Of a stretch of DNA of 64,000 bases, positions 1-64,000 are shown one piece after another. This DNA is from an uncultured Prevotellaceae bacterium (lineage in GTDB: Bacteria; Bacteroidota; Bacteroidia; Bacteroidales; Bacteroidaceae). Position numbers and translations under genes: made by a program. Under the pieces are notes generated by a model. It was not told the origin of the DNA. It searched no databases and worked only from the letters and a program-made list of their open reading frames with translations. Location: contig CACZVN010000008.1 in assembly GCA_902784615.1 (NCBI GenBank), positions 1-64,000 on the forward strand. The letters are read 5' to 3'. How positions within the stretch are numbered: position 1 is the first letter of the stretch; each line of letters opens with the position of its first letter.

Positions 1-563
1 TGGCTCTCTACACCCCCGAACTCATCTGGTATATCCTGCCCGTCACCGCCTGGCTCCTGCTGTTGGTGATGGTGGCAATGGCGTATGTGGTGCATCGCAG
101 GAATCAAACTTATGCTTGGCCTACACTGGAGAATACGGTGCCGTCGAACCCCGCCGTCACCTTCTCCGTACCTTATACCGCCGAAGGTGTTCAGGATTTC
201 CTGGCTAACGTAAAACCTTTTGTCGAGGCATGCGAACTGGAGGATGGCATTGCTGTGGATGTGGCTCTGGAGGAACTGCTCTATGAGGTTGTGGAGTCCC
301 ATGACCAGAATACCTCCAAAGAGGATGAGACCTTCGATGTTCGTATCATCGACAAGGAAACAGCCTTAACGGTGGTGGTCAAGAGTAAGGGACCCCTACG
401 AAATCCTATTTATAAATTCTCGGACGACGAATTAATGGATATCGATGATAGCAACCTGCGGCGAGCCATCCTGTCGAGGGTGTGTAAGAACATCAACCAC
501 AAGTATATGAATGGCATCAATTGTATCTACCTGAATTACTACCGAAATGATGTCCAGACCTAA
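1..563 (+). CDS. C-terminal part of a membrane protein fused to an RsbW-like ATPase domain (partial)
   Basis: The frame is open to the left edge, so only the C-terminal end of the protein is present. What is seen begins with a hydrophobic helix (LIWYILPVTAWLLLLVMVAM, ending in HRR) that looks like the last membrane segment of a polytopic protein. About 145 soluble residues follow; they resemble the N-box half of a GHKL/HATPase_c anti-sigma kinase (DVALEELLYEVVES, then a strand-rich region). RsbW/SpoIIAB kinases phosphorylate STAS proteins, and a STAS gene lies convergently 15 bp away, with a PP2C phosphatase next to it, so a role as the kinase of a partner switch is inferred. The type of membrane domain cannot be seen; MATE- or MFS-like is possible. 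Confidence 0.6.
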   Translation, partial: ALYTPELIWYILPVTAWLLLLVMVAMAYVVHRRNQTYAWPTLENTVPSNPAVTFSVPYTAEGVQDFLANVKPFVEACELEDGIAVDVALEELLYEVVESHDQNTSKEDETFDVRIIDKETALTVVVKSKGPLRNPIYKFSDDELMDIDDSNLRRAILSRVCKNINHKYMNGINCIYLNYYRNDVQT

Positions 564-577
564 AGGACAATAAGATT

Positions 578-880
578 CTATTCAAAATCGAAGATCTTGA
601 CGAATCCTGTCAAGGAGAAGATCTTCTTGACATTGTCGTTAACGTTCCGCAGCGTCAGTTTGCCGCCGTTTGTCTTGACACTCTTCAGAATACTGAGCAG
701 GATACGTAGACCACTGGATGCAATATACGTCAGATCTTTACATTCGATGACAACATTCCCTCTCCCATTCTCCATGAGGGGTGCTAAAATAGTGTTCACT
801 TCTGCAGAAGCTGCCGTATTCAGTTCTCCGTCAAGGGTGACAAGAGTGCAGCCTTCTAATTGCTCAATCGTTGTTTTCAT
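578..880 (-). CDS. STAS-domain anti-anti-sigma factor (SpoIIAA/RsbV-like)
   Basis: A 100-residue stand-alone STAS domain. SpoIIAA-type proteins are switched by phosphorylation of a serine in a D-S-S-G-L motif; here the loop reads YIASSGLRIL (about residues 52-61), so the serine pair is kept (S55/S56) while the usual preceding Asp is Ala. It would be dephosphorylated by the PP2C phosphatase encoded immediately upstream and phosphorylated by the RsbW-like domain encoded convergently. The start lies 22 bp after the out-of-frame relic end of the phosphatase gene (903), which fits one operon: binding protein, phosphatase, STAS protein. Confidence 0.9.
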   Translation of the reverse strand: MKTTIEQLEGCTLVTLDGELNTAASAEVNTILAPLMENGRGNVVIECKDLTYIASSGLRILLSILKSVKTNGGKLTLRNVNDNVKKIFSLTGFVKIFDFE

Positions 881-902
881 TGTTGATATTTTGATTTTGT
901 GA

Positions 903-962
903 TTATTTTGTTTTAAACTTATAGTGGATGGCCAGCATGGTCAGGTCATCACTCTGTTTCCC
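903..962 (-). pseudogene. Out-of-frame relic of the PP2C C-terminus
   Basis: Reading the minus strand in the frame shifted from the phosphatase gives RPGKQSDDLTMLAIHYKFK and a stop at 903-905. This matches the terminal DDLTM metal-binding strand of PP2C/SpoIIE phosphatases, which is missing from the annotated frame. It ends 22 bp before the STAS start, as expected of the original gene end. Confidence 0.75.
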
Positions 963-2806
963 TGGCCGTCTTGTGCTTCTGTCAGTCCATCGGTATACAA
1001 GAAAAGCAGTGTGTCTTCTGGCATCTGATATTCCTGGAGACAATATTCATTGTCGCTGAACGTACCGACAGGTAAGTCTGGATCACCTGTCAGTAGTGTG
1101 ACACCATTACCTACAAGATAAGGCATATCGTGTCCGGCATTACAGTAGTTTAATTGGCCTGTATGCAGATCGAGCACCCCAAGGAAGAATGTCACGAACA
1201 TGTTGGAGTCATTACCTTCGGCCATTGCCTCATTGATGAGTGAGACAATCTTCTCTGGACGACTCTCATGACCAGCCACATTACGGAATAAGCTACGCGT
1301 CATAGCCATCACCAAGGAGGCAGGTATTCCTTTACCAGAGACATCACCGATGCAGAAGAACAGCTTTTCGTCACGAATGAAGAAATCGAAAAGGTCACCG
1401 CCTACCTCTTTGGCTGATGTTAATTGTCCATAAATGTCGATATCGTCACGGTCTGGATAGGGTGGGAACAACTTCGGCAACATAGACATCTGTATATCTT
1501 TGGCTGCATTCAGCTCACCCTCAATACGACCCTTGGCTGCGTTCACGTGCTTCAGTTCCTCCATCTGCTCCATCAGTGAAGTCTGCATTATCGCAAACGA
1601 GTCATGCAGGCGTTTCATCTCGTCGTGTGATTCGATCTGGGGCAACGAAGCTTTCAGGTTGCCTTGGGCAATCTCATCGGCAGACTTGGCAAAAAGGGCC
1701 AATGGCTTGGTAACTCGTTTTAAGATATGACGACATACAAAGAACAGTATCACCAGTCCTATCAGCATAATAGCCACAACAATACCTCCAAAGATCATCG
1801 AGCGAGTGAAGATGAGCTTAGCAGGAATCACAGTAGCCATCGACCAGCCTGTACGCTCTATCGGCGCATAGCTGATGTAGAACTTGGTGCCGTCACGATT
1901 GATGGCTTCCATACCCGATTTGCCGTCAATCATCTCATAGCCTATATGGTCATCAATCGTGTCAGGAGTCTCCTCTGCATAGATAAAATAGCTTTCGTTT
2001 AGGATACGATCCCGCAAAGGGTGGGTAATATAAGTGCCACCCTTACCCATAATGTAGGTATATGCATGGTGATAGAAGAAGGTGCTGTCACCCTCCATGA
2101 CAGCTCGCATGGCCTCATTCTCTTCGTCTTTAATATTCAGCACACGCTGATTGAAATCAAGGTCGCTTTTCGTCACAAGTTCTGTAAGCCACTCTAATGC
2201 CACGTCAGCAGTGATAATGGCAAAGATGTTACCCGAGCCATCATAGAGCGGATGTGAATACGTGGTCATCATCTGTTCGCCACCCCCCTTATCATAATAA
2301 GGCTCACTCCAGTAATTACGCTTCAGGAGTTTGGGAATGAGATACCAATCCATATAATGATACTCATAGTCACTGTTGCCGAGCTGCTTGGTGAGAACCG
2401 TTGAGTCGATATCGCGATAGGCGTATGGAGAGAATTGTTTACCCTTCTGAGGAAAGTAGTTGGGCTCGAAAGCCACCGCGGAACCAATGATATTGGGGTT
2501 CAGTTCCAGCAAGCGACGGACGACACTATACATCTTATCCGGGTTTGAGAGTGAATTCTCTACCTCTGGAATGGTATTTGCTACCGCAACTTCCACGGCT
2601 ACAAGGACACTATTGATATACTGGTTGGCAACATCCATGCGGCTCTGCACATTTTCTTTCGTTCCCATCAGAACAGCCGACGAACTGATATACGACACAA
2701 TCAATGCGGTAATAACTGTAACAGTCATCACCGTAAGCATCACCCAAACGGTAAGTCTGGCGTAAAGGGAGTGGAAAGTGGGAAGTGAAAAACGGAATGG
2801 ACTCAT
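941..2806 (-). CDS. Cache-HAMP-PP2C (SpoIIE-type) membrane phosphatase, 3' end truncated by a frameshifting deletion
   Basis: A 621-residue sensor phosphatase: TM helix 17-41, extracytoplasmic dCache-like sensor about 50-330 (YWSEPYYDKGGGEQMMTTYS), second TM 337-358, HAMP 359-411, short coiled coil, then PP2C/SpoIIE about 430 onward with metal-site motifs GGD (469-471), GDVSGKG (487-493) and YTDGLTEA (604-611). The family normally continues about 45 residues to a D-D-L-T-M strand that supplies a metal-binding Asp. Here the frame stops just after TEAQDGQGNRVMT, but the expected tail QSDDLTMLAIHYK is still present in another frame (stop at 903-905). About 115 nt seem to be deleted relative to the TPR-type paralogue at 6034. 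The start overlaps the binding-protein stop (ATGA). Activity is therefore doubtful. Confidence 0.85.
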   Translation of the reverse strand: MSPFRFSLPTFHSLYARLTVWVMLTVMTVTVITALIVSYISSSAVLMGTKENVQSRMDVANQYINSVLVAVEVAVANTIPEVENSLSNPDKMYSVVRRLLELNPNIIGSAVAFEPNYFPQKGKQFSPYAYRDIDSTVLTKQLGNSDYEYHYMDWYLIPKLLKRNYWSEPYYDKGGGEQMMTTYSHPLYDGSGNIFAIITADVALEWLTELVTKSDLDFNQRVLNIKDEENEAMRAVMEGDSTFFYHHAYTYIMGKGGTYITHPLRDRILNESYFIYAEETPDTIDDHIGYEMIDGKSGMEAINRDGTKFYISYAPIERTGWSMATVIPAKLIFTRSMIFGGIVVAIMLIGLVILFFVCRHILKRVTKPLALFAKSADEIAQGNLKASLPQIESHDEMKRLHDSFAIMQTSLMEQMEELKHVNAAKGRIEGELNAAKDIQMSMLPKLFPPYPDRDDIDIYGQLTSAKEVGGDLFDFFIRDEKLFFCIGDVSGKGIPASLVMAMTRSLFRNVAGHESRPEKIVSLINEAMAEGNDSNMFVTFFLGVLDLHTGQLNYCNAGHDMPYLVGNGVTLLTGDPDLPVGTFSDNEYCLQEYQMPEDTLLFLYTDGLTEAQDGQGNRVMT

Positions 2807-3753
2807 GGCTGCGTAATTTGCTGATAAGTAATCGGTTTCTTTATAATACTTCCCTCATAGAGAATACGGCTGGTAAGCTCAAACGCCTGGGGATCCAGTC
2901 GGTAAGTACGTTTACCTGTCTTCGGATCGGTGAGCAGCCTGAGGCACTCCTCCAACATCCATCGCTGAGCGTAGACATTAGAGGGAACATTATTTTGGCG
3001 CATATATAACATCACGAGATCAAGCGTCTCCTCAGGATGCTGAGCAGCCCATTCCCAGCCTCTACGGGTGGCTTCAGCAAACTTCAAGACTTCCTCCCGA
3101 TGGTTCTTAAAGAAGTCCTTCGTCACATAAAGCCCATCCTCAGGCACATTATAGCCTATATCCCGTAGATATATTATCTGCTCTTTTTTCAGTCGCTGTC
3201 CAGCAGCCTTCAACTGGAAGTATTCATTATAACTCATGGCCAGTGTGGCATCAATGGCACCCGAAAGGTAGAGATTGGCATGGGATATAAAGGGTACCCA
3301 GTCAATATCGAGATGGGTTTTCCTCCCTATGGCGACGACAAACATGGAAGCTCCTGTCCTGAAATGACCAACACGCTTGCCGTTCAGGCTATTAAGACCC
3401 TTCAATGGCTGATGGGAGATAACCATCAAACCGCTCTGCTGGAAATACTGCAGCACATTCACCAGTTGACTTCCATCGTCCATCATCTCCAAAGCCGATG
3501 CCAACTGAAGTGACACAAGATGGCTCTCCCCGCTCTTCAGACGATTGGCGTTTGTATTGGAGGCTGTAGGATGCTTGATGACCACTTTCAGTCCTGCATC
3601 CTTGAAATAGCCCATTGCTTCAGCCACATAAAAACCGGCAAACTGTGCCTGGGCCGTCCAAGTGGGTGTGTAAACCAACTCCGTCTGGGCGCATACAGAC
3701 ATTCTGAATGGAAAAAACATCAGAACGGTTATCATCAAAAATACCCTTCTCAT
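2803..3753 (-). CDS. NMT1/THI5-like periplasmic binding protein
   Basis: A solute-binding protein of about 316 residues with an N-terminal signal peptide (MRRVFLMITVLMFFPFRMSV, cleavage near CAQ). The mature part begins LVYTPTWTAQAQFAGFYVAE, the typical start of the NMT1/THI5 family, which binds thiamine pyrimidine precursors, alkanesulfonates or related ligands in ABC importers. No ABC permease or ATPase is nearby; the gene instead overlaps the sensor phosphatase by 4 bp (ATGA). It may therefore present a ligand to the phosphatase sensor domain rather than feed a transporter (inference). The ATG at 3753 is preferred over an upstream TTG, since a TAAATTTG -7-like box (3776-3783) lies just upstream. 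Confidence 0.8.
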   Translation of the reverse strand: MRRVFLMITVLMFFPFRMSVCAQTELVYTPTWTAQAQFAGFYVAEAMGYFKDAGLKVVIKHPTASNTNANRLKSGESHLVSLQLASALEMMDDGSQLVNVLQYFQQSGLMVISHQPLKGLNSLNGKRVGHFRTGASMFVVAIGRKTHLDIDWVPFISHANLYLSGAIDATLAMSYNEYFQLKAAGQRLKKEQIIYLRDIGYNVPEDGLYVTKDFFKNHREEVLKFAEATRRGWEWAAQHPEETLDLVMLYMRQNNVPSNVYAQRWMLEECLRLLTDPKTGKRTYRLDPQAFELTSRILYEGSIIKKPITYQQITQP

Positions 3754-3863
3754 AAGTTTTTGCACATTTTGTGGGCAAATTTACAAAAAAAATCTAATTT
3801 ACGTTTCATTTTAAATAACTTTTTCTGTTACTTACAGAAAACCCCTCCTTTTAATCCGAAAAA

Positions 3864-3895
3864 TTTCGTTATCTACGCTTTTTTTGATAACTTTG
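3864..3895 (+). promoter_or_regulatory. Bacteroidetes-type promoter of the suf genes
   Basis: A -7 element TAACTTTG at 3888-3895 is preceded, after 20 bp, by TTTC (3864-3867), close to the TTTG -33 consensus. It lies 21 bp before the sufC start and shows that sufC begins its own transcript. Confidence 0.6.
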
Positions 3896-3916
3896 CACCC
3901 TGAAAACAAATAGACG

Positions 3917-4671
<755 letters not shown>

Positions 4672-4672
<1 letters not shown>

Positions 4673-6027
4673 TGGCTAGTGAACAGCAATACATAGATCT
4701 CTACGAACAGGCTCGGCAGATGGTTTTCGACCATGCGCCAGAGGCGATGAATGCTGTACGCGATCAGGCTTTCGAGGACTTCAAGGCCCAAGGCTTCCCG
4801 TCGAAACGGGTGGAGCGCTATAAATACACCGACCTCCAGAAACTCTTCGCCCCTGATTATGGTGTGAACATCAATCGTCTTGAAATCCCTGTCGATCCTT
4901 ATGAGGCCTTCCATTGCGATGTGCCCAACTTAAGTACAAGTCTGTATTTCGTAGTCAACGATGCCTTCTATCATAAAGTACAGCCTCAGGTGCATTTACC
5001 TGAAGGTGTCATCGTAGGCTCTCTCAGGGATAATCCTGGTTTCATCGCAAAATACTATGCTCGTTTGGCCAAGACCAGTGAGGATGCTGTGACGGCACTT
5101 AACACGATGCTGGCACAGGATGGTCTGTTGGTGTATGTGCCTAAAAATGTCAAGGTGGATCGTGCCATTCAGGTCATCAATATCCTGAAGGCCACACCTC
5201 AGAATGCCCAGCGCCAGGTGCCCGATCTGATGGTGAACCGTCGAGTGCTCATTGTGCTCGAAGAGGGTGCCGAGATCAAGATGCTTTTCTGTGATCATGC
5301 CGCTGATGATAAGAATTTCCTTGCTACGCAGGTCATCGAGGCCTATGTAGGCGATAATGCCTCGCTCGATCTCTATTGTCTCGAAGAGACCCACGCTAAG
5401 AATGTCCGCGTGAGCAATGTCTATATCGATCAACAAGCCAACAGTCGTGTGAATCATAATGTCATCACACTCCACAATGGTACAACGCGTAACAAGCTCG
5501 ACCTCACTTTCTCAGGCGAGGGTGCCGAATGTGCCTGCTATGGTTGTGTGATTGCCGACAAGCAACAGCATGTCGATAACAACACACTCATCGTCCACAA
5601 GGTGCCCCATTGCACCAGCAACGAACTCTATAAATACGTGCTCGATGACCAGGCTGTAGGCGCTTTTGCTGGACGGGTGCTGGTGGAACATGGTGCCCAG
5701 AAGACCACCTCACAGATGACCAACCAGAATCTGACGGCAACACGTGAGGCTCATATGTTCACCCAACCCATGCTCGAGATCTATGCTGATGACGTGAAAT
5801 GTGCCCACGGCTCTACTGTCGGTCAACTCAATGACGCGGCTCTTTTCTACATGCGCCAGCGTGGCATCTCCCTTGATGAGGCCAAACTCTTGCTGCAGAA
5901 TGCCTTTATCAACGAAGTCATCGACCACATGCAGCTCGAACCCCTCCGCGACCGTCTTCACTATCTCGTGGAGAAACGCTTCCGAGGCGAGCTCAACAAA
6001 TGTGAAGGCTGCAAACTATGTAAATAA
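4672..6027 (+). CDS. sufD: SufD, SUF scaffold subunit
   Basis: A 451-residue SufB/SufD-family protein with the characteristic right-handed beta-helix core and the C-terminal stretch around MLEIYADDVKCAHGSTVGQL, containing the conserved Cys and His near the SufB-SufD interface. SufD forms the scaffold with SufB and SufC. Coupled to sufC by a one-base overlap and followed 6 bp later by the TPR-phosphatase gene. The last nine residues contain three cysteines (KCEGCKLCK, C-x2-C-x2-C). The absence of the SufB-specific cysteines and the gene order favour SufD over SufB. Confidence 0.93.
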
Positions 6028-6033
6028 TGAAAT

Positions 6034-8112
6034 ATGAGGAGGATTACGCGATTTATTCCCTTTGCTGTCATACTGTTCTTTGTGGCAGCGTCATGCGATA
6101 GGGTCTTGATGCGGGAGCCGCAGGCCAGTGTGGCTGATAGTATCATCTTCGACATCGGCACCCATAAGGAGTATGAGCGCATGCGCGAAGTGACTGACAG
6201 CCTGGAGATGGAAGGGAAACTGTCTGCCATCGATGCCAACCGCTGGCGAGGGGTGTCCTACTACCGTCAGGGCCAGTACCTGATGGCTGAGGTATGCTAC
6301 AGAAAGGCGCTCAATTGTGAGGTGAAGACGGCGTTGGACCAGCTGAGCTATAACAAATCGGCCCGTCGTCTGTCAGAACTCCTGCTCGTCCGTGGCGACT
6401 ATGAGGGTTCGCTCATGGTGGCCATGCCTGCTGTGGCCAAGATGGAGGAATCGGGCATCGGTTCCGATATCGACTATGCGATTCTCCTGAATAATATCGG
6501 CTGCTGCCAACTGAATCTGGGGCGCGACAAGGAGGCCAACGAGAGTTTCCTGACGGCCCGTGAGCATTATGCCGCACGCTGGCAGTCGGATACGACGGGT
6601 CGAGGCTTCCAGGAAGCCGTCATCGGCACGGTCTATACCAGTATGGCTTATATCAATACCAAACGCTACGCCGAGTCTATCTACTGGATCGACCGTACGG
6701 AGATGCTGTTAGGCAAGTATAAGCAGAAACCAGACGCGCGACGGGAGTATTTCGACGAGTATCAGGGTCGTATAGAGATCATGCGGGCTGTGGCCTTGCA
6801 GGGCCTCCATAAGGAGGGAGAGGCGTCGAAGGCCTATCAGGCTTTCCTCCAGACCAACTATTCCAAGACGGGCGCCGGAAAGATCAATGCCAACGACTAT
6901 CTGGTGGCTGCCCACCGCTATGCGGAGGCAGCTGATAATTACCGCTATCTGGACAAGACACTGAGCGATTGGGGCATGGAACTGACGCTCGACAACATCC
7001 AACTCTATCTGTTGCCCAAATACCATGCGAATGCCGAGGCAGGAAGGCTCGACTCCGCCAAGTTTATCGGCAACCAGATACTCACCATGCTCGACTCTGC
7101 CATCACGGATCAGAAGAACAGTACGACTGTTGAGTTGGCCACGATCTATAACACCCAGCAGAAAGAGGCTGAGATTGCTAAGCAGCACGAGGACCTGATC
7201 CGTACGCGACTGATCGGTACGGGGGTGGCACTGGCGTTGGCATTCGTGTTCTTCTTGATCTACACCTTACACCGCCGTGCTGCCACTCATCGTCTGGCAG
7301 CCGCTCACCAGAAGTTGCAGGTGGCCTACGACCAGTTGGAGGAGACCACCGCTCAGAAGGAGCGTATGGCCAGTGAACTGCGTATCGCCCGCGATATCCA
7401 GATGTCGATGGTGCCTAGTCGTTTCCCCGTGATGGACGACTTCGACCTGTATGCCTCGATGACGCCTGCCAAGGAGGTGGGAGGCGACCTTTACGGCTAT
7501 CTCCTGATAGGTCCAGCGGAAAACCCGGAGGTGCCCGATTTGTTCTATTTCTGTATTGGCGACGTGTCAGGCAAGGGTGTGCCCGCCTCTCTGTTCATGG
7601 CCCAGGCCACCCGCCTGTTCCGTACGCTCGCCACCCAACGGATGATGCCTGCTGAGATGGCCACGCGCATGAATGCGGCCCTCTCCGGAGAAGACAATGA
7701 ACACGGTATGTTCGTGACGATGTTCATCGGCCTGGTGAACATGGCCACAGGTCATCTCGATTTCTGTAATGCAGGTCATAATCCCCCCGTGTTGAAAGAT
7801 GGTTCCAACGTTGCCTTCATCGAGATGCTGCCCAATGCACCTATTGGTCTTTGGCCGGGACTGGAGTTTGAGGGCGAGGAGATCGACACCATCAAGGGCA
7901 AGTCGCTCTTTATCTATACCGATGGCCTGAACGAGGCCGAGAACCGTCAGCAGGAGCAGTTTGGCGATGATCGTCTGCTCGGAATCCTGAGCACCACGCG
8001 TTTCGATAGTGCCCATCATGTCATTGATCATCTGCGTGAGGAGGTGGAGAAGTTCCGCGATGGTGCAGAGCCTAACGACGACCTGACGATGATGTGTCTG
8101 AAAGCCAAATAA
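6034..8112 (+). CDS. TPR-membrane-PP2C (SpoIIE-type) phosphatase, possible lipoprotein N-terminus
   Basis: A 692-residue protein: hydrophobic N-terminus ending in a lipobox-like AASC (C21), extracytoplasmic TPR-like helical repeats about 60-380, a TM helix 393-412, a coiled coil 413-450, and a complete PP2C/SpoIIE domain 450-692 with GGD 483-485, GDVSGKG 509-515 and NDDLTM 681-686. It probably dephosphorylates a STAS protein; the one at 578-880 is the only STAS gene in view. It is inserted between sufD (6 bp) and sufS (13 bp) on the same strand, so it is co-transcribed with Fe-S assembly genes. No suf role is known for this family; the link is positional only. It is the intact counterpart of the damaged phosphatase at 941. 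Confidence 0.88.
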   Translation: MRRITRFIPFAVILFFVAASCDRVLMREPQASVADSIIFDIGTHKEYERMREVTDSLEMEGKLSAIDANRWRGVSYYRQGQYLMAEVCYRKALNCEVKTALDQLSYNKSARRLSELLLVRGDYEGSLMVAMPAVAKMEESGIGSDIDYAILLNNIGCCQLNLGRDKEANESFLTAREHYAARWQSDTTGRGFQEAVIGTVYTSMAYINTKRYAESIYWIDRTEMLLGKYKQKPDARREYFDEYQGRIEIMRAVALQGLHKEGEASKAYQAFLQTNYSKTGAGKINANDYLVAAHRYAEAADNYRYLDKTLSDWGMELTLDNIQLYLLPKYHANAEAGRLDSAKFIGNQILTMLDSAITDQKNSTTVELATIYNTQQKEAEIAKQHEDLIRTRLIGTGVALALAFVFFLIYTLHRRAATHRLAAAHQKLQVAYDQLEETTAQKERMASELRIARDIQMSMVPSRFPVMDDFDLYASMTPAKEVGGDLYGYLLIGPAENPEVPDLFYFCIGDVSGKGVPASLFMAQATRLFRTLATQRMMPAEMATRMNAALSGEDNEHGMFVTMFIGLVNMATGHLDFCNAGHNPPVLKDGSNVAFIEMLPNAPIGLWPGLEFEGEEIDTIKGKSLFIYTDGLNEAENRQQEQFGDDRLLGILSTTRFDSAHHVIDHLREEVEKFRDGAEPNDDLTMMCLKAK

Positions 8113-8125
8113 TGAAGTTGCGTTT

Positions 8126-9343
8126 ATGAATACTTACGATATCAATCAGCTGCGGGAGGATTTCCCGATATTAGACCGCGAGGTATATGGCAAACCGCTC
8201 GTGTATCTCGACAATGCCGCCACCACGCAGAAGCCGTTGTGTGTGCTCGATGCCATGTGTGATGAATATCTCAATGTGAATGCCAATGTGCATCGCGGTG
8301 TGCATTACCTCTCCCAACAGGCGACGGATCTGCATGAGGCGGCCCGTGAGACGGTGCGTGCGTTTATCAATGCAGAAAAAATCGAGGAAATTGTTTTTAC
8401 GAGAGGCACGACGGAGGCCATCAATCTCGTGGCTTCATCGTTCTGTGAGAGTCAGATGCAACCTGGCGACGAGGTGATTGTCACGGAGATGGAGCACCAC
8501 TCGAACATTGTCAGTTGGCAACTTCAGGCGATGAAACGGGGCATTGTGGTGAAGCATCTGCCCATCACAGATGACGGCCAACTCTGTCTGGATCAACTGG
8601 AACCGATGATCTCAGAGAAGACTAAGATCATCAGTGTAGCGCATGTGAGCAACGTATTGGGAACGGTGAATCCTGTCGATGAAATCGTGAAGATTGCTCA
8701 TGTCCACGGCATCCCCGTGTTAGTCGATGGCGCCCAGAGTGCACCGCATTTCAAGATCGATGTTCAGGCCATGGATTGTGACTTCTTCGCCTTCAGCGGT
8801 CATAAGATGTACGGACCTACGGGCATCGGCGTGCTGTATGGCAAGGAGGAATGGCTGGAGAAACTGCCCCCCTATCAGGGTGGCGGTGAGATGATCGACA
8901 AGGTGACGTGGGAGCGTACCACCTTTGAGCGTCTGCCTTTTAAGTTCGAGGCGGGTACGCCAGACTACGTCGCCACCCACGGACTGGCCAAGGCCATCGA
9001 ATATATCGATTCCATCGGCTTCGAAGCCATCCAGCAGCATGAGCAGGCACTCACCCGCTATTGCATGGAACAGCTTCAGACCATCCCCGATATCCACATC
9101 TACGGCCCCATTGAGCGCGACGCTGTCGTCTCGTTCAACGTCGGCTCTATCCACCACCTCGACATGGGCACCCTTCTCGACCGTCTGGGAATTGCCGTAC
9201 GCACGGGCCATCACTGCGCCCAGCCCCTGATGGATCGTCTGGGCATCTCCGGTACCGTCCGCGCCTCGTTTGCCCTCTATAACACCAAGGAAGAGATCGA
9301 TACCCTCGTAGCCGGCATCCGCCGTGTCGCCCAAATGTTTTAA
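8126..9343 (+). CDS. sufS: SufS, cysteine desulfurase (group II)
   Basis: A PLP enzyme of 405 residues that converts cysteine to alanine and a persulfide for Fe-S cluster assembly. The PLP lysine is K227 in FSGHKMYGPTGIG, the catalytic cysteine is C364 in RTGHHCAQPL, and the EMEHHSN and DGAQS motifs for PLP contacts are present. The short RTGHHC loop is typical of SufS rather than IscS. Last gene of the suf group; it lies 13 bp after the phosphatase gene and no SufE or SufU gene is seen beside it. Confidence 0.96.
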   Translation: MNTYDINQLREDFPILDREVYGKPLVYLDNAATTQKPLCVLDAMCDEYLNVNANVHRGVHYLSQQATDLHEAARETVRAFINAEKIEEIVFTRGTTEAINLVASSFCESQMQPGDEVIVTEMEHHSNIVSWQLQAMKRGIVVKHLPITDDGQLCLDQLEPMISEKTKIISVAHVSNVLGTVNPVDEIVKIAHVHGIPVLVDGAQSAPHFKIDVQAMDCDFFAFSGHKMYGPTGIGVLYGKEEWLEKLPPYQGGGEMIDKVTWERTTFERLPFKFEAGTPDYVATHGLAKAIEYIDSIGFEAIQQHEQALTRYCMEQLQTIPDIHIYGPIERDAVVSFNVGSIHHLDMGTLLDRLGIAVRTGHHCAQPLMDRLGISGTVRASFALYNTKEEIDTLVAGIRRVAQMF

Positions 9344-9423
9344 TGTTTAATCCTTATTGTTTAATCCTTATTGTTTAATCCTTATTGTTTAATCTTTAAT
9401 GTTTAATCTTTAATGTTTAATGT
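9344..9423 (+). repeat. 14-bp tandem repeat upstream of rnhB
   Basis: Five head-to-tail 14-bp units, three TGTTTAATCCTTAT (9344, 9358, 9372) and two TGTTTAATCTTTAA (9386, 9400), then a partial sixth from 9414 that contains the rnhB start codon. Copy number could vary by slippage and would change the leader length of rnhB. The same TTTAATGTTTAA wording appears before rpsT (about 36040-36068) and murE (about 49150-49182). Confidence 0.9.
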
Positions 9424-10046
9424 TAAGCAGTCATTATTACGAAGGTAAGATTGAGGCTGGTTGCGACGAGGCTGGGCGCGGCTGTCTGGCAGGAAGTGTC
9501 TATGCAGCGGCGGTGATTCTGCCCGAAGACTATCAGAACGATCTGCTCAACGACTCGAAGCAGTTGACGGAGAAGCGGCGCTATGAATTGCGTGAGATCA
9601 TCCAGCGTGATGCCGTGGCCTGGGCGGTGGGTATCGTCACGCCTGAAGAGATCGACAAGATCAATATCCTCAACGCCTCGATCCTCGCCATGCATCGTGC
9701 TCTCGACCAACTCCAAGTGCGTCCCGAGGCCGTTATCATTGATGGCAACCGCTTCAAGCCTTATAAGGATCCTGCTGATGGCAAGCCCTTGCCCCATACC
9801 ACCATCGTCAAGGGCGACGGCAAGTATCTCTCCATAGCCGCTGCGAGTATCCTCGCGAAGACCTACCGTGATGACTACATGAACGACCTCGCAAAGGAAT
9901 ACCCCCAATACGACTGGCTTTCCAACAAGGGCTACCCCACGAAGAAGCACCGTGATGCCATCCGCCAGTACGGCATCACACCCTATCACCGCAAGAGCTA
10001 TAATCTCTTGGGTGATGGGCAGTTGAGCCTCGATTTCGGCGAGTGA
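9420..10046 (+). CDS. rnhB: Ribonuclease HII
   Basis: A 208-residue type 2 RNase H that cleaves the RNA strand of RNA-DNA hybrids and starts removal of single ribonucleotides from DNA. The first catalytic motif is CDEAGRG (D16, E17), followed by [11 protein letters not shown] and the later active-site Asp in VIIDGNRF. Length is normal for the family. The ATG at 9420 is the only good start and lies inside the last copy of the 14-bp tandem repeat. It could be read through from sufS, 76 bp upstream. Confidence 0.95.
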
Positions 10047-10076
10047 ATATTCCGTTACTTCTTTAGCACCTTCTTT

Positions 10077-10404
10077 CATCTGTCATATTTTGAGTGTAAG
10101 GCGTTGTTATTCAGTAAGATAGTTTGAATTTCATCTGTCATATACTGTCATCATCTGTCATGGCGTTGGTGAGAGGGTGTCAAGAATCGTTTTTGTCTCG
10201 AAAGGGCTACTTTAGCTGAAATAAGGGCTACTTATTTAAAAATTGGTGGCCCTTAATTTTGCTATCGTACCCCTAAATTTTGCTAAAGTGGCTCCGTTTT
10301 GGGGATATTCGGCCTCAGACATGACAGATGATGACAGTTTACTTTTCAAAAATCCATGGACAACTATTTGGGAATGAGCGTATTAATATAATTTATGACA
10401 GATG
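10077..10404. repeat. Inverted CATCTGTCAT repeats bounding a 195-bp element
   Basis: CATCTGTCAT occurs at 10077, 10132 and 10152, and its reverse complement ATGACAGATG at 10321 and 10395. The innermost pair extends to a perfect 19-bp inverted repeat, ACTGTCATCATCTGTCATG at 10144-10162 against 10320-10338. Between the arms are two direct copies of AAGGGCTACTT (10202 and 10223). The layout resembles a small non-autonomous element, but no target duplication is evident. Confidence 0.75.
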
Positions 10405-10433
10405 ACGGTTTCTGAATAATGAAAAATACGAAC

Positions 10434-10462
10434 ATGGGGACGGCCCTAACAAAAGAGTCCCC
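10434..10462. repeat. REP-like hairpin, copy 1
   Basis: ATGGGGACGG, then CCTAACAAAA, then GAGTCCCC. The arms pair imperfectly around a TAACAAAA loop. One of four related hairpins in 0.8 kb; this copy has lost the ACCG of the right arm. Confidence 0.8.
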
Positions 10463-10521
10463 TTCTTTATTATCATGCTGCTTCAGAGCGTCTCAAACGT
10501 CTCAGCGTTTTTTTGCTAACG

Positions 10522-10560
10522 ACACACAGGTGCCTGACCCCTTTGTGTCCTTACAAAGAC
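10522..10560. repeat. REP-like GTGCCTGACCCC element
   Basis: CACACAGGTGCCTGACCCCTTTGTGTC, with ACACA and TGTGT ends pairing, followed by a second GACAC. The GGGGTCAGGCAC core is, from memory, common in REP sequences tied to IS200-like (RAYT) transposases in many bacteria. Different in sequence from the four GGGGACGG hairpins. Confidence 0.5.
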
Positions 10561-10630
10561 ACTTGGGGAAATCAAAAAAAGAGAGAAAATATTTGGTGAT
10601 ATGAGATAATAATTGTACTTCTGCAATCAG

Positions 10631-10711
10631 AAAAGAATAAAAGAGAATAAAGAAGAATAAAAGAGAATAAAAGGGAATAAAGAAGAATAAAAGAAGATAA
10701 AGATGAGTAAA
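10631..10711 (+). repeat. 10-bp purine-rich tandem repeat
   Basis: About eight consecutive units of the form AGAATAAARR with small variations, all purines and T, without coding potential. Prone to slippage. Confidence 0.8.
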
Positions 10712-10712
10712 C

Positions 10713-10747
10713 AGGACGGCCCTAACAAAAGAACCGTCCCCATGTTA
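10713..10747. repeat. REP-like hairpin, copy 2
   Basis: AGGACGGCCCTAACAAAAGA followed by ACCGTCCCCATGTTAT. Left arm is shortened at its 5' end; the loop and right arm match copy 4. Confidence 0.8.
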
Positions 10748-10854
10748 TGTGTCATTTTAATAAAATATACCAAAACGGGTATAAATTTGTGGTATTTTAC
10801 TAAAATTATACCCGAAAGGATATAATAGGAGTCCCAATCCCAGTCATAGTAATT

Positions 10855-10892
10855 ACGAAAATGGGGGCGGCTCTAACAAAGAACCGTCCCCT
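10855..10892. repeat. REP-like hairpin, copy 3
   Basis: ACGAAAATGGGGGCGGCTCT, then AACAAAGAACCGTCCCCT. One loop base is missing relative to copy 4; the ACGAAAATGGGG lead-in is shared with copy 4. It lies 19 bp before the AT-palindrome element. Confidence 0.8.
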
Positions 10893-10910
10893 CTATGTTC
10901 ATCATGTTTC

Positions 10911-11097
10911 AAAAAAAACTACGACAGGAATATTGAAATAACATCCCGCGTTCTCTATTTACGACAAGCTCTAAAGGAATAGCATATATTTAATTATATT
11001 ATATATTATAATATATAATATAATTAATACTACTATTACTATGTTGAAGATGTCGTAGTGGACACTTTTTTCAATATTCCTGTCGTAGGTTTTTTGA
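10911..11097. repeat. MITE-like element with 20-bp inverted ends and a 38-bp AT palindrome
   Basis: CTACGACAGGAATATTGAAA at 10919-10938 is perfectly inverted at 11069-11088, and both ends are extended by runs of A or T (10911-10918, 11090-11095). At the core, 10990-11027 is a perfect 38-bp palindrome made only of A and T (arms begin TTAATTATATTATATATTA). Two further TACGACA/GTCGTAG words (about 10961 and 11052) form an inner inverted pair. No reading frame inside. Confidence 0.85.
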
Positions 11098-11217
11098 ACA
11101 TTTTGTTTGCTTGTTGTCTTTGATGATGGATTGAAATTCGTAAATGTAAGTTTGTAAGTTGTAATTCTTACGGTGCAAAGACCGTTGTGCAAACAGCCAA
11201 AGGAACAACGAATAAAT

Positions 11218-11262
11218 ACGAAAATGGGGACGGCTCTAACAAAAGAACCGTCCCCATGTTAT
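11218..11262. repeat. REP-like hairpin, copy 4 (most complete)
   Basis: ACGAAAATGGGGACGGCTCT, then AACAAAAGAACCGTCCCC, then ATGTTAT. The arms GGGGACGGyTC and GAACCGTCCCC pair around TAACAAAA. It sits 21 bp past the stop of the 48-aa peptide gene and could act as its transcription terminator. Confidence 0.85.
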
Positions 11263-11282
11263 AACCCATGTTATGAGTTCTC

Positions 11283-11429
11283 TTACCAGGGTACGCCTCC
11301 AGGCCAATTGGGATCTGTAGGCATTGAACCTTGGAGCAGTTGGGGCTTCTGATGCAGATAGTAAACCTCGTAGGAGGGCTTCACGTATTTTCTCTTCGTA
11401 GTATTCTGTGTCATAATGTTGTCCTCCAT
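11283..11429 (-). CDS. 48-aa peptide, paralogue of the 42-aa peptide at 16083
   Basis: Function unknown. The frame starts with ATG at 11429, 3 bp after the stop of the secreted protein gene, and ends at TAA 11283-11285. The core reads YVKPSYEVYYLHQKPQLLQG, followed by a G/P/D/W/N-rich tail ending PGGVPW. The core matches the 42-aa peptide at 16083-16211 in 12 of 20 positions (Y-x-K-P-S-x-x-V-Y-x-L-x-Q-x-P-x-L-L-x-G). There is no signal peptide or membrane segment. Conservation between two copies at the two ends of one operon argues that both are translated. A charged leader with a conserved core and a variable Gly/Pro tail could suit a processed peptide or a small partner protein; neither is shown. 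Confidence 0.7.
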   Translation of the reverse strand: MEDNIMTQNTTKRKYVKPSYEVYYLHQKPQLLQGSMPTDPNWPGGVPW

Positions 11430-11432
11430 TGT

Positions 11433-13658
11433 TTACTTAATAATGATTTTCTTGCCGTTTCTCACATAAATGCCCTTGCGAGGCTGTCCCGTCACCATGC
11501 GACCCGTCAGGTCGTAGAGCGCGGAGTCCTCCTCGCTTTCCAAGGTCACTGGCACCTCTTCAAGGCTCGTCGTGTCATCATCGTCAAAGCCGTAGAACGA
11601 ACGGGCAGAAGACGGAATCACGATATAGGCCCGATGGGCGGGAATGGTTCCACTAGCTGTGAACTTATAGAATCCTACGACCCCACTAGCGTTCTTACTG
11701 AGGCAGTAGGCATTGCCAGGATTGACCAGGTCGGCATCAGTACCCATCAAACCGTTGCCAGCCAATGTGCCTGTGGCTGACGTCTTTGTCAGTGTTATGT
11801 TGGCTGCCGTCGATTTCAGGATGACGGCATTGCCGGCAGGAATCGTCTTGTCGGCAACTTCTGTCAGGTCGATCTTGTCGCCGTTCAGAGCGCCCGTATA
11901 GACCGTAGTGTTCGCATCGGCTATACAACTCTTCGCACCATTGTAATAGGTTGACCAGTACTCGCCAGTCTTGCCCTCATTAGCCGTCAGACTGGTAGTA
12001 GTCATAAACACGTCTAATCTCGGCTCTCCAGAAACAGCATCCTGTACCCATGGGCCATTTAAGCGGCCATTATTCAGTGCCGTTGTCGTCGTGCCGTCGG
12101 AGAGGTTGGCAGCAGTGGCTTCGTCACCTTGCACGGTACCAATGACCGTCTTATGATAACAGTTGGTCAGACTTGTTGCGTAATGTCCAACGAAACAGGC
12201 CGAATAGGTGGAATGGACGTTTGCGGATGTCGGCAAGAATATACTGTTGCTAATATTTACAGTATTACCATCATAACGCCAAGCTACAAAACCACTACAA
12301 GTCTTTGTTGAAGGTCCATTCATAGATCCGTTGAATAGACAATCATTGATATTCAGAGTAGCCCCGCTATTTTCTGGAGCTGTGCAAGCCACAAAGCCGC
12401 CTAGTATTCCTTCGCCATCTACTATGGTTGACTGTATATTCACGCTCGACTGGCAGTTCTGAATGACACATGCACCAGATGCTACTCCCACTATGCCCCC
12501 TGCAAAACCATAGTAAGATGTGGAAATAGTTCCTGTAGCATGAAGATTTTTGATAGTTGCTCCGCTGATATAGCGGAACAATCCCAAGTAATTTTCTGTC
12601 ACTTCGAAATTGATAGTTATCGTGTGTCCCTGACCGTCGAAAACGCCCTGATAATAAGAACTATTTGTTCCTACCATCGTCTTGTCATTGCCGAGGTTGA
12701 TGTCCGCCGTCATCTTGGCATTAGCAGCTGCATTTGATCCGTTATTAATGATACTGGCAAACTGCTTCCATTGTGCGGCATTACCTATCTGATAATAGTT
12801 ATCTCCATCTTTCTGCAACGTAAACTGCTTCAGCATCGGCTGGCTTCCTTCCTGAACCCAAGGGGCAGCGTCGCCTGTGCGGCCATTATTCAGATTGGTT
12901 GTCGTCGTGCCGTCGGAGAGATTCCCATCTGATGGTTGTGTAACACCTGTTGTTGTAGCATGTTTGCAAAAACAGTTATTGTAAGTACCGTTAAACCCGA
13001 AACCTTCTGTAAATGTGCCAAGAACAAGACAGTTGTTAAAAGTGGGTGCAGGACCGTATGTCGCATTGAAATATCCACAATAAATGCCTGTAATAGAATT
13101 ACTTCCTGTGTATAGGCAGTCGCTGACCGTAGCACTTGCGCCAGTGTCAAGCACACCTATGAATGTACCAACCTGTGCCCAGCCGCCATTTGTACAAACG
13201 TTTGTCACCGAATTCCAGACATTTTCTATTGTGTTCGTTCCACGCAATATACTTGAGATAGAGCCTCCGTATGCATAGACAGAATTAACGGTTCCATCCA
13301 AGTGTAGATTTCTAATGGTTGCCCCCTCTATGAGCGAAAAAGGAGACGCGAACCTCTCTTCATTTGTAACTTTATAAGCAATGGTCAAAGTATGACCTTG
13401 GCCGTCGAAAGTTCCACCGTAAAAGAGTGTGCTACCATTTAAGGTACCACCTATTACCGTCTGGTCGTCGCCAAGATCTATATCCGCCGTCATTTTTGCA
13501 TTGGCGGTAGGGGTTGTTTGGACAAGCGTGGCAAAGTCCTTCCAGTCCTGTACGGAGCCGATGAGATAGTTGCCCGCTCCATCTTGTTCAAGCGCTTTGG
13601 CCGATGTTACGCCCATCAACAGGGCAGCAATCATCAAGATTAATCTACATTTCTTCAT
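11433..13658 (-). CDS. Secreted two-module beta-rich repeat protein with C-terminal sorting-like tail
   Basis: A 741-residue exported protein: signal peptide (MKKCRLILMIAALLMGVTSA, cleavage near AKA), then two homologous modules, about 25-270 and 278-545. Each opens with a W-K-x-F-A segment, has NAKMTADIDLG/INLG and FDGQGHT, and ends in NLSDGTTTT-x-LNNGR. The FDGQGHT and GLUG-like pattern is typical of parallel beta-helix adhesins. The end, YDLTGRMVTGQPRKG then a K-K-x-x-x-K finish, resembles the type IX or Por-like tail seen on Prevotella surface proteins. Repeated Cys-containing turns suggest extracellular folding. It follows the lipoprotein gene by 52 bp and is followed 3 bp later by the 48-aa peptide gene. 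Ligand unknown. Confidence 0.8.
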   Translation of the reverse strand: MKKCRLILMIAALLMGVTSAKALEQDGAGNYLIGSVQDWKDFATLVQTTPTANAKMTADIDLGDDQTVIGGTLNGSTLFYGGTFDGQGHTLTIAYKVTNEERFASPFSLIEGATIRNLHLDGTVNSVYAYGGSISSILRGTNTIENVWNSVTNVCTNGGWAQVGTFIGVLDTGASATVSDCLYTGSNSITGIYCGYFNATYGPAPTFNNCLVLGTFTEGFGFNGTYNNCFCKHATTTGVTQPSDGNLSDGTTTTNLNNGRTGDAAPWVQEGSQPMLKQFTLQKDGDNYYQIGNAAQWKQFASIINNGSNAAANAKMTADINLGNDKTMVGTNSSYYQGVFDGQGHTITINFEVTENYLGLFRYISGATIKNLHATGTISTSYYGFAGGIVGVASGACVIQNCQSSVNIQSTIVDGEGILGGFVACTAPENSGATLNINDCLFNGSMNGPSTKTCSGFVAWRYDGNTVNISNSIFLPTSANVHSTYSACFVGHYATSLTNCYHKTVIGTVQGDEATAANLSDGTTTTALNNGRLNGPWVQDAVSGEPRLDVFMTTTSLTANEGKTGEYWSTYYNGAKSCIADANTTVYTGALNGDKIDLTEVADKTIPAGNAVILKSTAANITLTKTSATGTLAGNGLMGTDADLVNPGNAYCLSKNASGVVGFYKFTASGTIPAHRAYIVIPSSARSFYGFDDDDTTSLEEVPVTLESEEDSALYDLTGRMVTGQPRKGIYVRNGKKIIIK

Positions 13659-13710
13659 ATGGATTTTTGTTTACTATTTTTGGCAATAAGAATAATTAGG
13701 AAATCAGATG

Positions 13711-16050
13711 CTAGAAAGCAAGGACGGAACGGACAAACATCGTACCAGAGGCAGTATCCTTATACCCGCCATTAGCACCACCATCTTTAAAATGCATGTC
13801 CCATGCGGACCGGGTCCCTTTCTCCGAACATGACCAGTAGTGATGATTACCAGTAGGGATAGCAGAAGCGCCAGAAATTGTTATTTTGGCATTAATGTTT
13901 GCCGTCATATAGGTTTCATTATAAACATTAATGTCTAGATTGTCAGAACTGCCAGTCAACCCTTGCACAATCAGGTTCCACTGACCTATCGTGGGCAGGA
14001 ACCAGTCACTAGTACCTGTAGGATGTGTAACTGCATAGTTTGCAGCAGCGTAGGCAGCGGCATGTGTATGACCTTTTCCGCAACCAGCAGCCAATATGGC
14101 GGTGTTCGCAATGCCATATTTATCAGATAAAGCAGTGGGTAAATCATTTGTGAAATTGCTGGTGCAAGTAATGTCGTCAGCTGTGTACCATTGGCAAGAA
14201 TTTCCGCTATTGGCATCTGTCATGGCGATGGCCAAGCCTTTGTAGGTAGCACTACTCGCATCTACTGAACCTGCCGCACCCACATAGGCGATGATGGCTA
14301 CTGGGGTAACTCCTGTGGGTAATGTTCCTACTGGGGAGTAGGCATTACCGTCGTTACCAATGCGCCAGCCCACCTCACTGGATGTTACTGCGCTCAGGGC
14401 CCTGCTTGAAGCCGGAGCATTGTTGGTGAGTGTCCAAGTATCGCCACTTACAGTAGAAGTGAAATGCGTGAATGAACTTGCAGTAGTGGCATTGGCCACA
14501 CCGTCGATAGTTACGGTGCCACAGGTGCCGTAGCTGCCCGGGCCAATATAACCACCACCATTACTGCTTATAGCTGTTACGCTGATTGCATTTTCAGTTA
14601 TGGTAATAGTTCCACATGAACCGTTTTGACCACTACCTATAGCAGCACTACTACCATTACCTATAGCAGTAACAATACCGCCAGATATCTCTATGTTACC
14701 ACAAGGACTATAGTAAGAACCGCCGATACCTGTGGCGTTGTAACCTCCACGAGCAGTAATCATGCCACCGCTGATGGTAATGTTGCCACATTCTGCATTG
14801 TCATTAACACAGCCTATCCCAGCGGCATAATCCCCACCTGTGGCAGTAATGTGACCATCTTTAATGATAATGTTTCCACAACTTGATCTCCAATGACTAC
14901 CAATTCCCGCGCCCTTACCGTTGCTACTGGCATTGAGCGAACCTCCACCCTGAATAGTAAGGGTCTTGGTTTTAGGTATGTGGATACCTGGACAACTTCG
15001 GTAAAAACCCTTAACGGTGTTTGTTGTTCCGTCAGCCAGGATGATGGTGGCATCACCCTCGCAGGTAATACCTGCCCATCCGAAATTGCCATCATCGGCA
15101 ACGCCTGGTCGGTTTATAGTCACTCCATTGAGGGTAACAATAGCAATATTAGGATTATTATCAGCTATAGAGATCTTATAGTTTCCTCCTAACTCACCCG
15201 TCAGCATATCGCCATTTTTTGCTTCATAATTGGCTGTCAGCGTCGAGAGATCTACGTATCCCTTCGTCACCTGATAAATCTTGTTGACAGCCAAGGCCGT
15301 TGAGCCACCGAAACTGATGGCGGGTCTGGTGCCTAAGGTGACGGAGGCATCGCTCAGCGTGGTAGAGCCACCTGGGAAGGCGGCTACGAACTGGGCCTTG
15401 ATATCTCCGCTGACGTTAGCCGTCGTAGTGGAACCTGTGCGCACTACGCCACCACCATTGCTGATGCTGACATCAACGGCTGTACTTGCAGCTGTATTAT
15501 CCACCAACGTAACGTCGAAGCTGATGAAAGCCGACTGCTGGTTGAGTGTGAACGAAGGATTGCTGTAAGTGGCAGAGCCCGTGAAATCACTATACTTCTC
15601 AATCGCCTCGGCCTCAGTGGCAGCAATGGCAGTTGTGGGATAAGTCGTGGCTGTCACCTTATCGCCAGATATGGTGTGCAAGGCGTCGGTGCTGCTCACG
15701 AGGACGGCATTCAGCGCCAGAGTGGAAGCGGGCGTACCGCTGACATTCAGGTTTCCTTCAAATGTGGCTCCTGTGCGTTTACCTTCATCTCCTGCCTTCA
15801 GCGTAAGATAACCATAAACACCCGTTCCCTCCACATAGAGTTTATCTCCTGTCTCGAAAACATATTGTTTTGAACCGTTTAATCCTGCACGTGTCTCAGA
15901 GGCGTTGCTTACTGTGGCCGAGAATGGGACAGTGGTGTATTCCTTGCCGTCAGGTTGTTCAATAATCGTGTTGTCAATGTCACTGCATGCAGTTATGAGC
16001 AACAGGGCTGCCATGGCAGGCAGTGCTCTTATGATCGTTTTCGTCTTCAT
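13711..16050 (-). CDS. Large surface lipoprotein: fimbrillin-like N-terminus, five-repeat beta-helix, DUF1566/Lcl-like C-terminus
   Basis: A 779-residue lipoprotein (lipobox LITAC, C22). Residues about 40-265 resemble fimbrillin-type domains (SETRAG, then beta-rich). From about 380 to 512 come five repeats of about 29-30 residues pairing an A/G-x-G-I-G turn with a C-G-N/T-I strand and a GG-x-ITA segment (Cys near 391, 421, 450, 479 and 510), a carbohydrate-binding-like beta-helix. The C-terminus (DWFLPTIGQWNLIVQG, YWSCSE, and VRSVLAF at the end) matches the DUF1566/Lcl-type domain of surface proteins. It lies 32 bp after the 42-aa peptide gene. Probably displayed on the outer membrane; role unknown. 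Confidence 0.8.
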   Translation of the reverse strand: MKTKTIIRALPAMAALLLITACSDIDNTIIEQPDGKEYTTVPFSATVSNASETRAGLNGSKQYVFETGDKLYVEGTGVYGYLTLKAGDEGKRTGATFEGNLNVSGTPASTLALNAVLVSSTDALHTISGDKVTATTYPTTAIAATEAEAIEKYSDFTGSATYSNPSFTLNQQSAFISFDVTLVDNTAASTAVDVSISNGGGVVRTGSTTTANVSGDIKAQFVAAFPGGSTTLSDASVTLGTRPAISFGGSTALAVNKIYQVTKGYVDLSTLTANYEAKNGDMLTGELGGNYKISIADNNPNIAIVTLNGVTINRPGVADDGNFGWAGITCEGDATIILADGTTNTVKGFYRSCPGIHIPKTKTLTIQGGGSLNASSNGKGAGIGSHWRSSCGNIIIKDGHITATGGDYAAGIGCVNDNAECGNITISGGMITARGGYNATGIGGSYYSPCGNIEISGGIVTAIGNGSSAAIGSGQNGSCGTITITENAISVTAISSNGGGYIGPGSYGTCGTVTIDGVANATTASSFTHFTSTVSGDTWTLTNNAPASSRALSAVTSSEVGWRIGNDGNAYSPVGTLPTGVTPVAIIAYVGAAGSVDASSATYKGLAIAMTDANSGNSCQWYTADDITCTSNFTNDLPTALSDKYGIANTAILAAGCGKGHTHAAAYAAANYAVTHPTGTSDWFLPTIGQWNLIVQGLTGSSDNLDINVYNETYMTANINAKITISGASAIPTGNHHYWSCSEKGTRSAWDMHFKDGGANGGYKDTASGTMFVRSVLAF

Positions 16051-16082
16051 CGTTTTTCTCCATTTAGTTATTGGTTCATCAC

Positions 16083-16211
16083 TTACGGAAGAGGAATATA
16101 ACCAGGATCTCCTCCAAATCCTCCATCACCGCTTCCAGCCAGCAATTTCGGTTGCTGCCTTAACTCATAGACCTTCATGGAAGGTTTCTCATACAATCGT
16201 TTGGCCCTCAT
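16083..16211 (-). CDS. 42-aa peptide opening the surface-protein operon
   Basis: Function unknown. ATG at 16211, stop TAA at 16083-16085. The core YEKPSMKVYELRQQPKLLAG is followed by a glycine-rich tail ending GGDPGYIPLP. It shares 12 of 20 core residues with the peptide at 11283-11429. A TAACTTTG -7 box (16240-16247) lies 28 bp upstream, so this is probably the first gene of an operon that continues into the lipoprotein (32 bp later), the secreted protein and the second peptide. No signal sequence. The length, the conserved core and the position make chance unlikely. Confidence 0.72.
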   Translation of the reverse strand: MRAKRLYEKPSMKVYELRQQPKLLAGSGDGGFGGDPGYIPLP

Positions 16212-16239
16212 GTTTTTGTGATTTTAATGATTAATGGCC

Positions 16240-16247
16240 CAAAGTTA
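16240..16247 (-). promoter_or_regulatory. Candidate -7 box of the peptide/surface-protein operon
   Basis: TAACTTTG on the minus strand, 28 bp before the 42-aa peptide start and downstream of the regulator terminator. The nearest TTTG for a -33 is at 25 bp spacing (16273-16276), longer than usual, which would fit a promoter that needs an activator. Confidence 0.5.
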
Positions 16248-16281
16248 AGGAAAAGGAAGAAAAAGTAACTGACAAAACAAC

Positions 16282-16318
16282 AAAATCGACTGACATTTTC
16301 GTTTTGTCAGTCGATTTT
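16282..16318 (-). terminator. Terminator at the end of the Kelch-AraC gene
   Basis: A perfect 14-bp stem, AAAATCGACTGACA at 16282-16295 against TGTCAGTCGATTTT at 16305-16318, followed on the minus strand by a T-rich tail. It includes the stop codon of the regulator gene (16307-16309) and separates it from the peptide operon. Confidence 0.75.
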
Positions 16319-18037
16319 GGTTTTAAATTCGCTGGGAGTCATGCCAGTCAGTTGCTTGAAGGTGCGCAAGAAAGTGCGCTCAGTTGAGAATCCAGACGTC
16401 GTCCATACTTCGGAAATCTTGATGTCAGAGCGCGTACGCAGCAATCGCTGGGCATAGTCTATACGGTATTTGTTGACAAACTGTGTGAACGAGCAGCCGC
16501 GCTGACTGTTGATGCAGTTGGAGATGGCATTGCGGTTAGTACCGAGGGAAGAGGCTACGTCGCTCAGCTTCAGTTCGCTGTCGAGGTATAGTTCCTGCTC
16601 TTCCATCAGGCAGGTGATACGCTGCATGAGGATGTCATCAGGAGGAATCACGGGGACAGGCACCCTGATATCCGCTGCGCTACTATCATTGTGCCAGTCC
16701 CCATGATTCCTCCTGAGAACCGTCAGCAGGAGCACTGTCAACAGAATCAGTCCGAAGACTGCCAGGCCTATCCACAATAACCAATTGATTCCACTTTCAG
16801 ACGAATTGGGGAGGGTGGTTCCCAGACATAACAGCCAGACAGCAGCGGAGGGTGTATAGTTGCTGTTATCAGACAAACCGCCTGCAAACAGCAGGTTGCC
16901 TTCTGGCGTGAGCAGCGGTGCGCAGTCGGGTGTGGCGTTCAGTGGATCCGTATAGTAAAGCATCATTGGAGCAGCGTTGCCCTCTGAGGCTTGGGCATAG
17001 TCGATGCTGAGCACATAGTATCGTGCCTTTTCCGGGGTGGCATGGAAACACCTGCTGATGCCTGCCAGATATGCCCGTGATGCCTGACGATCAACAATGA
17101 TGTTCGAAAAATACTCTATCTGATCTCCCTGATATGCCATAGGGATATCACAGGCCGTGGGATAGAGTGTTATAGTCGGGGATTGCAAATCCCCGACAAC
17201 AGATTGCACCTGGGCAATGGCCACCTGGCCTGTACTGTCTTGTACGGGTAACAGATAGGTGAAGTCGTCGCTGATAAGACTGGCCTCGTCGTGATGCATC
17301 CCCGTCACTAATGGCTGCCATGTTTCGAAGAGTGGGATATGAACCGTGTCTCCCTTCAGACGATCAGCAAAGGTGCAGCGCAGTGTGTCGCCCCTTGTAC
17401 CGATAGAGCCCAGGATGAGGGCATCGCCATCGGCCATCTGGAAGATATAGGGTAAGGAGCGCTCTGTCGCCACATCTTTTATATATTCGAAACTCTGCTT
17501 GTCCTTATTGTCACCCACATGACTCTGTTTTTCATGGAATAGTTCAATGCCATCGGCATGATACCAGTTACCGGCAATTACCACCTGTCCGTTGTTGAGT
17601 TCCAGGGCAGAGGCCCAAACACGTTTCACATTCATATTGCCAAAACCTCTGAACGTGCGGGTCAGGGGGTCATAGAACTCTGCTGTATAGGTCTGTCCAA
17701 TGCCCGTGGGCTGTTCACAGCCTCCTGCCAGAAGAACCTTGCCCGATTTCAGCATCACGGAAATGCCAAAGTCGTGGTTGTAGGTCATCGACAACTGATG
17801 CCACTTGCCGTCTGCGTAGTACTCGGCTGTCGGCGTGGGCACGAAACCGTCAGTATGGCCGCCTGCTACCATCAATTCACCACCTGCATAAAACACCTGA
17901 TGCCCTGCGCGGGGAATGTTCAGGTCTGCCATACGCGTGGCCTCCAGTTTCCTGACTTCGCAGGTGTCGGCAGCCTTCACGCTACCCGTTGCCGAGAGCA
18001 TGGTGCATGATAAGATGAGGTGCAGGAAGGCTTTCAT
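16307..18037 (-). CDS. Membrane-tethered regulator: periplasmic Kelch-like domain, TM helix, cytoplasmic AraC HTH
   Basis: A 576-residue protein with a signal peptide (1-22, cleavage near VKA), a beta-propeller-like region about 35-405 with Kelch-type turns (ELMVAGG at 54-60, KVLLAGG at 100-106, NLLFAGG at 381-387), one TM helix 418-441 and a C-terminal AraC/XylS-type DNA-binding domain 475-574 (ISEVWTTSGFSTERTFLRTF). One polypeptide could thus sense a periplasmic or surface ligand and regulate nearby genes; the natural target is the peptide/lipoprotein operon just downstream. The gene starts 6 bp after the M16 peptidase stop. Two REP-like palindromes lie in frame, at residues about 280-287 and 442-465 (the linker after the TM). 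Confidence 0.82.
   Translation of the reverse strand: MKAFLHLILSCTMLSATGSVKAADTCEVRKLEATRMADLNIPRAGHQVFYAGGELMVAGGHTDGFVPTPTAEYYADGKWHQLSMTYNHDFGISVMLKSGKVLLAGGCEQPTGIGQTYTAEFYDPLTRTFRGFGNMNVKRVWASALELNNGQVVIAGNWYHADGIELFHEKQSHVGDNKDKQSFEYIKDVATERSLPYIFQMADGDALILGSIGTRGDTLRCTFADRLKGDTVHIPLFETWQPLVTGMHHDEASLISDDFTYLLPVQDSTGQVAIAQVQSVVGDLQSPTITLYPTACDIPMAYQGDQIEYFSNIIVDRQASRAYLAGISRCFHATPEKARYYVLSIDYAQASEGNAAPMMLYYTDPLNATPDCAPLLTPEGNLLFAGGLSDNSNYTPSAAVWLLCLGTTLPNSSESGINWLLWIGLAVFGLILLTVLLLTVLRRNHGDWHNDSSAADIRVPVPVIPPDDILMQRITCLMEEQELYLDSELKLSDVASSLGTNRNAISNCINSQRGCSFTQFVNKYRIDYAQRLLRTRSDIKISEVWTTSGFSTERTFLRTFKQLTGMTPSEFKTKID
16641..16713. repeat. REP-like inverted repeat inside the Kelch-AraC gene, linker region
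   Basis: Arms of 23 bp, 16641-16663 and 16691-16713, complementary at 21 positions around a 27-nt loop; core GGGGACAGGCAC against GTGCCAGTCCCC. It encodes the linker between TM helix and HTH, where an insertion would be tolerated. Confidence 0.75.
17175..17197. repeat. REP-like palindrome inside the Kelch-AraC gene, propeller region
   Basis: GTCGGGGATT, GCA, AATCCCCGAC: a perfect 10-bp stem with a 3-nt loop, read in frame as VVGDLQSPT. Different in sequence from the linker palindrome. Confidence 0.75.
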
Positions 18038-18043
18038 TTGAAT

Positions 18044-20914
18044 TTATCTGTAGATCTCTTCTTTCTTCAGTTCGACGATCTTGCCGTAGCGCGCGAGGGC
18101 TTTCATGTCGGTGAGCTTCTTGTCACCGATGATGATCCAGACGCGGTTTTGGTTTTTGGCGATATGCTGCTGATAGAACTGCATGACATCTTGTGTACTG
18201 ATGCCTGGCAAGAGTCTTGCGATGTCTGCATTAGGATCGGTGGTATAGCCCTCGCCCAACTGATTGGCAATATACTTGCCCATACCTCGGAAAGTGGGAT
18301 AATCGTTTTGGATATCGCTGAGCACACTCTGACGGGCAGCCTCCAGATTCTCCTCCTTCATGGGCATCTGACGCAACAGCGAGTCGATGACGGCAACGGC
18401 CTCTAAGGTCTTGTCTGCCTGGGTGCCGGTGGCAGTGAAATAAGCCAGAGGCTCCTGGGCGTGCCGGGCCAGACTCGTCGTGAGAATTTTTCCACCAGTG
18501 GAGTAGGCCAGCGAACGGAACTCACGTACGTTCTGGAACAGTACTGACGACATGCCACCGCTGAAATACTCCTCCCATAGTTTCAGTTTGGTGCGCTCCT
18601 CTGCTGTAGGCTGGGGATTGATGCCATCATAGCTGATCACATAATTCTGACGGGATTTGGGTACGTCGTAGAAGAATACGGTGGGCTCTGAATATTGCTG
18701 TAGAGGACGGAAGGTGTCTGCCTTAGGCTTGGTGCACTGAGCAAGAGGCAGCATCTGCTGAGACCATGCAGCGACATCAGCGATGGACTGTCGTCCGCAA
18801 TAGAACAATTCGCAGTCATATTGCTGCAACTCATGGAAAACCTCTATCAGTTCTTCATTTTTCAGGGCCTTGATCTCCTTCTTCGACAGTTGGGTGAGAT
18901 ATTCTGACTTATCACCGTAGGCTATCTTTCGGAGCACGGGTTTCACGACATCGTCCTTCTGCTTGCCAAACCTCTTACGATCCACCTTGTCGTCATCTTT
19001 CAGATCTTTAAGTGCTTCATCATCGCCCTTGGCGGCTTTCAGGAAGTGAGCCAGCAGTTGTAGGGCGGGCTTCAGTTGATGGTCAGGACCTGTCAGGTTA
19101 AAGCTGAACCGCTCGTCGCCCTGTACCACCTCCATGGTGGTACCGATGTTCTGCCATGCTTTTTCCAACTGCTGTTTCTTCAGTGAGTCGGTACCTAACT
19201 GTGACAGATAGTTTGCCAGAACGGCGAGTTTGGGGGTGTTCAGTGTGCCGTTCTGATAGCGCAACGTAAAGGTGAAGATATCGTTGATGGGGTTCTCATT
19301 ATAATATAAGGTGGTATGGTCGCTCAGTTTCTGGGTCTTGATGTCCTGGGCAAAATCCACAGTTCGTACCTCTGCCTCCTTTACGGGCATCTGTTCCAAC
19401 TGCTGGGCGAAGGCTGACTTAGCATCTGCATTCTTCGGTGCAATGGGTTGGTAACCAGGCTGTTTGATGGTTTCCTTGTCTGGTGTGCCGTATTTCTTCG
19501 ACAGTGTGATATAGTTGGCGCCATAGTATTTCCTGGCGGCTGCCATCACATCGGCTTTCGTGATATGTTTGATGGCTTCGATTCTGTTGAGCACATCCTG
19601 CCAGGTCTTGCCTTTCGTGACAATCATCACCAGCATCAGGGCACGTTTGTCGATGGTTTCCAGCTCCTGCTGGGCTTCCAACACCATCTCCTGTTTCAGT
19701 ATTTCCAACTGTGCCTCGCTGAAGTCACCATTCATCACCTTCTGCAACTGTTCTTTCACGCGTTCCTCAGCGGTCTTCATCTTACCCAGCAGTTTGGGTA
19801 TGATGATGACACCTGTACCGGCGGCATCGTCGAAGCTCACGCTCTCGGCACCAGCCATCATCAGCTTATGCTCGTTCACCAGTGAGTCGAGCAGTCCGGC
19901 CTTACCGTTGGAGAGCAGTTTGTTGACCAGGTCGAGGGCATTGGCATCAGGCTCAAAGTCCGTGGGAGCCTTATAGATCAGGGCCTCCGCACCAATAAGA
20001 GGTATGGGGAGTTTGATCTCGTAATTCTCACCTGCCTTGATGTCTGGCATCGGACTATAGCCGCGTTCAGGCACGGGGCCTGTCTGTACCCTTCCGAAGG
20101 TCTGTTCCAAGAGGGGCGTCAGCGTGGAGTCGGGCGTGATGTCACCACAGAGAATCAGGCACATGTTCGAGGCCACATAGTATTTCTTGTAGAAATCAGC
20201 CATGTCTGAGAGACGGGGATTCTTCAGATTCTCCGTCGATCCGAGGATGGGGTAGGCGTAAGGCTGTGTCTTGAACACGGCTTTGAAGGCATCATCCATG
20301 AGGTTGCCAGTCATCTCGTCAGAGGCACGGTTCTTTTCCTCATACACATTTTCCAGTTCTCCCTGGAAGCCACGGAATACAGGATTCATCAGTCGTTCGG
20401 AGTTCAGCCAACACCACTGCTCGATAAACTGCGGCATGAACGAGTTGTAATAAAATGTCAGGTCGTAACTGGTGCCTGCGTTCAGGCCACTGCCGCCGTA
20501 TTTCGAGATCAGACGGTTGAACTCGTTGGGGATCATATAGTCGGCAGCTTTCAGACTCAGTTCGTTGATGTGCGACTGGATCTTGGTGCGCTCAGCCTCA
20601 TCCTTCGTCTGTGAGAGCAGGTCATACTGGGCCGAGATACTGTCGAGCCAGGGCTTTTCGGCGGCATAGTCGATAGTACCTATCTTATCTGTACCCTTGA
20701 ACATGATATGCTCGAAGTAGTGGGCGATACCCGTATTGGGGCAGTCCTTGGCGCCAGCCTTTACCACCACGGCTCCAAAGACCTTCGGCTGCGAGTGGTC
20801 CTCATTCAGCCACACCGTCATGCCATTACTTAGTTTGAATTCCTTGACTTGCAATTGGGCGTTGACACACAGACTTGTCAAAACCGCTAATAGAACGAAT
20901 GCACTGCGTTTCAT
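18044..20914 (-). CDS. Exported M16-family zinc peptidase (two-domain pitrilysin-like)
   Basis: A 956-residue protein with a signal peptide (MKRSAFVLLAVLTSLCVNAQ). The inverted zinc motif H-x-x-E-H is HYFEH at 65-69, with a distal Glu in ENVYEEK, so the first M16 half is catalytic; the C-terminal M16C halves (about 180-400 and 640-900) lack the motif, as usual. These enzymes cleave peptides in the periplasm or at the outer membrane. It has its own consensus promoter (20958-20988), and the Kelch-AraC gene starts 6 bp after its stop, so the regulator is probably co-transcribed with it. Confidence 0.93.
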   Translation of the reverse strand: MKRSAFVLLAVLTSLCVNAQLQVKEFKLSNGMTVWLNEDHSQPKVFGAVVVKAGAKDCPNTGIAHYFEHIMFKGTDKIGTIDYAAEKPWLDSISAQYDLLSQTKDEAERTKIQSHINELSLKAADYMIPNEFNRLISKYGGSGLNAGTSYDLTFYYNSFMPQFIEQWCWLNSERLMNPVFRGFQGELENVYEEKNRASDEMTGNLMDDAFKAVFKTQPYAYPILGSTENLKNPRLSDMADFYKKYYVASNMCLILCGDITPDSTLTPLLEQTFGRVQTGPVPERGYSPMPDIKAGENYEIKLPIPLIGAEALIYKAPTDFEPDANALDLVNKLLSNGKAGLLDSLVNEHKLMMAGAESVSFDDAAGTGVIIIPKLLGKMKTAEERVKEQLQKVMNGDFSEAQLEILKQEMVLEAQQELETIDKRALMLVMIVTKGKTWQDVLNRIEAIKHITKADVMAAARKYYGANYITLSKKYGTPDKETIKQPGYQPIAPKNADAKSAFAQQLEQMPVKEAEVRTVDFAQDIKTQKLSDHTTLYYNENPINDIFTFTLRYQNGTLNTPKLAVLANYLSQLGTDSLKKQQLEKAWQNIGTTMEVVQGDERFSFNLTGPDHQLKPALQLLAHFLKAAKGDDEALKDLKDDDKVDRKRFGKQKDDVVKPVLRKIAYGDKSEYLTQLSKKEIKALKNEELIEVFHELQQYDCELFYCGRQSIADVAAWSQQMLPLAQCTKPKADTFRPLQQYSEPTVFFYDVPKSRQNYVISYDGINPQPTAEERTKLKLWEEYFSGGMSSVLFQNVREFRSLAYSTGGKILTTSLARHAQEPLAYFTATGTQADKTLEAVAVIDSLLRQMPMKEENLEAARQSVLSDIQNDYPTFRGMGKYIANQLGEGYTTDPNADIARLLPGISTQDVMQFYQQHIAKNQNRVWIIIGDKKLTDMKALARYGKIVELKKEEIYR

Positions 20915-20957
20915 ATACCTATTACTATTTTGAACGTATTATTTCTGAAATCGGCTG

Positions 20958-20988
20958 CAAAGTTACAACTTTTCCATGAAAAAACAAA
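20958..20988 (-). promoter_or_regulatory. Promoter of the M16 peptidase/Kelch-AraC operon
   Basis: On the minus strand, TTTG (20985-20988), 19 bp, TAACTTTG (20958-20965): a full match to the Bacteroidetes -33/-7 pattern, 44 bp before the start codon. Confidence 0.75.
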
Positions 20989-21003
20989 AAAGAAGGGTAT
21001 TTC

Positions 21004-21034
21004 TTTGATAGTATTAAAGAAATGACTATCTTTG
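21004..21034 (+). promoter_or_regulatory. Promoter of the 173-aa exported protein gene
   Basis: TTTG (21004-21007), 19 bp, TATCTTTG (21027-21034), 28 bp before the start; a full match to the Bacteroidetes pattern, divergent from the M16 promoter. Confidence 0.75.
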
Positions 21035-21062
21035 CAGCAGAGAATAAATAGCCAAAAACTAT

Positions 21063-21584
21063 ATGAAAATGAAGAAGTTATTGATGACATTAGCACTTCT
21101 GGCTGTGGTAGGCAGCGGAATGGCACAGAAGAAGTATCATGATCTGGAGGTGAACGAGGTGACAGGCCCCGTGAAGTCGGTGACGATGAAGAACTGGGGT
21201 AAACCCATTGTTACCTATATCTCGCCAGAGGGTAAGATGGCGTGTGAGAAGATGTCGGATGCTGTCTATGACGAGAACGGCTATCTGCAATCGGTAGTTA
21301 CGCAGATAGGAGGTAAGAAGAGCATTACTAACACCACCTTTATCTGGGAGGACGGACGCGTGAAGACGCAGATTGCCACGAGGAAGAATAAGAAGGTGAT
21401 TACCACCAATGTGTATGACGACAGGGGCATCCTGGTGCGCCAGATTATTGACACAGATGGGCACCAAGTGGAGTATGACTATTACGACATCCAGCTTGAC
21501 GATCATGGTAATTGGATATCGCGAAAGACTAAGGTGGCGGGATTTGAAATCATGTACCCACGCACCATCGAGTATTATGAATAA
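21063..21584 (+). CDS. Exported 173-aa protein with YD-like strand repeats
   Basis: Not a named family. A signal peptide (KKLLMTLALLAVVGSG, cleavage near GMAQ) is followed by alternating beta strands of the form Y-D-E-N/D-G-x-L (YDENGYLQS, YDDRGILVR, LDDHGNWIS), which resembles RHS/YD-type repeats and is seen in many small exported Bacteroidetes proteins. Probably periplasmic. The gene has its own promoter and is divergent from the M16 peptidase. The second Met (21069) is an equally good start. Confidence 0.7.
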   Translation: MKMKKLLMTLALLAVVGSGMAQKKYHDLEVNEVTGPVKSVTMKNWGKPIVTYISPEGKMACEKMSDAVYDENGYLQSVVTQIGGKKSITNTTFIWEDGRVKTQIATRKNKKVITTNVYDDRGILVRQIIDTDGHQVEYDYYDIQLDDHGNWISRKTKVAGFEIMYPRTIEYYE

Positions 21585-21610
21585 GAAATCTGATAATAAT
21601 TCCGTCCTTT

Positions 21611-21645
21611 TTTGTGGTTCTTTTCGTGGAAAAGTTGTACCTTTG
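21611..21645 (+). promoter_or_regulatory. Promoter upstream of gpmI
   Basis: TACCTTTG at 21638-21645 with TTTG at 21611-21614; the spacing of 23 bp is slightly long. It lies 42 bp before the gpmI start. Confidence 0.55.
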
Positions 21646-21687
21646 CACCGCAAAAAGAAAACGTACGATTAAATTAGTAATAAGATT

Positions 21688-23214
21688 ATGGCAAAGAAAG
21701 CACTTTTGATGATTCTCGACGGATGGGGAATCGGTAAGCATGGTAAGGGTGACGTGATCTTCAATACGCCGACCCCGTATCTCGATTTGTTGACAGCCAC
21801 TTCGGCTCACTCTCAGCTCCAGGCCTCTGGTGAGGACGTAGGTCTGCCCGACGGACAGATGGGTAACTCTGAGGTGGGTCACCTCAATATCGGTGCTGGT
21901 CGCATCGTCTATCAGGACCTCGTGAAGATCAACCGCGCCTGCAAGGACGGTTCTATCATGGAGAATCCTCAGGTGAAGGCCGCCTATACCTACGCCAAGG
22001 AGAACAACAAGAAACTGCACCTGATGGGTCTGACCTCTGACGGTGGCGTACACTCAAGCCTCGACCACCTCTTCAAACTCATTGAGATTGGTAAGGCTTA
22101 CGGTCTGAAGAACCAGGTGTTTGTACACTGCTATATGGACGGTCGTGATACTGACCCCAAGAGTGGTAAGGGCTTTATCGAGCAGGTTAGCAAGGTTTGT
22201 GCCGATAACGATGCTGCTATCGCCAGTATCGTGGGCCGTTTCTACGCCATGGACCGTGACAAGCGCTGGGAGCGCGTGAAGGAGGGTTATGACCTGATCG
22301 TCAATGGTGTTGGTAAGCAGGCTACCGATATGGTTGCTGCCATGCAGGAGAGTTATGACGAGGGTGTGACCGATGAGTTCATCAAGCCGATCCACAATGC
22401 CAGCGTGAATGGCACCATCGAGGAGGGCGACGTGGTAATCTTTATCAACTTCCGTAACGACCGTGCCAAGGAGATGACCATCGCACTGACGCAGGAGGAT
22501 ATGCCGGAGCAGGGTATGAAGACCATCCCCGGCCTGCAGTACTACTGCATGACGCCATACGATGCCAACTTCAAGGGTGTGCATATCCTCTTCCCGAAGG
22601 AGAACGTGGAGGACACCTTAGGCGAGTATTTGTCAAAGCAGGGCAAGAAACAGTTGCATACTGCTGAGACGGAGAAATACGCTCACGTGACCTTCTTCTT
22701 CAACGGTGGTCGTGAGGCTCCCTACGAGGGTGAGGACCGTATTCTGGTTCCCTCTCCGAAGGTAGCCACCTACGACTTGAAGCCCGAGATGAGCGCCTAC
22801 GAGGTGAAGGACAAGTTGGTGGCTGCCATCAACGAGGCCAAGTACGACTTCATCGTGGTGAACTTCGCCAATGGTGATATGGTGGGCCACACTGGTATCT
22901 ACAACGCCATTGCCAAGGCCGTCTGGGCTGTGGATAACTGCGTGAAGGAGGTGATCGAGGCCGCTAAGGCTAATGACTACGAGGCCATCATCATTGCCGA
23001 TCACGGTAATGCCGACAATGCCATCAATCCTGATGGATCACCCAATACCGCCCACTCACTGAACCCCGTGCCGTTCATCTATGTCACCAACAACAACTCG
23101 GCTACGGTGAAGGACGGTCGTCTGGCTGACGTGGCTCCCTCTATCCTGCATATCATGGGACTGGAGCAGCCCTCAGATATGACGGGTGAGAACCTGATAC
23201 AGGACAATAAATAA
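21688..23214 (+). CDS. gpmI: 2,3-bisphosphoglycerate-independent phosphoglycerate mutase
   Basis: A 508-residue cytoplasmic Mn-dependent enzyme of glycolysis and gluconeogenesis that interconverts 3- and 2-phosphoglycerate. The alkaline-phosphatase-fold metal site begins with DGWG (D11); the phosphorylated serine is S60 in GNSEVGH; later motifs FRNDRA and DHGNAD supply substrate and metal ligands. Length is typical. Codon use is strongly biased toward common codons, as expected for a highly expressed gene. Its stop overlaps the ung start by one base. Confidence 0.97.
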
Positions 23215-23879
23215 TGAATGTTCAGATAGAACAGAGCTGGAAGCAGCATTTGAGTGGTGAGTTCGATAAAGACTATTTTATCGGGCTCACCAATTCTGTT
23301 CGTTCTGAGTATTCGCAATATACCTGTTATCCGCCAGGCAAACTGATCTTCAATGCCTTTAACCTGTGTCCGTTCGACCAGGTGAAGGTGGTGATTATCG
23401 GACAGGATCCCTATCACGAGCCGGGACAGGCCCACGGGCTGAGTTTCTCCGTACAGGACGGGGTGATGTTCCCGCCATCGTTGCAGAATATCTTCAAGGA
23501 GATACAGGCAGACCTTGGTACGCCTATCCCACAATCAGGCAATCTGACGCGCTGGGCCGAACAGGGGGTACTGCTGCTGAATGCCTCATTGACGGTGAGG
23601 GCTCATCAGGCGAACAGCCACTCATCCTTAGGCTGGCAGAAATTTACGGATGCCGCCATTCAGGCATTGGCCACGCATCGTGAGCATCTGGTCTATATGC
23701 TCTGGGGCGGTTATGCCCGTAGTAAGGCCTATATGATCAACAAGTCGAAGAATCTGGTGCTCGAGAGTGTCCATCCCTCTCCGCTTTCTGCCAATCGTGG
23801 CGGCTGGTTCGGTCAGCATCAGTTCTCCCGTTGCAACGCCTATCTCGAACAGAACGGCCAGACACCCATCGTCTGGTAA
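23214..23879 (+). CDS. ung: Uracil-DNA glycosylase, family 1
   Basis: A 221-residue enzyme that removes uracil from DNA to start base-excision repair. The water-activating motif GQDPYH is at 63-68 (D65), and the C-terminal HPSPLSANRG loop holds the catalytic His and the minor-groove Leu. Translationally coupled to gpmI by a TAATG overlap, so regulated with a glycolytic gene. Confidence 0.97.
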   Translation: MNVQIEQSWKQHLSGEFDKDYFIGLTNSVRSEYSQYTCYPPGKLIFNAFNLCPFDQVKVVIIGQDPYHEPGQAHGLSFSVQDGVMFPPSLQNIFKEIQADLGTPIPQSGNLTRWAEQGVLLLNASLTVRAHQANSHSSLGWQKFTDAAIQALATHREHLVYMLWGGYARSKAYMINKSKNLVLESVHPSPLSANRGGWFGQHQFSRCNAYLEQNGQTPIVW

Positions 23880-23906
23880 CCTTCATTGTCAATTATCCAT
23901 TATCCA

Positions 23907-24506
23907 TTGAATAAAATTCCTCCCATCATCCAAGTCGGCGACGTGCTGCTTTCGTCGGAGATCCTGACGGAGAAGTTCTGTTGTGACTATGAGAAGTGCA
24001 AGGGTATCTGTTGCGTGGAGGGGGATGCGGGTGCGCCTGTGACAATGGAGGAAATCGCGGAGATAGAGGAATGTGTGGATACGGTGTGGCAGGATCTCAC
24101 GGCTTCGGCACAGGCCGTTATCGACAAGCAAGGCGTGGCCTATACCGACCAGGAGGGCGACCTCGTGACGAGTATCGTACGTGGCAAGGACTGTGTTTTC
24201 ACCTGCTACAATGGCGAAAATTGCCTGTGTGCGCTGGAGAAAGCCTATAGGGCAGGAAAGACCCGTTTCTGTAAACCCATCAGTTGTTCTCTCTATCCCA
24301 TCCGTGAGAAACGTTTCTCCAATGGGAGCGTAGGACTGAACTATAACCGTTGGGAGGTATGCCGTGATGCCATAGAAAAGGGAAAGACCTTGGACCTTCC
24401 CCTCTATCAGTTTTTGAAAGAACCGCTCATTCATCGCTTTGGCGAGGCATGGTACAGCGAACTTCTGGAAACTGTCAGTGAATTGAAAGACCAGGGCTAC
24501 CTATGA
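23907..24506 (+). CDS. DUF3109-family Cys-rich protein
   Basis: A conserved Bacteroidetes protein of unknown function, about 199 residues. It carries many cysteines in a putative metal or Fe-S site: FCCDYEKCKGICC near the N-terminus, then CVFTCYNGENCLC and FCKPISCSLYPIR, a pattern related to YkgJ-type zinc/iron-chelating domains. No ATG is available; a TTG at 23907 (giving NKIPPIIQVGD) fits the family start better than the TTG at 23886. It follows ung by 27 bp. Its 3' end overlaps the convergent AraC gene by 6 bp. Confidence 0.8.
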   Translation: MNKIPPIIQVGDVLLSSEILTEKFCCDYEKCKGICCVEGDAGAPVTMEEIAEIEECVDTVWQDLTASAQAVIDKQGVAYTDQEGDLVTSIVRGKDCVFTCYNGENCLCALEKAYRAGKTRFCKPISCSLYPIREKRFSNGSVGLNYNRWEVCRDAIEKGKTLDLPLYQFLKEPLIHRFGEAWYSELLETVSELKDQGYL

Positions 24507-25376
24507 CTTGCGGTATTGGGTGGGACTCATTCCCACATGTTCCTTGAAATATTTTCCCATGAAACTCTGGTTGGGGAAGTTCAACTCCTCAGAAATCTCC
24601 TTGATGTTCTTCGTAGAGTTACGTAGCAGTACGCGCAGTTCCAGGATGACATAGTTGTCGATCCAATCATTAGGCGTGCGACGGCTGACGTTCTTCACGG
24701 TTTCTGACAGGTACTTGGCTGTGATGCAGAGCTGTTGGGCATACCAACTGACGCGTCGCTCCTGCCTGAAGTGGGTTTCTACCAGTTTGATGAATTTCGT
24801 AAAGATAACTTCCGCGCGCGTCTGTGGTTTGTCATCCTGCTTCACCCTGTAGATGATGTTACTCAGGTCATAGAACATGGCCAGCAACAGAGTCTTGACA
24901 AGGTCTTTCCGGAAGTGATTGCCCTCATCGCTGATCTTCTGCTTGATCACCTGAAAGTACTCCTTGAAGGTGTCAATCTCCCTCTGTTCCAGACTCATCA
25001 CGGGATGCTGGCGGGAGAAGAGGAACAGGGCACTGACGTCGCTCACGTTTTGGATGATTTCTCTGAAGAAGTGTACTGACATCATCATGCATAAGCCTTC
25101 CATGTCGGGGGAACGCTGGTAACTATCGACCACATGCCGGTCGCTGACAATGAGGATGTCTCCTGGTTTGATTACCTGTTTCTGGGTGTCTAACTGATAC
25201 ATGACTTCACCCTTGGTACACAGTCCGATAAGGATGAAGTTCATCCGTCGCGGTTCGGTGGGCATAGGGGCCTCGTTAATCCGTTCTGTCAACAGGAGGT
25301 CATCGCCAAGGAAGACCGATTCACTCCATGTCTTTGCTTTGTTAAGGTCTGATTCTTTAATAAGATGTTTTACCAC
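24501..25376 (-). CDS. AraC-family transcriptional regulator
   Basis: A 291-residue soluble regulator with an N-terminal cupin-like sensing domain (about 20-150) and a C-terminal AraC HTH (about 190-290, including ISEELNFPNQSFMGKYFKEH and GMSPTQYRK). The start is GTG at 25376, overlapping the GH95 gene by 7 bp, so it is the second gene of a fucosidase-regulator operon. It may control the fucosidase in response to a sugar. No TM helix, unlike the Kelch-AraC protein. Confidence 0.88.
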   Translation of the reverse strand: MVKHLIKESDLNKAKTWSESVFLGDDLLLTERINEAPMPTEPRRMNFILIGLCTKGEVMYQLDTQKQVIKPGDILIVSDRHVVDSYQRSPDMEGLCMMMSVHFFREIIQNVSDVSALFLFSRQHPVMSLEQREIDTFKEYFQVIKQKISDEGNHFRKDLVKTLLLAMFYDLSNIIYRVKQDDKPQTRAEVIFTKFIKLVETHFRQERRVSWYAQQLCITAKYLSETVKNVSRRTPNDWIDNYVILELRVLLRNSTKNIKEISEELNFPNQSFMGKYFKEHVGMSPTQYRKS

Positions 25377-27778
25377 GTCTTGATATTTTGGGTTTTGTTT
25401 GCCTTGAGTTTGATGGTTTTCTGTTGCCCATTATATAATAAGGTGACGGTGCTGTTCTGGCGGGCCTTGATGGAACAGTCGCGCACATAGCCGCCTTTCC
25501 ATTCGAAGCTCACCTCATAGCCGCCCCGGGCACAGAGGCCACTGACTTTGCCTTCGCTCCAGACTTCGGGGATGGCGGGGAGTAGTTCTATTGAACATTG
25601 ATTATTGACCATTGAAGATTGTATCAGCATCTCGCAGACCCCCGCAACACCGCCGAAGTTGCCATCGATCTGGAATGGCGGATGGGCGTCGAAGAGGTTG
25701 GGGTAGGTACCACCACCTTTGCTGTAGTTGGGGATGCGGCTTTTCTCAGGGGCCACGGCGGTCAGCAGCTTGCGGTAGATCTGATAGGCCTTTTCACCAT
25801 TCTTCATGCGTGCCCATAGGTTGATGCGCCAGCCCGTGCTCCAGCCCGTGGTCTCATCACCCTTGAGCTCGAGGGTGCGAGCGGCGGCTTTCTGTAGGAG
25901 GGGATCCGTCAGGTGGTTACCAGGGTAGAGGCCGATGAGATGGCTCTGGTGACGGTGATGGAAGTCGCGGTCATCCCAGTCGTAATACCACTCGTTCAGG
26001 TCGCCCATGTGGCCGACGGTATAGGGATGGAGGCGGACAAGGGCCTGCTCTATCTCTTTGTTACGCTCACCGAGTACTTTCCCGGCAGCGATGGTGTTGA
26101 GGAAGAGTTCGCGAATGATGGCGAGGTCGGCCGTACCTCCGTAACAGGTCGTACCGTGATAGCCTTTGTCGGTGATATATTCATTTTCTGGGGAGGTACT
26201 GGGGGCGGTGATCAATTCGTCTGGCGCCTTGGGGTTCTCAATGAGCCAGTTGAGACAGAAGATGGTGGCTCCTTTCATCAGGGGATAGGCGACGGTGCGC
26301 AGATACTCCTTGTCTTGGGTGAACTGATAGCGCTCCCAGAGGGTATTCACCAACCAGGCACCGCCCATGTTCCAGTTGGCCCACATTGGATTCTCGCGTT
26401 TCTCACCAACGGGATTACTCATTGCCCAGATGTCGGAGTTGTGGCTGGAGCACCAACCGTCTTTGATATTATAATAGTTCTTGGCCGTGAACTTGCCATT
26501 AGCGGCAAGGGCTCGGACGAAGTCATCGAGAGGCTGTGCCATCTCAGACATATTGGCGACGAAGGTGGGCCAGTAGTTCTCTTCGAGGTTGATGTTCACG
26601 GTGTAGTTGCCGCGCCAGGGTGACCAGAGGTGGGGTGTCCAGAGTCCCTGCAGGTTGGCGGGTACACCAGATGTGCGGGAACAGGAGATGAGAAGGTAGC
26701 GCCCGAACTGGAAGTAGAGTTCTTCGATGTAGCGGTTATCACCGCCGCCATCGGTATATGCCTTCAGCAGATCGCTCGTGTTGACAGCCGTACTAACTGT
26801 GCTCGTCTGGTTAGATAGTCTGATCTTTACCCTGTCGTAGATGGCCTTGTAGTCGGAGAGGTGACGGTCATAGAACTGCTCGTAGCTGTAATTCTGCGTG
26901 TGCCAGAGGTCATTGGCGGCATTCTCCAGATAGGGAGCTCCCTCGGTGACGGGGTGCTTGTCGAAGCCGTTGAAACTCGTTTCATTGACGATATATAAGA
27001 TGGCTTCCTTGGCATGGGTGATGGTCAGGGAGGAATCGCTGGCCGTGGTTTCGCCGTCGGTCTTGACACTGATCATCGTGCAGAAATGGATGCTCTCCTT
27101 AGCATCGCCTGTAGCATGCCCCGTCATCGTCAACTGTGTGGGGATCGTCTTCACCTGATGGGGCACCTGGGCGGTCAGAGCGATACGGCAGTTGATGTCA
27201 CCCCTGAGCCGGATGGCAATGAGTTTATCGGGATTTGAGGCGAAATACTCGCGTTCGATCTTCTTGCCGTCGCGCAGATAGCTGTCTTTCACGATACTGC
27301 TGTCGAGGCTGAGGCTGCGGTGGTAGTCTGTGACAGTCCCCAGACCGAGGTCTTTGATGTGCAGTGTGCCGAGGGGCTGGTAATATTGGCTGTTTGGTCC
27401 CTGAACATGGAGTTGCAGGGAGTCGGCTTTGGCATAGTCTTCGTTGAAGAGAGCCTCGCGGATGGCTGGAATCCACTGGTGGGCATCCGCGTCGAGATTC
27501 CTGTCAACGGGCTTGCCTGTCCATAGGGTGATATCGTTCAGGTAGATGATATTATCATCCGTCCCACCATAGACGAGCGCTCCGAGTTTGCCGTTGCCGA
27601 TGGGTAGTGACTCCTCGAAGAAATCAGCAGGACGATCATAGTGGAGCACCATCGGTGCCTGATCACCCGGGCGCTCACACGGGGACTGATCACACGGGGA
27701 CTGTCCCTCCTGCGCATAGCTTGCGGCGCACAGAGGGACTGTCCCCAGTGTGATCATAAGTAGTATAATTCTCTTCAT
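25370..27778 (-). CDS. Glycoside hydrolase family 95 alpha-L-fucosidase (or related), exported
   Basis: About 802 residues from ATG 27778. The mature N-terminus (VLHYDRPADFFEESLPIGNG, then YLNDITLWTGKP) is the GH95 N-terminal beta domain; an (alpha/alpha)6 barrel with WTPHLWSPWRGNYTVNINLE and a C-terminal beta domain follow. GH95 enzymes mostly remove alpha-1,2-fucose (some act on galactose) from host glycans or plant polymers. Start choice: an in-frame ORF begins at 27838, but the promoter box at 27805-27812 lies inside it, so MKRII at 27778 is preferred. A REP-like inverted repeat (27688-27756) codes for the end of the signal peptide and the first mature residues (QSPCDQSPCE), an insertion not expected in the family. 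Confidence 0.93.
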   Translation of the reverse strand: MKRIILLMITLGTVPLCAASYAQEGQSPCDQSPCERPGDQAPMVLHYDRPADFFEESLPIGNGKLGALVYGGTDDNIIYLNDITLWTGKPVDRNLDADAHQWIPAIREALFNEDYAKADSLQLHVQGPNSQYYQPLGTLHIKDLGLGTVTDYHRSLSLDSSIVKDSYLRDGKKIEREYFASNPDKLIAIRLRGDINCRIALTAQVPHQVKTIPTQLTMTGHATGDAKESIHFCTMISVKTDGETTASDSSLTITHAKEAILYIVNETSFNGFDKHPVTEGAPYLENAANDLWHTQNYSYEQFYDRHLSDYKAIYDRVKIRLSNQTSTVSTAVNTSDLLKAYTDGGGDNRYIEELYFQFGRYLLISCSRTSGVPANLQGLWTPHLWSPWRGNYTVNINLEENYWPTFVANMSEMAQPLDDFVRALAANGKFTAKNYYNIKDGWCSSHNSDIWAMSNPVGEKRENPMWANWNMGGAWLVNTLWERYQFTQDKEYLRTVAYPLMKGATIFCLNWLIENPKAPDELITAPSTSPENEYITDKGYHGTTCYGGTADLAIIRELFLNTIAAGKVLGERNKEIEQALVRLHPYTVGHMGDLNEWYYDWDDRDFHHRHQSHLIGLYPGNHLTDPLLQKAAARTLELKGDETTGWSTGWRINLWARMKNGEKAYQIYRKLLTAVAPEKSRIPNYSKGGGTYPNLFDAHPPFQIDGNFGGVAGVCEMLIQSSMVNNQCSIELLPAIPEVWSEGKVSGLCARGGYEVSFEWKGGYVRDCSIKARQNSTVTLLYNGQQKTIKLKANKTQNIKTW
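27674..27756. repeat. REP-like inverted repeat within the GH95 signal-peptide region
   Basis: TGATCACACGGGGACTGTCC (from 27688) pairs with GGGACTGTCCCCAGTGTGAT (to 27756) with one bulge and one mismatch. A further direct copy of TCACACGGGGACTG precedes it (27675). The whole block is translated in frame. Confidence 0.8.
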
Positions 27779-27800
27779 CTTGATTATTTTAGCCATTTCG

Positions 27801-27832
27801 TTTGCAAAGATACAAAAGATTTCGTATATTTG
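27801..27832 (+). promoter_or_regulatory. Promoter of ptb, overlapping the divergent GH95 promoter
   Basis: Plus strand: TTTG (27801-27804), 20 bp, TATATTTG (27825-27832), 26 bp before the ptb start. Minus strand: TATCTTTG at 27805-27812, 26 bp before the GH95 start. The two sites interleave, so transcription in one direction may hinder the other. Confidence 0.7.
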
Positions 27833-27858
27833 CAGCATAAAACTGTAAAAAAAAACCT

Positions 27859-28695
27859 ATGCAATCGATCAGAACCCTGAACGACATGATTGTCTTCCTC
27901 CAGCAGCGGGGAGACAAGAAACGCGTGGCTGTTGTCTGTGCCAATGATGCCAGTACCCGTTATGCTGTAGAGAAAGGTAAGGAGATGGGATTTATCGAAC
28001 CCGTCTATGTGGATGGTGATGATAAGGAGGAATGTGCCCGCAGGGCCGTTGCCATGTGCAAGAGCGGTGAGGCCGACATCCTGATGAAGGGACTTATCAA
28101 TACCGATGTCATCCTGCGTGCTATCCTCGACAGGGAGACGGGTATCCTGCGCCCTGGTCATGTGCTCACCCATATTGCTATGGCAGAGATCCCCAAGTAC
28201 GAAAAGTTGCTTTTCTTTACGGATGCTGCCGTCATCCCCGTACCTACGGAGGCCCAGCGCCGTCAGCAGATCCACTATGTGAACTATGTCTGTCATGCTC
28301 TCGGCATTGAGGAGCCTCGGATCTCCCTGATCCACTGTGCGGAAAAGGTGAGTGCCAAGACGTTCCCCTATACGGTCGATTACTTAGAGATCATCGCCGA
28401 GGCCCAGACGGGAAAGTTCGGACGTTGCATCATCGACGGTCCGCTGGATCTGAAGACCTCGCTGGATAGTGTGAGTCTGCGGGAGAAAGGCATCCATTCC
28501 GTGATCGACGGACAGGCCGATGCCCTGATCTTCCCTGATATCGTGGCGGGTAATGTGTTTTATAAGACGCTTACGCTTTTCGGCTATGCGAAGACGGCAG
28601 GTGTGCTCCAAGGCACACAGTGCTGTTGTGTGCTACCCTCTCGTGCCGACAGTCCGGAGTCCAAATATTACTCCCTCGCCCTCGCCGCTATTTAG
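27859..28695 (+). CDS. ptb: Phosphate butyryltransferase / phosphotransacetylase family
   Basis: A 278-residue cytoplasmic enzyme that exchanges CoA for phosphate on butyryl- or branched-chain acyl-CoA. The family pattern is clear: KMxF-like N-terminal segment GFIEPVYVDGD, DILMKGLINTDVILRAIL, LTHIAMAEIP and the C-terminal GKFGRCIIDGPL with KTAGVLQG. The usual partner is butyrate kinase, which is here the convergent neighbour rather than an operon mate; the two stop codons overlap. Substrate (butyrate, isobutyrate, 2-methylbutyrate) cannot be told from sequence. Confidence 0.9.
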   Translation: MQSIRTLNDMIVFLQQRGDKKRVAVVCANDASTRYAVEKGKEMGFIEPVYVDGDDKEECARRAVAMCKSGEADILMKGLINTDVILRAILDRETGILRPGHVLTHIAMAEIPKYEKLLFFTDAAVIPVPTEAQRRQQIHYVNYVCHALGIEEPRISLIHCAEKVSAKTFPYTVDYLEIIAEAQTGKFGRCIIDGPLDLKTSLDSVSLREKGIHSVIDGQADALIFPDIVAGNVFYKTLTLFGYAKTAGVLQGTQCCCVLPSRADSPESKYYSLALAAI

Positions 28696-29753
28696 GAATA
28701 GACTTTGATTTCCTGTTCTCCGCGCATGGCCCTGAGCACATTCATGGCCAATGCCGTCAGTTCGTCCTCGCCGGGATAGACGAATATGGGGGCGAGGTAG
28801 CTGAGCCGACGGCGCAGTCCGTCAGTGACATACTGGCTGTGGGCAATGGCACCAGTAAGGATGACGGCATCTACGTGTCCATTGGTGGCTGGTGCCAGTG
28901 AGGCCAGCCAGCGCGCTATGCTGTAGATCATGGCGTCGAGCACCAACTTGGCTTTCTGGTCGCCCTCGGCGATGCGCCGTTCCACCTCTCTCACGTCATT
29001 GGTGCCCAGATGGGCCGTCAATCCACTGTGACCGTTAATCTTGCGCAGCATCTCTGCTTCGGTATATTGTCCGCTGTAGCATAGTTTCACCAGTGCAGCC
29101 GTGGGTAGCATACCTGCCCGTGAAGGCGAGAAAGGACCGTCGCCGCTCAGTGCGTCGCTGCACTCGATGGCCCGTCCGTGGTGGTGCATGGCGAAGGAGA
29201 TGCCGCTGCCCATGTGACAGACGATCAGGTCCTGCTCCTCGTACTTGAGGTTGTGTTCACGGCAGTAGCGCTTGGCGATCTCCCGCTGGTTCAGGGCGTG
29301 CCAGATGGTCTGGTGAGGCATTTCGGGCAGACCGGTGATGCGGGCCACGTCGTCGAGTTCATCAACAACGCCCGGATCGACGGTGAAGGCGCGACAGCCC
29401 TTGATCTCGCGGGCTATGCTCAGCGCTATCAGCGACCCTAAGTTACAGGCGTGGTGCAGACGGGGGTGCTTAGTGTCTTCGATCACCTTGTCGTTCAGTT
29501 CATAGACGCCGCTTTCGATGGGTTTCACCAGACCACCGCGACCCACGACCACGTCGAAGTCCATGGTGTAGCCCTGACGCTGGAGTTCCTCCAGGATCTT
29601 TTCCTTGCGGTAGTCGAATTCGTCCATGATGAACGGATAGCGGCATAGTTCTTCGAACGGGTGGTTCAGTGTGGCGTGCATTAGTAGTTTCTCGTCTTGG
29701 AAGACCCCTATCTTGGTTGAGATCATTCCCGGATTAATAGCTAATATTTTCAT
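28692..29753 (-). CDS. buk: Butyrate kinase
   Basis: A 353-residue acetokinase-family (ASKHA fold) enzyme that makes ATP from an acyl phosphate. Phosphate-binding loops ILAINPGMISTKIGVF and CHMGSGISFAMHHHGRAIEC, the GDGPFSPSRAG substrate loop and LTGAIAHSQ are all present. The ATG at 29753 is chosen because residues from there match the family start. Convergent with ptb, with stop codons sharing bases, so the two steps of one pathway run from separate promoters. Confidence 0.93.
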   Translation of the reverse strand: MKILAINPGMISTKIGVFQDEKLLMHATLNHPFEELCRYPFIMDEFDYRKEKILEELQRQGYTMDFDVVVGRGGLVKPIESGVYELNDKVIEDTKHPRLHHACNLGSLIALSIAREIKGCRAFTVDPGVVDELDDVARITGLPEMPHQTIWHALNQREIAKRYCREHNLKYEEQDLIVCHMGSGISFAMHHHGRAIECSDALSGDGPFSPSRAGMLPTAALVKLCYSGQYTEAEMLRKINGHSGLTAHLGTNDVREVERRIAEGDQKAKLVLDAMIYSIARWLASLAPATNGHVDAVILTGAIAHSQYVTDGLRRRLSYLAPIFVYPGEDELTALAMNVLRAMRGEQEIKVYS

Positions 29754-29818
29754 AACGGTCAATTTTGCTACAAAGATAAGCAATTATATTGAAACAAACA
29801 AGTAATTCTCCTATTTTA

Positions 29819-30727
29819 TCATTCAATATAAGGTACGCATTGGCGGATTTCTACGGGGATACTTTCTATATCCAGACTGTCCTCTTTGATGCGTAGGAGA
29901 ACCATACAGGCTTTACTGTTGATGGGCTTCGGTTGGTCGAAGATAAAGTTGCCAATGCTATAGTAGATCTTCTTGCCCTGAAACTCCTCAATGGTCTGGA
30001 GGGTATGGGTGTGGTGACATACCAGGATGTCGGCACCAGCCCGTATTAACTGATGGGCTTCCAGACGCTGACTGGGTACGGGTTGCAGGGTATGTTCGCC
30101 GCCCCAGTGGAGCGATACGATGATGACAGCGGTGGAATCTGCTCTGCGGAGACGGTTGACGCGTTCCAGCAACGAGTCCATGGGTTCCTGACTCACACAG
30201 GGCTTATCTGGCAGATAGGCGTAGTTCTCAAGTGCTAGACGTAGTGAGGCCACAAGCCATACTTTTCGTGGATGTTCTGCCAACAATACGGGTTGCACGG
30301 CCTCGTTCATATTCTCACCAGCACCGATGGGCACCATCCCGGCTGCGAGGATGTTGCGTTTGGTGTCAAGCAGTCCTTCACGCCCTTGGTCGATGGAGTG
30401 GTTGTTGGCCAGGTTCAGATGGGTGTAACCATGACGTTGCAGGGTGTCGAGCCATTCGGGTTCGCCACGGAAGATAAAGCGTTTGAAGACGGGTGCCTCG
30501 ATCTTCGTGGCAGGGCACTCCAGATTACCAACGACGAGTTGTGCGGAACGAAACACGGAGTCGATGTCCTCTGAGAACAGATGATCGACCCCGTGATGTT
30601 CTATCACCTGACGCACACCACGGTCTAGGAGGATGTCGCCAGTGAAAAGGATATTCAGTGTGTCGGCGTTCTGGGCCGACACACTGGACATCAGACTAAC
30701 AGCCAGAACTATAGAAATAATCCTCAT
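29819..30727 (-). CDS. CapA-like metallophosphatase-fold exported protein
   Basis: A 302-residue protein with signal peptide (MRIISIVLAVSLMSSVSA) and the CapA/PgsA fold: LFTGDILLDRG, VVGNLECPAT, LNLANNHSIDQGREG, SLHWGGEH and the metal-site HHTHTLQ with YYSIGNFIFDQ. In other bacteria CapA-like proteins act in poly-gamma-glutamate capsule export or attachment; no capsule genes are nearby, so the role here is open. Its start lies inside the 3' end of the DUF3160 gene (32-bp overlap), so it is translated from the same mRNA. Confidence 0.87.
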   Translation of the reverse strand: MRIISIVLAVSLMSSVSAQNADTLNILFTGDILLDRGVRQVIEHHGVDHLFSEDIDSVFRSAQLVVGNLECPATKIEAPVFKRFIFRGEPEWLDTLQRHGYTHLNLANNHSIDQGREGLLDTKRNILAAGMVPIGAGENMNEAVQPVLLAEHPRKVWLVASLRLALENYAYLPDKPCVSQEPMDSLLERVNRLRRADSTAVIIVSLHWGGEHTLQPVPSQRLEAHQLIRAGADILVCHHTHTLQTIEEFQGKKIYYSIGNFIFDQPKPINSKACMVLLRIKEDSLDIESIPVEIRQCVPYIE

Positions 30728-33122
30728 TGGCCTCTGGCATTTTCTTCAGTGGCACGATGATACGTTTCATCCACTCTGGTACACCCTTGCGCGGGTTCTT
30801 CTCCAACTGCTGCTGCCATTCCTCGTCAGTGAGGCGCGGTGCACTGAGGGGCTGGGTGAACTCACGATAGCTCAGTACGGCACCACGTGTCAGATACAGA
30901 TAACCGTCGATCTCTACGACCACATAGATCTCGTCGGCAAGACCTACGGCTTCGAAGAGGATGGACTTTTCAGGATTGTTGTCGGCATTGGCGGTATAGA
31001 CATCGGCGACGAGTGCCACCTTCTTGTCGGCACCCTCCACATTGCTCCAACCATCGAGATACTGGTCTGGCTGACGAACGAGATCCAGGGAGATATTCTC
31101 GAAGGTAGCACCGATACATTCTATCTGGTCGTACTCCTCATCGGTGATGGGCGTACCGGCGAGTTCCTTCTCACTGATGTTCAGCAGGAACTGTGCTTCC
31201 TCACGCAGACGGTTAGTGGCATCGCTGGCCTTCTGGGTCAACATACTCTGTTCCTTCAGCAGCTTCTCGGTGTTATCGAGCAGTTCGAGGGCTTTCTTCC
31301 AGAAGTTGATATTAGGCTCCACGTAACCCTTCACTAAAGGCTCGGGCAGACCACCACCGCCACACTCGGCTCCGAAGGGCTGCTTGGCGTAGAGGATGGC
31401 ATCGTGCTTCAGTTCTGCCCATGAGGCAAGCACGGCATTCATATTTTTCTTATCCCACTCGGGAGTGACCATGAAGTAAGGCAGATTCTCGCCCTTGTCG
31501 TTGAGCACCTTCAGGGTGTTCATCCACTGGGTGGCGATGGTCTCCTGCCAGTCGATCTCCTGCATGCGCTTCTTCATCTTGTCGAGGGCAGGTTTGAAAC
31601 CCTTCCACTCCTGTTTCTCCTCCATGAGGATCTGTTCGGCGGCAGAGACACCCATGGCGGCGAAGAAATCAAGACCCTTCGGTACGCCACGCTGAGTGGG
31701 TTTGTTGTCGTAATCGACGGTCTTCAGCAATACCTCGGCATCGGGCTGGTAACGTTGTGGCATCAGACAGATCTTATTATGACTGGTCTTCTCGAATGCC
31801 GGACGGATACGCGTCTGCTCATTACCGATTTTTTCAAGGGTTTTCTTCAGTTCGTCTATCTTCTGCTGGTTGGCAAGCAGACTCTCGAGCGGCAGCCCAG
31901 TCTTCTTCACTTCTGCAATCACCTGTGGGATTGACAGATTGTCGGGCTGTCCCATGAGGAAGGTGATGAGTTTGTTGAAGGTGTCGTAGTTCTTCTTGGC
32001 CTGTGGATTGTTATCTAAGGCGTAGGCCATTACCACGGCTTCCTTTACCTCGTCGGGGTTATTCATGCCGAAGGGTACGCTCTGCAGCCACATCATACCA
32101 CGGAAGTAGCGCTGCAACGTCTCATTGCGGGAATAATGACCACGGGGACGGAAGAGACTGTAGGCAAACTCAATCTCCTTATAATCCTCCATGAAGTCGC
32201 TGATGTCGTTCTTAGCCTTCATCACCTTCTCCACCTCGGGTTTGGCCTCTGCCTGTTCCTCGGGAGTACCGATGGTCTTTCCCGTCAGTAACTGATAAGC
32301 CACGGCGAAGAATACGGCGTTATGATTGGCATAGGCCCAGATCTCCTCGTTGTTAGTATTGGCGGCCTGCTGGTGCATGGCATCATACATATTGCGCGAC
32401 ATCTCAGTCATCAGTTTGATGAGCGACTCCTCCTCAAGTTCCTTCAGCAGACAGTCGAAATAGAGGTGATAGAGTTGCAGGTAGAGGTCGGTGGTGACGA
32501 AGTTGGGGAACTCCTGATAGTCGTTCTGCTCATAGACATGGAACAGTTGGTCGTGCGTGGCGGGCACGATGGCAAAACCATCCTCAGCCAGATGCTGGCA
32601 GAGCAGGGAGTCGAATTCCTTCAACTGCGCGGGATTGATGAGGTTACCCATGTTTACCCGCAGATCCTCTGGCGTGTCGAAGTTCAGTTTCTTCAACTCG
32701 TCCTCGCGCTCTTGTAGGCGCTTCATAAAGTCCTGCTCCTCCTGGGTGTATTTGATAAGGCCCTTTTCCTGACTGGCACGGTAGTAGAAGTCGCGCCACG
32801 ACTCGTTTTCCTTCTGTTCGATGCCCTGGAAATTAGTGTTCTCGTCGAATTTCCACATCAGGGAGTCGTACCAGGTGGTACCGATATAGACACCACGGAT
32901 ATAGGCATCCTTGAAGGGGAATCCCTGACGGGCGGCTGGTGCATTGCGCAGCACGCGAACGTCACTGATGGACAGTCCGGAGACGTCCATGTTGTAGTCA
33001 ATACTGTCTTTCAGCTGCTCCACGTCAATGTGCGACACGGGCACTGAGACCATACTTGCTTTTTGGCTGCATGCCATCACCAGACCAGCGAGGCACAACA
33101 TCAGGAAGGTTTTTGTTTTCAT
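30696..33122 (-). CDS. DUF3160-family lipoprotein
   Basis: An 808-residue lipoprotein (LVMACS lipobox, C18), rich in alpha helices, matching the DUF3160 family: FPNFVTTDLYLQLYHLYFDC, RPRGHYSRNETLQRYFRGM and SVLAD-like VALVADVYTANAD near the C-terminus. Function unknown in the family. The start overlaps the stop of the preceding 161-aa exported protein (ATGA) and the end overlaps the CapA-like gene, so the three form one tight operon of exported proteins. Confidence 0.88.
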   Translation of the reverse strand: MKTKTFLMLCLAGLVMACSQKASMVSVPVSHIDVEQLKDSIDYNMDVSGLSISDVRVLRNAPAARQGFPFKDAYIRGVYIGTTWYDSLMWKFDENTNFQGIEQKENESWRDFYYRASQEKGLIKYTQEEQDFMKRLQEREDELKKLNFDTPEDLRVNMGNLINPAQLKEFDSLLCQHLAEDGFAIVPATHDQLFHVYEQNDYQEFPNFVTTDLYLQLYHLYFDCLLKELEEESLIKLMTEMSRNMYDAMHQQAANTNNEEIWAYANHNAVFFAVAYQLLTGKTIGTPEEQAEAKPEVEKVMKAKNDISDFMEDYKEIEFAYSLFRPRGHYSRNETLQRYFRGMMWLQSVPFGMNNPDEVKEAVVMAYALDNNPQAKKNYDTFNKLITFLMGQPDNLSIPQVIAEVKKTGLPLESLLANQQKIDELKKTLEKIGNEQTRIRPAFEKTSHNKICLMPQRYQPDAEVLLKTVDYDNKPTQRGVPKGLDFFAAMGVSAAEQILMEEKQEWKGFKPALDKMKKRMQEIDWQETIATQWMNTLKVLNDKGENLPYFMVTPEWDKKNMNAVLASWAELKHDAILYAKQPFGAECGGGGLPEPLVKGYVEPNINFWKKALELLDNTEKLLKEQSMLTQKASDATNRLREEAQFLLNISEKELAGTPITDEEYDQIECIGATFENISLDLVRQPDQYLDGWSNVEGADKKVALVADVYTANADNNPEKSILFEAVGLADEIYVVVEIDGYLYLTRGAVLSYREFTQPLSAPRLTDEEWQQQLEKNPRKGVPEWMKRIIVPLKKMPEANEDYFYSSGC

Positions 33123-33604
33123 TGGCTAAAGTATTTTGTTGCTGTTTCTTTGTCTGTCCCTTTGATCAGATAATGGTCGAAGTCCATGCCGAAACCTCCC
33201 CATTTGTATTCTGCCACGACATAGACGCTGTCGGTAGCAGTCTCCAGACTGCGGATACGTCCGTTGGCGAACCTGAAGTCCTGCAGGGCACCGCCCAGTT
33301 TCGAGCCCATCCACATCGCACGTGCCTTACCGTTGACCTGCTTGAAGATAAACAATCGCCGTCCCTTTTCCGGATAGTAGCGCGTCCCTTTGATGACGCC
33401 CACCATCGCATCTATGCTGCCATCGCTATCGACATCTCCCGTCTGGAACTGATAGACGGGGTAGGGCAACCGCCAGTCGTTCAACCAGTAGAGGCTGTCG
33501 TGCTCCTTGCGCAGCGTGAAACCGTTTTCTTCCCGTAACTCAAAGGTCTGTGCCAGGCACGGGGCGGCTATCAGCCATAGCAGGAGTAGGACGGTTCGTA
33601 TCAT
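33119..33604 (-). CDS. Exported FG-GAP/VCBS-like protein of 161 aa
   Basis: Small exported protein: signal peptide (MIRTVLLLLWLIAAPCLAQ), then a beta-rich domain with TGDVDSDGSIDAMVGVIKGT, a D-x-D-x-D-G calcium-binding loop of the FG-GAP/VCBS type, which in longer proteins repeats to build a propeller; only one repeat is present. The ATG at 33604 is chosen over the TTG at 33610. First gene of the DUF3160-CapA operon, directly after the gyrB terminator. Function unknown. Confidence 0.7.
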   Translation of the reverse strand: MIRTVLLLLWLIAAPCLAQTFELREENGFTLRKEHDSLYWLNDWRLPYPVYQFQTGDVDSDGSIDAMVGVIKGTRYYPEKGRRLFIFKQVNGKARAMWMGSKLGGALQDFRFANGRIRSLETATDSVYVVAEYKWGGFGMDFDHYLIKGTDKETATKYFSQ

Positions 33605-33612
33605 AGGCAAAG

Positions 33613-33636
33613 AAGGGGAACCATACGGCTCCCCTT
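33613..33636 (-). terminator. Terminator between gyrB and the 161-aa protein gene
   Basis: AAGGGGAACC at 33613-33622 pairs with GGCTCCCCTT at 33627-33636 around ATAC, with one mismatch, then TTC TTT on the minus strand. It lies 5 bp past the gyrB stop. Confidence 0.65.
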
Positions 33637-33640
33637 ATCA

Positions 33641-35644
33641 TTATGCGTCGATGTTGGCGTATGTGGCGTTCTTCTCGATGAACTCGCGGCGCGGTTCGAC
33701 GTCATCACCCATCAGCATGGAGAAGATCTCGTCGGCCTCAGCGGCGTTCTCGATGGTTACCTGCTTCAACAAGCGGTTCTCGGGGTTCATGGTGGTTTCC
33801 CAGAGTTGCTCGGGGTTCATCTCACCAAGACCTTTGTAGCGCTGGGTGTGCAGGGCCTTGTCGTCACCGTTACCTGCCACGTACTTGTCGATGAAGGCCT
33901 GACGCTGCTGCTCGGTGTAGCAGTACTCGGAGGTCTTCTTGTAAGTACACTTGTAGAGCGGCGGAGTGGCGATGTAGAGGTGTCCGCCCTGGATCACCTG
34001 CGGCATGAAGCGGTAGAAGAGGGTCATGATCAGCGTGTCGATGTGCGAGCCATCGACGTCGGCATCGGTCATGATGATGATCTTGTCGTAGCGCAGCTTG
34101 TCGATATTGGCCTCACGGTCGCCCTCGCCCTCGACACCGAAACGTACGCCGATCGACTGGATGATGTTCATCACTGACTCGGCCTCGAACACACGGTGCC
34201 ACTGTACCTTCTCCACGTTCAGAATCTTTCCGCGCAATGGCAGGATGGCCTGGAAGTGGCGGTCACGGCCCTGTTTGGCAGAGCCACCGGCGGAGTCACC
34301 CTCGACGAGGAAGATTTCACACTCCTTCGGATCCTTGTTCGAGCAGTCGGCGAGCTTACCGGGCAGTCCACCACCCGTCATCGGGTTCTTGCGCTGTACG
34401 CTCTCACGGGCCTTACGGGCGGCGATACGGGCAGTAGCGGCAAGCACCACCTTGTCACAGATCATCTTGGCCTCCTTCGGATGCTCCTCCAAGTAGTTGG
34501 CCAGAGCCTCACCAACGGCCTGCTGAACGGCACCGGCGACCTCCGAGTTACCGAGTTTGGTCTTGGTCTGTCCCTCAAACTGTGGCTCGGCTACCTTGAT
34601 GCTAATCACTGCTGTAAGGCCCTCGCGGAAGTCTTCGGGTGCAATCTCGATCTTGGCCTTCTCGATCTGCTTGGAGATCTGCGGGTCGTTGTCGGCATAT
34701 TTCTTTAAGGTACGCGTGAGGGCTGCACGGAATCCGGCAAGGTGGGTACCACCCTCAATCGTATTGATATTGTTCACATAGGAATGGATGTTCTCCGAGT
34801 AGTCTGTGTTATACATCACGGCCACCTCGATGGGGATACCCTGTTTCTCAGTCTTCAGGTAGATGACGTCATCAACGAGATGCGTACGGTGGCGGTCCAC
34901 GTAGCGCACGAACTCCTTCAGTCCGTCCTTGGCGTGGAACACCTCTTCCTTCAACTTGCCCTCCTCATCAGGACGCATGTCTTTCAGCGTAATGGTGATA
35001 CCGGCATTCAGATAGGCCAGCTCACGCATACGACGGGCGATGATGTCGTATTTGTATTCGGTAGTGGTGAAGATGGTGCCGTCGGGCCAGAACTGCTGAC
35101 GGGTACCCGTCTTGTCGGTGTCTCCCACAATCTTTACGTCGTAAAGGGGCTTACCCTTCTCGTACTCCTGCTGGTAGATATGACCGTTGCGGAATACCTG
35201 CGACATCATGTGTGTTGAAAGGGCGTTCACACAGCTTACACCCACACCGTGCAGACCACCGGACACCTTGTAGGAGCCCTTGTCGAACTTACCACCGGCA
35301 TGGAGCACGGTCATCACGACCTCAAGGGCCGACTTATGCATCTTCTCATGCTCATCGACGGGGATACCGCGACCGTTGTCCAATACGGTGATGCTGTTAT
35401 CTTCATTGATCGTTACTTCGATATGCGTACAATAGCCGGCCATCGCCTCGTCGATAGAGTTATCGACGGTCTCGTTGACCAGATGGTGCAGACCCTTCTC
35501 GCTGATGTCACCAATGTACATGGCCGGACGCTTGCGCACGGCTTCTAATCCCTCAAGCACCTGAATATTGCTCGCGGAATAGTTACTTTCCCCTTCGGCC
35601 AGTGACCGTTGGTTCTGTTCCTGATTCAGTTGTTCTTCTGTCAT
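33641..35644 (-). CDS. gyrB: DNA gyrase subunit B
   Basis: A type II topoisomerase ATPase subunit, about 667 residues from ATG 35644. GHKL ATPase motifs ETVDNSIDEA, VLDNGRGIPVD and GGLHGVGVSCVNA, and the Toprim motifs LVEGDSAGGSAKQGRDR and MTDADVDGSHI, are complete. The C-terminus RREFIEKNATYANIDA is characteristic of GyrB and separates it from ParE. Single-gene transcript: candidate -7 box on the minus strand (TACCTTTG, 35671-35678) and a terminator just past the stop. Confidence 0.97.
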   Translation of the reverse strand: MTEEQLNQEQNQRSLAEGESNYSASNIQVLEGLEAVRKRPAMYIGDISEKGLHHLVNETVDNSIDEAMAGYCTHIEVTINEDNSITVLDNGRGIPVDEHEKMHKSALEVVMTVLHAGGKFDKGSYKVSGGLHGVGVSCVNALSTHMMSQVFRNGHIYQQEYEKGKPLYDVKIVGDTDKTGTRQQFWPDGTIFTTTEYKYDIIARRMRELAYLNAGITITLKDMRPDEEGKLKEEVFHAKDGLKEFVRYVDRHRTHLVDDVIYLKTEKQGIPIEVAVMYNTDYSENIHSYVNNINTIEGGTHLAGFRAALTRTLKKYADNDPQISKQIEKAKIEIAPEDFREGLTAVISIKVAEPQFEGQTKTKLGNSEVAGAVQQAVGEALANYLEEHPKEAKMICDKVVLAATARIAARKARESVQRKNPMTGGGLPGKLADCSNKDPKECEIFLVEGDSAGGSAKQGRDRHFQAILPLRGKILNVEKVQWHRVFEAESVMNIIQSIGVRFGVEGEGDREANIDKLRYDKIIIMTDADVDGSHIDTLIMTLFYRFMPQVIQGGHLYIATPPLYKCTYKKTSEYCYTEQQRQAFIDKYVAGNGDDKALHTQRYKGLGEMNPEQLWETTMNPENRLLKQVTIENAAEADEIFSMLMGDDVEPRREFIEKNATYANIDA

Positions 35645-35733
35645 TTTTGTTGTTGTTCGCAAATTTTCGGCAAAGGTACTAAAAATATTTCAGATAAACA
35701 TAGTTTATCTGCTAAAAAACTACAAAAAAATAA

Positions 35734-35755
35734 CCGCAGCCCCGAAGGACTGCGG
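35734..35755 (-). terminator. rho-independent terminator of rpsT
   Basis: On the minus strand CCGCAGTCC, TTCG, GGGCTGCGG, then TTATTTTTTTG. A stable TTCG-loop hairpin with U tract, 22 bp past the rpsT stop. Confidence 0.9.
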
Positions 35756-35777
35756 TCAAAGCTATGTCGGATGTTGA

Positions 35778-36032
35778 TTATCCCAGCTTGTTGATGTGCT
35801 GTGCAAGGCTTGACTTCAGGTTTGCGGCCTTGTTCTTGTGGATGATGTTGGTCTTTGCCAGCTTGTCCAGCATCTTCTGCACCTTCGGATACAGGGCAGT
35901 AGCCTCTTCCTTGTTAGTCATAGCGCGGAGCTTGCGCACAGCGTTACGCATCGTCTTTGCGTAGTAGTGGTTGTGAAGGGCACGCTTCTCTGTCTGGCGG
36001 ATTCTCTTCACGGATGATTTGTGGTTTGCCAT
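35778..36032 (-). CDS. rpsT: Small-subunit ribosomal protein S20
   Basis: An 84-residue basic protein ([17 protein letters not shown] start, typical of S20) that binds 16S rRNA. Length is normal. It lies downstream of tRNA-Glu on the same strand with about 150 bp between, so it is probably transcribed with the tRNA; the leader just before its ATG has the repeated TTTAATGTTTAAA wording. A strong terminator follows. Confidence 0.97.
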
Positions 36033-36185
36033 TTTTTTTAATGTTTAATTTTAAATGTTTAATGTTAAAGCTTGTAGGTCTTACGTCTCTACGACTGCCC
36101 TGGGCGGACTCTTTTCGGAGCCCTCTGCCACCTTGTCCCAGTTGTCTGGTAGCACTTGGCTGTGCAGATGACAGATTTAATTTTG

Positions 36186-36257
36186 TAGTCCGTAGGAGAG
36201 TCGAACTCCTCTTTAGAGAATGAAAATCTCTCGTCCTAACCGATAGACGAACGGACC
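36186..36257 (-). tRNA. tRNA-Glu (anticodon TTC)
   Basis: A full cloverleaf on the minus strand: acceptor GGTCCGT/ACGGACT with a G-U first pair, D arm with ATCGGTTAGGAC, anticodon stem AGAGA/TCTCT with loop TTTTCAT (anticodon TTC), variable loop, and T arm with GTTCGACTC. Discriminator A; CCA is not encoded. It sits between recO (divergent) and rpsT. Confidence 0.95.
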
Positions 36258-36277
36258 GTTTTCGCAAAATGCGGGTG

Positions 36278-36308
36278 CAAAGGTACTGCAAATTTTCCAA
36301 TTGGCAAA
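36278..36308 (-). promoter_or_regulatory. Promoter of tRNA-Glu and rpsT
   Basis: Minus strand: TTTG (36305-36308), 19 bp, TACCTTTG (36278-36285), ending 20 bp before the mature tRNA. A full match to the Bacteroidetes pattern. Confidence 0.75.
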
Positions 36309-36394
36309 ATATTCTTAAAGAAATTTGCTGTTTTCCATCAACTTTTCGTTTTTCACCTCCCACTTTTCGTTTCTTTTTAGTACCTTTGTGGCGT

Positions 36395-37120
36395 ATGTTG
36401 ACGAAAACTCAGGCAATTGTACTGCATTCCCTCAAGTACGGTGAGACCCGTATCATTGTCGATATGTTCACCAGAAGTCATGGACGGCTGTCGTTCATCG
36501 TCAACATTCCGAAATCGACCAAGTCGAAGATAAAGAAGCAACTCTTCCAGCCGCTGACTATGTTGGAGATCGAGACTGATGTGCGTCCGAAGGTACAGTT
36601 GCAGAAACTGAAGGATATCCGACTGGCTTATCCCTTTGCTTCTATCCCTTTTGAACCGCAGAAACTGTCGATCTCACTCTTCGTGTCGGAATTCCTTTAC
36701 CATGCCCTCCGTTCTGAACAGCAGAACGTGCCGTTGTTCGACTATGTGGTCAACAGTATCCAGTGGCTGGATAGTCAGGAGGATCGTTTTGCCAACTTCC
36801 ATCTGGTGTTCCTGATGCGTCTCAGCCGTTTTCTCGGCTTCTATCCGAACCTGGAGGATTATGCTCCTGGTGATTACTTTGATCTCCGTGAGAGTGTCTT
36901 CTGTGTTGTTCCTCCCATGCATCGCGACTTTCTCCAGCCGGAAGATGCCGAGAAAGTACAACTGATGATGCGCATGGACTACCCGACGATGCATCTTTTC
37001 CGTATGTCGCATCAGGAGCGCAACCGTCTTCTGGAGGTGGCTCTAACATACTACCGACTCCATCTCACGGATTTCCCTGAACTGAAGTCGGTAGCGGTGT
37101 TACAAGAGTTATACCAGTAG
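36395..37120 (+). CDS. recO: DNA repair protein RecO
   Basis: A 241-residue RecO: N-terminal OB-fold (TKTQAIVLHSLKYGETRIIV, FTRSHGRLSFIV), then a helical domain. RecO helps load RecA at single-stranded gaps by displacing SSB, with RecR. The ATG at 36395 is chosen because family similarity begins there; a longer frame from 36269 runs through the tRNA promoter. A TACCTTTG box at 36381-36388 ends only 6 bp before this ATG, so the mRNA may be nearly leaderless or start further upstream. The zinc-finger cysteines of some RecO proteins are absent. Confidence 0.92.
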   Translation: MLTKTQAIVLHSLKYGETRIIVDMFTRSHGRLSFIVNIPKSTKSKIKKQLFQPLTMLEIETDVRPKVQLQKLKDIRLAYPFASIPFEPQKLSISLFVSEFLYHALRSEQQNVPLFDYVVNSIQWLDSQEDRFANFHLVFLMRLSRFLGFYPNLEDYAPGDYFDLRESVFCVVPPMHRDFLQPEDAEKVQLMMRMDYPTMHLFRMSHQERNRLLEVALTYYRLHLTDFPELKSVAVLQELYQ

Positions 37121-37133
37121 TTGTCAGAGGTTA

Positions 37134-37535
37134 TTACTTAACTATAACTTTTTTCCCGCCAAAGATATTGAAGTCCTTCCGAGGATGGCTTAGTACTCTG
37201 CCGTTAAGATCATAGATGGGAGCATTCTCACTATAATCCTTCAAGAGACTTTTTATTCCTGATGTATTCTCCTCAATATTGTTGAAGTCTTTTCCATGTA
37301 TGAAGGTCACGTTTGGAGGGATGGCGATAGAGGTCAAACTTGTTTTCAGCCGAGACGTAATAAGTTGATATTCAGTGCAATCTGCTGAAAGATTACTTGG
37401 GAGGGTGGGAAAGATTATTGGTTTGTGGTATGGTTGATAAGCCACATGCCAAAAGGGATTTCTAGGGTATTGAGTATTTGCAATCCGACAATTGTCAAAC
37501 ATATATTCTGCAATTGTAAATAGAACGTATGACAA
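37134..37535 (-). pseudogene. C-terminal remnant of a BspA-like leucine-rich-repeat surface protein
   Basis: A 133-codon frame without signal peptide or a good start (TTG at 37535; ATG at 37502). Its end, APIYDLNGRVLSHPRKDFNI followed by GGKKVIVK, is the tail typical of Prevotella BspA/LRR_5 surface proteins, and IPPNVTFI plus FNNIEENTSGI resemble the last leucine-rich repeat and its linker. The several hundred residues of repeats and the signal peptide that such proteins need are missing; 37540-37727 holds nothing coding. A decayed gene is the best reading; a short functional protein cannot be excluded. Confidence 0.65.
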
Positions 37536-37670
37536 TTGTCAAACGTTTATAAAGTACTTATTTAGGAATGAGGGGTAGTGCTTCAGGAAAGAATAGAGGC
37601 TCCCTATAAACTTTCGGGGGAGACCTCGTTTTAGGATTGTATTTTACTGATTTTCAGTTGATTTTGATAT

Positions 37671-37678
37671 TATCTTTG
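37671..37678 (+). promoter_or_regulatory. Candidate -7 box of the VirE-like gene
   Basis: TATCTTTG followed by CACCCGAAATCG, 49 bp before the start codon. No clear TTTG at the -33 position. Confidence 0.45.
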
Positions 37679-37727
37679 CACCCGAAATCGATATTAAAAT
37701 CATATTTAAAACAACATAACAACAACT

Positions 37728-38420
37728 ATGATTAAAGTATTAAAGGTTTTTCGCGAGGTGCTGAATAATAGTACGTACCTTGCAGAGTTGAAAGAACAGA
37801 ACGGGCTGCTGAGACAGAAGATCACAGAAATGGAGAAACTCCGAGAGACGGACCGTGAGAAGCAGAAGTCTGATAAGGAGGCGAAGTACCGTGAACGGCA
37901 GATGGCATTCCTCCGTCCGCAGTATGAGATGAAGGATCATGTACGTGCGACTTGGGAGATGCGTCACAACGTGGTGACGGACGTCTATGAGTTCCGTCGT
38001 AAAACAGAAGAGCCTTGGAAAACCATCGACAAGCGGGAACTGAATTCGATTGCTAATGAGGTGGCTGATGCTGGTATCTTCTGCCTGGATAGTCAGGTGA
38101 AGCGTTTCGTGGAGTCGGAGTTTGCTGAGGATTACCACCCCGTGACCACTTATTTAAATAAGGTACGCGGGCTTTGGGATGGTGAGAAGGACTATGCCGA
38201 CGACTTGCTGCACCGTGTATCGGCAGATCCGGATTTCCTGCGGTTGGGGCGTATCTGGCTCCGTGGGGTTGTTGCTCAGTGGCTACATTGGGATCCGAAG
38301 CATGCCAATGCGTTGCTGCGCGATATGTCGCAATCGGAGATGGGAAAGGTGTTGAACCGTTTTGGATGGGTGCCAAAACATACTGAGTTTGGCAATGTAT
38401 ACCATGTGGTGAAGAAGTAA
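37728..38420 (+). CDS. Short coiled-coil protein with a VirE-like segment lacking the P-loop
   Basis: A 230-residue protein. Residues 15-60 form a charged coiled coil (ELKEQNGLLRQKITEMEKLR). About 135-195 (HPVTTYLNKVRGLWDGEKDY, then LGRIWLRGVVAQWLH) resembles the region just before the P-loop of virulence-associated protein E-type primase/helicases of Bacteroidetes mobile elements. The ATPase part is absent: the protein goes straight to a C-terminal segment (MGKVLNRFGWVPKHTEFGNV) like the family end. So it may be an internally deleted VirE-like protein. It ends in a terminator and faces the HU-like gene. Function unknown. Confidence 0.5.
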   Translation: MIKVLKVFREVLNNSTYLAELKEQNGLLRQKITEMEKLRETDREKQKSDKEAKYRERQMAFLRPQYEMKDHVRATWEMRHNVVTDVYEFRRKTEEPWKTIDKRELNSIANEVADAGIFCLDSQVKRFVESEFAEDYHPVTTYLNKVRGLWDGEKDYADDLLHRVSADPDFLRLGRIWLRGVVAQWLHWDPKHANALLRDMSQSEMGKVLNRFGWVPKHTEFGNVYHVVKK

Positions 38421-38438
38421 GGGGAACAATGAAGAAAG

Positions 38439-38505
38439 TATCCCTTCAGTGAAAGTCTCTCATGATGAATGGGTTAGCTTCCTACTGAAGGGATATTTTA
38501 TTATG
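38439..38505. terminator. Hairpin between convergent VirE-like and HU-like genes
   Basis: TATCCCTTCAGT (38439-38450) and ACTGAAGGGATA (38484-38495) form a perfect 12-bp stem with a 33-nt loop, followed by TTTTATTAT on the plus strand. Placed 18 bp after the plus-strand stop. Confidence 0.65.
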
Positions 38506-38512
38506 AGAATGA

Positions 38513-39142
38513 TTACTCAATGCCTACGCGATAGTAATGATAGGTGTTCCCATCTTTTCTGCGAGTGAACTTGGCATAGTCGCCCTCTACCAATTGGTTG
38601 CAGATCAAGTTGGCCTTGTACTTAGACAATCTGAACAATGCCTGAAGTACTCTCTCGGTGAAGAAATGATGCTTTTTACAATAGTCTGTCATCCTGACGA
38701 CGACATCCGTCATTTTTACTGAAGATGAACCTTTACTCTCCCTGCGCTCGAAATAGACATCTGCCTTTCGAACTCGCATATTGAACTCCTTGTCAGGAGT
38801 AAATCCGATGCCTTCAACTTCAAGCTGGCGAGCGGTGATTGCTCCGGGGTCTGTTACATATTTTTGTTTGTTTCTTACTTTCAGGTAGAATGTGCCAAGC
38901 CCCTGGATATGTACATCACGTCCATCGAGAAGTTGTTCGGGGATTTCTTCCATGAGTGTCTTCGTCACCAGTGCATACAGGCCTTCGGAGATAATCGTAT
39001 AGTTGCAGATATGCTCAATAAAGTCTTTTTCCTTCATTACGAGACTAACGCGGCGAGCGTGATAAGTTGTCTCGCCGCCACGTGGGTTTGGCGTCTCATG
39101 TACCTCATATTCTATACGATGGCCTTCTCTCTCCTTCGCCAT
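38513..39142 (-). CDS. HU-like DNA-binding protein (Bacteroidales long form)
   Basis: A 209-residue protein with an N-terminal HU/IHF-like fold (about 5-125: HARRVSLVMKEKDFIEHICN, LDGRDVHIQGLGTFYLKVRN) and a C-terminal helical segment about 140-209 that may form a winged helix. Such extended HU-like proteins are common in Bacteroidales; the precise target is unknown. It starts 8 bp after the ftsZ stop, so it can be transcribed at the end of the division cluster. Confidence 0.75.
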   Translation of the reverse strand: MAKEREGHRIEYEVHETPNPRGGETTYHARRVSLVMKEKDFIEHICNYTIISEGLYALVTKTLMEEIPEQLLDGRDVHIQGLGTFYLKVRNKQKYVTDPGAITARQLEVEGIGFTPDKEFNMRVRKADVYFERRESKGSSSVKMTDVVVRMTDYCKKHHFFTERVLQALFRLSKYKANLICNQLVEGDYAKFTRRKDGNTYHYYRVGIE

Positions 39143-39150
39143 ACGCTAGT

Positions 39151-40494
39151 TTATGAGAAGAACTTTATCGTGCCCTGTATTGCCTCTGTATCGTTGGCGG
39201 GTGTTTCGTCTGCAGCAGGTGCTTCCTCGGCATAAGTCTGGCTGTTGATGCTGTCGAGGATCTCGCGAGTACGCTTATAGGTGGGGGTGGATTCCACGGC
39301 GGAGATTACGTCATCGTTGTCGAGGTCCTCAGGACGGAAGAGGTAGATGTTCGGACGACGCTTGTAACGGCGTGTAGTGCCCTCTCCGCCATAGTATCGG
39401 TTGCGGCGGTCCTGACGTTCTGCAGCTTTCTCCTGTTCAGCAGCGATACGATTGATATCTTCCTGCGAGTGCTTTTTGATATGAGCATCCATACCATCGA
39501 CACTCTCGATGCCGAAACCGGTGGCAAGGATGGTGACCTTTACTTTCTTTCCCAGTTCGAGGTCGGTGGCGAGACCCCACTTGATTTCGAAGTCGTTGCC
39601 GAACTTCGCCATGAAGTCGTTCACGTCGTTCATCTCCTCCATCATCAGCGACTGCTGACCGTCCTTCGAGCCGGCGAACGAGATGCTGAGCAGGATCTTC
39701 TTCGAGTTGAAGATATCGTTATCGTTGAGCAGCGGGGAGTTCAGGGCATCGTCGATGGCCTTTTTCACGCGGCCCTCGCCTTCACCATAACCCGTGGACA
39801 TGATGGCCACACCACCGTCCTTCAGGACGGTCTTCACGTCGTTGAAGTCGAGGTTGATCAGGCCGTGAACGGTGATGATCTCCGCGATCGATTTGGCGGC
39901 CACGCTCAGGGTGTCATCGGCCTTGCCGAAGGCATCGAGCACCGACAGTTCGGGATAGATCTCGCGCAGACGCTCGTTGTTGATGACGAGCAGGGCATCG
40001 ACATGCTTCTGCATCTCCTCCACACCGTCGAGGGCCTGGTCGATCTTACGGTCGCCCTCAAAGCGGAAGGGAATGGTGACGATACCGACGGTCAGGATGC
40101 CCAGCTCTTTCGAGACGCGGGCGATGACAGGTGCTGCACCAGTACCTGTACCACCACCCATACCAGCGGTGATGAAAGCCATACGGGTGCCGTCGCTGAG
40201 CATATTACGGATGTCCTCAATGCTCTCCTCGGCGGCCTGACGGGCCTTCTCGGGCTTGTTACCTGCACCGAGTCCTTCCTTACCCAACTGGAGATGTACG
40301 GGCACAGGCGAGTCATTGAGCGCCTGGTTATCCGTGTTGCAGAGCACGAAGGTGACATCATGGATGCCTTCGCGATACATGTGGTTCACGGCATTGCCGC
40401 CGCCACCACCTACACCAATCACTTTGATGATGCTGTGTTCCTTCTCCGGTGCCCCGAAGTCAAGGATCTGGATGTTATTGTTGTCGTCAATCAT
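39151..40494 (-). CDS. ftsZ: Cell division GTPase FtsZ
   Basis: A 447-residue tubulin homologue that polymerises into the Z ring. GTP-binding motif GGGTGTG at 113-119, N-terminal GVGGGGGNAVNHM, and the T7 synergy loop with DFNDVKTVL. The C-terminal conserved peptide is probably TPTYKRTREI, the FtsA-binding motif in a Bacteroidetes form, followed by an acidic tail of about 35 residues that most FtsZ proteins lack. Last division gene of the cluster, 38 bp after ftsA. Confidence 0.97.
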   Translation of the reverse strand: MIDDNNNIQILDFGAPEKEHSIIKVIGVGGGGGNAVNHMYREGIHDVTFVLCNTDNQALNDSPVPVHLQLGKEGLGAGNKPEKARQAAEESIEDIRNMLSDGTRMAFITAGMGGGTGTGAAPVIARVSKELGILTVGIVTIPFRFEGDRKIDQALDGVEEMQKHVDALLVINNERLREIYPELSVLDAFGKADDTLSVAAKSIAEIITVHGLINLDFNDVKTVLKDGGVAIMSTGYGEGEGRVKKAIDDALNSPLLNDNDIFNSKKILLSISFAGSKDGQQSLMMEEMNDVNDFMAKFGNDFEIKWGLATDLELGKKVKVTILATGFGIESVDGMDAHIKKHSQEDINRIAAEQEKAAERQDRRNRYYGGEGTTRRYKRRPNIYLFRPEDLDNDDVISAVESTPTYKRTREILDSINSQTYAEEAPAADETPANDTEAIQGTIKFFS

Positions 40495-40532
40495 AATCTA
40501 TAAACTCTTAACTTTTCATTTTTCACTTCATC

Positions 40533-41978
40533 TTACTCTTCTTCCACAATGGTTGATCCAAACTTCTTGATGCCTTTCCAGGCTTTGTTCCAGAAACTGT
40601 TCTCCTTGCGGATGCGCTCCTCTTCCTCTTTCTCGCGGAGTTCTCTCTCACGTTTCTCGCGGTCTTCCTCCTCCTGTTGGCGACGGCGTATCTCCTCAGC
40701 CTGCTTTTTCTCGGTGACTGTCTGGATGACGCCTGGAGGTACTTCTCCAGGCTGACGCGCCGGACGCGGGTCGGTAGCGACAGTAGTAGGCTGCTTGGGT
40801 GTGCTGAACAGGTCGCCATCCTGAATGCTGTCGCCGGCACAGTTGATGTCGCCCTTGATCAGGAGACCAAGTACGGTGTTCATCGTACCGTTGTGTGTCT
40901 TGATCAAGTCATTGTTGGAGAGGACGGTCTGGGTGACGAACTTGGCCACACGAATCTTATCCACGTGCGTATGGTTGGCAAATGCCTTCTCGATATTCTT
41001 CATGTTTGAGCCGCCACCGGTAAGGATGATGCCACCCAACAGTTTATCGTAGTATTCAGACGGAATCTGATACCAGACGTTCTCAATAATCTCTTCCAGA
41101 CGGCCTTCGACAATCTCAATGAACTTACGGCTTTCGACCTGACGATCCGTATCGATGGAGTATTTCAGGTCGTTGTCGATCTCGTTATTGTCGGTGAAGG
41201 CTGAGGCGTACTTAAGCTTCATCTGCTCTGCGTCGGCCTCCTCCATCTGGAGTGTGGCGATGTCCTTGGTGATGTTATTGCTGCCAAGTGGAATGACGGC
41301 AAGGTGGCGCAGGAGGTTTTTCGAGAAGACGGACACGGTGGTCGTGTCGGCACCGAGATCCACCAGCGCACAGCCGGAACGCTTCTCGGCCTCCGTCAGT
41401 ACGCTGTCGGCCAGGGCCAGCGGAGCCAGATACATCTCTGCCACGCTGATGCCGGCAACCTCGAAGCACTTGTTCAGGTTCTTGTAGAAAGAATTGCGCT
41501 CCAGGATATTCAGGAAGTTGCCTTCTAAGTGCGTAGCCTGAATGCCTACGGGGTCGAGCTGAAGTTGACTGCCTACCTTGTATTCCTGAACGGCTGCATC
41601 CAGGATCTCCTGATCCTGATACTTCATGTTCCTGTTGGCATCCATCAATTCGATGACCATGTCCTGGGTGACAATGGTCTCGCTGGGCAGGTCTTTGGCT
41701 ATCACGTTCTTGACACTGCGGATAGATTGTCCTCCTACACCTACATATACCTGAGTAATCTCAGTCTTGAGTTGAGTCTCCAGCTTCTTGATGATGCTGG
41801 TGAGGCATTGAGCGGTCTTGTCGATGTTATAGACCACTCCCTTGCGGATGAATGAGGAAGAATCTTCCTTCACAACGGCCAGTATCTGAATACTGCCGTC
41901 GAGATTCTTTTGTCCCGCGATACCGGTCATTTTAGATGACCCGAGTTCAATTGCTACAATAAAATCCTTTGCTGCCAT
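40533..41978 (-). CDS. ftsA: Cell division protein FtsA
   Basis: An actin-fold ATPase (481 residues) that tethers FtsZ to the membrane. Phosphate loops AIELGSSKMTGIAG and ALVDLGADTTTVSVF, the SHS2-type 1C domain and ILTGGGSNMKNIEKAF are recognisable. A long charged Arg/Glu linker (about 420-465) precedes the C-terminal amphipathic helix FWNKAWKGIKKFG that inserts into the membrane. 12 bp after ftsQ. Confidence 0.96.
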   Translation of the reverse strand: MAAKDFIVAIELGSSKMTGIAGQKNLDGSIQILAVVKEDSSSFIRKGVVYNIDKTAQCLTSIIKKLETQLKTEITQVYVGVGGQSIRSVKNVIAKDLPSETIVTQDMVIELMDANRNMKYQDQEILDAAVQEYKVGSQLQLDPVGIQATHLEGNFLNILERNSFYKNLNKCFEVAGISVAEMYLAPLALADSVLTEAEKRSGCALVDLGADTTTVSVFSKNLLRHLAVIPLGSNNITKDIATLQMEEADAEQMKLKYASAFTDNNEIDNDLKYSIDTDRQVESRKFIEIVEGRLEEIIENVWYQIPSEYYDKLLGGIILTGGGSNMKNIEKAFANHTHVDKIRVAKFVTQTVLSNNDLIKTHNGTMNTVLGLLIKGDINCAGDSIQDGDLFSTPKQPTTVATDPRPARQPGEVPPGVIQTVTEKKQAEEIRRRQQEEEDREKRERELREKEEEERIRKENSFWNKAWKGIKKFGSTIVEEE

Positions 41979-41990
41979 CTTTTATGTGTA

Positions 41991-42746
41991 TTATTTTTTT
42001 CTTTTGTTCCTCTTGCAGATAATCTGATTGTCGAATTCAACATTGATATAACTGTACTTGTTCCAGCCGGCCTTGTTCAGTCCATAAAGGTAGAACTTCC
42101 GTAGCCGGTCCAGTTTCTTGTCGATATTGACAGGTGCCCCTAGGTAGATTACATGTTCCCCTACGCGTGGCACAATCTCTACCGTCCCGTCAGCCAGAAT
42201 GTTCATCTGTACCACCTGGTTCTTCCAGAACTTATCCTTCAGGATCTGGTTGGCCACCTGTGTCAGGGTGCTCTGGGCGTACTTGCGGGTGATGGCCCCG
42301 GTGGCAATCACTTGGTCAGTGACATAACGGGTCTCGGGCATCAGACTCCCGTGGGTATCCACATAGTAGTTCTCACCGTTGTCGGCCATCACCCGTGCAA
42401 CGGGTATCCGTTGCTTGACATAGATGCAGACATGGCCGTTCTGGCTCTTGTAACATTCTGCCTGATCGACAAAGGGACTCTTTTTCAGGCACTCTTCAAT
42501 GGTTCGGACATTGATATCCGCCATGGGCCTGGAGAGCGGATAGCACTTGTTCTGTGTCAGGATCCGTTTGATTTCCTCAGCTGTTATGAACCCCTCAACG
42601 GCAGTCTGCTCCACGTCGATCTTCACCTCGCTGCATGCGACAGCCTTAGCGTCAGGTTTGTTGAACGCTGTGACGGCCAGTAGCAGATAGGCGGCAATGA
42701 CGATGTCGCATATTACAAATAGGGTTTTCTTCCAGTTGACGGACAT
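41991..42746 (-). CDS. ftsQ: Cell division protein FtsQ
   Basis: A 251-residue bitopic membrane protein: short cytoplasmic N-terminus, TM helix about 10-28 (LFVICDIVIAAYLLLAVTAF), POTRA-like domain (about 45-115, with VEGFITAEEIKRIL) and a beta domain (YVDTHGSLMPE). FtsQ recruits FtsL/FtsB partners to the septum. Sits between murC and ftsA as in other Bacteroidales. Confidence 0.9.
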   Translation of the reverse strand: MSVNWKKTLFVICDIVIAAYLLLAVTAFNKPDAKAVACSEVKIDVEQTAVEGFITAEEIKRILTQNKCYPLSRPMADINVRTIEECLKKSPFVDQAECYKSQNGHVCIYVKQRIPVARVMADNGENYYVDTHGSLMPETRYVTDQVIATGAITRKYAQSTLTQVANQILKDKFWKNQVVQMNILADGTVEIVPRVGEHVIYLGAPVNIDKKLDRLRKFYLYGLNKAGWNKYSYINVEFDNQIICKRNKRKK

Positions 42747-42771
42747 TTAAATATTTGACGATTATACGATT

Positions 42772-44148
42772 TTACAATTTACTGTTGAGTATCTTCGTGA
42801 TCTGGGGTACCTGGTTATCGAGGTCACCGGCACCGAGGACGATGAGCACCTCGAACTGGCGGCTCCTGACGAAGTCGAGGACCTCGTCCTTGCGGATAAG
42901 TTCCTTCTTCACGCCAGGTTTCAGGTTGTCGTAGATCAGTTGCGACGTGACGCCTTCGATGGGCAGTTCACGGGCTGGGTAGATCTCTGTGAGCACCACC
43001 TCGTCGAGTTGGCTTAGGGCCTCCGCAAAGTCCTTGTAGAAGTCGCGGGTACGGGTATAGAGGTGCGGCTGGAAGATAGCAGTGATATGCTTATCCTTAT
43101 ACAGCTCACGGATACTCTTGGCACTCTGGTAGATCTCCTTGGGGTGGTGGGCATAGTCGCTGAGGAACACCAGACGGTCGGTCTTGATCTTGAAGTCGAA
43201 GCGGCGATCGACACCGCCGTAGGTCTTCATGCCGAATTTCAGTTCTTCCGCCGTACAGCCGTTGAGCTGAGCCATGGCCATGGCGGCAATGCCATTCTCG
43301 ATGTTGATGGGGATGGGCTGCCCCAACTGGACATCGCAGATGCTCTCGATGGGGGAGATAAAGTCGAAAGTGATCTCTCCGTTTCCGATGCGGATGTTCT
43401 CGGCATGGAAGTCACCCTCATTGAGACTGTAGTCATAGCGGCGTACACCGTCTTGTAGGTGCTCCTTCATCTCCAGATCACGGTGAATGATCAGGGCACC
43501 GCCGGGCTGGATGAGTTCCGTATAATGGCGGAAACTCTCCAGATAGGCATCTTTCGTGCCGTAGATATCCAGATGGTCGGGGTCGGTAGAGGTGATGACA
43601 CTCATCCACGGACGGAGCCAGTGGAACGAGCGGTCGAACTCGTCGGCCTCGATAACCACGTAGTCGGAGTCGGAGAGGATATAGTTGGTGCCGTAGTTCT
43701 TCGAGATGCCACCGAGGAAAGCGTTACAATCGAGGTGGCTCTGGTGCATGATATGGGCACACATCGTTGAGGTTGTGGTCTTGCCGTGAGTACCCGCCAC
43801 ACAGAGTCCCTTATGGGCCTGGGTCAATGTACCGAGTACCTGGGCGCGTTTCTGGATCTCGAAACCGTTGGCGTGGAAATACTGTAGTTCCTTGTGCTCC
43901 TCAGGAATGGCTGGTGTATAGATGACGAGACACGTCTCCTTCTGCTTGCAGATATGGGGAATCTCGTCGAGGTTCTCTTCGTAATGGATGAGCATCCCTT
44001 CCTTCTCCAGCTGACGGGTCAGGTCGCTGGGCGTCTTGTCGTAGCCGGCCACGACGAGTCCTTTCTTCAGGAAATAGCGGGCGATGGCGCTCATACCGAT
44101 GCCACCGGCTCCTACGAAATAGACTGCTTTGATATCTTTGATGTTCAT
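42772..44148 (-). CDS. murC: UDP-N-acetylmuramate-L-alanine ligase
   Basis: A 458-residue Mur ligase that adds L-Ala to UDP-MurNAc. N-terminal Rossmann motif GAGGIGMSAIA, ATP loop GTHGKTTT at 119-126, central motif EADEFDRSF and the C-terminal domain with YAHHPKEI. Overlaps murG by 4 bp (ATGA). Cytoplasmic; first of the Mur ligases in the pathway. Confidence 0.97.
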   Translation of the reverse strand: MNIKDIKAVYFVGAGGIGMSAIARYFLKKGLVVAGYDKTPSDLTRQLEKEGMLIHYEENLDEIPHICKQKETCLVIYTPAIPEEHKELQYFHANGFEIQKRAQVLGTLTQAHKGLCVAGTHGKTTTSTMCAHIMHQSHLDCNAFLGGISKNYGTNYILSDSDYVVIEADEFDRSFHWLRPWMSVITSTDPDHLDIYGTKDAYLESFRHYTELIQPGGALIIHRDLEMKEHLQDGVRRYDYSLNEGDFHAENIRIGNGEITFDFISPIESICDVQLGQPIPINIENGIAAMAMAQLNGCTAEELKFGMKTYGGVDRRFDFKIKTDRLVFLSDYAHHPKEIYQSAKSIRELYKDKHITAIFQPHLYTRTRDFYKDFAEALSQLDEVVLTEIYPARELPIEGVTSQLIYDNLKPGVKKELIRKDEVLDFVRSRQFEVLIVLGAGDLDNQVPQITKILNSKL

Positions 44149-45251
44149 TTTGCTAATTTGATAACTTCTTTGGCAATGATATCTGCCGAGTCGGGGAGGG
44201 CGAGTTTCAGTACGTTCTCGCTGAGCGACTTCAGTTTGGCAGCGTCTTGCACGGTGTCAATGGCTAATTGTAGCAATGTGGATGGTGCCTCGGCATCCTT
44301 CACGTAGATGGCGGCATCACGGGTAGAGAGTGCCAGCGCATTCTTCGTCTGGTGGTCTTCCGCCACGTTCGGACTCGGCACGAGGATGACAGGCTTGCCG
44401 ATGAGACAGAACTCAGAGATGCTGCTGGCTCCGGCACGGCTGATGACGAGGTCGGCAGCCTTATAGGCTACACCCATGTCAGTGATAAAGTCGGTGACCT
44501 TCAGGTTCGGGATCTCCTGTCCCTTCAGGCGCTCTGCGATCTCTGCACTATAGTACTTTCCTGTCTGCCAGATGAACTGCACGTCGGATGACTTGATGAG
44601 GTCCAGATGCTGGAGCATGCTCTCGTTGATGGTGCGAGCTCCTAGGCTACCACCGACAAGGAGGATGGTCTTCTTTGACGGGTCGAGACCCAGGCTCTTG
44701 ATGGCCTCCTCGCGGGAGATCGTCGTGTCAAGCAGGGCCTGTCTGACGGGATTGCCCGTCAAGATGATCTTCTCGGCGGGGAAGAAACGCTCCATCCCTT
44801 CGTATGCCACGCATATTTTCTCGGCCTTGGCGGCCAGGTTCTTGTTCGTCAGACCAGCATAGCTGTTCTGTTCCTGGATGAGTGTGGGGATGCCCAGACT
44901 GTTGGCGGCACCCAGGGCGGCAGCACTGGCATAACCGCCTACGCCTACGGCCACATCGGGTTTGAATTCGCGCAATAGTTTCTTGGCGAGCCATTTGCTC
45001 TTCAGGTAGTCGATAGCCACACCGATATTGGCAGGCTTCCACAAAGGACGGAAGAATCCTCTGATGGGCAGTCCTTTGATCTCATAACCGGCAGCAGGCA
45101 CCCGTTGCATCTCCATGCGCCCCAAGGCTCCGATAAACAGGATACTGGCATCGGGCTGCAATGCCTTGATGGCATTGGCAATCGAGATGGCCGGGAAAAT
45201 ATGTCCACCCGTTCCGCCTCCGCTGATGATGACTCTTAGTGCTTTACTCAT
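44145..45251 (-). CDS. murG: UDP-GlcNAc:lipid I N-acetylglucosaminyltransferase
   Basis: A GT28 enzyme, about 368 residues from ATG 45251, that converts lipid I into lipid II on the inner membrane face. N-terminal glycine loop SGGGTGGHIFPA, second loop VGGSLGARTIN, and the UDP-GlcNAc region SRAGASSISEFCLIGKPVIL. The ATG at 45251 places SKALRVIISGGGTG at the normal N-terminus. It follows ftsW by 33 bp. Confidence 0.97.
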   Translation of the reverse strand: MSKALRVIISGGGTGGHIFPAISIANAIKALQPDASILFIGALGRMEMQRVPAAGYEIKGLPIRGFFRPLWKPANIGVAIDYLKSKWLAKKLLREFKPDVAVGVGGYASAAALGAANSLGIPTLIQEQNSYAGLTNKNLAAKAEKICVAYEGMERFFPAEKIILTGNPVRQALLDTTISREEAIKSLGLDPSKKTILLVGGSLGARTINESMLQHLDLIKSSDVQFIWQTGKYYSAEIAERLKGQEIPNLKVTDFITDMGVAYKAADLVISRAGASSISEFCLIGKPVILVPSPNVAEDHQTKNALALSTRDAAIYVKDAEAPSTLLQLAIDTVQDAAKLKSLSENVLKLALPDSADIIAKEVIKLAK

Positions 45252-45284
45252 ACCTAATCTCCTATTTGCGTGCAAAATTACAAA

Positions 45285-46541
45285 TTATATTTCTTTTACC
45301 GCCATTTTTGGTTCCCTTTTTTTCGCAGAACGGCTCACACTTAAGATCACACCGACATAGGCGCAGTTGATGATGGTCGATGTACCGCCCTTACTGATAA
45401 GGGGCAGCGGCTGACCTGTCACGGGTGCGATACCCACGGCTACCAGCATGTTGAAGGCGGCTTGTACGACCAGAAGCAGGGCCAGGCCCATGACGAGGAA
45501 TGCGGGGAAATTGTTCTCACACCGACTGGCAATGCGTGCGGCCCGGTAGAGCAGTACGATATAGAGGAATACCACAAAGGTGGCTCCGATGATACCCAGT
45601 TCTTCAATGACGATGGCAAAGATGAAATCGGAGAAAGCTTGTGAGAGGAAGTCGCGCTCGACGGACTGTCCGGGACCCTTGCCGATGATGTTGCTTGATA
45701 CGATGGCGATATTGGCGTGGGCCACCTGTGCGTCTTTGTCCAGGTCATACTCGTCGGGGGCAATATCTTTCTTGTCGAGATGTTTGACGATACGGTTGCG
45801 CCAGGTGACGAAACGGTGGAAAACGCCACCGCCCTTGATGACCTTTGTGTCGGTTTCACCACTGACAACCTCGGTGGTCTGCTTGCTGTCTTCCTGGTTT
45901 GCTCCGATGCTTCCCAAGGTAAGAACCAGTGTCAGGAATATGGCGACAAGGATAGCACAGGCTCCTAGAAGCTTCCCTAACTGGACCATCGGGACGCGTC
46001 CGATGAACATCATGAGGAAGATAACACCAAAGAGCAAGGCGGCCGTCGAGAGGTTCTCGATGCCTATCAGGGCTGCGGTGGGAATAACGATCCACAAAAT
46101 ATATTTGAATGCTTTCTTATCGGCACCATCTTCGCGTTGCATGGCACTGAGGATCTGAGCCGTGTATAGCACCATCGTGCCTTTGGCAATCTCCGAGGGC
46201 TGGAAAGTGATGCCGCCAGGCAGGGAGATGACACGGTTGGCACCATTGATAGACTCTCCGCCCACCAGTACCCAGAGCAGGGTGATGCCGGAAATGATCA
46301 GCAGGAAGAGCGTCATCAACTTAAAGTACCTACACGGGATGTTGAGCGTAATCACTGCCACTGCCACACCGACGATGATGGTAACGGTGTGGAAGGCGAT
46401 AGGACCCACGTAGTTCTGGCTCTTATAGGTCAGGTTGCTCGAAGCCGAAAAGACTTCGACGATACTGATCATGCAGAGGAAGAAAAATACCATCCAGATG
46501 ACCTTGTCTCCCTTGAAGATGTTGCCTATCTTCTTGTTCAT
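45285..46541 (-). CDS. ftsW: Septal peptidoglycan polymerase FtsW (SEDS family)
   Basis: A 418-residue membrane protein with about ten TM helices of the SEDS family. Seen: GGITFQPSEIAKGTMVLYTA, the GxGPGQS-like loop IIGKGPGQSVERDFLSQAFS, and PLPLISKGGTSTI near the C-terminus. SEDS proteins polymerise lipid II with a class B PBP; here FtsI, in the same cluster, is the expected partner. An unusually long extracytoplasmic/cytoplasmic loop about 215-265 carries charged residues. Confidence 0.95.
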   Translation of the reverse strand: MNKKIGNIFKGDKVIWMVFFFLCMISIVEVFSASSNLTYKSQNYVGPIAFHTVTIIVGVAVAVITLNIPCRYFKLMTLFLLIISGITLLWVLVGGESINGANRVISLPGGITFQPSEIAKGTMVLYTAQILSAMQREDGADKKAFKYILWIVIPTAALIGIENLSTAALLFGVIFLMMFIGRVPMVQLGKLLGACAILVAIFLTLVLTLGSIGANQEDSKQTTEVVSGETDTKVIKGGGVFHRFVTWRNRIVKHLDKKDIAPDEYDLDKDAQVAHANIAIVSSNIIGKGPGQSVERDFLSQAFSDFIFAIVIEELGIIGATFVVFLYIVLLYRAARIASRCENNFPAFLVMGLALLLVVQAAFNMLVAVGIAPVTGQPLPLISKGGTSTIINCAYVGVILSVSRSAKKREPKMAVKEI

Positions 46542-46544
46542 ATA

Positions 46545-47876
46545 TTATAGACTTCTTGCTAATTCCTTGAACTGTTCGCCGCGATCCTCCATGTTCTTGA
46601 AAAGGTCGAACGAGGCACAGCAGGGCGAGAGCAATACGGTCTCCCCGGGCTTGGCCATCTCATAGCAGGCCGCCATGCACTCCTTCATGGAGTGGGTGTC
46701 GCGGACGGGAATGCCCATGGAGTCGAAGTTATCGTGTAACTTCTGGTTGTCGGCACCGAGATAGACGATACCGGAACATTTCTCCCTGACGAGCGGTTTG
46801 ATGGGCTCGTAATCGTTGCCCTTGTCCTTACCGCCAATGATGAGAATCACCTTGGTCTTCATGGCCTCCAGGGCATACCAGCAGGCATCGACGTTGGTGG
46901 CCTTCGAGTCGTTGATATATTGTACACCGCGTACCACACAGACCTTCTCCAGACGGTGCTCCACACCGGGGAAGTCGCTAAGGCTCTTGCGGATCTCTTC
47001 TTTCTTGATACCTGCCACGTCGGAGGCGATACCTGCGGCGAGGGAGTTGTAGATGTTATGCTTGCCCGTCAGACTGAGGCTCTCTTGTTCCATGTTAAAC
47101 GGCTCGGGCTTCTCAATCTTATACTGGCCTTCCTCAATATAGCCGATCACCCCTTTCTCTTTCAGTTCGGAGAAAGGATATTGTACGGCCTGGATGTCGT
47201 ACTTCTTTAACTCGCGCTGGATGATGGGATCATCGGCCCAGTAGATGAAGGCATCCTGAGGTGTCTGGTTCTGGATAATACGCATCTTCGCATCCACGTA
47301 GTTCTGCATCTCGAAACCGTAGCGATCGAGGTGGTCGGGCGTGATGTTCAGCAGGATGGCGATGTTGGCGCGGAAGTCATACATATTGTCCAACTGGAAG
47401 GAACTGAGTTCGATGATATAGTATTCATGCGGGTCCTCAGCCACCTGCAGGGCGAGTGAGTTACCGATGTTTCCCGCCAGTCCGGCATCATAGCCGGCCT
47501 CCTTGAAGATATGGTAGATCAGGGAGGTCGTAGTGGTCTTACCATTCGATCCCGTGATGCAGATCATCTTCGAGTTGGTGTATCGGCCAGCGAATTCGAT
47601 CTCACTGATGATATGGATGCCTTTCTCCTTGATCTTGACAATCATCGGAGCCGTGTCGGGGATGCCGGGACTCTTAATGATCTCGTCGGCATTCAGGATT
47701 TTTTCTTCCGTATGGTGCCCCTCTTCCCACTCGATATGGCGGTCGTCAAGCATCATCTTGTACTTGTCGGCAATCTTCGACATGTCGGACACGAACACGT
47801 CGAAGCCTTCTTTCTTAGCGAGGACGGCGGCTCCAGCGCCGCTCTCTCCTGCTCCTAATATTACGATTCTTTTCAT
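46545..47876 (-). CDS. murD: UDP-N-acetylmuramoyl-L-alanine-D-glutamate ligase
   Basis: A 443-residue Mur ligase that adds D-Glu. N-terminal ILGAGESGAGAAVLA, ATP loop GSNGKTTT at 109-116, the middle motif ELSSFQLD, and YINDSKATNVDACWYAL (the KATN motif with the ligase lysine region). It follows mraY by 3 bp and precedes ftsW by 3 bp. Confidence 0.97.
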   Translation of the reverse strand: MKRIVILGAGESGAGAAVLAKKEGFDVFVSDMSKIADKYKMMLDDRHIEWEEGHHTEEKILNADEIIKSPGIPDTAPMIVKIKEKGIHIISEIEFAGRYTNSKMICITGSNGKTTTTSLIYHIFKEAGYDAGLAGNIGNSLALQVAEDPHEYYIIELSSFQLDNMYDFRANIAILLNITPDHLDRYGFEMQNYVDAKMRIIQNQTPQDAFIYWADDPIIQRELKKYDIQAVQYPFSELKEKGVIGYIEEGQYKIEKPEPFNMEQESLSLTGKHNIYNSLAAGIASDVAGIKKEEIRKSLSDFPGVEHRLEKVCVVRGVQYINDSKATNVDACWYALEAMKTKVILIIGGKDKGNDYEPIKPLVREKCSGIVYLGADNQKLHDNFDSMGIPVRDTHSMKECMAACYEMAKPGETVLLSPCCASFDLFKNMEDRGEQFKELARSL

Positions 47877-47879
47877 ATT

Positions 47880-49148
47880 CTATCGCATCTTCAAGGTGAT
47901 AATCGTCAGTGCCGCCAGGATAATGGTGGTAATCCAGAAGCGGATGGTAATCTTTGACTCATGGAACGGACGGTGGGGCCAGCTCTTCAGGATATAGGTG
48001 CTGGTGGCGTCCAACTGGGAGTCGAGTTTACGGAAAGTGTCGTGGATCGGCGTCGCCCGGAACACGCGGACACGCTTGCCTTTCCGTTTTTGTATCTTGA
48101 ACCACTGGGTCTGTATGATCACGCTCAGGCTTTCCACGAAGAAGATGCCGCAGAGGATAGGCAACAACAGTTCCTTGTGGATGATGACGGCACAGACACC
48201 GATGATACCGCCAATGGTTAGAGAGCCGGTGTCGCCCATAAACACCTGAGCCGGGAAGGCGTTGTACCAGAGGAAACCGATCATGGCTCCCACGAATGCA
48301 CAAAGGAAGATCACAAGTTCCTCAGAGTGGGGGATATACATGATGTCGAAATACGAGGCATAGCCGATGTGGGACGACACATAGGCCAGGATTCCCAAGG
48401 CGACGCCAATGATGGCGGAGTTACCAGCACACATGCCATCCATACCGTCGTTGAGGTTGGCACCGTTCGACACGGCCGTCACAACGAGGATAGTCATCAG
48501 TACAAACAGCACCCATCCTGCTGCTACCGCATATTTGCCGCAGAATCCCATGACCTTCGAGTAGTTCAGGTTGTGGTTCTTGATGAATGGGATGGTGGTC
48601 TGCAACGACTTTACCGCCTCCTTCTTATGCTTCACGACGATTTCCTGCTCCTGTTGCACATTGACGTTCTCGCGTACTACGACATCCGGACTGAGCCAGA
48701 GCGTGAGTCCGACAATAAAGCCGATACTGATCTGTCCTACGATTTTGTATTTGCCCTTCAGACCTTCCTTGTTGCGTTTGAAGATCTTGATATAGTCGTC
48801 GAGGAAACCTAGGAAGCCGAGCCAGACGGTTGTGATGATCATCAGAAGAAGATAGGTGTTACGGATACGTCCCAGCAGAATCACAGGTACAAGGATACTT
48901 ACGATGATGATGACCCCGCCCATGGTGGGCACACCTTTTTTCTCCACGCCAAACGGGTCGATGCTCGGATCACGCTCTGTCTCAAAGATCTTCTTACGCT
49001 TCATCCATTTGATGAACCGCTCACCAAACCAGGCAGAGATGAGCAATGAGAGAATCAGCGTCAGCAGGGCGCGGAATGAGATATAGGACCACATGTGTGA
49101 CCCTGGGATATCGTATTGGTCGAGAAATCGGAAGAGGTAGTATAGCAT
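47880..49148 (-). CDS. mraY: Phospho-N-acetylmuramoyl-pentapeptide transferase
   Basis: A 422-residue integral membrane enzyme that forms lipid I. About ten TM helices; catalytic motifs GVPTMGG near the N-terminus, LGFLDDYIK (Asp pair), DGMDGM, and GDTGSLTIGG. A longer soluble insertion about 175-200 is typical of Bacteroidetes MraY. 19 bp after murE, with a TTAAACATTAAA-rich spacer (49150-49182). Confidence 0.96.
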   Translation of the reverse strand: MLYYLFRFLDQYDIPGSHMWSYISFRALLTLILSLLISAWFGERFIKWMKRKKIFETERDPSIDPFGVEKKGVPTMGGVIIIVSILVPVILLGRIRNTYLLLMIITTVWLGFLGFLDDYIKIFKRNKEGLKGKYKIVGQISIGFIVGLTLWLSPDVVVRENVNVQQEQEIVVKHKKEAVKSLQTTIPFIKNHNLNYSKVMGFCGKYAVAAGWVLFVLMTILVVTAVSNGANLNDGMDGMCAGNSAIIGVALGILAYVSSHIGYASYFDIMYIPHSEELVIFLCAFVGAMIGFLWYNAFPAQVFMGDTGSLTIGGIIGVCAVIIHKELLLPILCGIFFVESLSVIIQTQWFKIQKRKGKRVRVFRATPIHDTFRKLDSQLDATSTYILKSWPHRPFHESKITIRFWITTIILAALTIITLKMR

Positions 49149-49167
49149 GGGGATGAAACATTAAAAA

Positions 49168-50619
49168 TTAAACATTAAATATCTCACGGACGACTTCCTT
49201 GTCGTCGAAGTGGTGCTTCACACCTTGGATCTCCTGATAGTCCTCATGTCCCTTGCCGGCAATAAGGATGACGTCACCCTTCTCCGCCATCATACAGGCG
49301 GTGCGGATGGCCTCGCGGCGATCAACGATGCTGATAACTTTCTTCATCTGCTTCTGGTCAAGACCAGCGAGCATATCGTTGATGATGTCTTCGGGCTCCT
49401 CGAAACGGGGATTGTCGCTGGTGATAATCACCCGGTCGCTCTGCTTGACGGCCTCCTGGGCCATCAGCGGACGCTTGCCCTTGTCACGGTTGCCGCCAGC
49501 GCCGCAGACAGTGATAACCTTGCCATTGCCGTCAAGCACTTCGTGGATGGCGTTGAGCACGTTCTCCAAGGCATCAGGCGTGTGGGCGTAATCGACGATA
49601 GCGGTATAGCCCTCTGGGGAGTGAACGGGATCCAGACGACCGTTGACGCTTTTCAGGGTGCTCAGGATGACGAGGATATCATCGGGATTCTTGCCCAACA
49701 TGACAGCGGCGCCATAGACGGCGAGTAAGTTGCTGACGTTGAACTTACCGATAAACTGTACGCCGACCTCCTTACCATTGATATTCAGGTACATGCCCTC
49801 GAAGTGGCATTCAATGATCTTAGCCTTGAAGTCGGCCATCGTACGGGTGGAGTAGGTTTTGACCTGCGCTTTGCAGTTCTGTACCATCACACTGCCGTTC
49901 TTGTCGTCGGCATTGATGATGGCAAAAGCATCCTTGTCGAGTCCGTCGAAGAAGGCCTTCTTCGCGTCACGGTAGTTCTCAAATGTACCGTGGTAGTCCA
50001 GATGGTCGCGGGTGAGGTTCGTGAAGATGCCACCCGTAAACCGTAGTCCGCCGATACGTTTCTGGGCGATGGCATGGCTACTGCACTCCATGAAGGCATA
50101 TTCGCAGCCGGCCTCCACCATCTGGGCAAGCAGTTTGTTCAGTTCAATGGGGTCGGGTGTCGTATGGTCGGCGGGGATCACCTCGTCCTCGATGTAGTTG
50201 CAGACGGTGGAGAGCAGACCACACTTATGTCCGAATTTGCGGAACATATTATATAATAAGGTGGCGATGGTGGTTTTGCCGTTAGTACCCGTCACACCGA
50301 CGAGTTTCAACTGCCTTGACGGATCACCGTAGAACTGTGTGGCCACCTCGCCAACCCAGTCCTCCGTGGATTCCACGGCGATATAGGTTACGCCAGGCGT
50401 ACGTTTGGTGGGCAGACTCTCACAGAGAATGGCGGTGGCACCCTGTTCGATAGCCTTGTTGATAAACCGATGCCCATCAGTCTGTGTGCCAGGGACGGCC
50501 ACGAAGAGGTGGTCAGCCTCTATGCGGCGGGAGTCGATGTTGACACCCTTGATCTCTACCTCTTCATCACCGATGATGTTCAGTACTTCGACATTCTTCA
50601 GTAATTCATTCAGTTTCAT
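49168..50619 (-). CDS. murE: UDP-N-acetylmuramoyl-tripeptide synthetase, meso-DAP adding
   Basis: A 483-residue Mur ligase that adds the third stem residue. ATP loop GTNGKTT at 111-117; [14 protein letters not shown]; and the DNPR specificity motif in [15 protein letters not shown], which marks meso-diaminopimelate rather than lysine. Cytoplasmic. It follows ftsI by 16 bp. Confidence 0.97.
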
Positions 50620-50635
50620 ATCCTTCAGTCTTTAG

Positions 50636-52828
50636 TTATTCCATGAGTAATTCGCATACCATACCTTGTCTGGCAGCCGTACCGGCATAGATGCTCTGTG
50701 CCTTCACCTTGCCCCTGCCTCTGATTTTCGCTTTCACACCAATGCTTTCCAGCAGATAGACAGCATCGCGGGCTCCCATGCCAGTGACATCGGGCACGAT
50801 TCCCCTATTGCTCTTCGTCAGTGTGAGCACCACCTTCTTGTTTTCTCTTATTGCCCGCCCCCAGATGGGATTTCCTTCTGTGTAGGAGCCGCCCCAGTTG
50901 TTGTCGGTCTTCACATCCAACTGGTTCAGCACATAGTGGGCTGCCACCATGTCACCGCCCTTTACGTCGGGAATGATGACTGATGCAGTGTCACGGGCAT
51001 CATCCACGCTGCGTTTCAGGTTTTGTGCCATCACTCCCTCAGAGATATGGTGGAACACCACACCAGACATACCACCGCCCGAGGCAGGCAGACCCGACTT
51101 CTTCAGACAGACGATACAGGTATAACGGGGGTCATCGGCGGGGAAGTAGCCAGCAAACGACAACCAGTAACGGGTGGTTCCCGAGTGGTAACTGCCGTAC
51201 TGGTCGGCCACCTGGGCCGTACCAGTCTTGCCTGCCACCTTGAATGACTTGGAACCGGCCTTGCGCCCCAGACCCTGACTGACCACATGTTCCAGAATGG
51301 TCTGCATCATCTTGATGGTTGCGGGTTTGGCGATATTCTCCTTGAGCACAACGGGCTCAAACTCCCTGACGACCTGTCCGTCCTTCATCAACTGCTTCAC
51401 AAAGCGGGGCTGCATCATCTTGCCGTTGTTGGCGATGGCATTGTAGAAGGCTATGGTATTGATGGGGGCGATCTGCGTCTCATAGCCGATGCTCATCCAG
51501 GGCAGGGTGGTTTTACTCCAGTATTTGGCTCGGTCGGTGGTCTTCGTGTCCGGCATACGGATATAGGGCGGATGATAACCTACCAAGGGGATCTTCAGGT
51601 CTTCGTGGATACCCACGCGGTAGAGCCCTTGTACGTATTTCGTGGGATTGCTGCCGTAGAACTTATCGATGACGTAGCTCACGCCGATGTTCGAACTGAC
51701 CTCAAGGGCGCGGGCGACGTTGATGTCCTGATAACCGCCACGGCGCCAGTTGTGGTCTTTCATGTCACGGCCATGCATGTTCATGACACCGCTGCCTGTA
51801 TGGATCACGAAACTGGTATCTCTGGGGATTACTCCGTCGTCAAGAGCCACAAGGAAGGAAGCCACCTTGAATACGGAACCAGGCTCACAACGGTAACTGA
51901 TGGCATTGTTCACCATCTCGTGATACTCACCGTCGGCACCGCGCTGCATGTTCACGATGGCCTTCACGTCACCGGTCTTCACCTCCATGAGGATGGCCAC
52001 ACCCATCTCACCGCCAATCTCCTTCAGTTCCTCGACAACGGCACGTTCCGCCAAGTCTTGCATGCTCACGTCGATGGTGGTCACGATGTCATAGCCGTCA
52101 ATGGGATTCTGTACGGGGATGTCCATGTACTTGTTCAGCACCTTGCGACGGTGCATCAGTCCGTTAGTGCCGCGCAGCAAGGAGTCGAATGACAGTTCCA
52201 GACCGTATTTTGCACTATCCTTGGCACCAAACATGTCGCCGACGGTGCGCTGGGCCAGGGAGCCGAACGGACGACGACGCGAGTTGAATTCCTCCCAGTG
52301 GAAACCACCCTTATAGACAGGCTCCTTGAATATCGGTAGCTTATGTACCTCGCAGAACGTGTTGTAGTCTATGCGTCGTGGCCAGATCGCCCAGTGGCGA
52401 GCACCAATGGAACCGTTCTTCTGAACTTTTTGTCTGCCTTCCAGCAGGTGGGCTTTGAACTCCGCTGCCGACTTGGAAGGGAATATCTGGTTGAGGTCGT
52501 AACAGACGCTGTCGATCTTCTCAGCCCAGACGGAGTCGCGTCTGTGACGGCCGATAGAATCGTCGGCTCCGGCCTGGAAGTCCATATATATCTTGTATTC
52601 AGGGATACTGCTTGCCATCAACTGGCCGTCGCAACTGAGAATATTACCGCGAGCAGGCTTTACGCTTACACTGTCGCGCTTCAGACGGTCGGCCACCTGC
52701 GTCCAATAGTCTTTTTTGACAGTCATGATATACATGGCCTTGCCAACCACGGCAAAACCAATTAATGTCAGGACTACTGCGATGGCGAAGTAGCGGGGCA
52801 TGACCTTATCATTCTTGAACTTACTCAT
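50636..52828 (-). CDS. ftsI: Septal penicillin-binding protein (FtsI/PBP3 type) with PASTA domain
   Basis: A 730-residue class B transpeptidase. Short cytoplasmic N-terminus, TM helix about 12-34, dimerisation region, then the transpeptidase with SVFK (S318, K321), SSN 378-380 and KTG 534-536. A single PASTA-like domain (about 672-730, IVPDVTGMGARDAVYLLES) ends the protein. It cross-links septal peptidoglycan with FtsW. It lies 9 bp after the FtsL-like gene. Confidence 0.96.
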   Translation of the reverse strand: MSKFKNDKVMPRYFAIAVVLTLIGFAVVGKAMYIMTVKKDYWTQVADRLKRDSVSVKPARGNILSCDGQLMASSIPEYKIYMDFQAGADDSIGRHRRDSVWAEKIDSVCYDLNQIFPSKSAAEFKAHLLEGRQKVQKNGSIGARHWAIWPRRIDYNTFCEVHKLPIFKEPVYKGGFHWEEFNSRRRPFGSLAQRTVGDMFGAKDSAKYGLELSFDSLLRGTNGLMHRRKVLNKYMDIPVQNPIDGYDIVTTIDVSMQDLAERAVVEELKEIGGEMGVAILMEVKTGDVKAIVNMQRGADGEYHEMVNNAISYRCEPGSVFKVASFLVALDDGVIPRDTSFVIHTGSGVMNMHGRDMKDHNWRRGGYQDINVARALEVSSNIGVSYVIDKFYGSNPTKYVQGLYRVGIHEDLKIPLVGYHPPYIRMPDTKTTDRAKYWSKTTLPWMSIGYETQIAPINTIAFYNAIANNGKMMQPRFVKQLMKDGQVVREFEPVVLKENIAKPATIKMMQTILEHVVSQGLGRKAGSKSFKVAGKTGTAQVADQYGSYHSGTTRYWLSFAGYFPADDPRYTCIVCLKKSGLPASGGGMSGVVFHHISEGVMAQNLKRSVDDARDTASVIIPDVKGGDMVAAHYVLNQLDVKTDNNWGGSYTEGNPIWGRAIRENKKVVLTLTKSNRGIVPDVTGMGARDAVYLLESIGVKAKIRGRGKVKAQSIYAGTAARQGMVCELLME

Positions 52829-52837
52829 TCCGTCTTT

Positions 52838-53296
52838 TTACTCGGGTACATATATAATATAGGGAGGCTGGTCTGCGATATGCAGCAGACTGTCCTTGTT
52901 CTGTTTCAGGGCATCAAGTACATGGCTCTCGCGACATTTCTCCGTCAGAGTACTGGAACAGGAGAGAGCCTTGTACTTTGCATCGAGCAATTCCTTCTCC
53001 AGTTTGTCGATGGCGATCAGATCCTGTTGGCACTGGTAGCGGATGGCTACATAGGCAATGCAGAATACCACCATCAGCACGAAGAGCCAGATCTGTCGGC
53101 GCACCATCTCTGCCGTCAGGAAGTCACCGCCGAGGATGGTACGCAGGGTCAGGGAGGGAGTCAGCTTCGGATCTTCCTCGCTTGCCTTCTCCTTGATCAA
53201 TTGGATGGTTTTTTTGGCCTGCTCCTTCATCTCGGCAGCCTCTTCTGTCGCCGTCTGTTCGATCTCCAGTTCTATGTCGTCCTTCTTACTCATCAC
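52838..53296 (-). CDS. FtsL-like division protein
   Basis: A 152-residue bitopic protein in the ftsL position between rsmH and ftsI. An acidic/basic N-terminal part (about 1-70), a TM helix about 70-90 (IWLFVLMVVFCIAYVAIRY), then a heptad-rich helix (LIAIDKLEKELLDAKYKALS), as in FtsL, which pairs with FtsB/DivIC. The cytoplasmic part is longer than in proteobacterial FtsL. Sequence identity is weak, so the call relies on topology and position. It overlaps rsmH by 11 bp. Confidence 0.8.
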   Translation of the reverse strand: MMSKKDDIELEIEQTATEEAAEMKEQAKKTIQLIKEKASEEDPKLTPSLTLRTILGGDFLTAEMVRRQIWLFVLMVVFCIAYVAIRYQCQQDLIAIDKLEKELLDAKYKALSCSSTLTEKCRESHVLDALKQNKDSLLHIADQPPYIIYVPE

Positions 53297-54221
53297 TCTT
53301 CACTTTTTCACTCTTCACTCCTATTCTCAGTTTGGCACTCCGACTACGGGGATTGCGCTGTTGCTCATCATCATCGGGTATGATCACCTTGCTGCCGACC
53401 TGTCGGAAGGGGGCCTCGATACGTCCGAAGAAATCCTGCTTTACCTTACCCTCGGCATTGCCGGCCTTCATGAAGTTCTTGACAATGCGGTCCTCCAGCG
53501 AGTGGTAGGTGATGACGGAGAGTCGTCCGCCTTCGCGGAGTAAGCCACTGGCTCCGTTCAACATCTCTTTCAGGGCATCCATCTCGTGGTTTACTTCAAT
53601 ACGGAGTGCCTGGAACAGTTTGGCGGTCTCTTTCTTCTCCCGCTCACGGGGGAAGAACTGCTCCGTGACCTGTAACAGATCTCCTGTCGTCAAGATAGCC
53701 TTCTCACTCCGCGCCTTTACGATAGCGGCAGCGATCTTCCGTGCGTTTTTCAGTTCACCGTAGAGATAGAAGATATCTGCTAGTTGATCTTCGTCGTAGG
53801 TACCGAGAATCTCCGCTGCCGTCATGCCAGCCCGTTTGTTCATCCGCATGTCGAGAGGCGCGTCGAAACGGAAAGAGAAACCGCGTGTCTCATCATCGAA
53901 ATGATGGCTGGAGACTCCAAGGTCTGCCAATAGTCCGTCAATCTGCTCTACATCATAGTAGCGCATCCAGTTGCGAAGATACCTGAAGTTGCTTCTGACG
54001 AATGTGAACCGGTCGTCATGGAGGATATTTCTCTCGGCATCTTCGTCTTGGTCGAAACTGTACAGGTGACCACTCTTGCCAAGTCGTCGCAGGATCTCCC
54101 GACTATGCCCTCCACCGCCGAAAGTGACATCAACATAAACACCGTCGGGCTTGATGTCAAGCCCGTCGATGCTCTCCTGAAGGAGTACTGGAGTGTGATA
54201 TGTCTCAGCGGTTGTGATCAT
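53286..54221 (-). CDS. rsmH: 16S rRNA (cytosine-1402 N4) methyltransferase
   Basis: A 311-residue SAM-dependent enzyme (older name MraW). SAM motif YVDVTFGGGGHSREIL, LADLGVSSHHFDDETRGFSF and the C-terminal SYHSLEDRIVKNFM with NPRSRSAKLR are all family hallmarks. Overlaps mraZ by 4 bp (ATGA) and the FtsL-like gene by 11 bp. Confidence 0.97.
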   Translation of the reverse strand: MITTAETYHTPVLLQESIDGLDIKPDGVYVDVTFGGGGHSREILRRLGKSGHLYSFDQDEDAERNILHDDRFTFVRSNFRYLRNWMRYYDVEQIDGLLADLGVSSHHFDDETRGFSFRFDAPLDMRMNKRAGMTAAEILGTYDEDQLADIFYLYGELKNARKIAAAIVKARSEKAILTTGDLLQVTEQFFPREREKKETAKLFQALRIEVNHEMDALKEMLNGASGLLREGGRLSVITYHSLEDRIVKNFMKAGNAEGKVKQDFFGRIEAPFRQVGSKVIIPDDDEQQRNPRSRSAKLRIGVKSEKVKSDE

Positions 54222-54673
54222 AAGGCATCACTGGTGTTCATGATATTTTCAAATTCCGTGCCGAACTCCTCGTCAGTCATAAGGGTTTGAGACAGATTCT
54301 TCGGCGACCAGATCTCTATGGTGTCGTCCATACCAATAAACTGGATGTCCTGATCAATCTCGGCTATCTTTTGCAGGCGTTTGGAGATCAGAAAACGGCC
54401 GTTGCCGTCGAGGTTGACCACCTCTGCTTCCGACACGAACTGTCGGAACATCTGCTGGTGGGCAGGCTTCCATGGACGAAGTTGGGCCTTCAGCATATCC
54501 AGTCGTGTGTTCCATACGCTTTCCGGGTAAAGCACCAGACATTTCTGGAAGACATCCCTGCGCAGCACCAGATTTTCCTCGCCTGATGCCTGTAGCACCT
54601 TGCGGAAAACGGCTGGCAGGAAGGCCCTTCCCTTCACATCAGTCTTGGCTTCAATATTACCTAAAAAACGCAT
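54218..54673 (-). CDS. mraZ: Transcriptional regulator MraZ
   Basis: A 151-residue AbrB-like protein with two MraZ domains (about 5-60 and 80-130), including DVKGRAFLPAVFRKVL and DGNGRFLISKRLQK. MraZ binds repeats upstream of its own operon and controls the division cluster. First gene of the mraZ-ftsZ run; a TAATTTTG box (54701-54708, minus strand) is a possible -7 element but has no clear -33 partner, and no GTGGG-type repeat is obvious beyond two CCCCAC words at about 54719-54747. Confidence 0.95.
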   Translation of the reverse strand: MRFLGNIEAKTDVKGRAFLPAVFRKVLQASGEENLVLRRDVFQKCLVLYPESVWNTRLDMLKAQLRPWKPAHQQMFRQFVSEAEVVNLDGNGRFLISKRLQKIAEIDQDIQFIGMDDTIEIWSPKNLSQTLMTDEEFGTEFENIMNTSDAL

Positions 54674-54829
54674 ATGTACATATTTTAATGAATTCGGTTA
54701 CAAAATTATATAAAATTCCCCCACATCCCGCCACTTTACCCCACTTTTTTAAGTTTTTAACTTTATTTATTGATTTAAACCCTCTGCGTGTATAAAATAC
54801 ATTTAAAAAGAAACAATTTCTTTCGTTTT

Positions 54830-54863
54830 TTTGCTCAGATTTGAAAGAAATGTGCTATTTTTG
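54830..54863 (+). promoter_or_regulatory. Promoter of the glycine-lipid genes
   Basis: TTTG (54830-54833), 22 bp, TATTTTTG (54856-54863), 28 bp before the glsA start. Confidence 0.6.
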
Positions 54864-54890
54864 CAGCTCGTAAGTGTTTTGTGTAGAGAA

Positions 54891-55715
54891 ATGGCAACTG
54901 TCACGGAGAAAACGATTGACATTGACAAGATCCTGAAAGGGAAAATGGGTGCGAAGACAAAGTTCGTGCCGCGTCCGTTGGTGAACTGGCTGAAGCGCAT
55001 TGCGCATCAGGATCAGGTGAATGCGTTCCTGTGGGAAAGTCGTGACAAAACAGGTGTTGACTGGTTGGAGGAATGTGTCAAGTACCTCGATATGACCCTA
55101 GAGGTGGAGGGTAGGGAGAACCTGCCAGCTCCCGATGACGGACGGCTTTATACCTTTGTCAGCAACCATCCTCTGGGAGGACAGGACGGTGTGGCTCTCG
55201 GTGCTATTATCGGACGGTTCTATGACGGCCGCTTCCGCTATCTGGTCAATGACCTGCTGATGAACCTCCCAGGATTGGCTCCGCTCTGCATCCCCATCAA
55301 TAAGACTGGCAGTCAGAGCCGTAATTTCCCTGCGATGGTTGAGGCTGGTTTCCAGAGCGACAACCATATGTTGATGTTCCCTGCGGGCATCTGTTCACGT
55401 CGCCATCATGGAGTCATTGCCGACATTCCATGGAAGAAGACGTTTATTTCCAAGAGTGTGGAGTATCAGCGTGACGTGGTGCCTATCCACTTCAGTGGGC
55501 GAAACAGTAGTTTTTTCTACCGTCTGGCCAATATCAGCGACAAGTATCTCCCATTCAACATGGCGATGCTGTTTTTGGCCGATGAAATGTACAAGAATGT
55601 GCACAAGACCTTTCAGGTGAAGATCGGCAAACCCATTCCCTGGCAGACCTTCGATAAGAGCAAAAACCCGATGGAATGGGCACAATTTGTCAGAGAAAGA
55701 GTCTATTCTCTATAA
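54891..55715 (+). CDS. glsA: Glycine-lipid O-acyltransferase (PlsC-like)
   Basis: A 274-residue acyltransferase from ATG 54891; the longer frame from 54831 would run through the promoter. The PlsC-like catalytic block is SNHPLGGQDGVALG, with LCIPINKTGSQSRN and MFPAGICSRR as later acceptor-site motifs. In Bacteroides the GlsB-GlsA pair makes N-acyl-3-acyloxy glycine lipids; GlsA adds the second, ester-linked fatty acid. Its neighbour 33 bp downstream matches GlsB, which supports the call; a general lysophospholipid acyltransferase is the alternative. Confidence 0.78.
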   Translation: MATVTEKTIDIDKILKGKMGAKTKFVPRPLVNWLKRIAHQDQVNAFLWESRDKTGVDWLEECVKYLDMTLEVEGRENLPAPDDGRLYTFVSNHPLGGQDGVALGAIIGRFYDGRFRYLVNDLLMNLPGLAPLCIPINKTGSQSRNFPAMVEAGFQSDNHMLMFPAGICSRRHHGVIADIPWKKTFISKSVEYQRDVVPIHFSGRNSSFFYRLANISDKYLPFNMAMLFLADEMYKNVHKTFQVKIGKPIPWQTFDKSKNPMEWAQFVRERVYSL

Positions 55716-55748
55716 AACCAATCACTATTATTCCCTAACCAAGAAGCA

Positions 55749-56738
55749 ATGGAACAAGAGATCATCCAGCCTATCAGCAAAGACATCCTCAAGAGTGAAC
55801 TGACACCTGACCGTCAGCTCCGTATGACCAACAAGAGTCATAACGAGATCTATGTCATCACAGCCCATAATGCACCGAATGTGATGAAGGAGATCGGTCG
55901 TCTGCGTGAAGTGGTCTTCCGTGAGGCTGGCGGTGGTACGGGCAAAGACATGGATATCGATGAATTCGACATCTGTGAGAATTGTTATAAGCAGTTGATT
56001 GTTTGGAATCCCGAAGCAGAGGAGATCATCGGCGGTTACCGATATCTGGAGGGTACGGAGTGGGACTTGGACGATCAAGGACAGCCAATCCTCGCCACCA
56101 GTCACATGTTCCATTTCTCGGAGAAGTTCCTGAAGGAGTACATGCCATATACCATTGAGTTGGGTCGCTCGTTTGTGTCGCTGCCCTATCAGAGTTCGCG
56201 CATGGGTGCCAAGAGCCTTTTTGCGCTTGATAACCTGTGGGACGGCTTGGGAGCCCTGACGGTCATTAAACCCAACGTCCGCTTTTTCTTTGGTAAGATG
56301 ACAATGTATCCGTCGTATATCCGTAAGGGCCGTGACATGATTCTCTATTTTCTGAAGAAGTATTTTGATGACAAGGAACAGTTGATTATCCCGATGAAAC
56401 CGCTGAAATTGGAGTCCGATCCTGCAGAACTTGAGAAGTTCTTCTCTGGGAAAAACTTTAAGGAGGACTACCGCATTATGAATACGGAGATCCGAAAGCT
56501 TGGCTATAATATTCCGCCACTAGTGAATGCCTATATGAACCTCTCGCCGACGATGAAACTGTTTGGGACGGCTATCAACTACGGTTTCGGCGATGTGGAA
56601 GAGACAGGTATCCTGATTGCTGTGGAGGAGATCTTCGAGGAGAAGCGCGTGCGCCATATAGACTCATTCATCAAGGAACACCCTGAGGCCATGAAGATTA
56701 CCAGTGGAGCCAACAAGGTTATCTACAAGGAACATTAA
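55749..56738 (+). CDS. glsB: Glycine N-acyltransferase (GNAT, OlsB/hemolysin-like)
   Basis: A 329-residue GNAT-fold acyltransferase of the OlsB-like group (IGRLREVVFREAGGGTGKDM, DEFDICENCYKQLIVWNPEA, ELGRSFVSLPYQSSRMGAKS). In Bacteroides GlsB joins a hydroxy fatty acid from acyl-ACP to the glycine amino group, the first step to glycine and serine-glycine lipids of the membrane. Here the acyltransferase order is glsA then glsB in one transcript. Function by family and pairing; substrate not tested. Confidence 0.8.
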   Translation: MEQEIIQPISKDILKSELTPDRQLRMTNKSHNEIYVITAHNAPNVMKEIGRLREVVFREAGGGTGKDMDIDEFDICENCYKQLIVWNPEAEEIIGGYRYLEGTEWDLDDQGQPILATSHMFHFSEKFLKEYMPYTIELGRSFVSLPYQSSRMGAKSLFALDNLWDGLGALTVIKPNVRFFFGKMTMYPSYIRKGRDMILYFLKKYFDDKEQLIIPMKPLKLESDPAELEKFFSGKNFKEDYRIMNTEIRKLGYNIPPLVNAYMNLSPTMKLFGTAINYGFGDVEETGILIAVEEIFEEKRVRHIDSFIKEHPEAMKITSGANKVIYKEH

Positions 56739-56774
56739 GCGTGGAGAGAGTTTTAACCTAAAGATAACATACGT

Positions 56775-56808
56775 TTTGGGCTAATTTGGGAAAAACATCG
56801 TATCTTTG
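56775..56808 (+). promoter_or_regulatory. Promoter of the 268-aa membrane protein gene
   Basis: TTTG (56775-56778), 22 bp, TATCTTTG (56801-56808), 24 bp before the ATG at 56833. Confidence 0.65.
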
Positions 56809-56832
56809 CACACGAAAAGCGGTGCGAAGGAG

Positions 56833-57639
56833 ATGAAGAAAGCGCTATTATACCTATTATTGGCACTTGGCATCACGATTGCCGGTCTGTTGCTTGGCGG
56901 AGCCCTGGTGGGATTCGTCACTGGTTTTATTGACGGGTATCGTGAGAATCATCCTGGCACAACGAACCCCGAACACGTCATGTATTACGTGATGGGAGCG
57001 AGTTTTGTGTTGATTTGTGTGGTGCTCCAGCTGGTGTTTCTTAAGCGAGGTTTTGCCAGTTACAGTAGGGGGCTCATTCCCCAAGGGCAACTGTGGAAAC
57101 TGATTGTGTTGACGATGATGGTAATGAGTGGTATGGCGATGATCTACCTGACCATCCATAACCCGATAGCAGAGACAGCCAGCACGCTGATGGGTGAGCC
57201 GGATAAGGAGAACTTGCTTCTGCATCTCTGGTTGTACGGACACCCATGGTGTTCCATACCCCTTTACGCCTTATTGGAAGTTACTGGCGACCTGGTGCTT
57301 TTTGGCGGCGTACTGCGAGCCCTGTTGGAGTGGAAGCACCGTCCCATGCTGGTGATAGGTATCTCCACGTTGGTGATGGGAGGTGTGTTTTGGCTGTTTG
57401 CCGAAAATCCGCTATTGATATGTCTCTCGATGGTCATGTTTATGATCGAGGGGTGGATTTATGAGTGTACGCGGAGCGTCATCCCCTTGGCATGTGGCGA
57501 TGCGTTCTTTTGGATAGTTGCCTTCCTGTTAATGGGTAAAGATCTCTCGTCGTGGTACTATCTTGGTGGCTTCGTACTAATCCTGCCCTCACTGTTTTAC
57601 CTCATCAAAGTGACGGATCTCTTCAAGCCTATTGACTAA
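56833..57639 (+). CDS. Polytopic membrane protein, possibly CPBP-related
   Basis: A 268-residue protein with about eight hydrophobic segments. The region around LEVTGDLVLFGGVLRALLEW and the following helices resemble the CPBP (Abi/CAAX protease-like) fold, but the usual E-E-x-x-x-R pair is not seen, so peptidase activity is doubtful. The start at 56833 is set by the promoter that ends at 56808. Its stop overlaps the convergent response-regulator stop. Function unknown. Confidence 0.6.
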   Translation: MKKALLYLLLALGITIAGLLLGGALVGFVTGFIDGYRENHPGTTNPEHVMYYVMGASFVLICVVLQLVFLKRGFASYSRGLIPQGQLWKLIVLTMMVMSGMAMIYLTIHNPIAETASTLMGEPDKENLLLHLWLYGHPWCSIPLYALLEVTGDLVLFGGVLRALLEWKHRPMLVIGISTLVMGGVFWLFAENPLLICLSMVMFMIEGWIYECTRSVIPLACGDAFFWIVAFLLMGKDLSSWYYLGGFVLILPSLFYLIKVTDLFKPID

Positions 57640-58337
57640 TCGTTGATGAGCAGTTGGAGGCCGATGCCGCGGACGGTCTTGAGGGTAATGCGTGGCTCGT
57701 CAGCCAGCAGTTTTCTGAGTTTATTGACGAAGACGTCAAGTGAGCGTGAGGCGAAGTAGTCGTCCTCCGTATTCCAAAAGCGGCTGAGAATGGCTTCGCG
57801 GCGTACTACGTTGTTTTTGTTGTCGGCTAAGATTGCCAATATCTGTGCTTCGCGCTGGGTGATGGTCTGCGAGGCGTTGGTATCGTCATCACGCAGGGTG
57901 GCGTGGTCGGCATCGAGGGTGTATTTACCGAGTTTGTAGTGGCTTGTCTCTTTCTGTGTCTTAGCCCCTCCACGCATCTTCATCAAGGCTTGGATATGGG
58001 CGTCAAGTTCCTCGGGTACAAAAGGCTTTTTCACGTAGTTGTTGATGCCCAGGCGATAGCCCGCTTTCACATCGTTGGGTGAGGTGAGGGCTGAGGTGAA
58101 GATGATGATCACGTCACCGTCGGTTTCGCGGATGCGCTCCACCATCTCGAAACCGTTCATGACGGGCATGTCAATATCAGAGATAATCACGTCGGGGTGG
58201 GTTTCTTCCCACATTTTCACGCCTTCTTTTCCGTTTGAGGCTGTGCTCACTTCGTAACCACCGATAATATCTTCCAGACCTGTCTTTTCAATGTAGGCCA
58301 GCGACTCGTCGTCTTCAACTAACAGTAATTTAATCAT
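57636..58337 (-). CDS. OmpR-family response regulator
   Basis: A 233-residue regulator from ATG 58337: receiver domain with acidic pocket E8/D9/D10, phospho-acceptor D54 in ISDIDMPVMNGFEM, and the switch lysine in YVKKPFVPEEL; then a winged-helix trans_reg_C domain (about 130-233, ending in KTVRGIGLQLLIND). It starts 4 bp after the histidine kinase stop and closes the TonB operon, so it is the partner of that kinase. Likely an autoregulator of the operon (inference). Confidence 0.93.
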   Translation of the reverse strand: MIKLLLVEDDESLAYIEKTGLEDIIGGYEVSTASNGKEGVKMWEETHPDVIISDIDMPVMNGFEMVERIRETDGDVIIIFTSALTSPNDVKAGYRLGINNYVKKPFVPEELDAHIQALMKMRGGAKTQKETSHYKLGKYTLDADHATLRDDDTNASQTITQREAQILAILADNKNNVVRREAILSRFWNTEDDYFASRSLDVFVNKLRKLLADEPRITLKTVRGIGLQLLIND

Positions 58338-58341
58338 ATCT

Positions 58342-59667
58342 TTAATTATTCTTAGGGATATATAGGGTAAATTCAGAAAACTTATCTTTCTCACTTGACA
58401 CGGTGACCTTACCGCCATGGGCCTGCATCACCTGATCGACATAGTTTAGTCCGAGTCCGAAGCCGGAGACGCCACCCTTGCGGTTTTTCTCGTGGATGGC
58501 GGCACGCCCGAACTTGTCGAAGATGATTTGCTGTTCTTCCTTTGAGATGCCGATGCCGTTGTCGCGTACTTTCAGGAGCACGTACTTGTCCGTATCGAAG
58601 GTCTTGATGCTCATTTCAATCTCGTCCTTTGAGTATTTGACGGCATTGTCGATAAGGTTGGCAACGGCCTCCGTCAGATACTGCTCGTCGGCTAGCACGT
58701 TTTTCACCTTCAGGTCGGTGGTAATCTCAATGGGTTTCGTGGCTTTGGCCTTCGCTTTTTCAACGAGGTCGTTGATAATGGGCTCAATAAAGATGTCCCA
58801 CTTGTTCAGAATCAGTTTCTTGTTCTCAAGTTTCGAGATGGTCAATAGCTTATTGACAAGGGCCAACAGATGCTCCGCCTCGTCCTCGATGATCGAGTAG
58901 TACTTCTCCTTAATCTGCGGTTTGTCATCAACCTTGCCGCTGTGCAGGAAGTGTGCACCCATGATAATGCTCGACAGGGGTGATTTCATGTCGTGTACCA
59001 TAGCATATGAGAAGTCGTTGCGCAGTTCGGCCATCTGCTCCTGTTCAGTGATGAACCGCAACAGTTGGACGATGATGATGGCAAAGAATCCAAGGATGAT
59101 GGCACTGATCAGGAACAGCGGGCTCAGCCTTTGTGCCAGTTCGGGGTAAGGGTTGTTGAGGGCAAGTTGAATAGCCTTCGACTGGTCACGGCGGATGCTG
59201 ACAGGTTTGGTGAGCAAAGACCAGGAACTGTTTTCGTCGTTGTTCTGCCTAAGCACCTTTCCCTTGGCATCGATCTCCAAAACAGTGACGTTACGGTTGA
59301 TATGTGCCACACTCAACAGAGAATCGACAAGCGTCGCCACGTTGTCAAGTGAGATCTCCGAGTGGTATTTCCGGTTCAACGCGTCGTTCATGCCTTCTAC
59401 GGAGGAGGCCAGCGACAGGTTACCCCGCGATTGGGGCAGACTGAGCGTGTCGCCCTCTGTCACAATTTCCGCACGACTGTAACTCTCGTAGAACATGGCC
59501 CACGACAGTTGGTTGCCAGCCCGCTCCGTGATGTCCTTCGTCGCTGAGCGGTAGGTCATCCACATATAGATGGTCAGCAGTAGCAACACCGCCACGGCAC
59601 TTATCATCGAAACATATTTATATCTGTTGCTATGCATGTTGCCTGCAATCTCATTTAGGGAAGTCAT
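58342..59667 (-). CDS. Membrane sensor histidine kinase
   Basis: A 441-residue kinase: TM1 about 18-39, extracytoplasmic sensor about 40-178, TM2 about 181-204, H-box with H225 (AMVHDMKSPLSS), then HATPase_c with N-box EAVANLIDNAVKYS, DNGIGIS and GFGLGLNYV. No HAMP domain is evident. The start overlaps the upstream gene by 17 bp; M11 (59637) is an alternative start. Partner of the regulator 4 bp downstream; the extracytoplasmic part could sense the co-encoded TonB system (inference). Confidence 0.92.
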   Translation of the reverse strand: MTSLNEIAGNMHSNRYKYVSMISAVAVLLLLTIYMWMTYRSATKDITERAGNQLSWAMFYESYSRAEIVTEGDTLSLPQSRGNLSLASSVEGMNDALNRKYHSEISLDNVATLVDSLLSVAHINRNVTVLEIDAKGKVLRQNNDENSSWSLLTKPVSIRRDQSKAIQLALNNPYPELAQRLSPLFLISAIILGFFAIIIVQLLRFITEQEQMAELRNDFSYAMVHDMKSPLSSIIMGAHFLHSGKVDDKPQIKEKYYSIIEDEAEHLLALVNKLLTISKLENKKLILNKWDIFIEPIINDLVEKAKAKATKPIEITTDLKVKNVLADEQYLTEAVANLIDNAVKYSKDEIEMSIKTFDTDKYVLLKVRDNGIGISKEEQQIIFDKFGRAAIHEKNRKGGVSGFGLGLNYVDQVMQAHGGKVTVSSEKDKFSEFTLYIPKNN

Positions 59668-60886
59668 ACTCTAGATACTGCATATTTTGCTCGATAGGAT
59701 AGTTCGTGAGTCGTCCAGAGCGTGTTATAAACGTCAATATGCCATTATATACGGTATTACCAAATGTGAATTGATCAGTGTAGATGTTGATATAGTGGAT
59801 ACGGCGGGCATCATATTTCATCAGTCGTTCTACGTCGAAGACTGGCATTCCGTCAATCAGCACCAATGTTGGCAAAGAAGTATTGTATTGATCTTGTTCT
59901 TTGCGGACAAACAATTGTGACACGTCATTGATCTTCTTTTTTGTGACGCAGGTCACATATTCAAGTAGCACTTCCCTAATAGTGCGAAACTGACGGTACT
60001 CGTCAAGATTGTAGGTCTGATCAGGTCTGGTGCCAAATACGGTTTCGTCATAGTCATAGTCTAATGTAACGTCAGATGCCATAGCCTTCTGGTGTCGCTG
60101 CATGTCGATGGAGCGGGATTCCACCTCACTGCGCTTGTAATGGAATACGAGATGTGGGAGCTTCTTAGGGAGTAAGGTGGCATACGGATTTGTCATCTCG
60201 ATAGGCAGGCTCACGCCTGTGGATGACATGGCAGAGAGTACTAACGGTCGTTTGCCATGGATGCCGTAGGTGTAGAATACGGCCATGGAGTCGTTAACCA
60301 TTTGTCCCTCAAAATAATGTATCTGCTTGCCTACGATACTTAGGGAAGGACGGATTTGACTACCACTGAAAGTCTTGCCGTCATGGCTGTTCTCGACACG
60401 TGCCTTGATGATATGACCTTCTATCTCACGTATGTCAACAGCTTTTTCGCTTACCAAATCAGCCATAGAAAAGCCATCGCCTTCGGCTATCGACGAATAA
60501 CTCAACGAGTCAGGATGCGAGTTTCTGATCCACTGGATATCGTCGTCCTTACTCTTACGGAGAGGGTTTACCACAGCGATAAGCTTATGAGACACTTGGG
60601 CGTTGTGACGGGAATAAACAGACAATACATAGTATCCACTATGAAGGTGGGAAGGTAGTTCGAGAACACCAGTTCCATGACCTTCTTTAAGACCTACTGC
60701 AACACCAGCCGCCAATCCATGGCTATCACATAGTTCTGCGTAAGCTATGATGGCATCGTCGTCAGTCACGTTGATTTCCATGGCCTCACCGGCAAGATAC
60801 CATGTGCGGGCTGTTTCTATATCTACAGCAAAGGCGCTCAAGGTTAGCACCATCGCAGCTATCAGTGACAATATTCTATTACTCAT
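59651..60886 (-). CDS. Exported protein with a C-terminal TonB-plug-like domain
   Basis: A 411-residue exported protein (signal peptide MSNRILSLIAAMVLTLSAFA). N-terminal MG2/carboxypeptidase-like beta domain about 20-130 (ARTWYLAGEAMEINVT). The C-terminal part (LPTLVLIDGMPVFDVERLMK, then IYTDQFTFGNTVYNGILTFI) resembles the plug domain of SusC/TonB receptors, but no barrel follows. Start at 60886, which is 12 bp after the DUF4249 stop. Probably periplasmic or surface-attached, working with the receptor; function unknown. Confidence 0.7.
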   Translation of the reverse strand: MSNRILSLIAAMVLTLSAFAVDIETARTWYLAGEAMEINVTDDDAIIAYAELCDSHGLAAGVAVGLKEGHGTGVLELPSHLHSGYYVLSVYSRHNAQVSHKLIAVVNPLRKSKDDDIQWIRNSHPDSLSYSSIAEGDGFSMADLVSEKAVDIREIEGHIIKARVENSHDGKTFSGSQIRPSLSIVGKQIHYFEGQMVNDSMAVFYTYGIHGKRPLVLSAMSSTGVSLPIEMTNPYATLLPKKLPHLVFHYKRSEVESRSIDMQRHQKAMASDVTLDYDYDETVFGTRPDQTYNLDEYRQFRTIREVLLEYVTCVTKKKINDVSQLFVRKEQDQYNTSLPTLVLIDGMPVFDVERLMKYDARRIHYINIYTDQFTFGNTVYNGILTFITRSGRLTNYPIEQNMQYLEYDFPK

Positions 60887-60897
60887 CTTCAATATAT

Positions 60898-62070
60898 TTA
60901 ATCTTGCCAATAATCAGGTTTCACATCAGTGGCACCTCTTAATCTGACATCAAGTTGATAGTCGTAGGCCCAGGCTGTTTGCAACTTGCCACCAGGCCTA
61001 TATCTTTCATCTTTCCATTCGCACAGGTACATGCCCTCTTTCGTTACCATTTGGTAGCAGATTTGCTCATCACAATCTTCGAGCCATAGGCGGGCGTCTT
61101 TCTTATAAGGGTGGTCGATAGAGTAATCCTTAGGAATGAGGAAGAACCTGTATTCGCTGGTATTCAACGCGCATCCCACAAATCCTATCACGTGCTTATT
61201 TGACGTAAGACAATGGATATTGGTAGGCAGGGCAGAGGGTAACGGTGTGAACAATCCCCCCATCTCTGTGCTTGTCTGGCGCCGGGCAGATTCATATTCG
61301 TACTCAGCCTTTGAGATGGCACGCTGATGTATCAGACCACTGTACTTATAATACATACGTTCATCGGCACGATCTATATCGTAGAGTTTGGCTTTTCGGA
61401 TGTGCTGGCCTTCGTAACTAGCGCTTGAACCAACCAGAATTGATGTGCCCGTTATACTTTTCCATCCACGCGACGGGAACTGGTAAGGATCAAAGACTGG
61501 GGAAGATGTCTTGATATCGAAATATATCTGGGTGGTGTAATCTGGATGCACTTCCCATGTCTCTTCGTATGTCCACGAATAGTAATTCAACTTATTAGGA
61601 TCGAAGGGGGCATCGGGTGTTACAAGCACATCGAGATTACTTTCAGGTGTCTCCTGCAACACGTTCACTTCTGAAATATTTTCTGTACGAAGAGGTTTCT
61701 GGGGGTCTGACTCATAGACCTCGCCATCTGTTTCGATATGCAGATAATATCCCACATCAGGATTGAGGTCACCAATCTGACAGGAATAATAGCCATCGGC
61801 GGCCTGTGCCTGATATTCAGAGCCGTCAGTTCCACGTACAATGACTGTTGCTCCCGTAACCAACCGAGGTAGATTGGAAGAATTAAGCGTCTGCGTACGC
61901 GAGAGGATAAACTTATTCAATTGGGAAGAACATATCGAGCCTTCGACAACGAGCAAGTCGGAATCCTCTGACGGAACGTCTGCATTATATTCTTCAATAC
62001 AGCCAGACAGCGTAGATATGCTTACCATTAAGCATAACACCATATATATAGAGTTTCTTAATTTCATCAT
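60898..62070 (-). CDS. DUF4249-family outer-membrane lipoprotein
   Basis: A 390-residue lipoprotein (LSGC lipobox). The start of the mature part (LLVVEGSICSSQLNKFILSR, then ATVIVRGTDGSEYQAQAADG) matches DUF4249, a family usually encoded next to TonB receptors and thought to act like a surface partner. Here it starts 3 bp after the receptor stop. Ligand unknown. Confidence 0.85.
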   Translation of the reverse strand: MMKLRNSIYMVLCLMVSISTLSGCIEEYNADVPSEDSDLLVVEGSICSSQLNKFILSRTQTLNSSNLPRLVTGATVIVRGTDGSEYQAQAADGYYSCQIGDLNPDVGYYLHIETDGEVYESDPQKPLRTENISEVNVLQETPESNLDVLVTPDAPFDPNKLNYYSWTYEETWEVHPDYTTQIYFDIKTSSPVFDPYQFPSRGWKSITGTSILVGSSASYEGQHIRKAKLYDIDRADERMYYKYSGLIHQRAISKAEYEYESARRQTSTEMGGLFTPLPSALPTNIHCLTSNKHVIGFVGCALNTSEYRFFLIPKDYSIDHPYKKDARLWLEDCDEQICYQMVTKEGMYLCEWKDERYRPGGKLQTAWAYDYQLDVRLRGATDVKPDYWQD

Positions 62071-62073
62071 ATC

Positions 62074-64000
62074 TTAGTTGAATCGTATATTAAGTGAAAC
62101 AAAAGGAATGGCAGAGCCAAACACAGACAACTTATAGCCCTGGACTCGTCCGCCTTCGGTGACATAATAGATAGAGTAGGCATTCTTACGTGCCAGTACA
62201 TTATATACACCAATAGAGAACGATGTATGGAGGAAGCTTGTCAGTTTATGAGTAGGCTCGATATTAAAAGCGAGATCCAAGCGCATATAGTCTGGAATAC
62301 GGTATGTATTGCGATCTGTATAATATGGCATGTATTTCTGATTCTGCGAATCGTAATATTTGCCGGCGGGCACCGTTGTAGGACGACCTGTGGCATAGTT
62401 GAAGTTACTCGAGAAGCTATATCTCTCAGTAAACTTGTAGTTGAGCACAGCCTTTACCTCATGAGGTCTGTCGTATTCGGCCGGGTACCAGTCGCCATTG
62501 TTCAGAGGCATAGCCACTCGCTTGTCATCCTGACGGAGCAGAGAACGAGAGAAAGTGTAGTTTACCCATCCATTCAACTTTCCAAAAGGTTTTTTGGCCT
62601 GTAGCTCTATGCCATAGGCTTTCCCCTTGGTAGAGATCACGTCAGTCTCAAGGTGGTGGTTCATCAGCAGAACGGCAGAACTGCGATAATTGAGATAATC
62701 GCTGATATGCTTGTAGTAAACCTCTGCTGACAATTCGTATTTCTTTCCTGCCGTCTCATGATAGATACCAGCTGCCAACTGCCACCCTTTCTGGGGTTTG
62801 ATATTGAGGTCGGAGAGTTTCCAGATATCAGTAGGCGACATGATGGAAGTGTTCGACACTTTATGGATATACTGGTTCATGGTGTTAAAGCCTAGCTTCA
62901 AGGAAAGGTTCTCCTGTAAGGCATAGCGAGCCGACAGGCGTATCTCAGGAGCGTGATAGGTCTTGATAACACCAGTTTCACGACGTGTCTCCACCAGCGT
63001 CTCTTCTGAAGGCAGTTCGCCGTCAAGGTAAATATTCACGTCACGAGGACCAAGCGCATTGAATAAGGAATAACGTATGCCGGCAGAAACTGACAGCTTC
63101 TCTGTGAGCGCAAACTCATAATCGAGGTAAGCAGCGCTCTCCAAGGCCTTTTCTCTCTGTAGCTGGTCTGTCGTTATGCACGATTCCTCACCGATAGGCT
63201 CATACTTACCTCCCTGTACATCGTAATGCAGCAAGGAAAGACCATATGAAAGGGTCTGCTTATCAGACAGGCGATGGCGAATATGCAACTTACCCCACAG
63301 CTGGTCAATTCCGAAACTCAGTCGAGCAGCCATGGAAGGTACGGTGTTATCCTCATTAAAATAGTCATAGTGGTCAAGTCCGGCAGAGAACGTGGCAGTT
63401 ATTTTATCATTCAGGATAGAACGCCACTCTGCAGAGATGTTACGGTTCTGATAGCCATACTTATCCTTCGAGCTGAACGAGAACTTGTCGTTACTCCAAT
63501 AGCCATACACCTTGAGGCGATGCATACTGTTGATTCTCCAAGTCAGTACGCCACCAAAATCATAGAAGTTGGCCGTACCGTTCTTGTAGCCGCTCTTCTC
63601 TGGCAGTTTCTTGAGAATCCAGTCGCTATAGGTGGTACGACCATTCAACAGCAGCGACATGTGGTCCTTAACGATGGGTATCTCGATACTGGCCTTACTG
63701 GTAAGCGCACCAATACTTGCGGAACCTGTAAACTTCTGCATATTAGCCTCCTTAGAAGTTACCTTTAATACACTGCTTATTCTGCCTCCATATTCTACGG
63801 GAATACTTGACTTGAATAACTCCACATCCTCAACCGCATCAGAATTGAACGACGTGAACAGACCGAACAGGTGAGACGGATTATATACCGTACCGCCATT
63901 TAGTAGTATCAAGTTCTGATCTGTGGAGCCTCCTCGTACATTATATCCGCTTGAGGCTTCTCCAACGGTGGTGACACCTGGCAGGGTAAGCACAATCTTC
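62074..64000 (-). CDS. TonB-dependent outer-membrane receptor (N-terminus outside the window)
   Basis: The frame is open to the right edge: the visible part begins KIVLTLPGVTTVGEASSGYN, inside the plug domain (YNVRGGSTDQNLILLNGGTV), and then runs through a 22-strand-type barrel to the C-terminus (FGSAIPFVSLNIRFN). The missing N-terminus probably holds a signal peptide and a carboxypeptidase-like domain. It belongs to the receptor group paired with DUF4249 rather than SusC/SusD, since no SusD gene follows. First visible gene of an operon that ends with a two-component system. Confidence 0.93.
   Translation of the reverse strand, partial: KIVLTLPGVTTVGEASSGYNVRGGSTDQNLILLNGGTVYNPSHLFGLFTSFNSDAVEDVELFKSSIPVEYGGRISSVLKVTSKEANMQKFTGSASIGALTSKASIEIPIVKDHMSLLLNGRTTYSDWILKKLPEKSGYKNGTANFYDFGGVLTWRINSMHRLKVYGYWSNDKFSFSSKDKYGYQNRNISAEWRSILNDKITATFSAGLDHYDYFNEDNTVPSMAARLSFGIDQLWGKLHIRHRLSDKQTLSYGLSLLHYDVQGGKYEPIGEESCITTDQLQREKALESAAYLDYEFALTEKLSVSAGIRYSLFNALGPRDVNIYLDGELPSEETLVETRRETGVIKTYHAPEIRLSARYALQENLSLKLGFNTMNQYIHKVSNTSIMSPTDIWKLSDLNIKPQKGWQLAAGIYHETAGKKYELSAEVYYKHISDYLNYRSSAVLLMNHHLETDVISTKGKAYGIELQAKKPFGKLNGWVNYTFSRSLLRQDDKRVAMPLNNGDWYPAEYDRPHEVKAVLNYKFTERYSFSSNFNYATGRPTTVPAGKYYDSQNQKYMPYYTDRNTYRIPDYMRLDLAFNIEPTHKLTSFLHTSFSIGVYNVLARKNAYSIYYVTEGGRVQGYKLSVFGSAIPFVSLNIRFN

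Follow-up and report, generated by a model that had tools for sequence, protein, structure and literature searches.

The two small genes that open and close a surface-protein operon in the window (the whole stretch of 64 000 nucleotides analysed here, from a contig of an uncultured Prevotellaceae bacterium) encode members of a large family of short peptides. We consider these peptides to be probably RiPP precursors of the type known from linear polyphosphorylated peptides (LPP), matured in trans. The leader (∼24–27 aa, Y-x-x-P-x-M-x-V...L-L) would be bound by a discrete PqqD-type RRE; the near-invariant Ser would be the substrate of an HprK-like kinase; cleavage directly before A-G-S would fall to a SipW-type signal peptidase, so that the variable tail would start with A/Q-G-S; and an ABC exporter would secrete this tail, to which a nucleotidyltransferase may in some genomes add more first. 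A single maturation operon would serve many dispersed precursors, up to 24 per genome. Most precursors would be co-transcribed with a surface-protein gene, either as the first cistron before a lipoprotein, often with a promoter box, or as the last cistron after a secreted protein. With such placement the modified peptide would be made along with the surface protein, whenever that protein is produced.

All four genes of the operon lie on the minus strand: a 42-aa peptide (16083..16211), a lipoprotein of 779 aa with the lipobox-like sequence ...ITACSD (13711..16050), a secreted repeat protein of 741 aa ending in ...YDLTGRMVTGQPRKGIYVRNGKKIIIK (11433..13658) and a 48-aa peptide ORF (11283..11429). 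The positions, lengths and order of these genes were as given by the sequence-only reading; its count of 12 identities in the 20 positions of the two peptide cores was reproduced, and no signal peptide is visible in either sequence. The lipoprotein ORF, separated from the first peptide by 32 nt, matched Beta_helix_3 and Lcl_C, both under the models’ own cut-offs; the secreted protein had no NCBIfam match, hence none to TIGR04183. Directly upstream of the first peptide we saw TAACTTTG (16240..16247, minus strand), a promoter box of the TAnnTTTG form, which we take to be the −7 box of Bacteroidota. The frame of the second peptide opens directly after the stop codon of the secreted protein. An inner ATG at 11414, with GGAGGA, a ribosome-binding-type site, seven bases upstream (11422..11427, minus strand), gives a product of 43 aa beginning with MTQNTTKRKYVKPS; judged from the sequence, 11414 is probably the true start, and the peptide then likely consists of MTQNTTKRKYVKPSYEVYYLHQKPQLL followed by QGSMPTDPNWPGGVPW. 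For the first peptide we predict, by analogy with LppA and from conservation, a leader MRAKRLYEKPSMKVYELRQQPKLL (16140..16211, minus strand) and a tail AGSGDGGFGGDPGYIPLP, as far as LPP precursors are described in PMC13381572. The YEKPSM motif of this leader is expected to bind the PqqD-type RRE. Ser27 (codon 16131..16133, minus strand; LLAGS), placed 20 residues after the Tyr, is the predicted kinase target and would be the counterpart of LppA Ser3.

A profile made of the two window peptides only, both of which are family members by profile, retrieved seven more members from the same genome (E from 3.5e-11 to 6.9e-6), for a total of nine; the tenth row, at E 1.29, was noise. The likeness of the two peptides is thus beyond chance. 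With a broad profile, 154 of the 249 genomes sampled from the bacterium’s own family gave at least one member, and a single genome gave as many as 24, dispersed over its length. Members share the N-terminal half, YxxPx(M)xV…LLAGS, and vary in the tail. Tyr, Pro and Ser are invariant in the 45 rows of one alignment (selected by profile from 52 collected sequences); in a larger one (95 of 118 collected sequences) the invariance of Tyr and Pro is partly built in, as the sequences were trimmed with a Y..P pattern. A script searching for [YF]xxP and a Ser preceded, at a distance of three or four positions, by a hydrophobic residue placed the Ser at Y+20 in 112 of 124 members, at Y+19 in eight and at Y+21 in three; the one member left with no placed Ser was an anchoring error.

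In 10 of 12 hand-picked pairs of related members, orthologues and paralogues, dN/dS was between 0.06 and 0.50; it was 1.19 in one pair and undefined in another, which had zero synonymous changes. Pooled pN/pS was 0.28 for the leader versus 0.45 for the tail, i.e. the leader is under tighter constraint. With seven further members in the genome and mostly low dN/dS, we saw neither of the two patterns (no homologues; a ratio near 1) that the sequence-only reading had held to speak against a genuine family. Searches of the peptides against Pfam gave no confident match (best PF13485, E 0.054, under its own cut-off), NCBIfam gave none, and the best PHROG match (E 0.23) was to a PHROG of unknown function; we found no published description of the family.

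The linkage of the family to exported proteins, suggested from the window alone, held in neighbour counts against control genes. A peptide stood before a lipoprotein gene (layout A) in 56 of 124 cases, compared with 40 of 672 control genes, and after the gene of a secreted protein whose C-terminus is of the ‘KGIYINNGKKVVIK’ type (layout B) in 42 of 124, compared with 2 of 674; the window holds one example of each of these dominant layouts. The counts omit three duplicate loci (L197, L244 and L248), loci <5.5 kb, repeated peptides and peptides at E >1e-5; among the 22 cases assigned to neither layout several were, by eye, near misses of the detectors (e.g. L066, L188, L052 and L150). A Kelch-AraC gene, also considered as a regular neighbour, was rejected as a standing partner: a homologue aligned over >350 residues occurred at 2 of 104 peptide loci, one of them that of the window, and any match, mostly to the AraC domain alone, at 10 of 104.

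Such close adjacency could also mean that the peptides are cytoplasmic partners, a chaperone or an export pilot, of the adjacent exported protein, with the tail giving specificity. The modules appear to move whole: in genome G018 the pair of secreted protein and peptide B comes first, followed by peptide A with its lipoprotein, compared with the peptide A–lipoprotein pair first and the secreted protein–peptide B pair second in the window. In layout A, leader similarity tracks partner similarity (rho 0.29, reached in 0 of 500 permutations); in layout B, tail similarity does so (partial rho 0.19, p 0.002, n = 37). The tail of the window’s layout-B peptide resembles that at locus L170, and the L170 partner is remotely homologous to the window’s secreted protein (7.5e-40); two partner pairs first taken as unrelated proved to be related. 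On the other hand, allowing for the leader removes any relation between tail and partner similarity in layout A (partial rho 0.01, p 0.41, n = 56), on a coarse partner score that misses remote homology; moreover, a partner role leaves the RRE-type motif, the near-invariant Ser and the co-occurrence with the peptidase unexplained. We therefore regard it as unlikely. The chaperone-like leader mentioned in the sequence-only reading is a conceivable but disfavoured role. We know of no earlier description of such a link to surface-protein genes.

The candidate maturation operon encodes an HprK-like kinase, a SipW-type signal peptidase, a PqqD-type RRE, an ABC exporter and sometimes a nucleotidyltransferase, with some family peptides at or inside it; at locus L155 a peptide gene closes the series HprK-SpI-PqqD-NTP5-ABC. 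Among 80 loci collected via the peptidase, many of which end at contig ends, 73 had the HprK-like kinase, 75 PqqD, 57 the ABC exporter and 19 NTP_transf_5; the exporter and NTP_transf_5 were both absent at some uncut loci. The loci collected in this way include those of two cultivated strains, Xylanibacter ruminicola Ga6B6 and Segatella baroniae B14. A family peptide was found within 2.5 kb of the peptidase on the same strand at 13 of the 80 loci (counted by eye and confirmed by a separate computation) and on the other strand at one; of the 19 NTP_transf_5-containing loci, nine had such a peptide (counted by eye). Peptide density was 3.4 per 100 kb near the operon versus 1.24 further out (binomial p 0.012), and p was 0.021, with 10 loci, when nine loci of the genomes used to find the operon were removed; the controlled excess is only 2.7-fold. 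Most family members do not lie close to the operon, and we infer that it acts on these dispersed peptides as well.

Residues of catalytic and peptide-binding type are conserved in the operon proteins. The peptidase has Ser29 and His67 invariant (15 of 15), and its best model in both proteins scanned was TIGR02228, archaeal signal peptidase, under cut-off (2.2e-7 and 6.9e-6); LppS is described as requiring Ser29, His68 and Asp93 (PMC13381572). The RRE matched PF05402 (PqqD) above cut-off in all three proteins scanned. All 18 RREs compared have its Asn35 and Asp74, which, by our own equation, may correspond to Asn33 and Asp70 named for LppB (PMC13381572). Against solved structures the RRE profile gave five matches, the best being the lasso RREs TfuB1 (6jx3, 2e-5) and PbaB1 (9x90, 0.024); the LppB structure 9x8z was absent from these five. 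In the kinase, H132, G152-K153-S154 and D172-D173 were present in 20 of 20 aligned proteins (16 of 20 by a stricter regular expression); the best models were HprK_rel_B or ScmC, under NCBIfam cut-offs, and no Pfam model matched the kinases of L155 and L249. The two operon exporters scanned matched ABC_membrane and ABC_tran, and a peptidase C39 domain was not among the matches listed for them. When 1779 ORFs from 84 loci were scanned for SGGxDS/A, the motif of macrolactam synthetases, there were two matches, neither read as a cyclase: one kinase ORF and one ORF that is presumably TilS-like. The maturation operon, together with two features of the peptides (a YxxP motif of RRE type and a near-invariant Ser), points to a concrete function class; that the peptides are processed, one of several roles proposed earlier, is now probable.

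Across genomes the peptidase was present in 151 of 154 genomes with peptides and absent from 58 of 95 others (counts not corrected for descent). The three exceptions with peptides were the window’s genome, G109 and G119; 37 genomes had a peptidase and no detected peptide. Peptidases at least 56% identical to that of L057 occurred in 13 of 69 genomes, all of them peptide carriers; the 22 genomes labelled peptide-free at that point had no such peptidase. In four peptide-rich genomes (G208, G214, G193 and G203) the operon exists only in a distant version, with no adjacent exporter; the same version is found in the peptide-poor G063 and G024. NTP_transf_5, adopted as a marker of the maturation system from three adjacent cases, was rejected: it turned up in 66 of 80 genomes irrespective of peptides, and a peptide was near only 2 of 30 NTP_transf_5 loci (1.5-kb flanks). 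The peptidase is the better marker.

The window’s genome (84% complete, 53 contigs) was searched for NTP_transf_5, the peptidase, the exporter and the RRE, and none was matched, one of the searches being run with no positive control. As this genome carries nine intact members, one could speculate that the peptides are of LPP-like origin and act unprocessed in species possibly lacking the operon. However, the assembly is incomplete, and G031 and G018, where several of the relatives scoring best against the window’s peptides are found, possess the operon; we find unprocessed action quite improbable.

TAnnTTTG was present within 110 nt of 31 of 60 peptides preceding an exported-protein gene (53 before a lipoprotein and 7 before another signal-peptide gene), of none of 38 layout-B peptides and in 604 of 13 520 random 110-nt stretches; an SD-like site was seen in 18 of the 38 versus 1 of the 60. 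These counts omit three AB cases, 22 N cases and one B case with no ATG. The frequent promoter-proximal position would also suit regulatory leader ORFs, whose attenuator or arrest peptides would act on the gene that follows; but layout B stands after its partner, and conservation extends beyond the reading frame to the amino-acid sequence, which makes such a role a still poorer candidate. Poorest of all is another RiPP class, double-glycine peptides cleaved by a C39 exporter: the AGS ending is similar to what we take to be a GS-type site, but Gly precedes the almost invariant Ser in only 81 of 124 members. Peptidase-containing exporters are described as common in Bacteroidales RiPP clusters (PMC10352776), but no C39 peptidase is among the domains listed for the two operon exporters scanned.

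The LPP-type assignment rests on comparison with the LppA-LppK-LppB-LppS-LppD-LppN system of Paenibacillus alginolyticus, as far as it is described in PMC13381572. Shared with it are an HprK-like kinase, a discrete RRE and a SipW-type leader peptidase, at part of the loci also an ABC exporter and an NTP transferase, the lack of a cyclase motif nearby, and short precursors in which a conserved YxxP N-terminus is combined with a variable C-terminus and a Ser follows the predicted cut. Unlike the described LPP loci, the Bacteroidota family has dispersed multicopy precursors, most tied to a surface-protein gene, and an NTP transferase only sometimes; the leader consensus also differs from YxxPxVLxHQxIxFETxxS, with a Tyr-to-Ser spacing of 20, not 18. 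Phosphorylated lasso peptides (paeninodin, Bsf), as described in PMC10368454 and PMC8498205, have a PqqD-type B1, an HPr-kinase homologue, a nucleotidyltransferase, an ABC transporter and a YxxPxL leader motif; in contrast, our loci lack the macrolactam-synthetase motif (by motif scan only) and have the SipW-type peptidase. The rSAM/GG-motif RiPPs and bacteroidetocins of Bacteroidales (PMC10352776) also have small precursors with leader and core; by description, they differ in leader motif, exporter type and enzymes.

We rejected dependence of the peptides on T9SS. PorU was present in 38 of 41 peptide genomes versus 16 of 22 with no peptides, by first-profile labels; with the broader profile 8 of these 22 became positive, and 8 of the other 14 have PorU. 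T9SS is not required, as PorU is missing from the peptide-carrying genomes G010, G106 and G254. The C-terminal motif of layout-B partners gave no TIGR04183 match in seven proteins, and we do not call it a T9SS signal.

LPP were termed Bacillota-restricted and of unknown role by their discoverers, with most, not all, peptidase matches from Bacillota and with loci linked to capsule genes, in the account of PMC13381572. Bacteroidota of the gut and rumen now show the LPP gene set as well, and their genomes carry many more precursors each. A function class is thereby suggested for unannotated small ORFs of Prevotella-like bacteria. The precursors’ neighbours point to the cell surface, which gives a testable handle on the role of such peptides. 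A bolder idea, which we put forward tentatively and would not yet bet on, is a genome-wide surface code of Bacteroidaceae: one RiPP operon might modify up to two dozen dispersed precursors, each expressed together with one surface protein, so that each surface-protein change would come with its own phosphopeptide, released or surface-attached. If true, it would be a new RiPP organisation, in which precursors partner surface genes, not the biosynthetic cluster. By eye, sugar-transferase-like ORFs adjoin the operon of G018.

An ORF call on the window confirmed both small genes of the sequence-only reading, each on the minus strand: peptide A (16083-16211, 42 codons) and peptide B (11283-11429, 48 codons as a full frame). 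As claimed, they flank two further minus-strand genes, one for a lipoprotein (13711-16050) and the other for a secreted repeat protein (11433-13658). Seven bases upstream of an internal ATG of peptide B, at 11414, lies GGAGGA, and this ATG is a likelier start than that of the 48-codon frame. Among known families there was no confident match for either peptide; a two-peptide profile found seven additional members in the window's genome (E 3.5e-11 to 6.9e-6), one more row being noise.

The peptide family is genuine and widespread. A 9-row profile gave matches in 19 of 60 genomes. All 19, the window's own among them, belong to the 36 from the window's genus, and the 24 genomes from other families gave none. 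A 45-row profile matched 118 of the 249 genomes that the tool assigns to the family; in the order sample it matched 2 of 247, among them the window's own. With a 95-row profile we found matches in 154 of the 249 family genomes and in 11 of 295 of the order sample, 9 of the 11 lying outside the window's family. Copy number reached 24 in G262 (95-row profile); G332 and G559, from one genus outside the window's family, carry 17 and 8 copies by the same profile, which may reflect horizontal transfer or an old split.

Tyr, Pro and Ser were invariant across 45 diverse aligned rows. Considering 124 non-redundant members with neighbourhoods, and numbering from Tyr, we saw Met at +5 in 77, Val at +7 in 104 and Leu at +10 in 94; Ser stood at +20 in 112, +19 in 8 and +21 in 3. 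Leu preceded Ser by three residues in 112/124 members, though the Ser-finding script itself demanded a hydrophobic residue 3 or 4 positions ahead. Beyond Ser the tail varied in length and sequence. Of 12 hand-picked related pairs (orthologues and paralogues), ten had a dN/dS of 0.06-0.50, an eleventh reached 1.19 and the last had no defined value; pooling these pairs gave a pN/pS of 0.28 for the leader part versus 0.45 for the tail. Between the window and G018, a genome carrying the same four genes, dN/dS was 0.24 for peptide A and 0.52 for peptide B. Several tails terminate in acidic residues and Trp, and one (locus L137, 4600-4818) has a repeated DDDWDD segment. At locus L180, from about 376, an open frame of 1369 codons runs without a stop from the peptide into the signal peptide of a secreted-type protein; thus, the peptide can be the extreme N-terminus of an exported protein.

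The same 124 members show two layouts, scored with home-made detectors. In layout A a lipoprotein gene follows within 100 nt on the same strand (56/124, versus 40/672 control genes from the same loci); in layout B the peptide lies within 60 nt downstream of a gene encoding a protein with a GxYxxNGKK-type motif at its C-terminal end (42/124, versus 2/674). Three members had both kinds, 7 preceded another signal-peptide gene and 22 had neither. The proposed link to lipoprotein genes was supported; Kelch-AraC genes as regular partners were not: a relative aligned over >350 residues occurred at one further locus, L152, among 104 peptide loci. The window's own copy (16307-18037), directly upstream of the peptide operon, clearly has an AraC-type DNA-binding domain, together with weak Kelch matches.

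A TAnnTTTG box within 110 nt upstream was present for 31 of 60 peptides preceding exported-protein genes, 0 of 38 layout-B peptides and 604 of 13520 random stretches; a Shine-Dalgarno-like site was present in 1/60 versus 18/38. From these counts the two layouts are predicted to differ in expression. In G018 the window's four genes are rearranged, running from the secreted protein through its own peptide and then that of the lipoprotein to the lipoprotein itself, and so peptide and partner act as modules; identities with the window were 319/436 aligned residues for the secreted protein and 24/41 for its peptide, 135/359 for the lipoprotein and 18/27 for its peptide. The ten lipoprotein partners scanned for domains are diverse: above cut-off, two had beta-helix repeats and one an Ig-like domain; Mfa-like, Lcl_C and PI-PLC-X matched weakly, one each, and four had no match. 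Leader similarity tracks partner similarity in both layouts. With the leader allowed for, tail similarity was unrelated to partner similarity in layout A (partial rho 0.01, p 0.41) and weakly tracked it in layout B (partial rho 0.19, p 0.002).

In three genomes a nucleotidyltransferase-like gene lies closely downstream of a peptide. Pfam scans of two of these loci gave NTP_transf_5 in both, with an adjoining S24-like peptidase (one below cut-off); one of the two loci also matched HprK weakly. Tracing the peptidase to other genomes revealed a conserved operon in which genes for an HprK-like kinase, the S24/SpI-like peptidase, a PqqD protein and an ABC exporter stand together; in G106 the peptide closes HprK-SpI-PqqD-NTP5-ABC as the last gene. 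A scan with four peptidases retained 80 of 110 named loci, many from rumen samples, assigned to Prevotella, Xylanibacter, Segatella, Prevotellaceae, Bacteroidaceae and Bacteroidales, with one uncultured bacterium. Near the peptidase were HprK in 73, PqqD in 75, ABC in 57 and NTP_transf_5 in 19. A family peptide occurred anywhere in the fetched stretch at 19/80 loci and within 2.5 kb of the peptidase on the same strand at 13/80; peptide density within 2.5 kb was 2.7 times that farther out in the same loci (14 in 411 kb versus 10 in 803 kb, p 0.012; leaving out nine previously used loci, 10 versus 6, p 0.021). G332 (loci L175, L176 and L247) has this maturation operon too.

The peptidase was present in 188 of the 249 family genomes: in 151 of the 154 with the peptide and in 37 of the 95 without a detected one (none in 58); for this co-occurrence Fisher's test, computed without regard to descent, gave 2e-27. 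At a strict threshold the exporter was missing from 9/22 peptide-free versus 3/47 peptide-bearing genomes (first-profile labels); the 95-row profile relabels 8 of those 22 as peptide-bearing, and all 9 exporter-less genomes stay peptide-free. The window's own genome had no match to peptidase, RRE, exporter or NTP_transf_5; the genome is 84% complete, so a single missing locus would be a plausible explanation. G109 and G119 are exceptions as well. G208, G214, G193 and G203 are peptide-rich and have a more distant operon version without an adjacent exporter (kinase not recognised in G193); the peptide-poor G063 and G024 have this version too.

Most likely, the family represents precursors of phosphopeptides of the linear polyphosphorylated peptide (LPP) type. 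According to PMC13381572, LPPs are known from, and restricted to, Bacillota; their gene set comprises a SipW-type peptidase, discrete RRE, HprK-like kinase, NTP transferase and MsbA-like exporter, and their precursors (35-200 aa) have an N-terminal YxxPxVLxHQxIxFETxxS and variable C-termini. In the same source, the RRE grips YxxP via Asn33 and Asp70, among others, the peptidase cleaves after Thr-1 (FET-AQS) and the kinase targets core Ser3. Here, the proposed RRE counterparts Asn35 and Asp74 were conserved in 18/18, peptidase Ser29, His67 and GDGN in 15/15, and kinase H, GxGKS and DD in 20/20; the LL-AGS peptide ending would correspond to the LPP cut site. The word 'Bacteroidota' is absent from that paper's main text, and the open-licence literature gave, among the matches listed, no account of the peptide family or of a Bacteroidota LPP system. 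The genes for these predicted precursors are dispersed, most of them coupled to a gene for a surface protein, and such neighbours suggest a role at the surface. Near the operon at L245 (G018), sugar-transferase-like ORFs flank NTP_transf_5, a setting reminiscent of the capsule loci that house LPP clusters.

Two exact copies of a 20-base piece from a palindromic GGGGACGGTTCTTTTGTTAGAGCCGTCCCC-type element lie downstream of peptide B (10722-10741 and 11236-11255; 0 expected), and a variant of the element is visible near 10864; these may represent a family of repeats or terminators.
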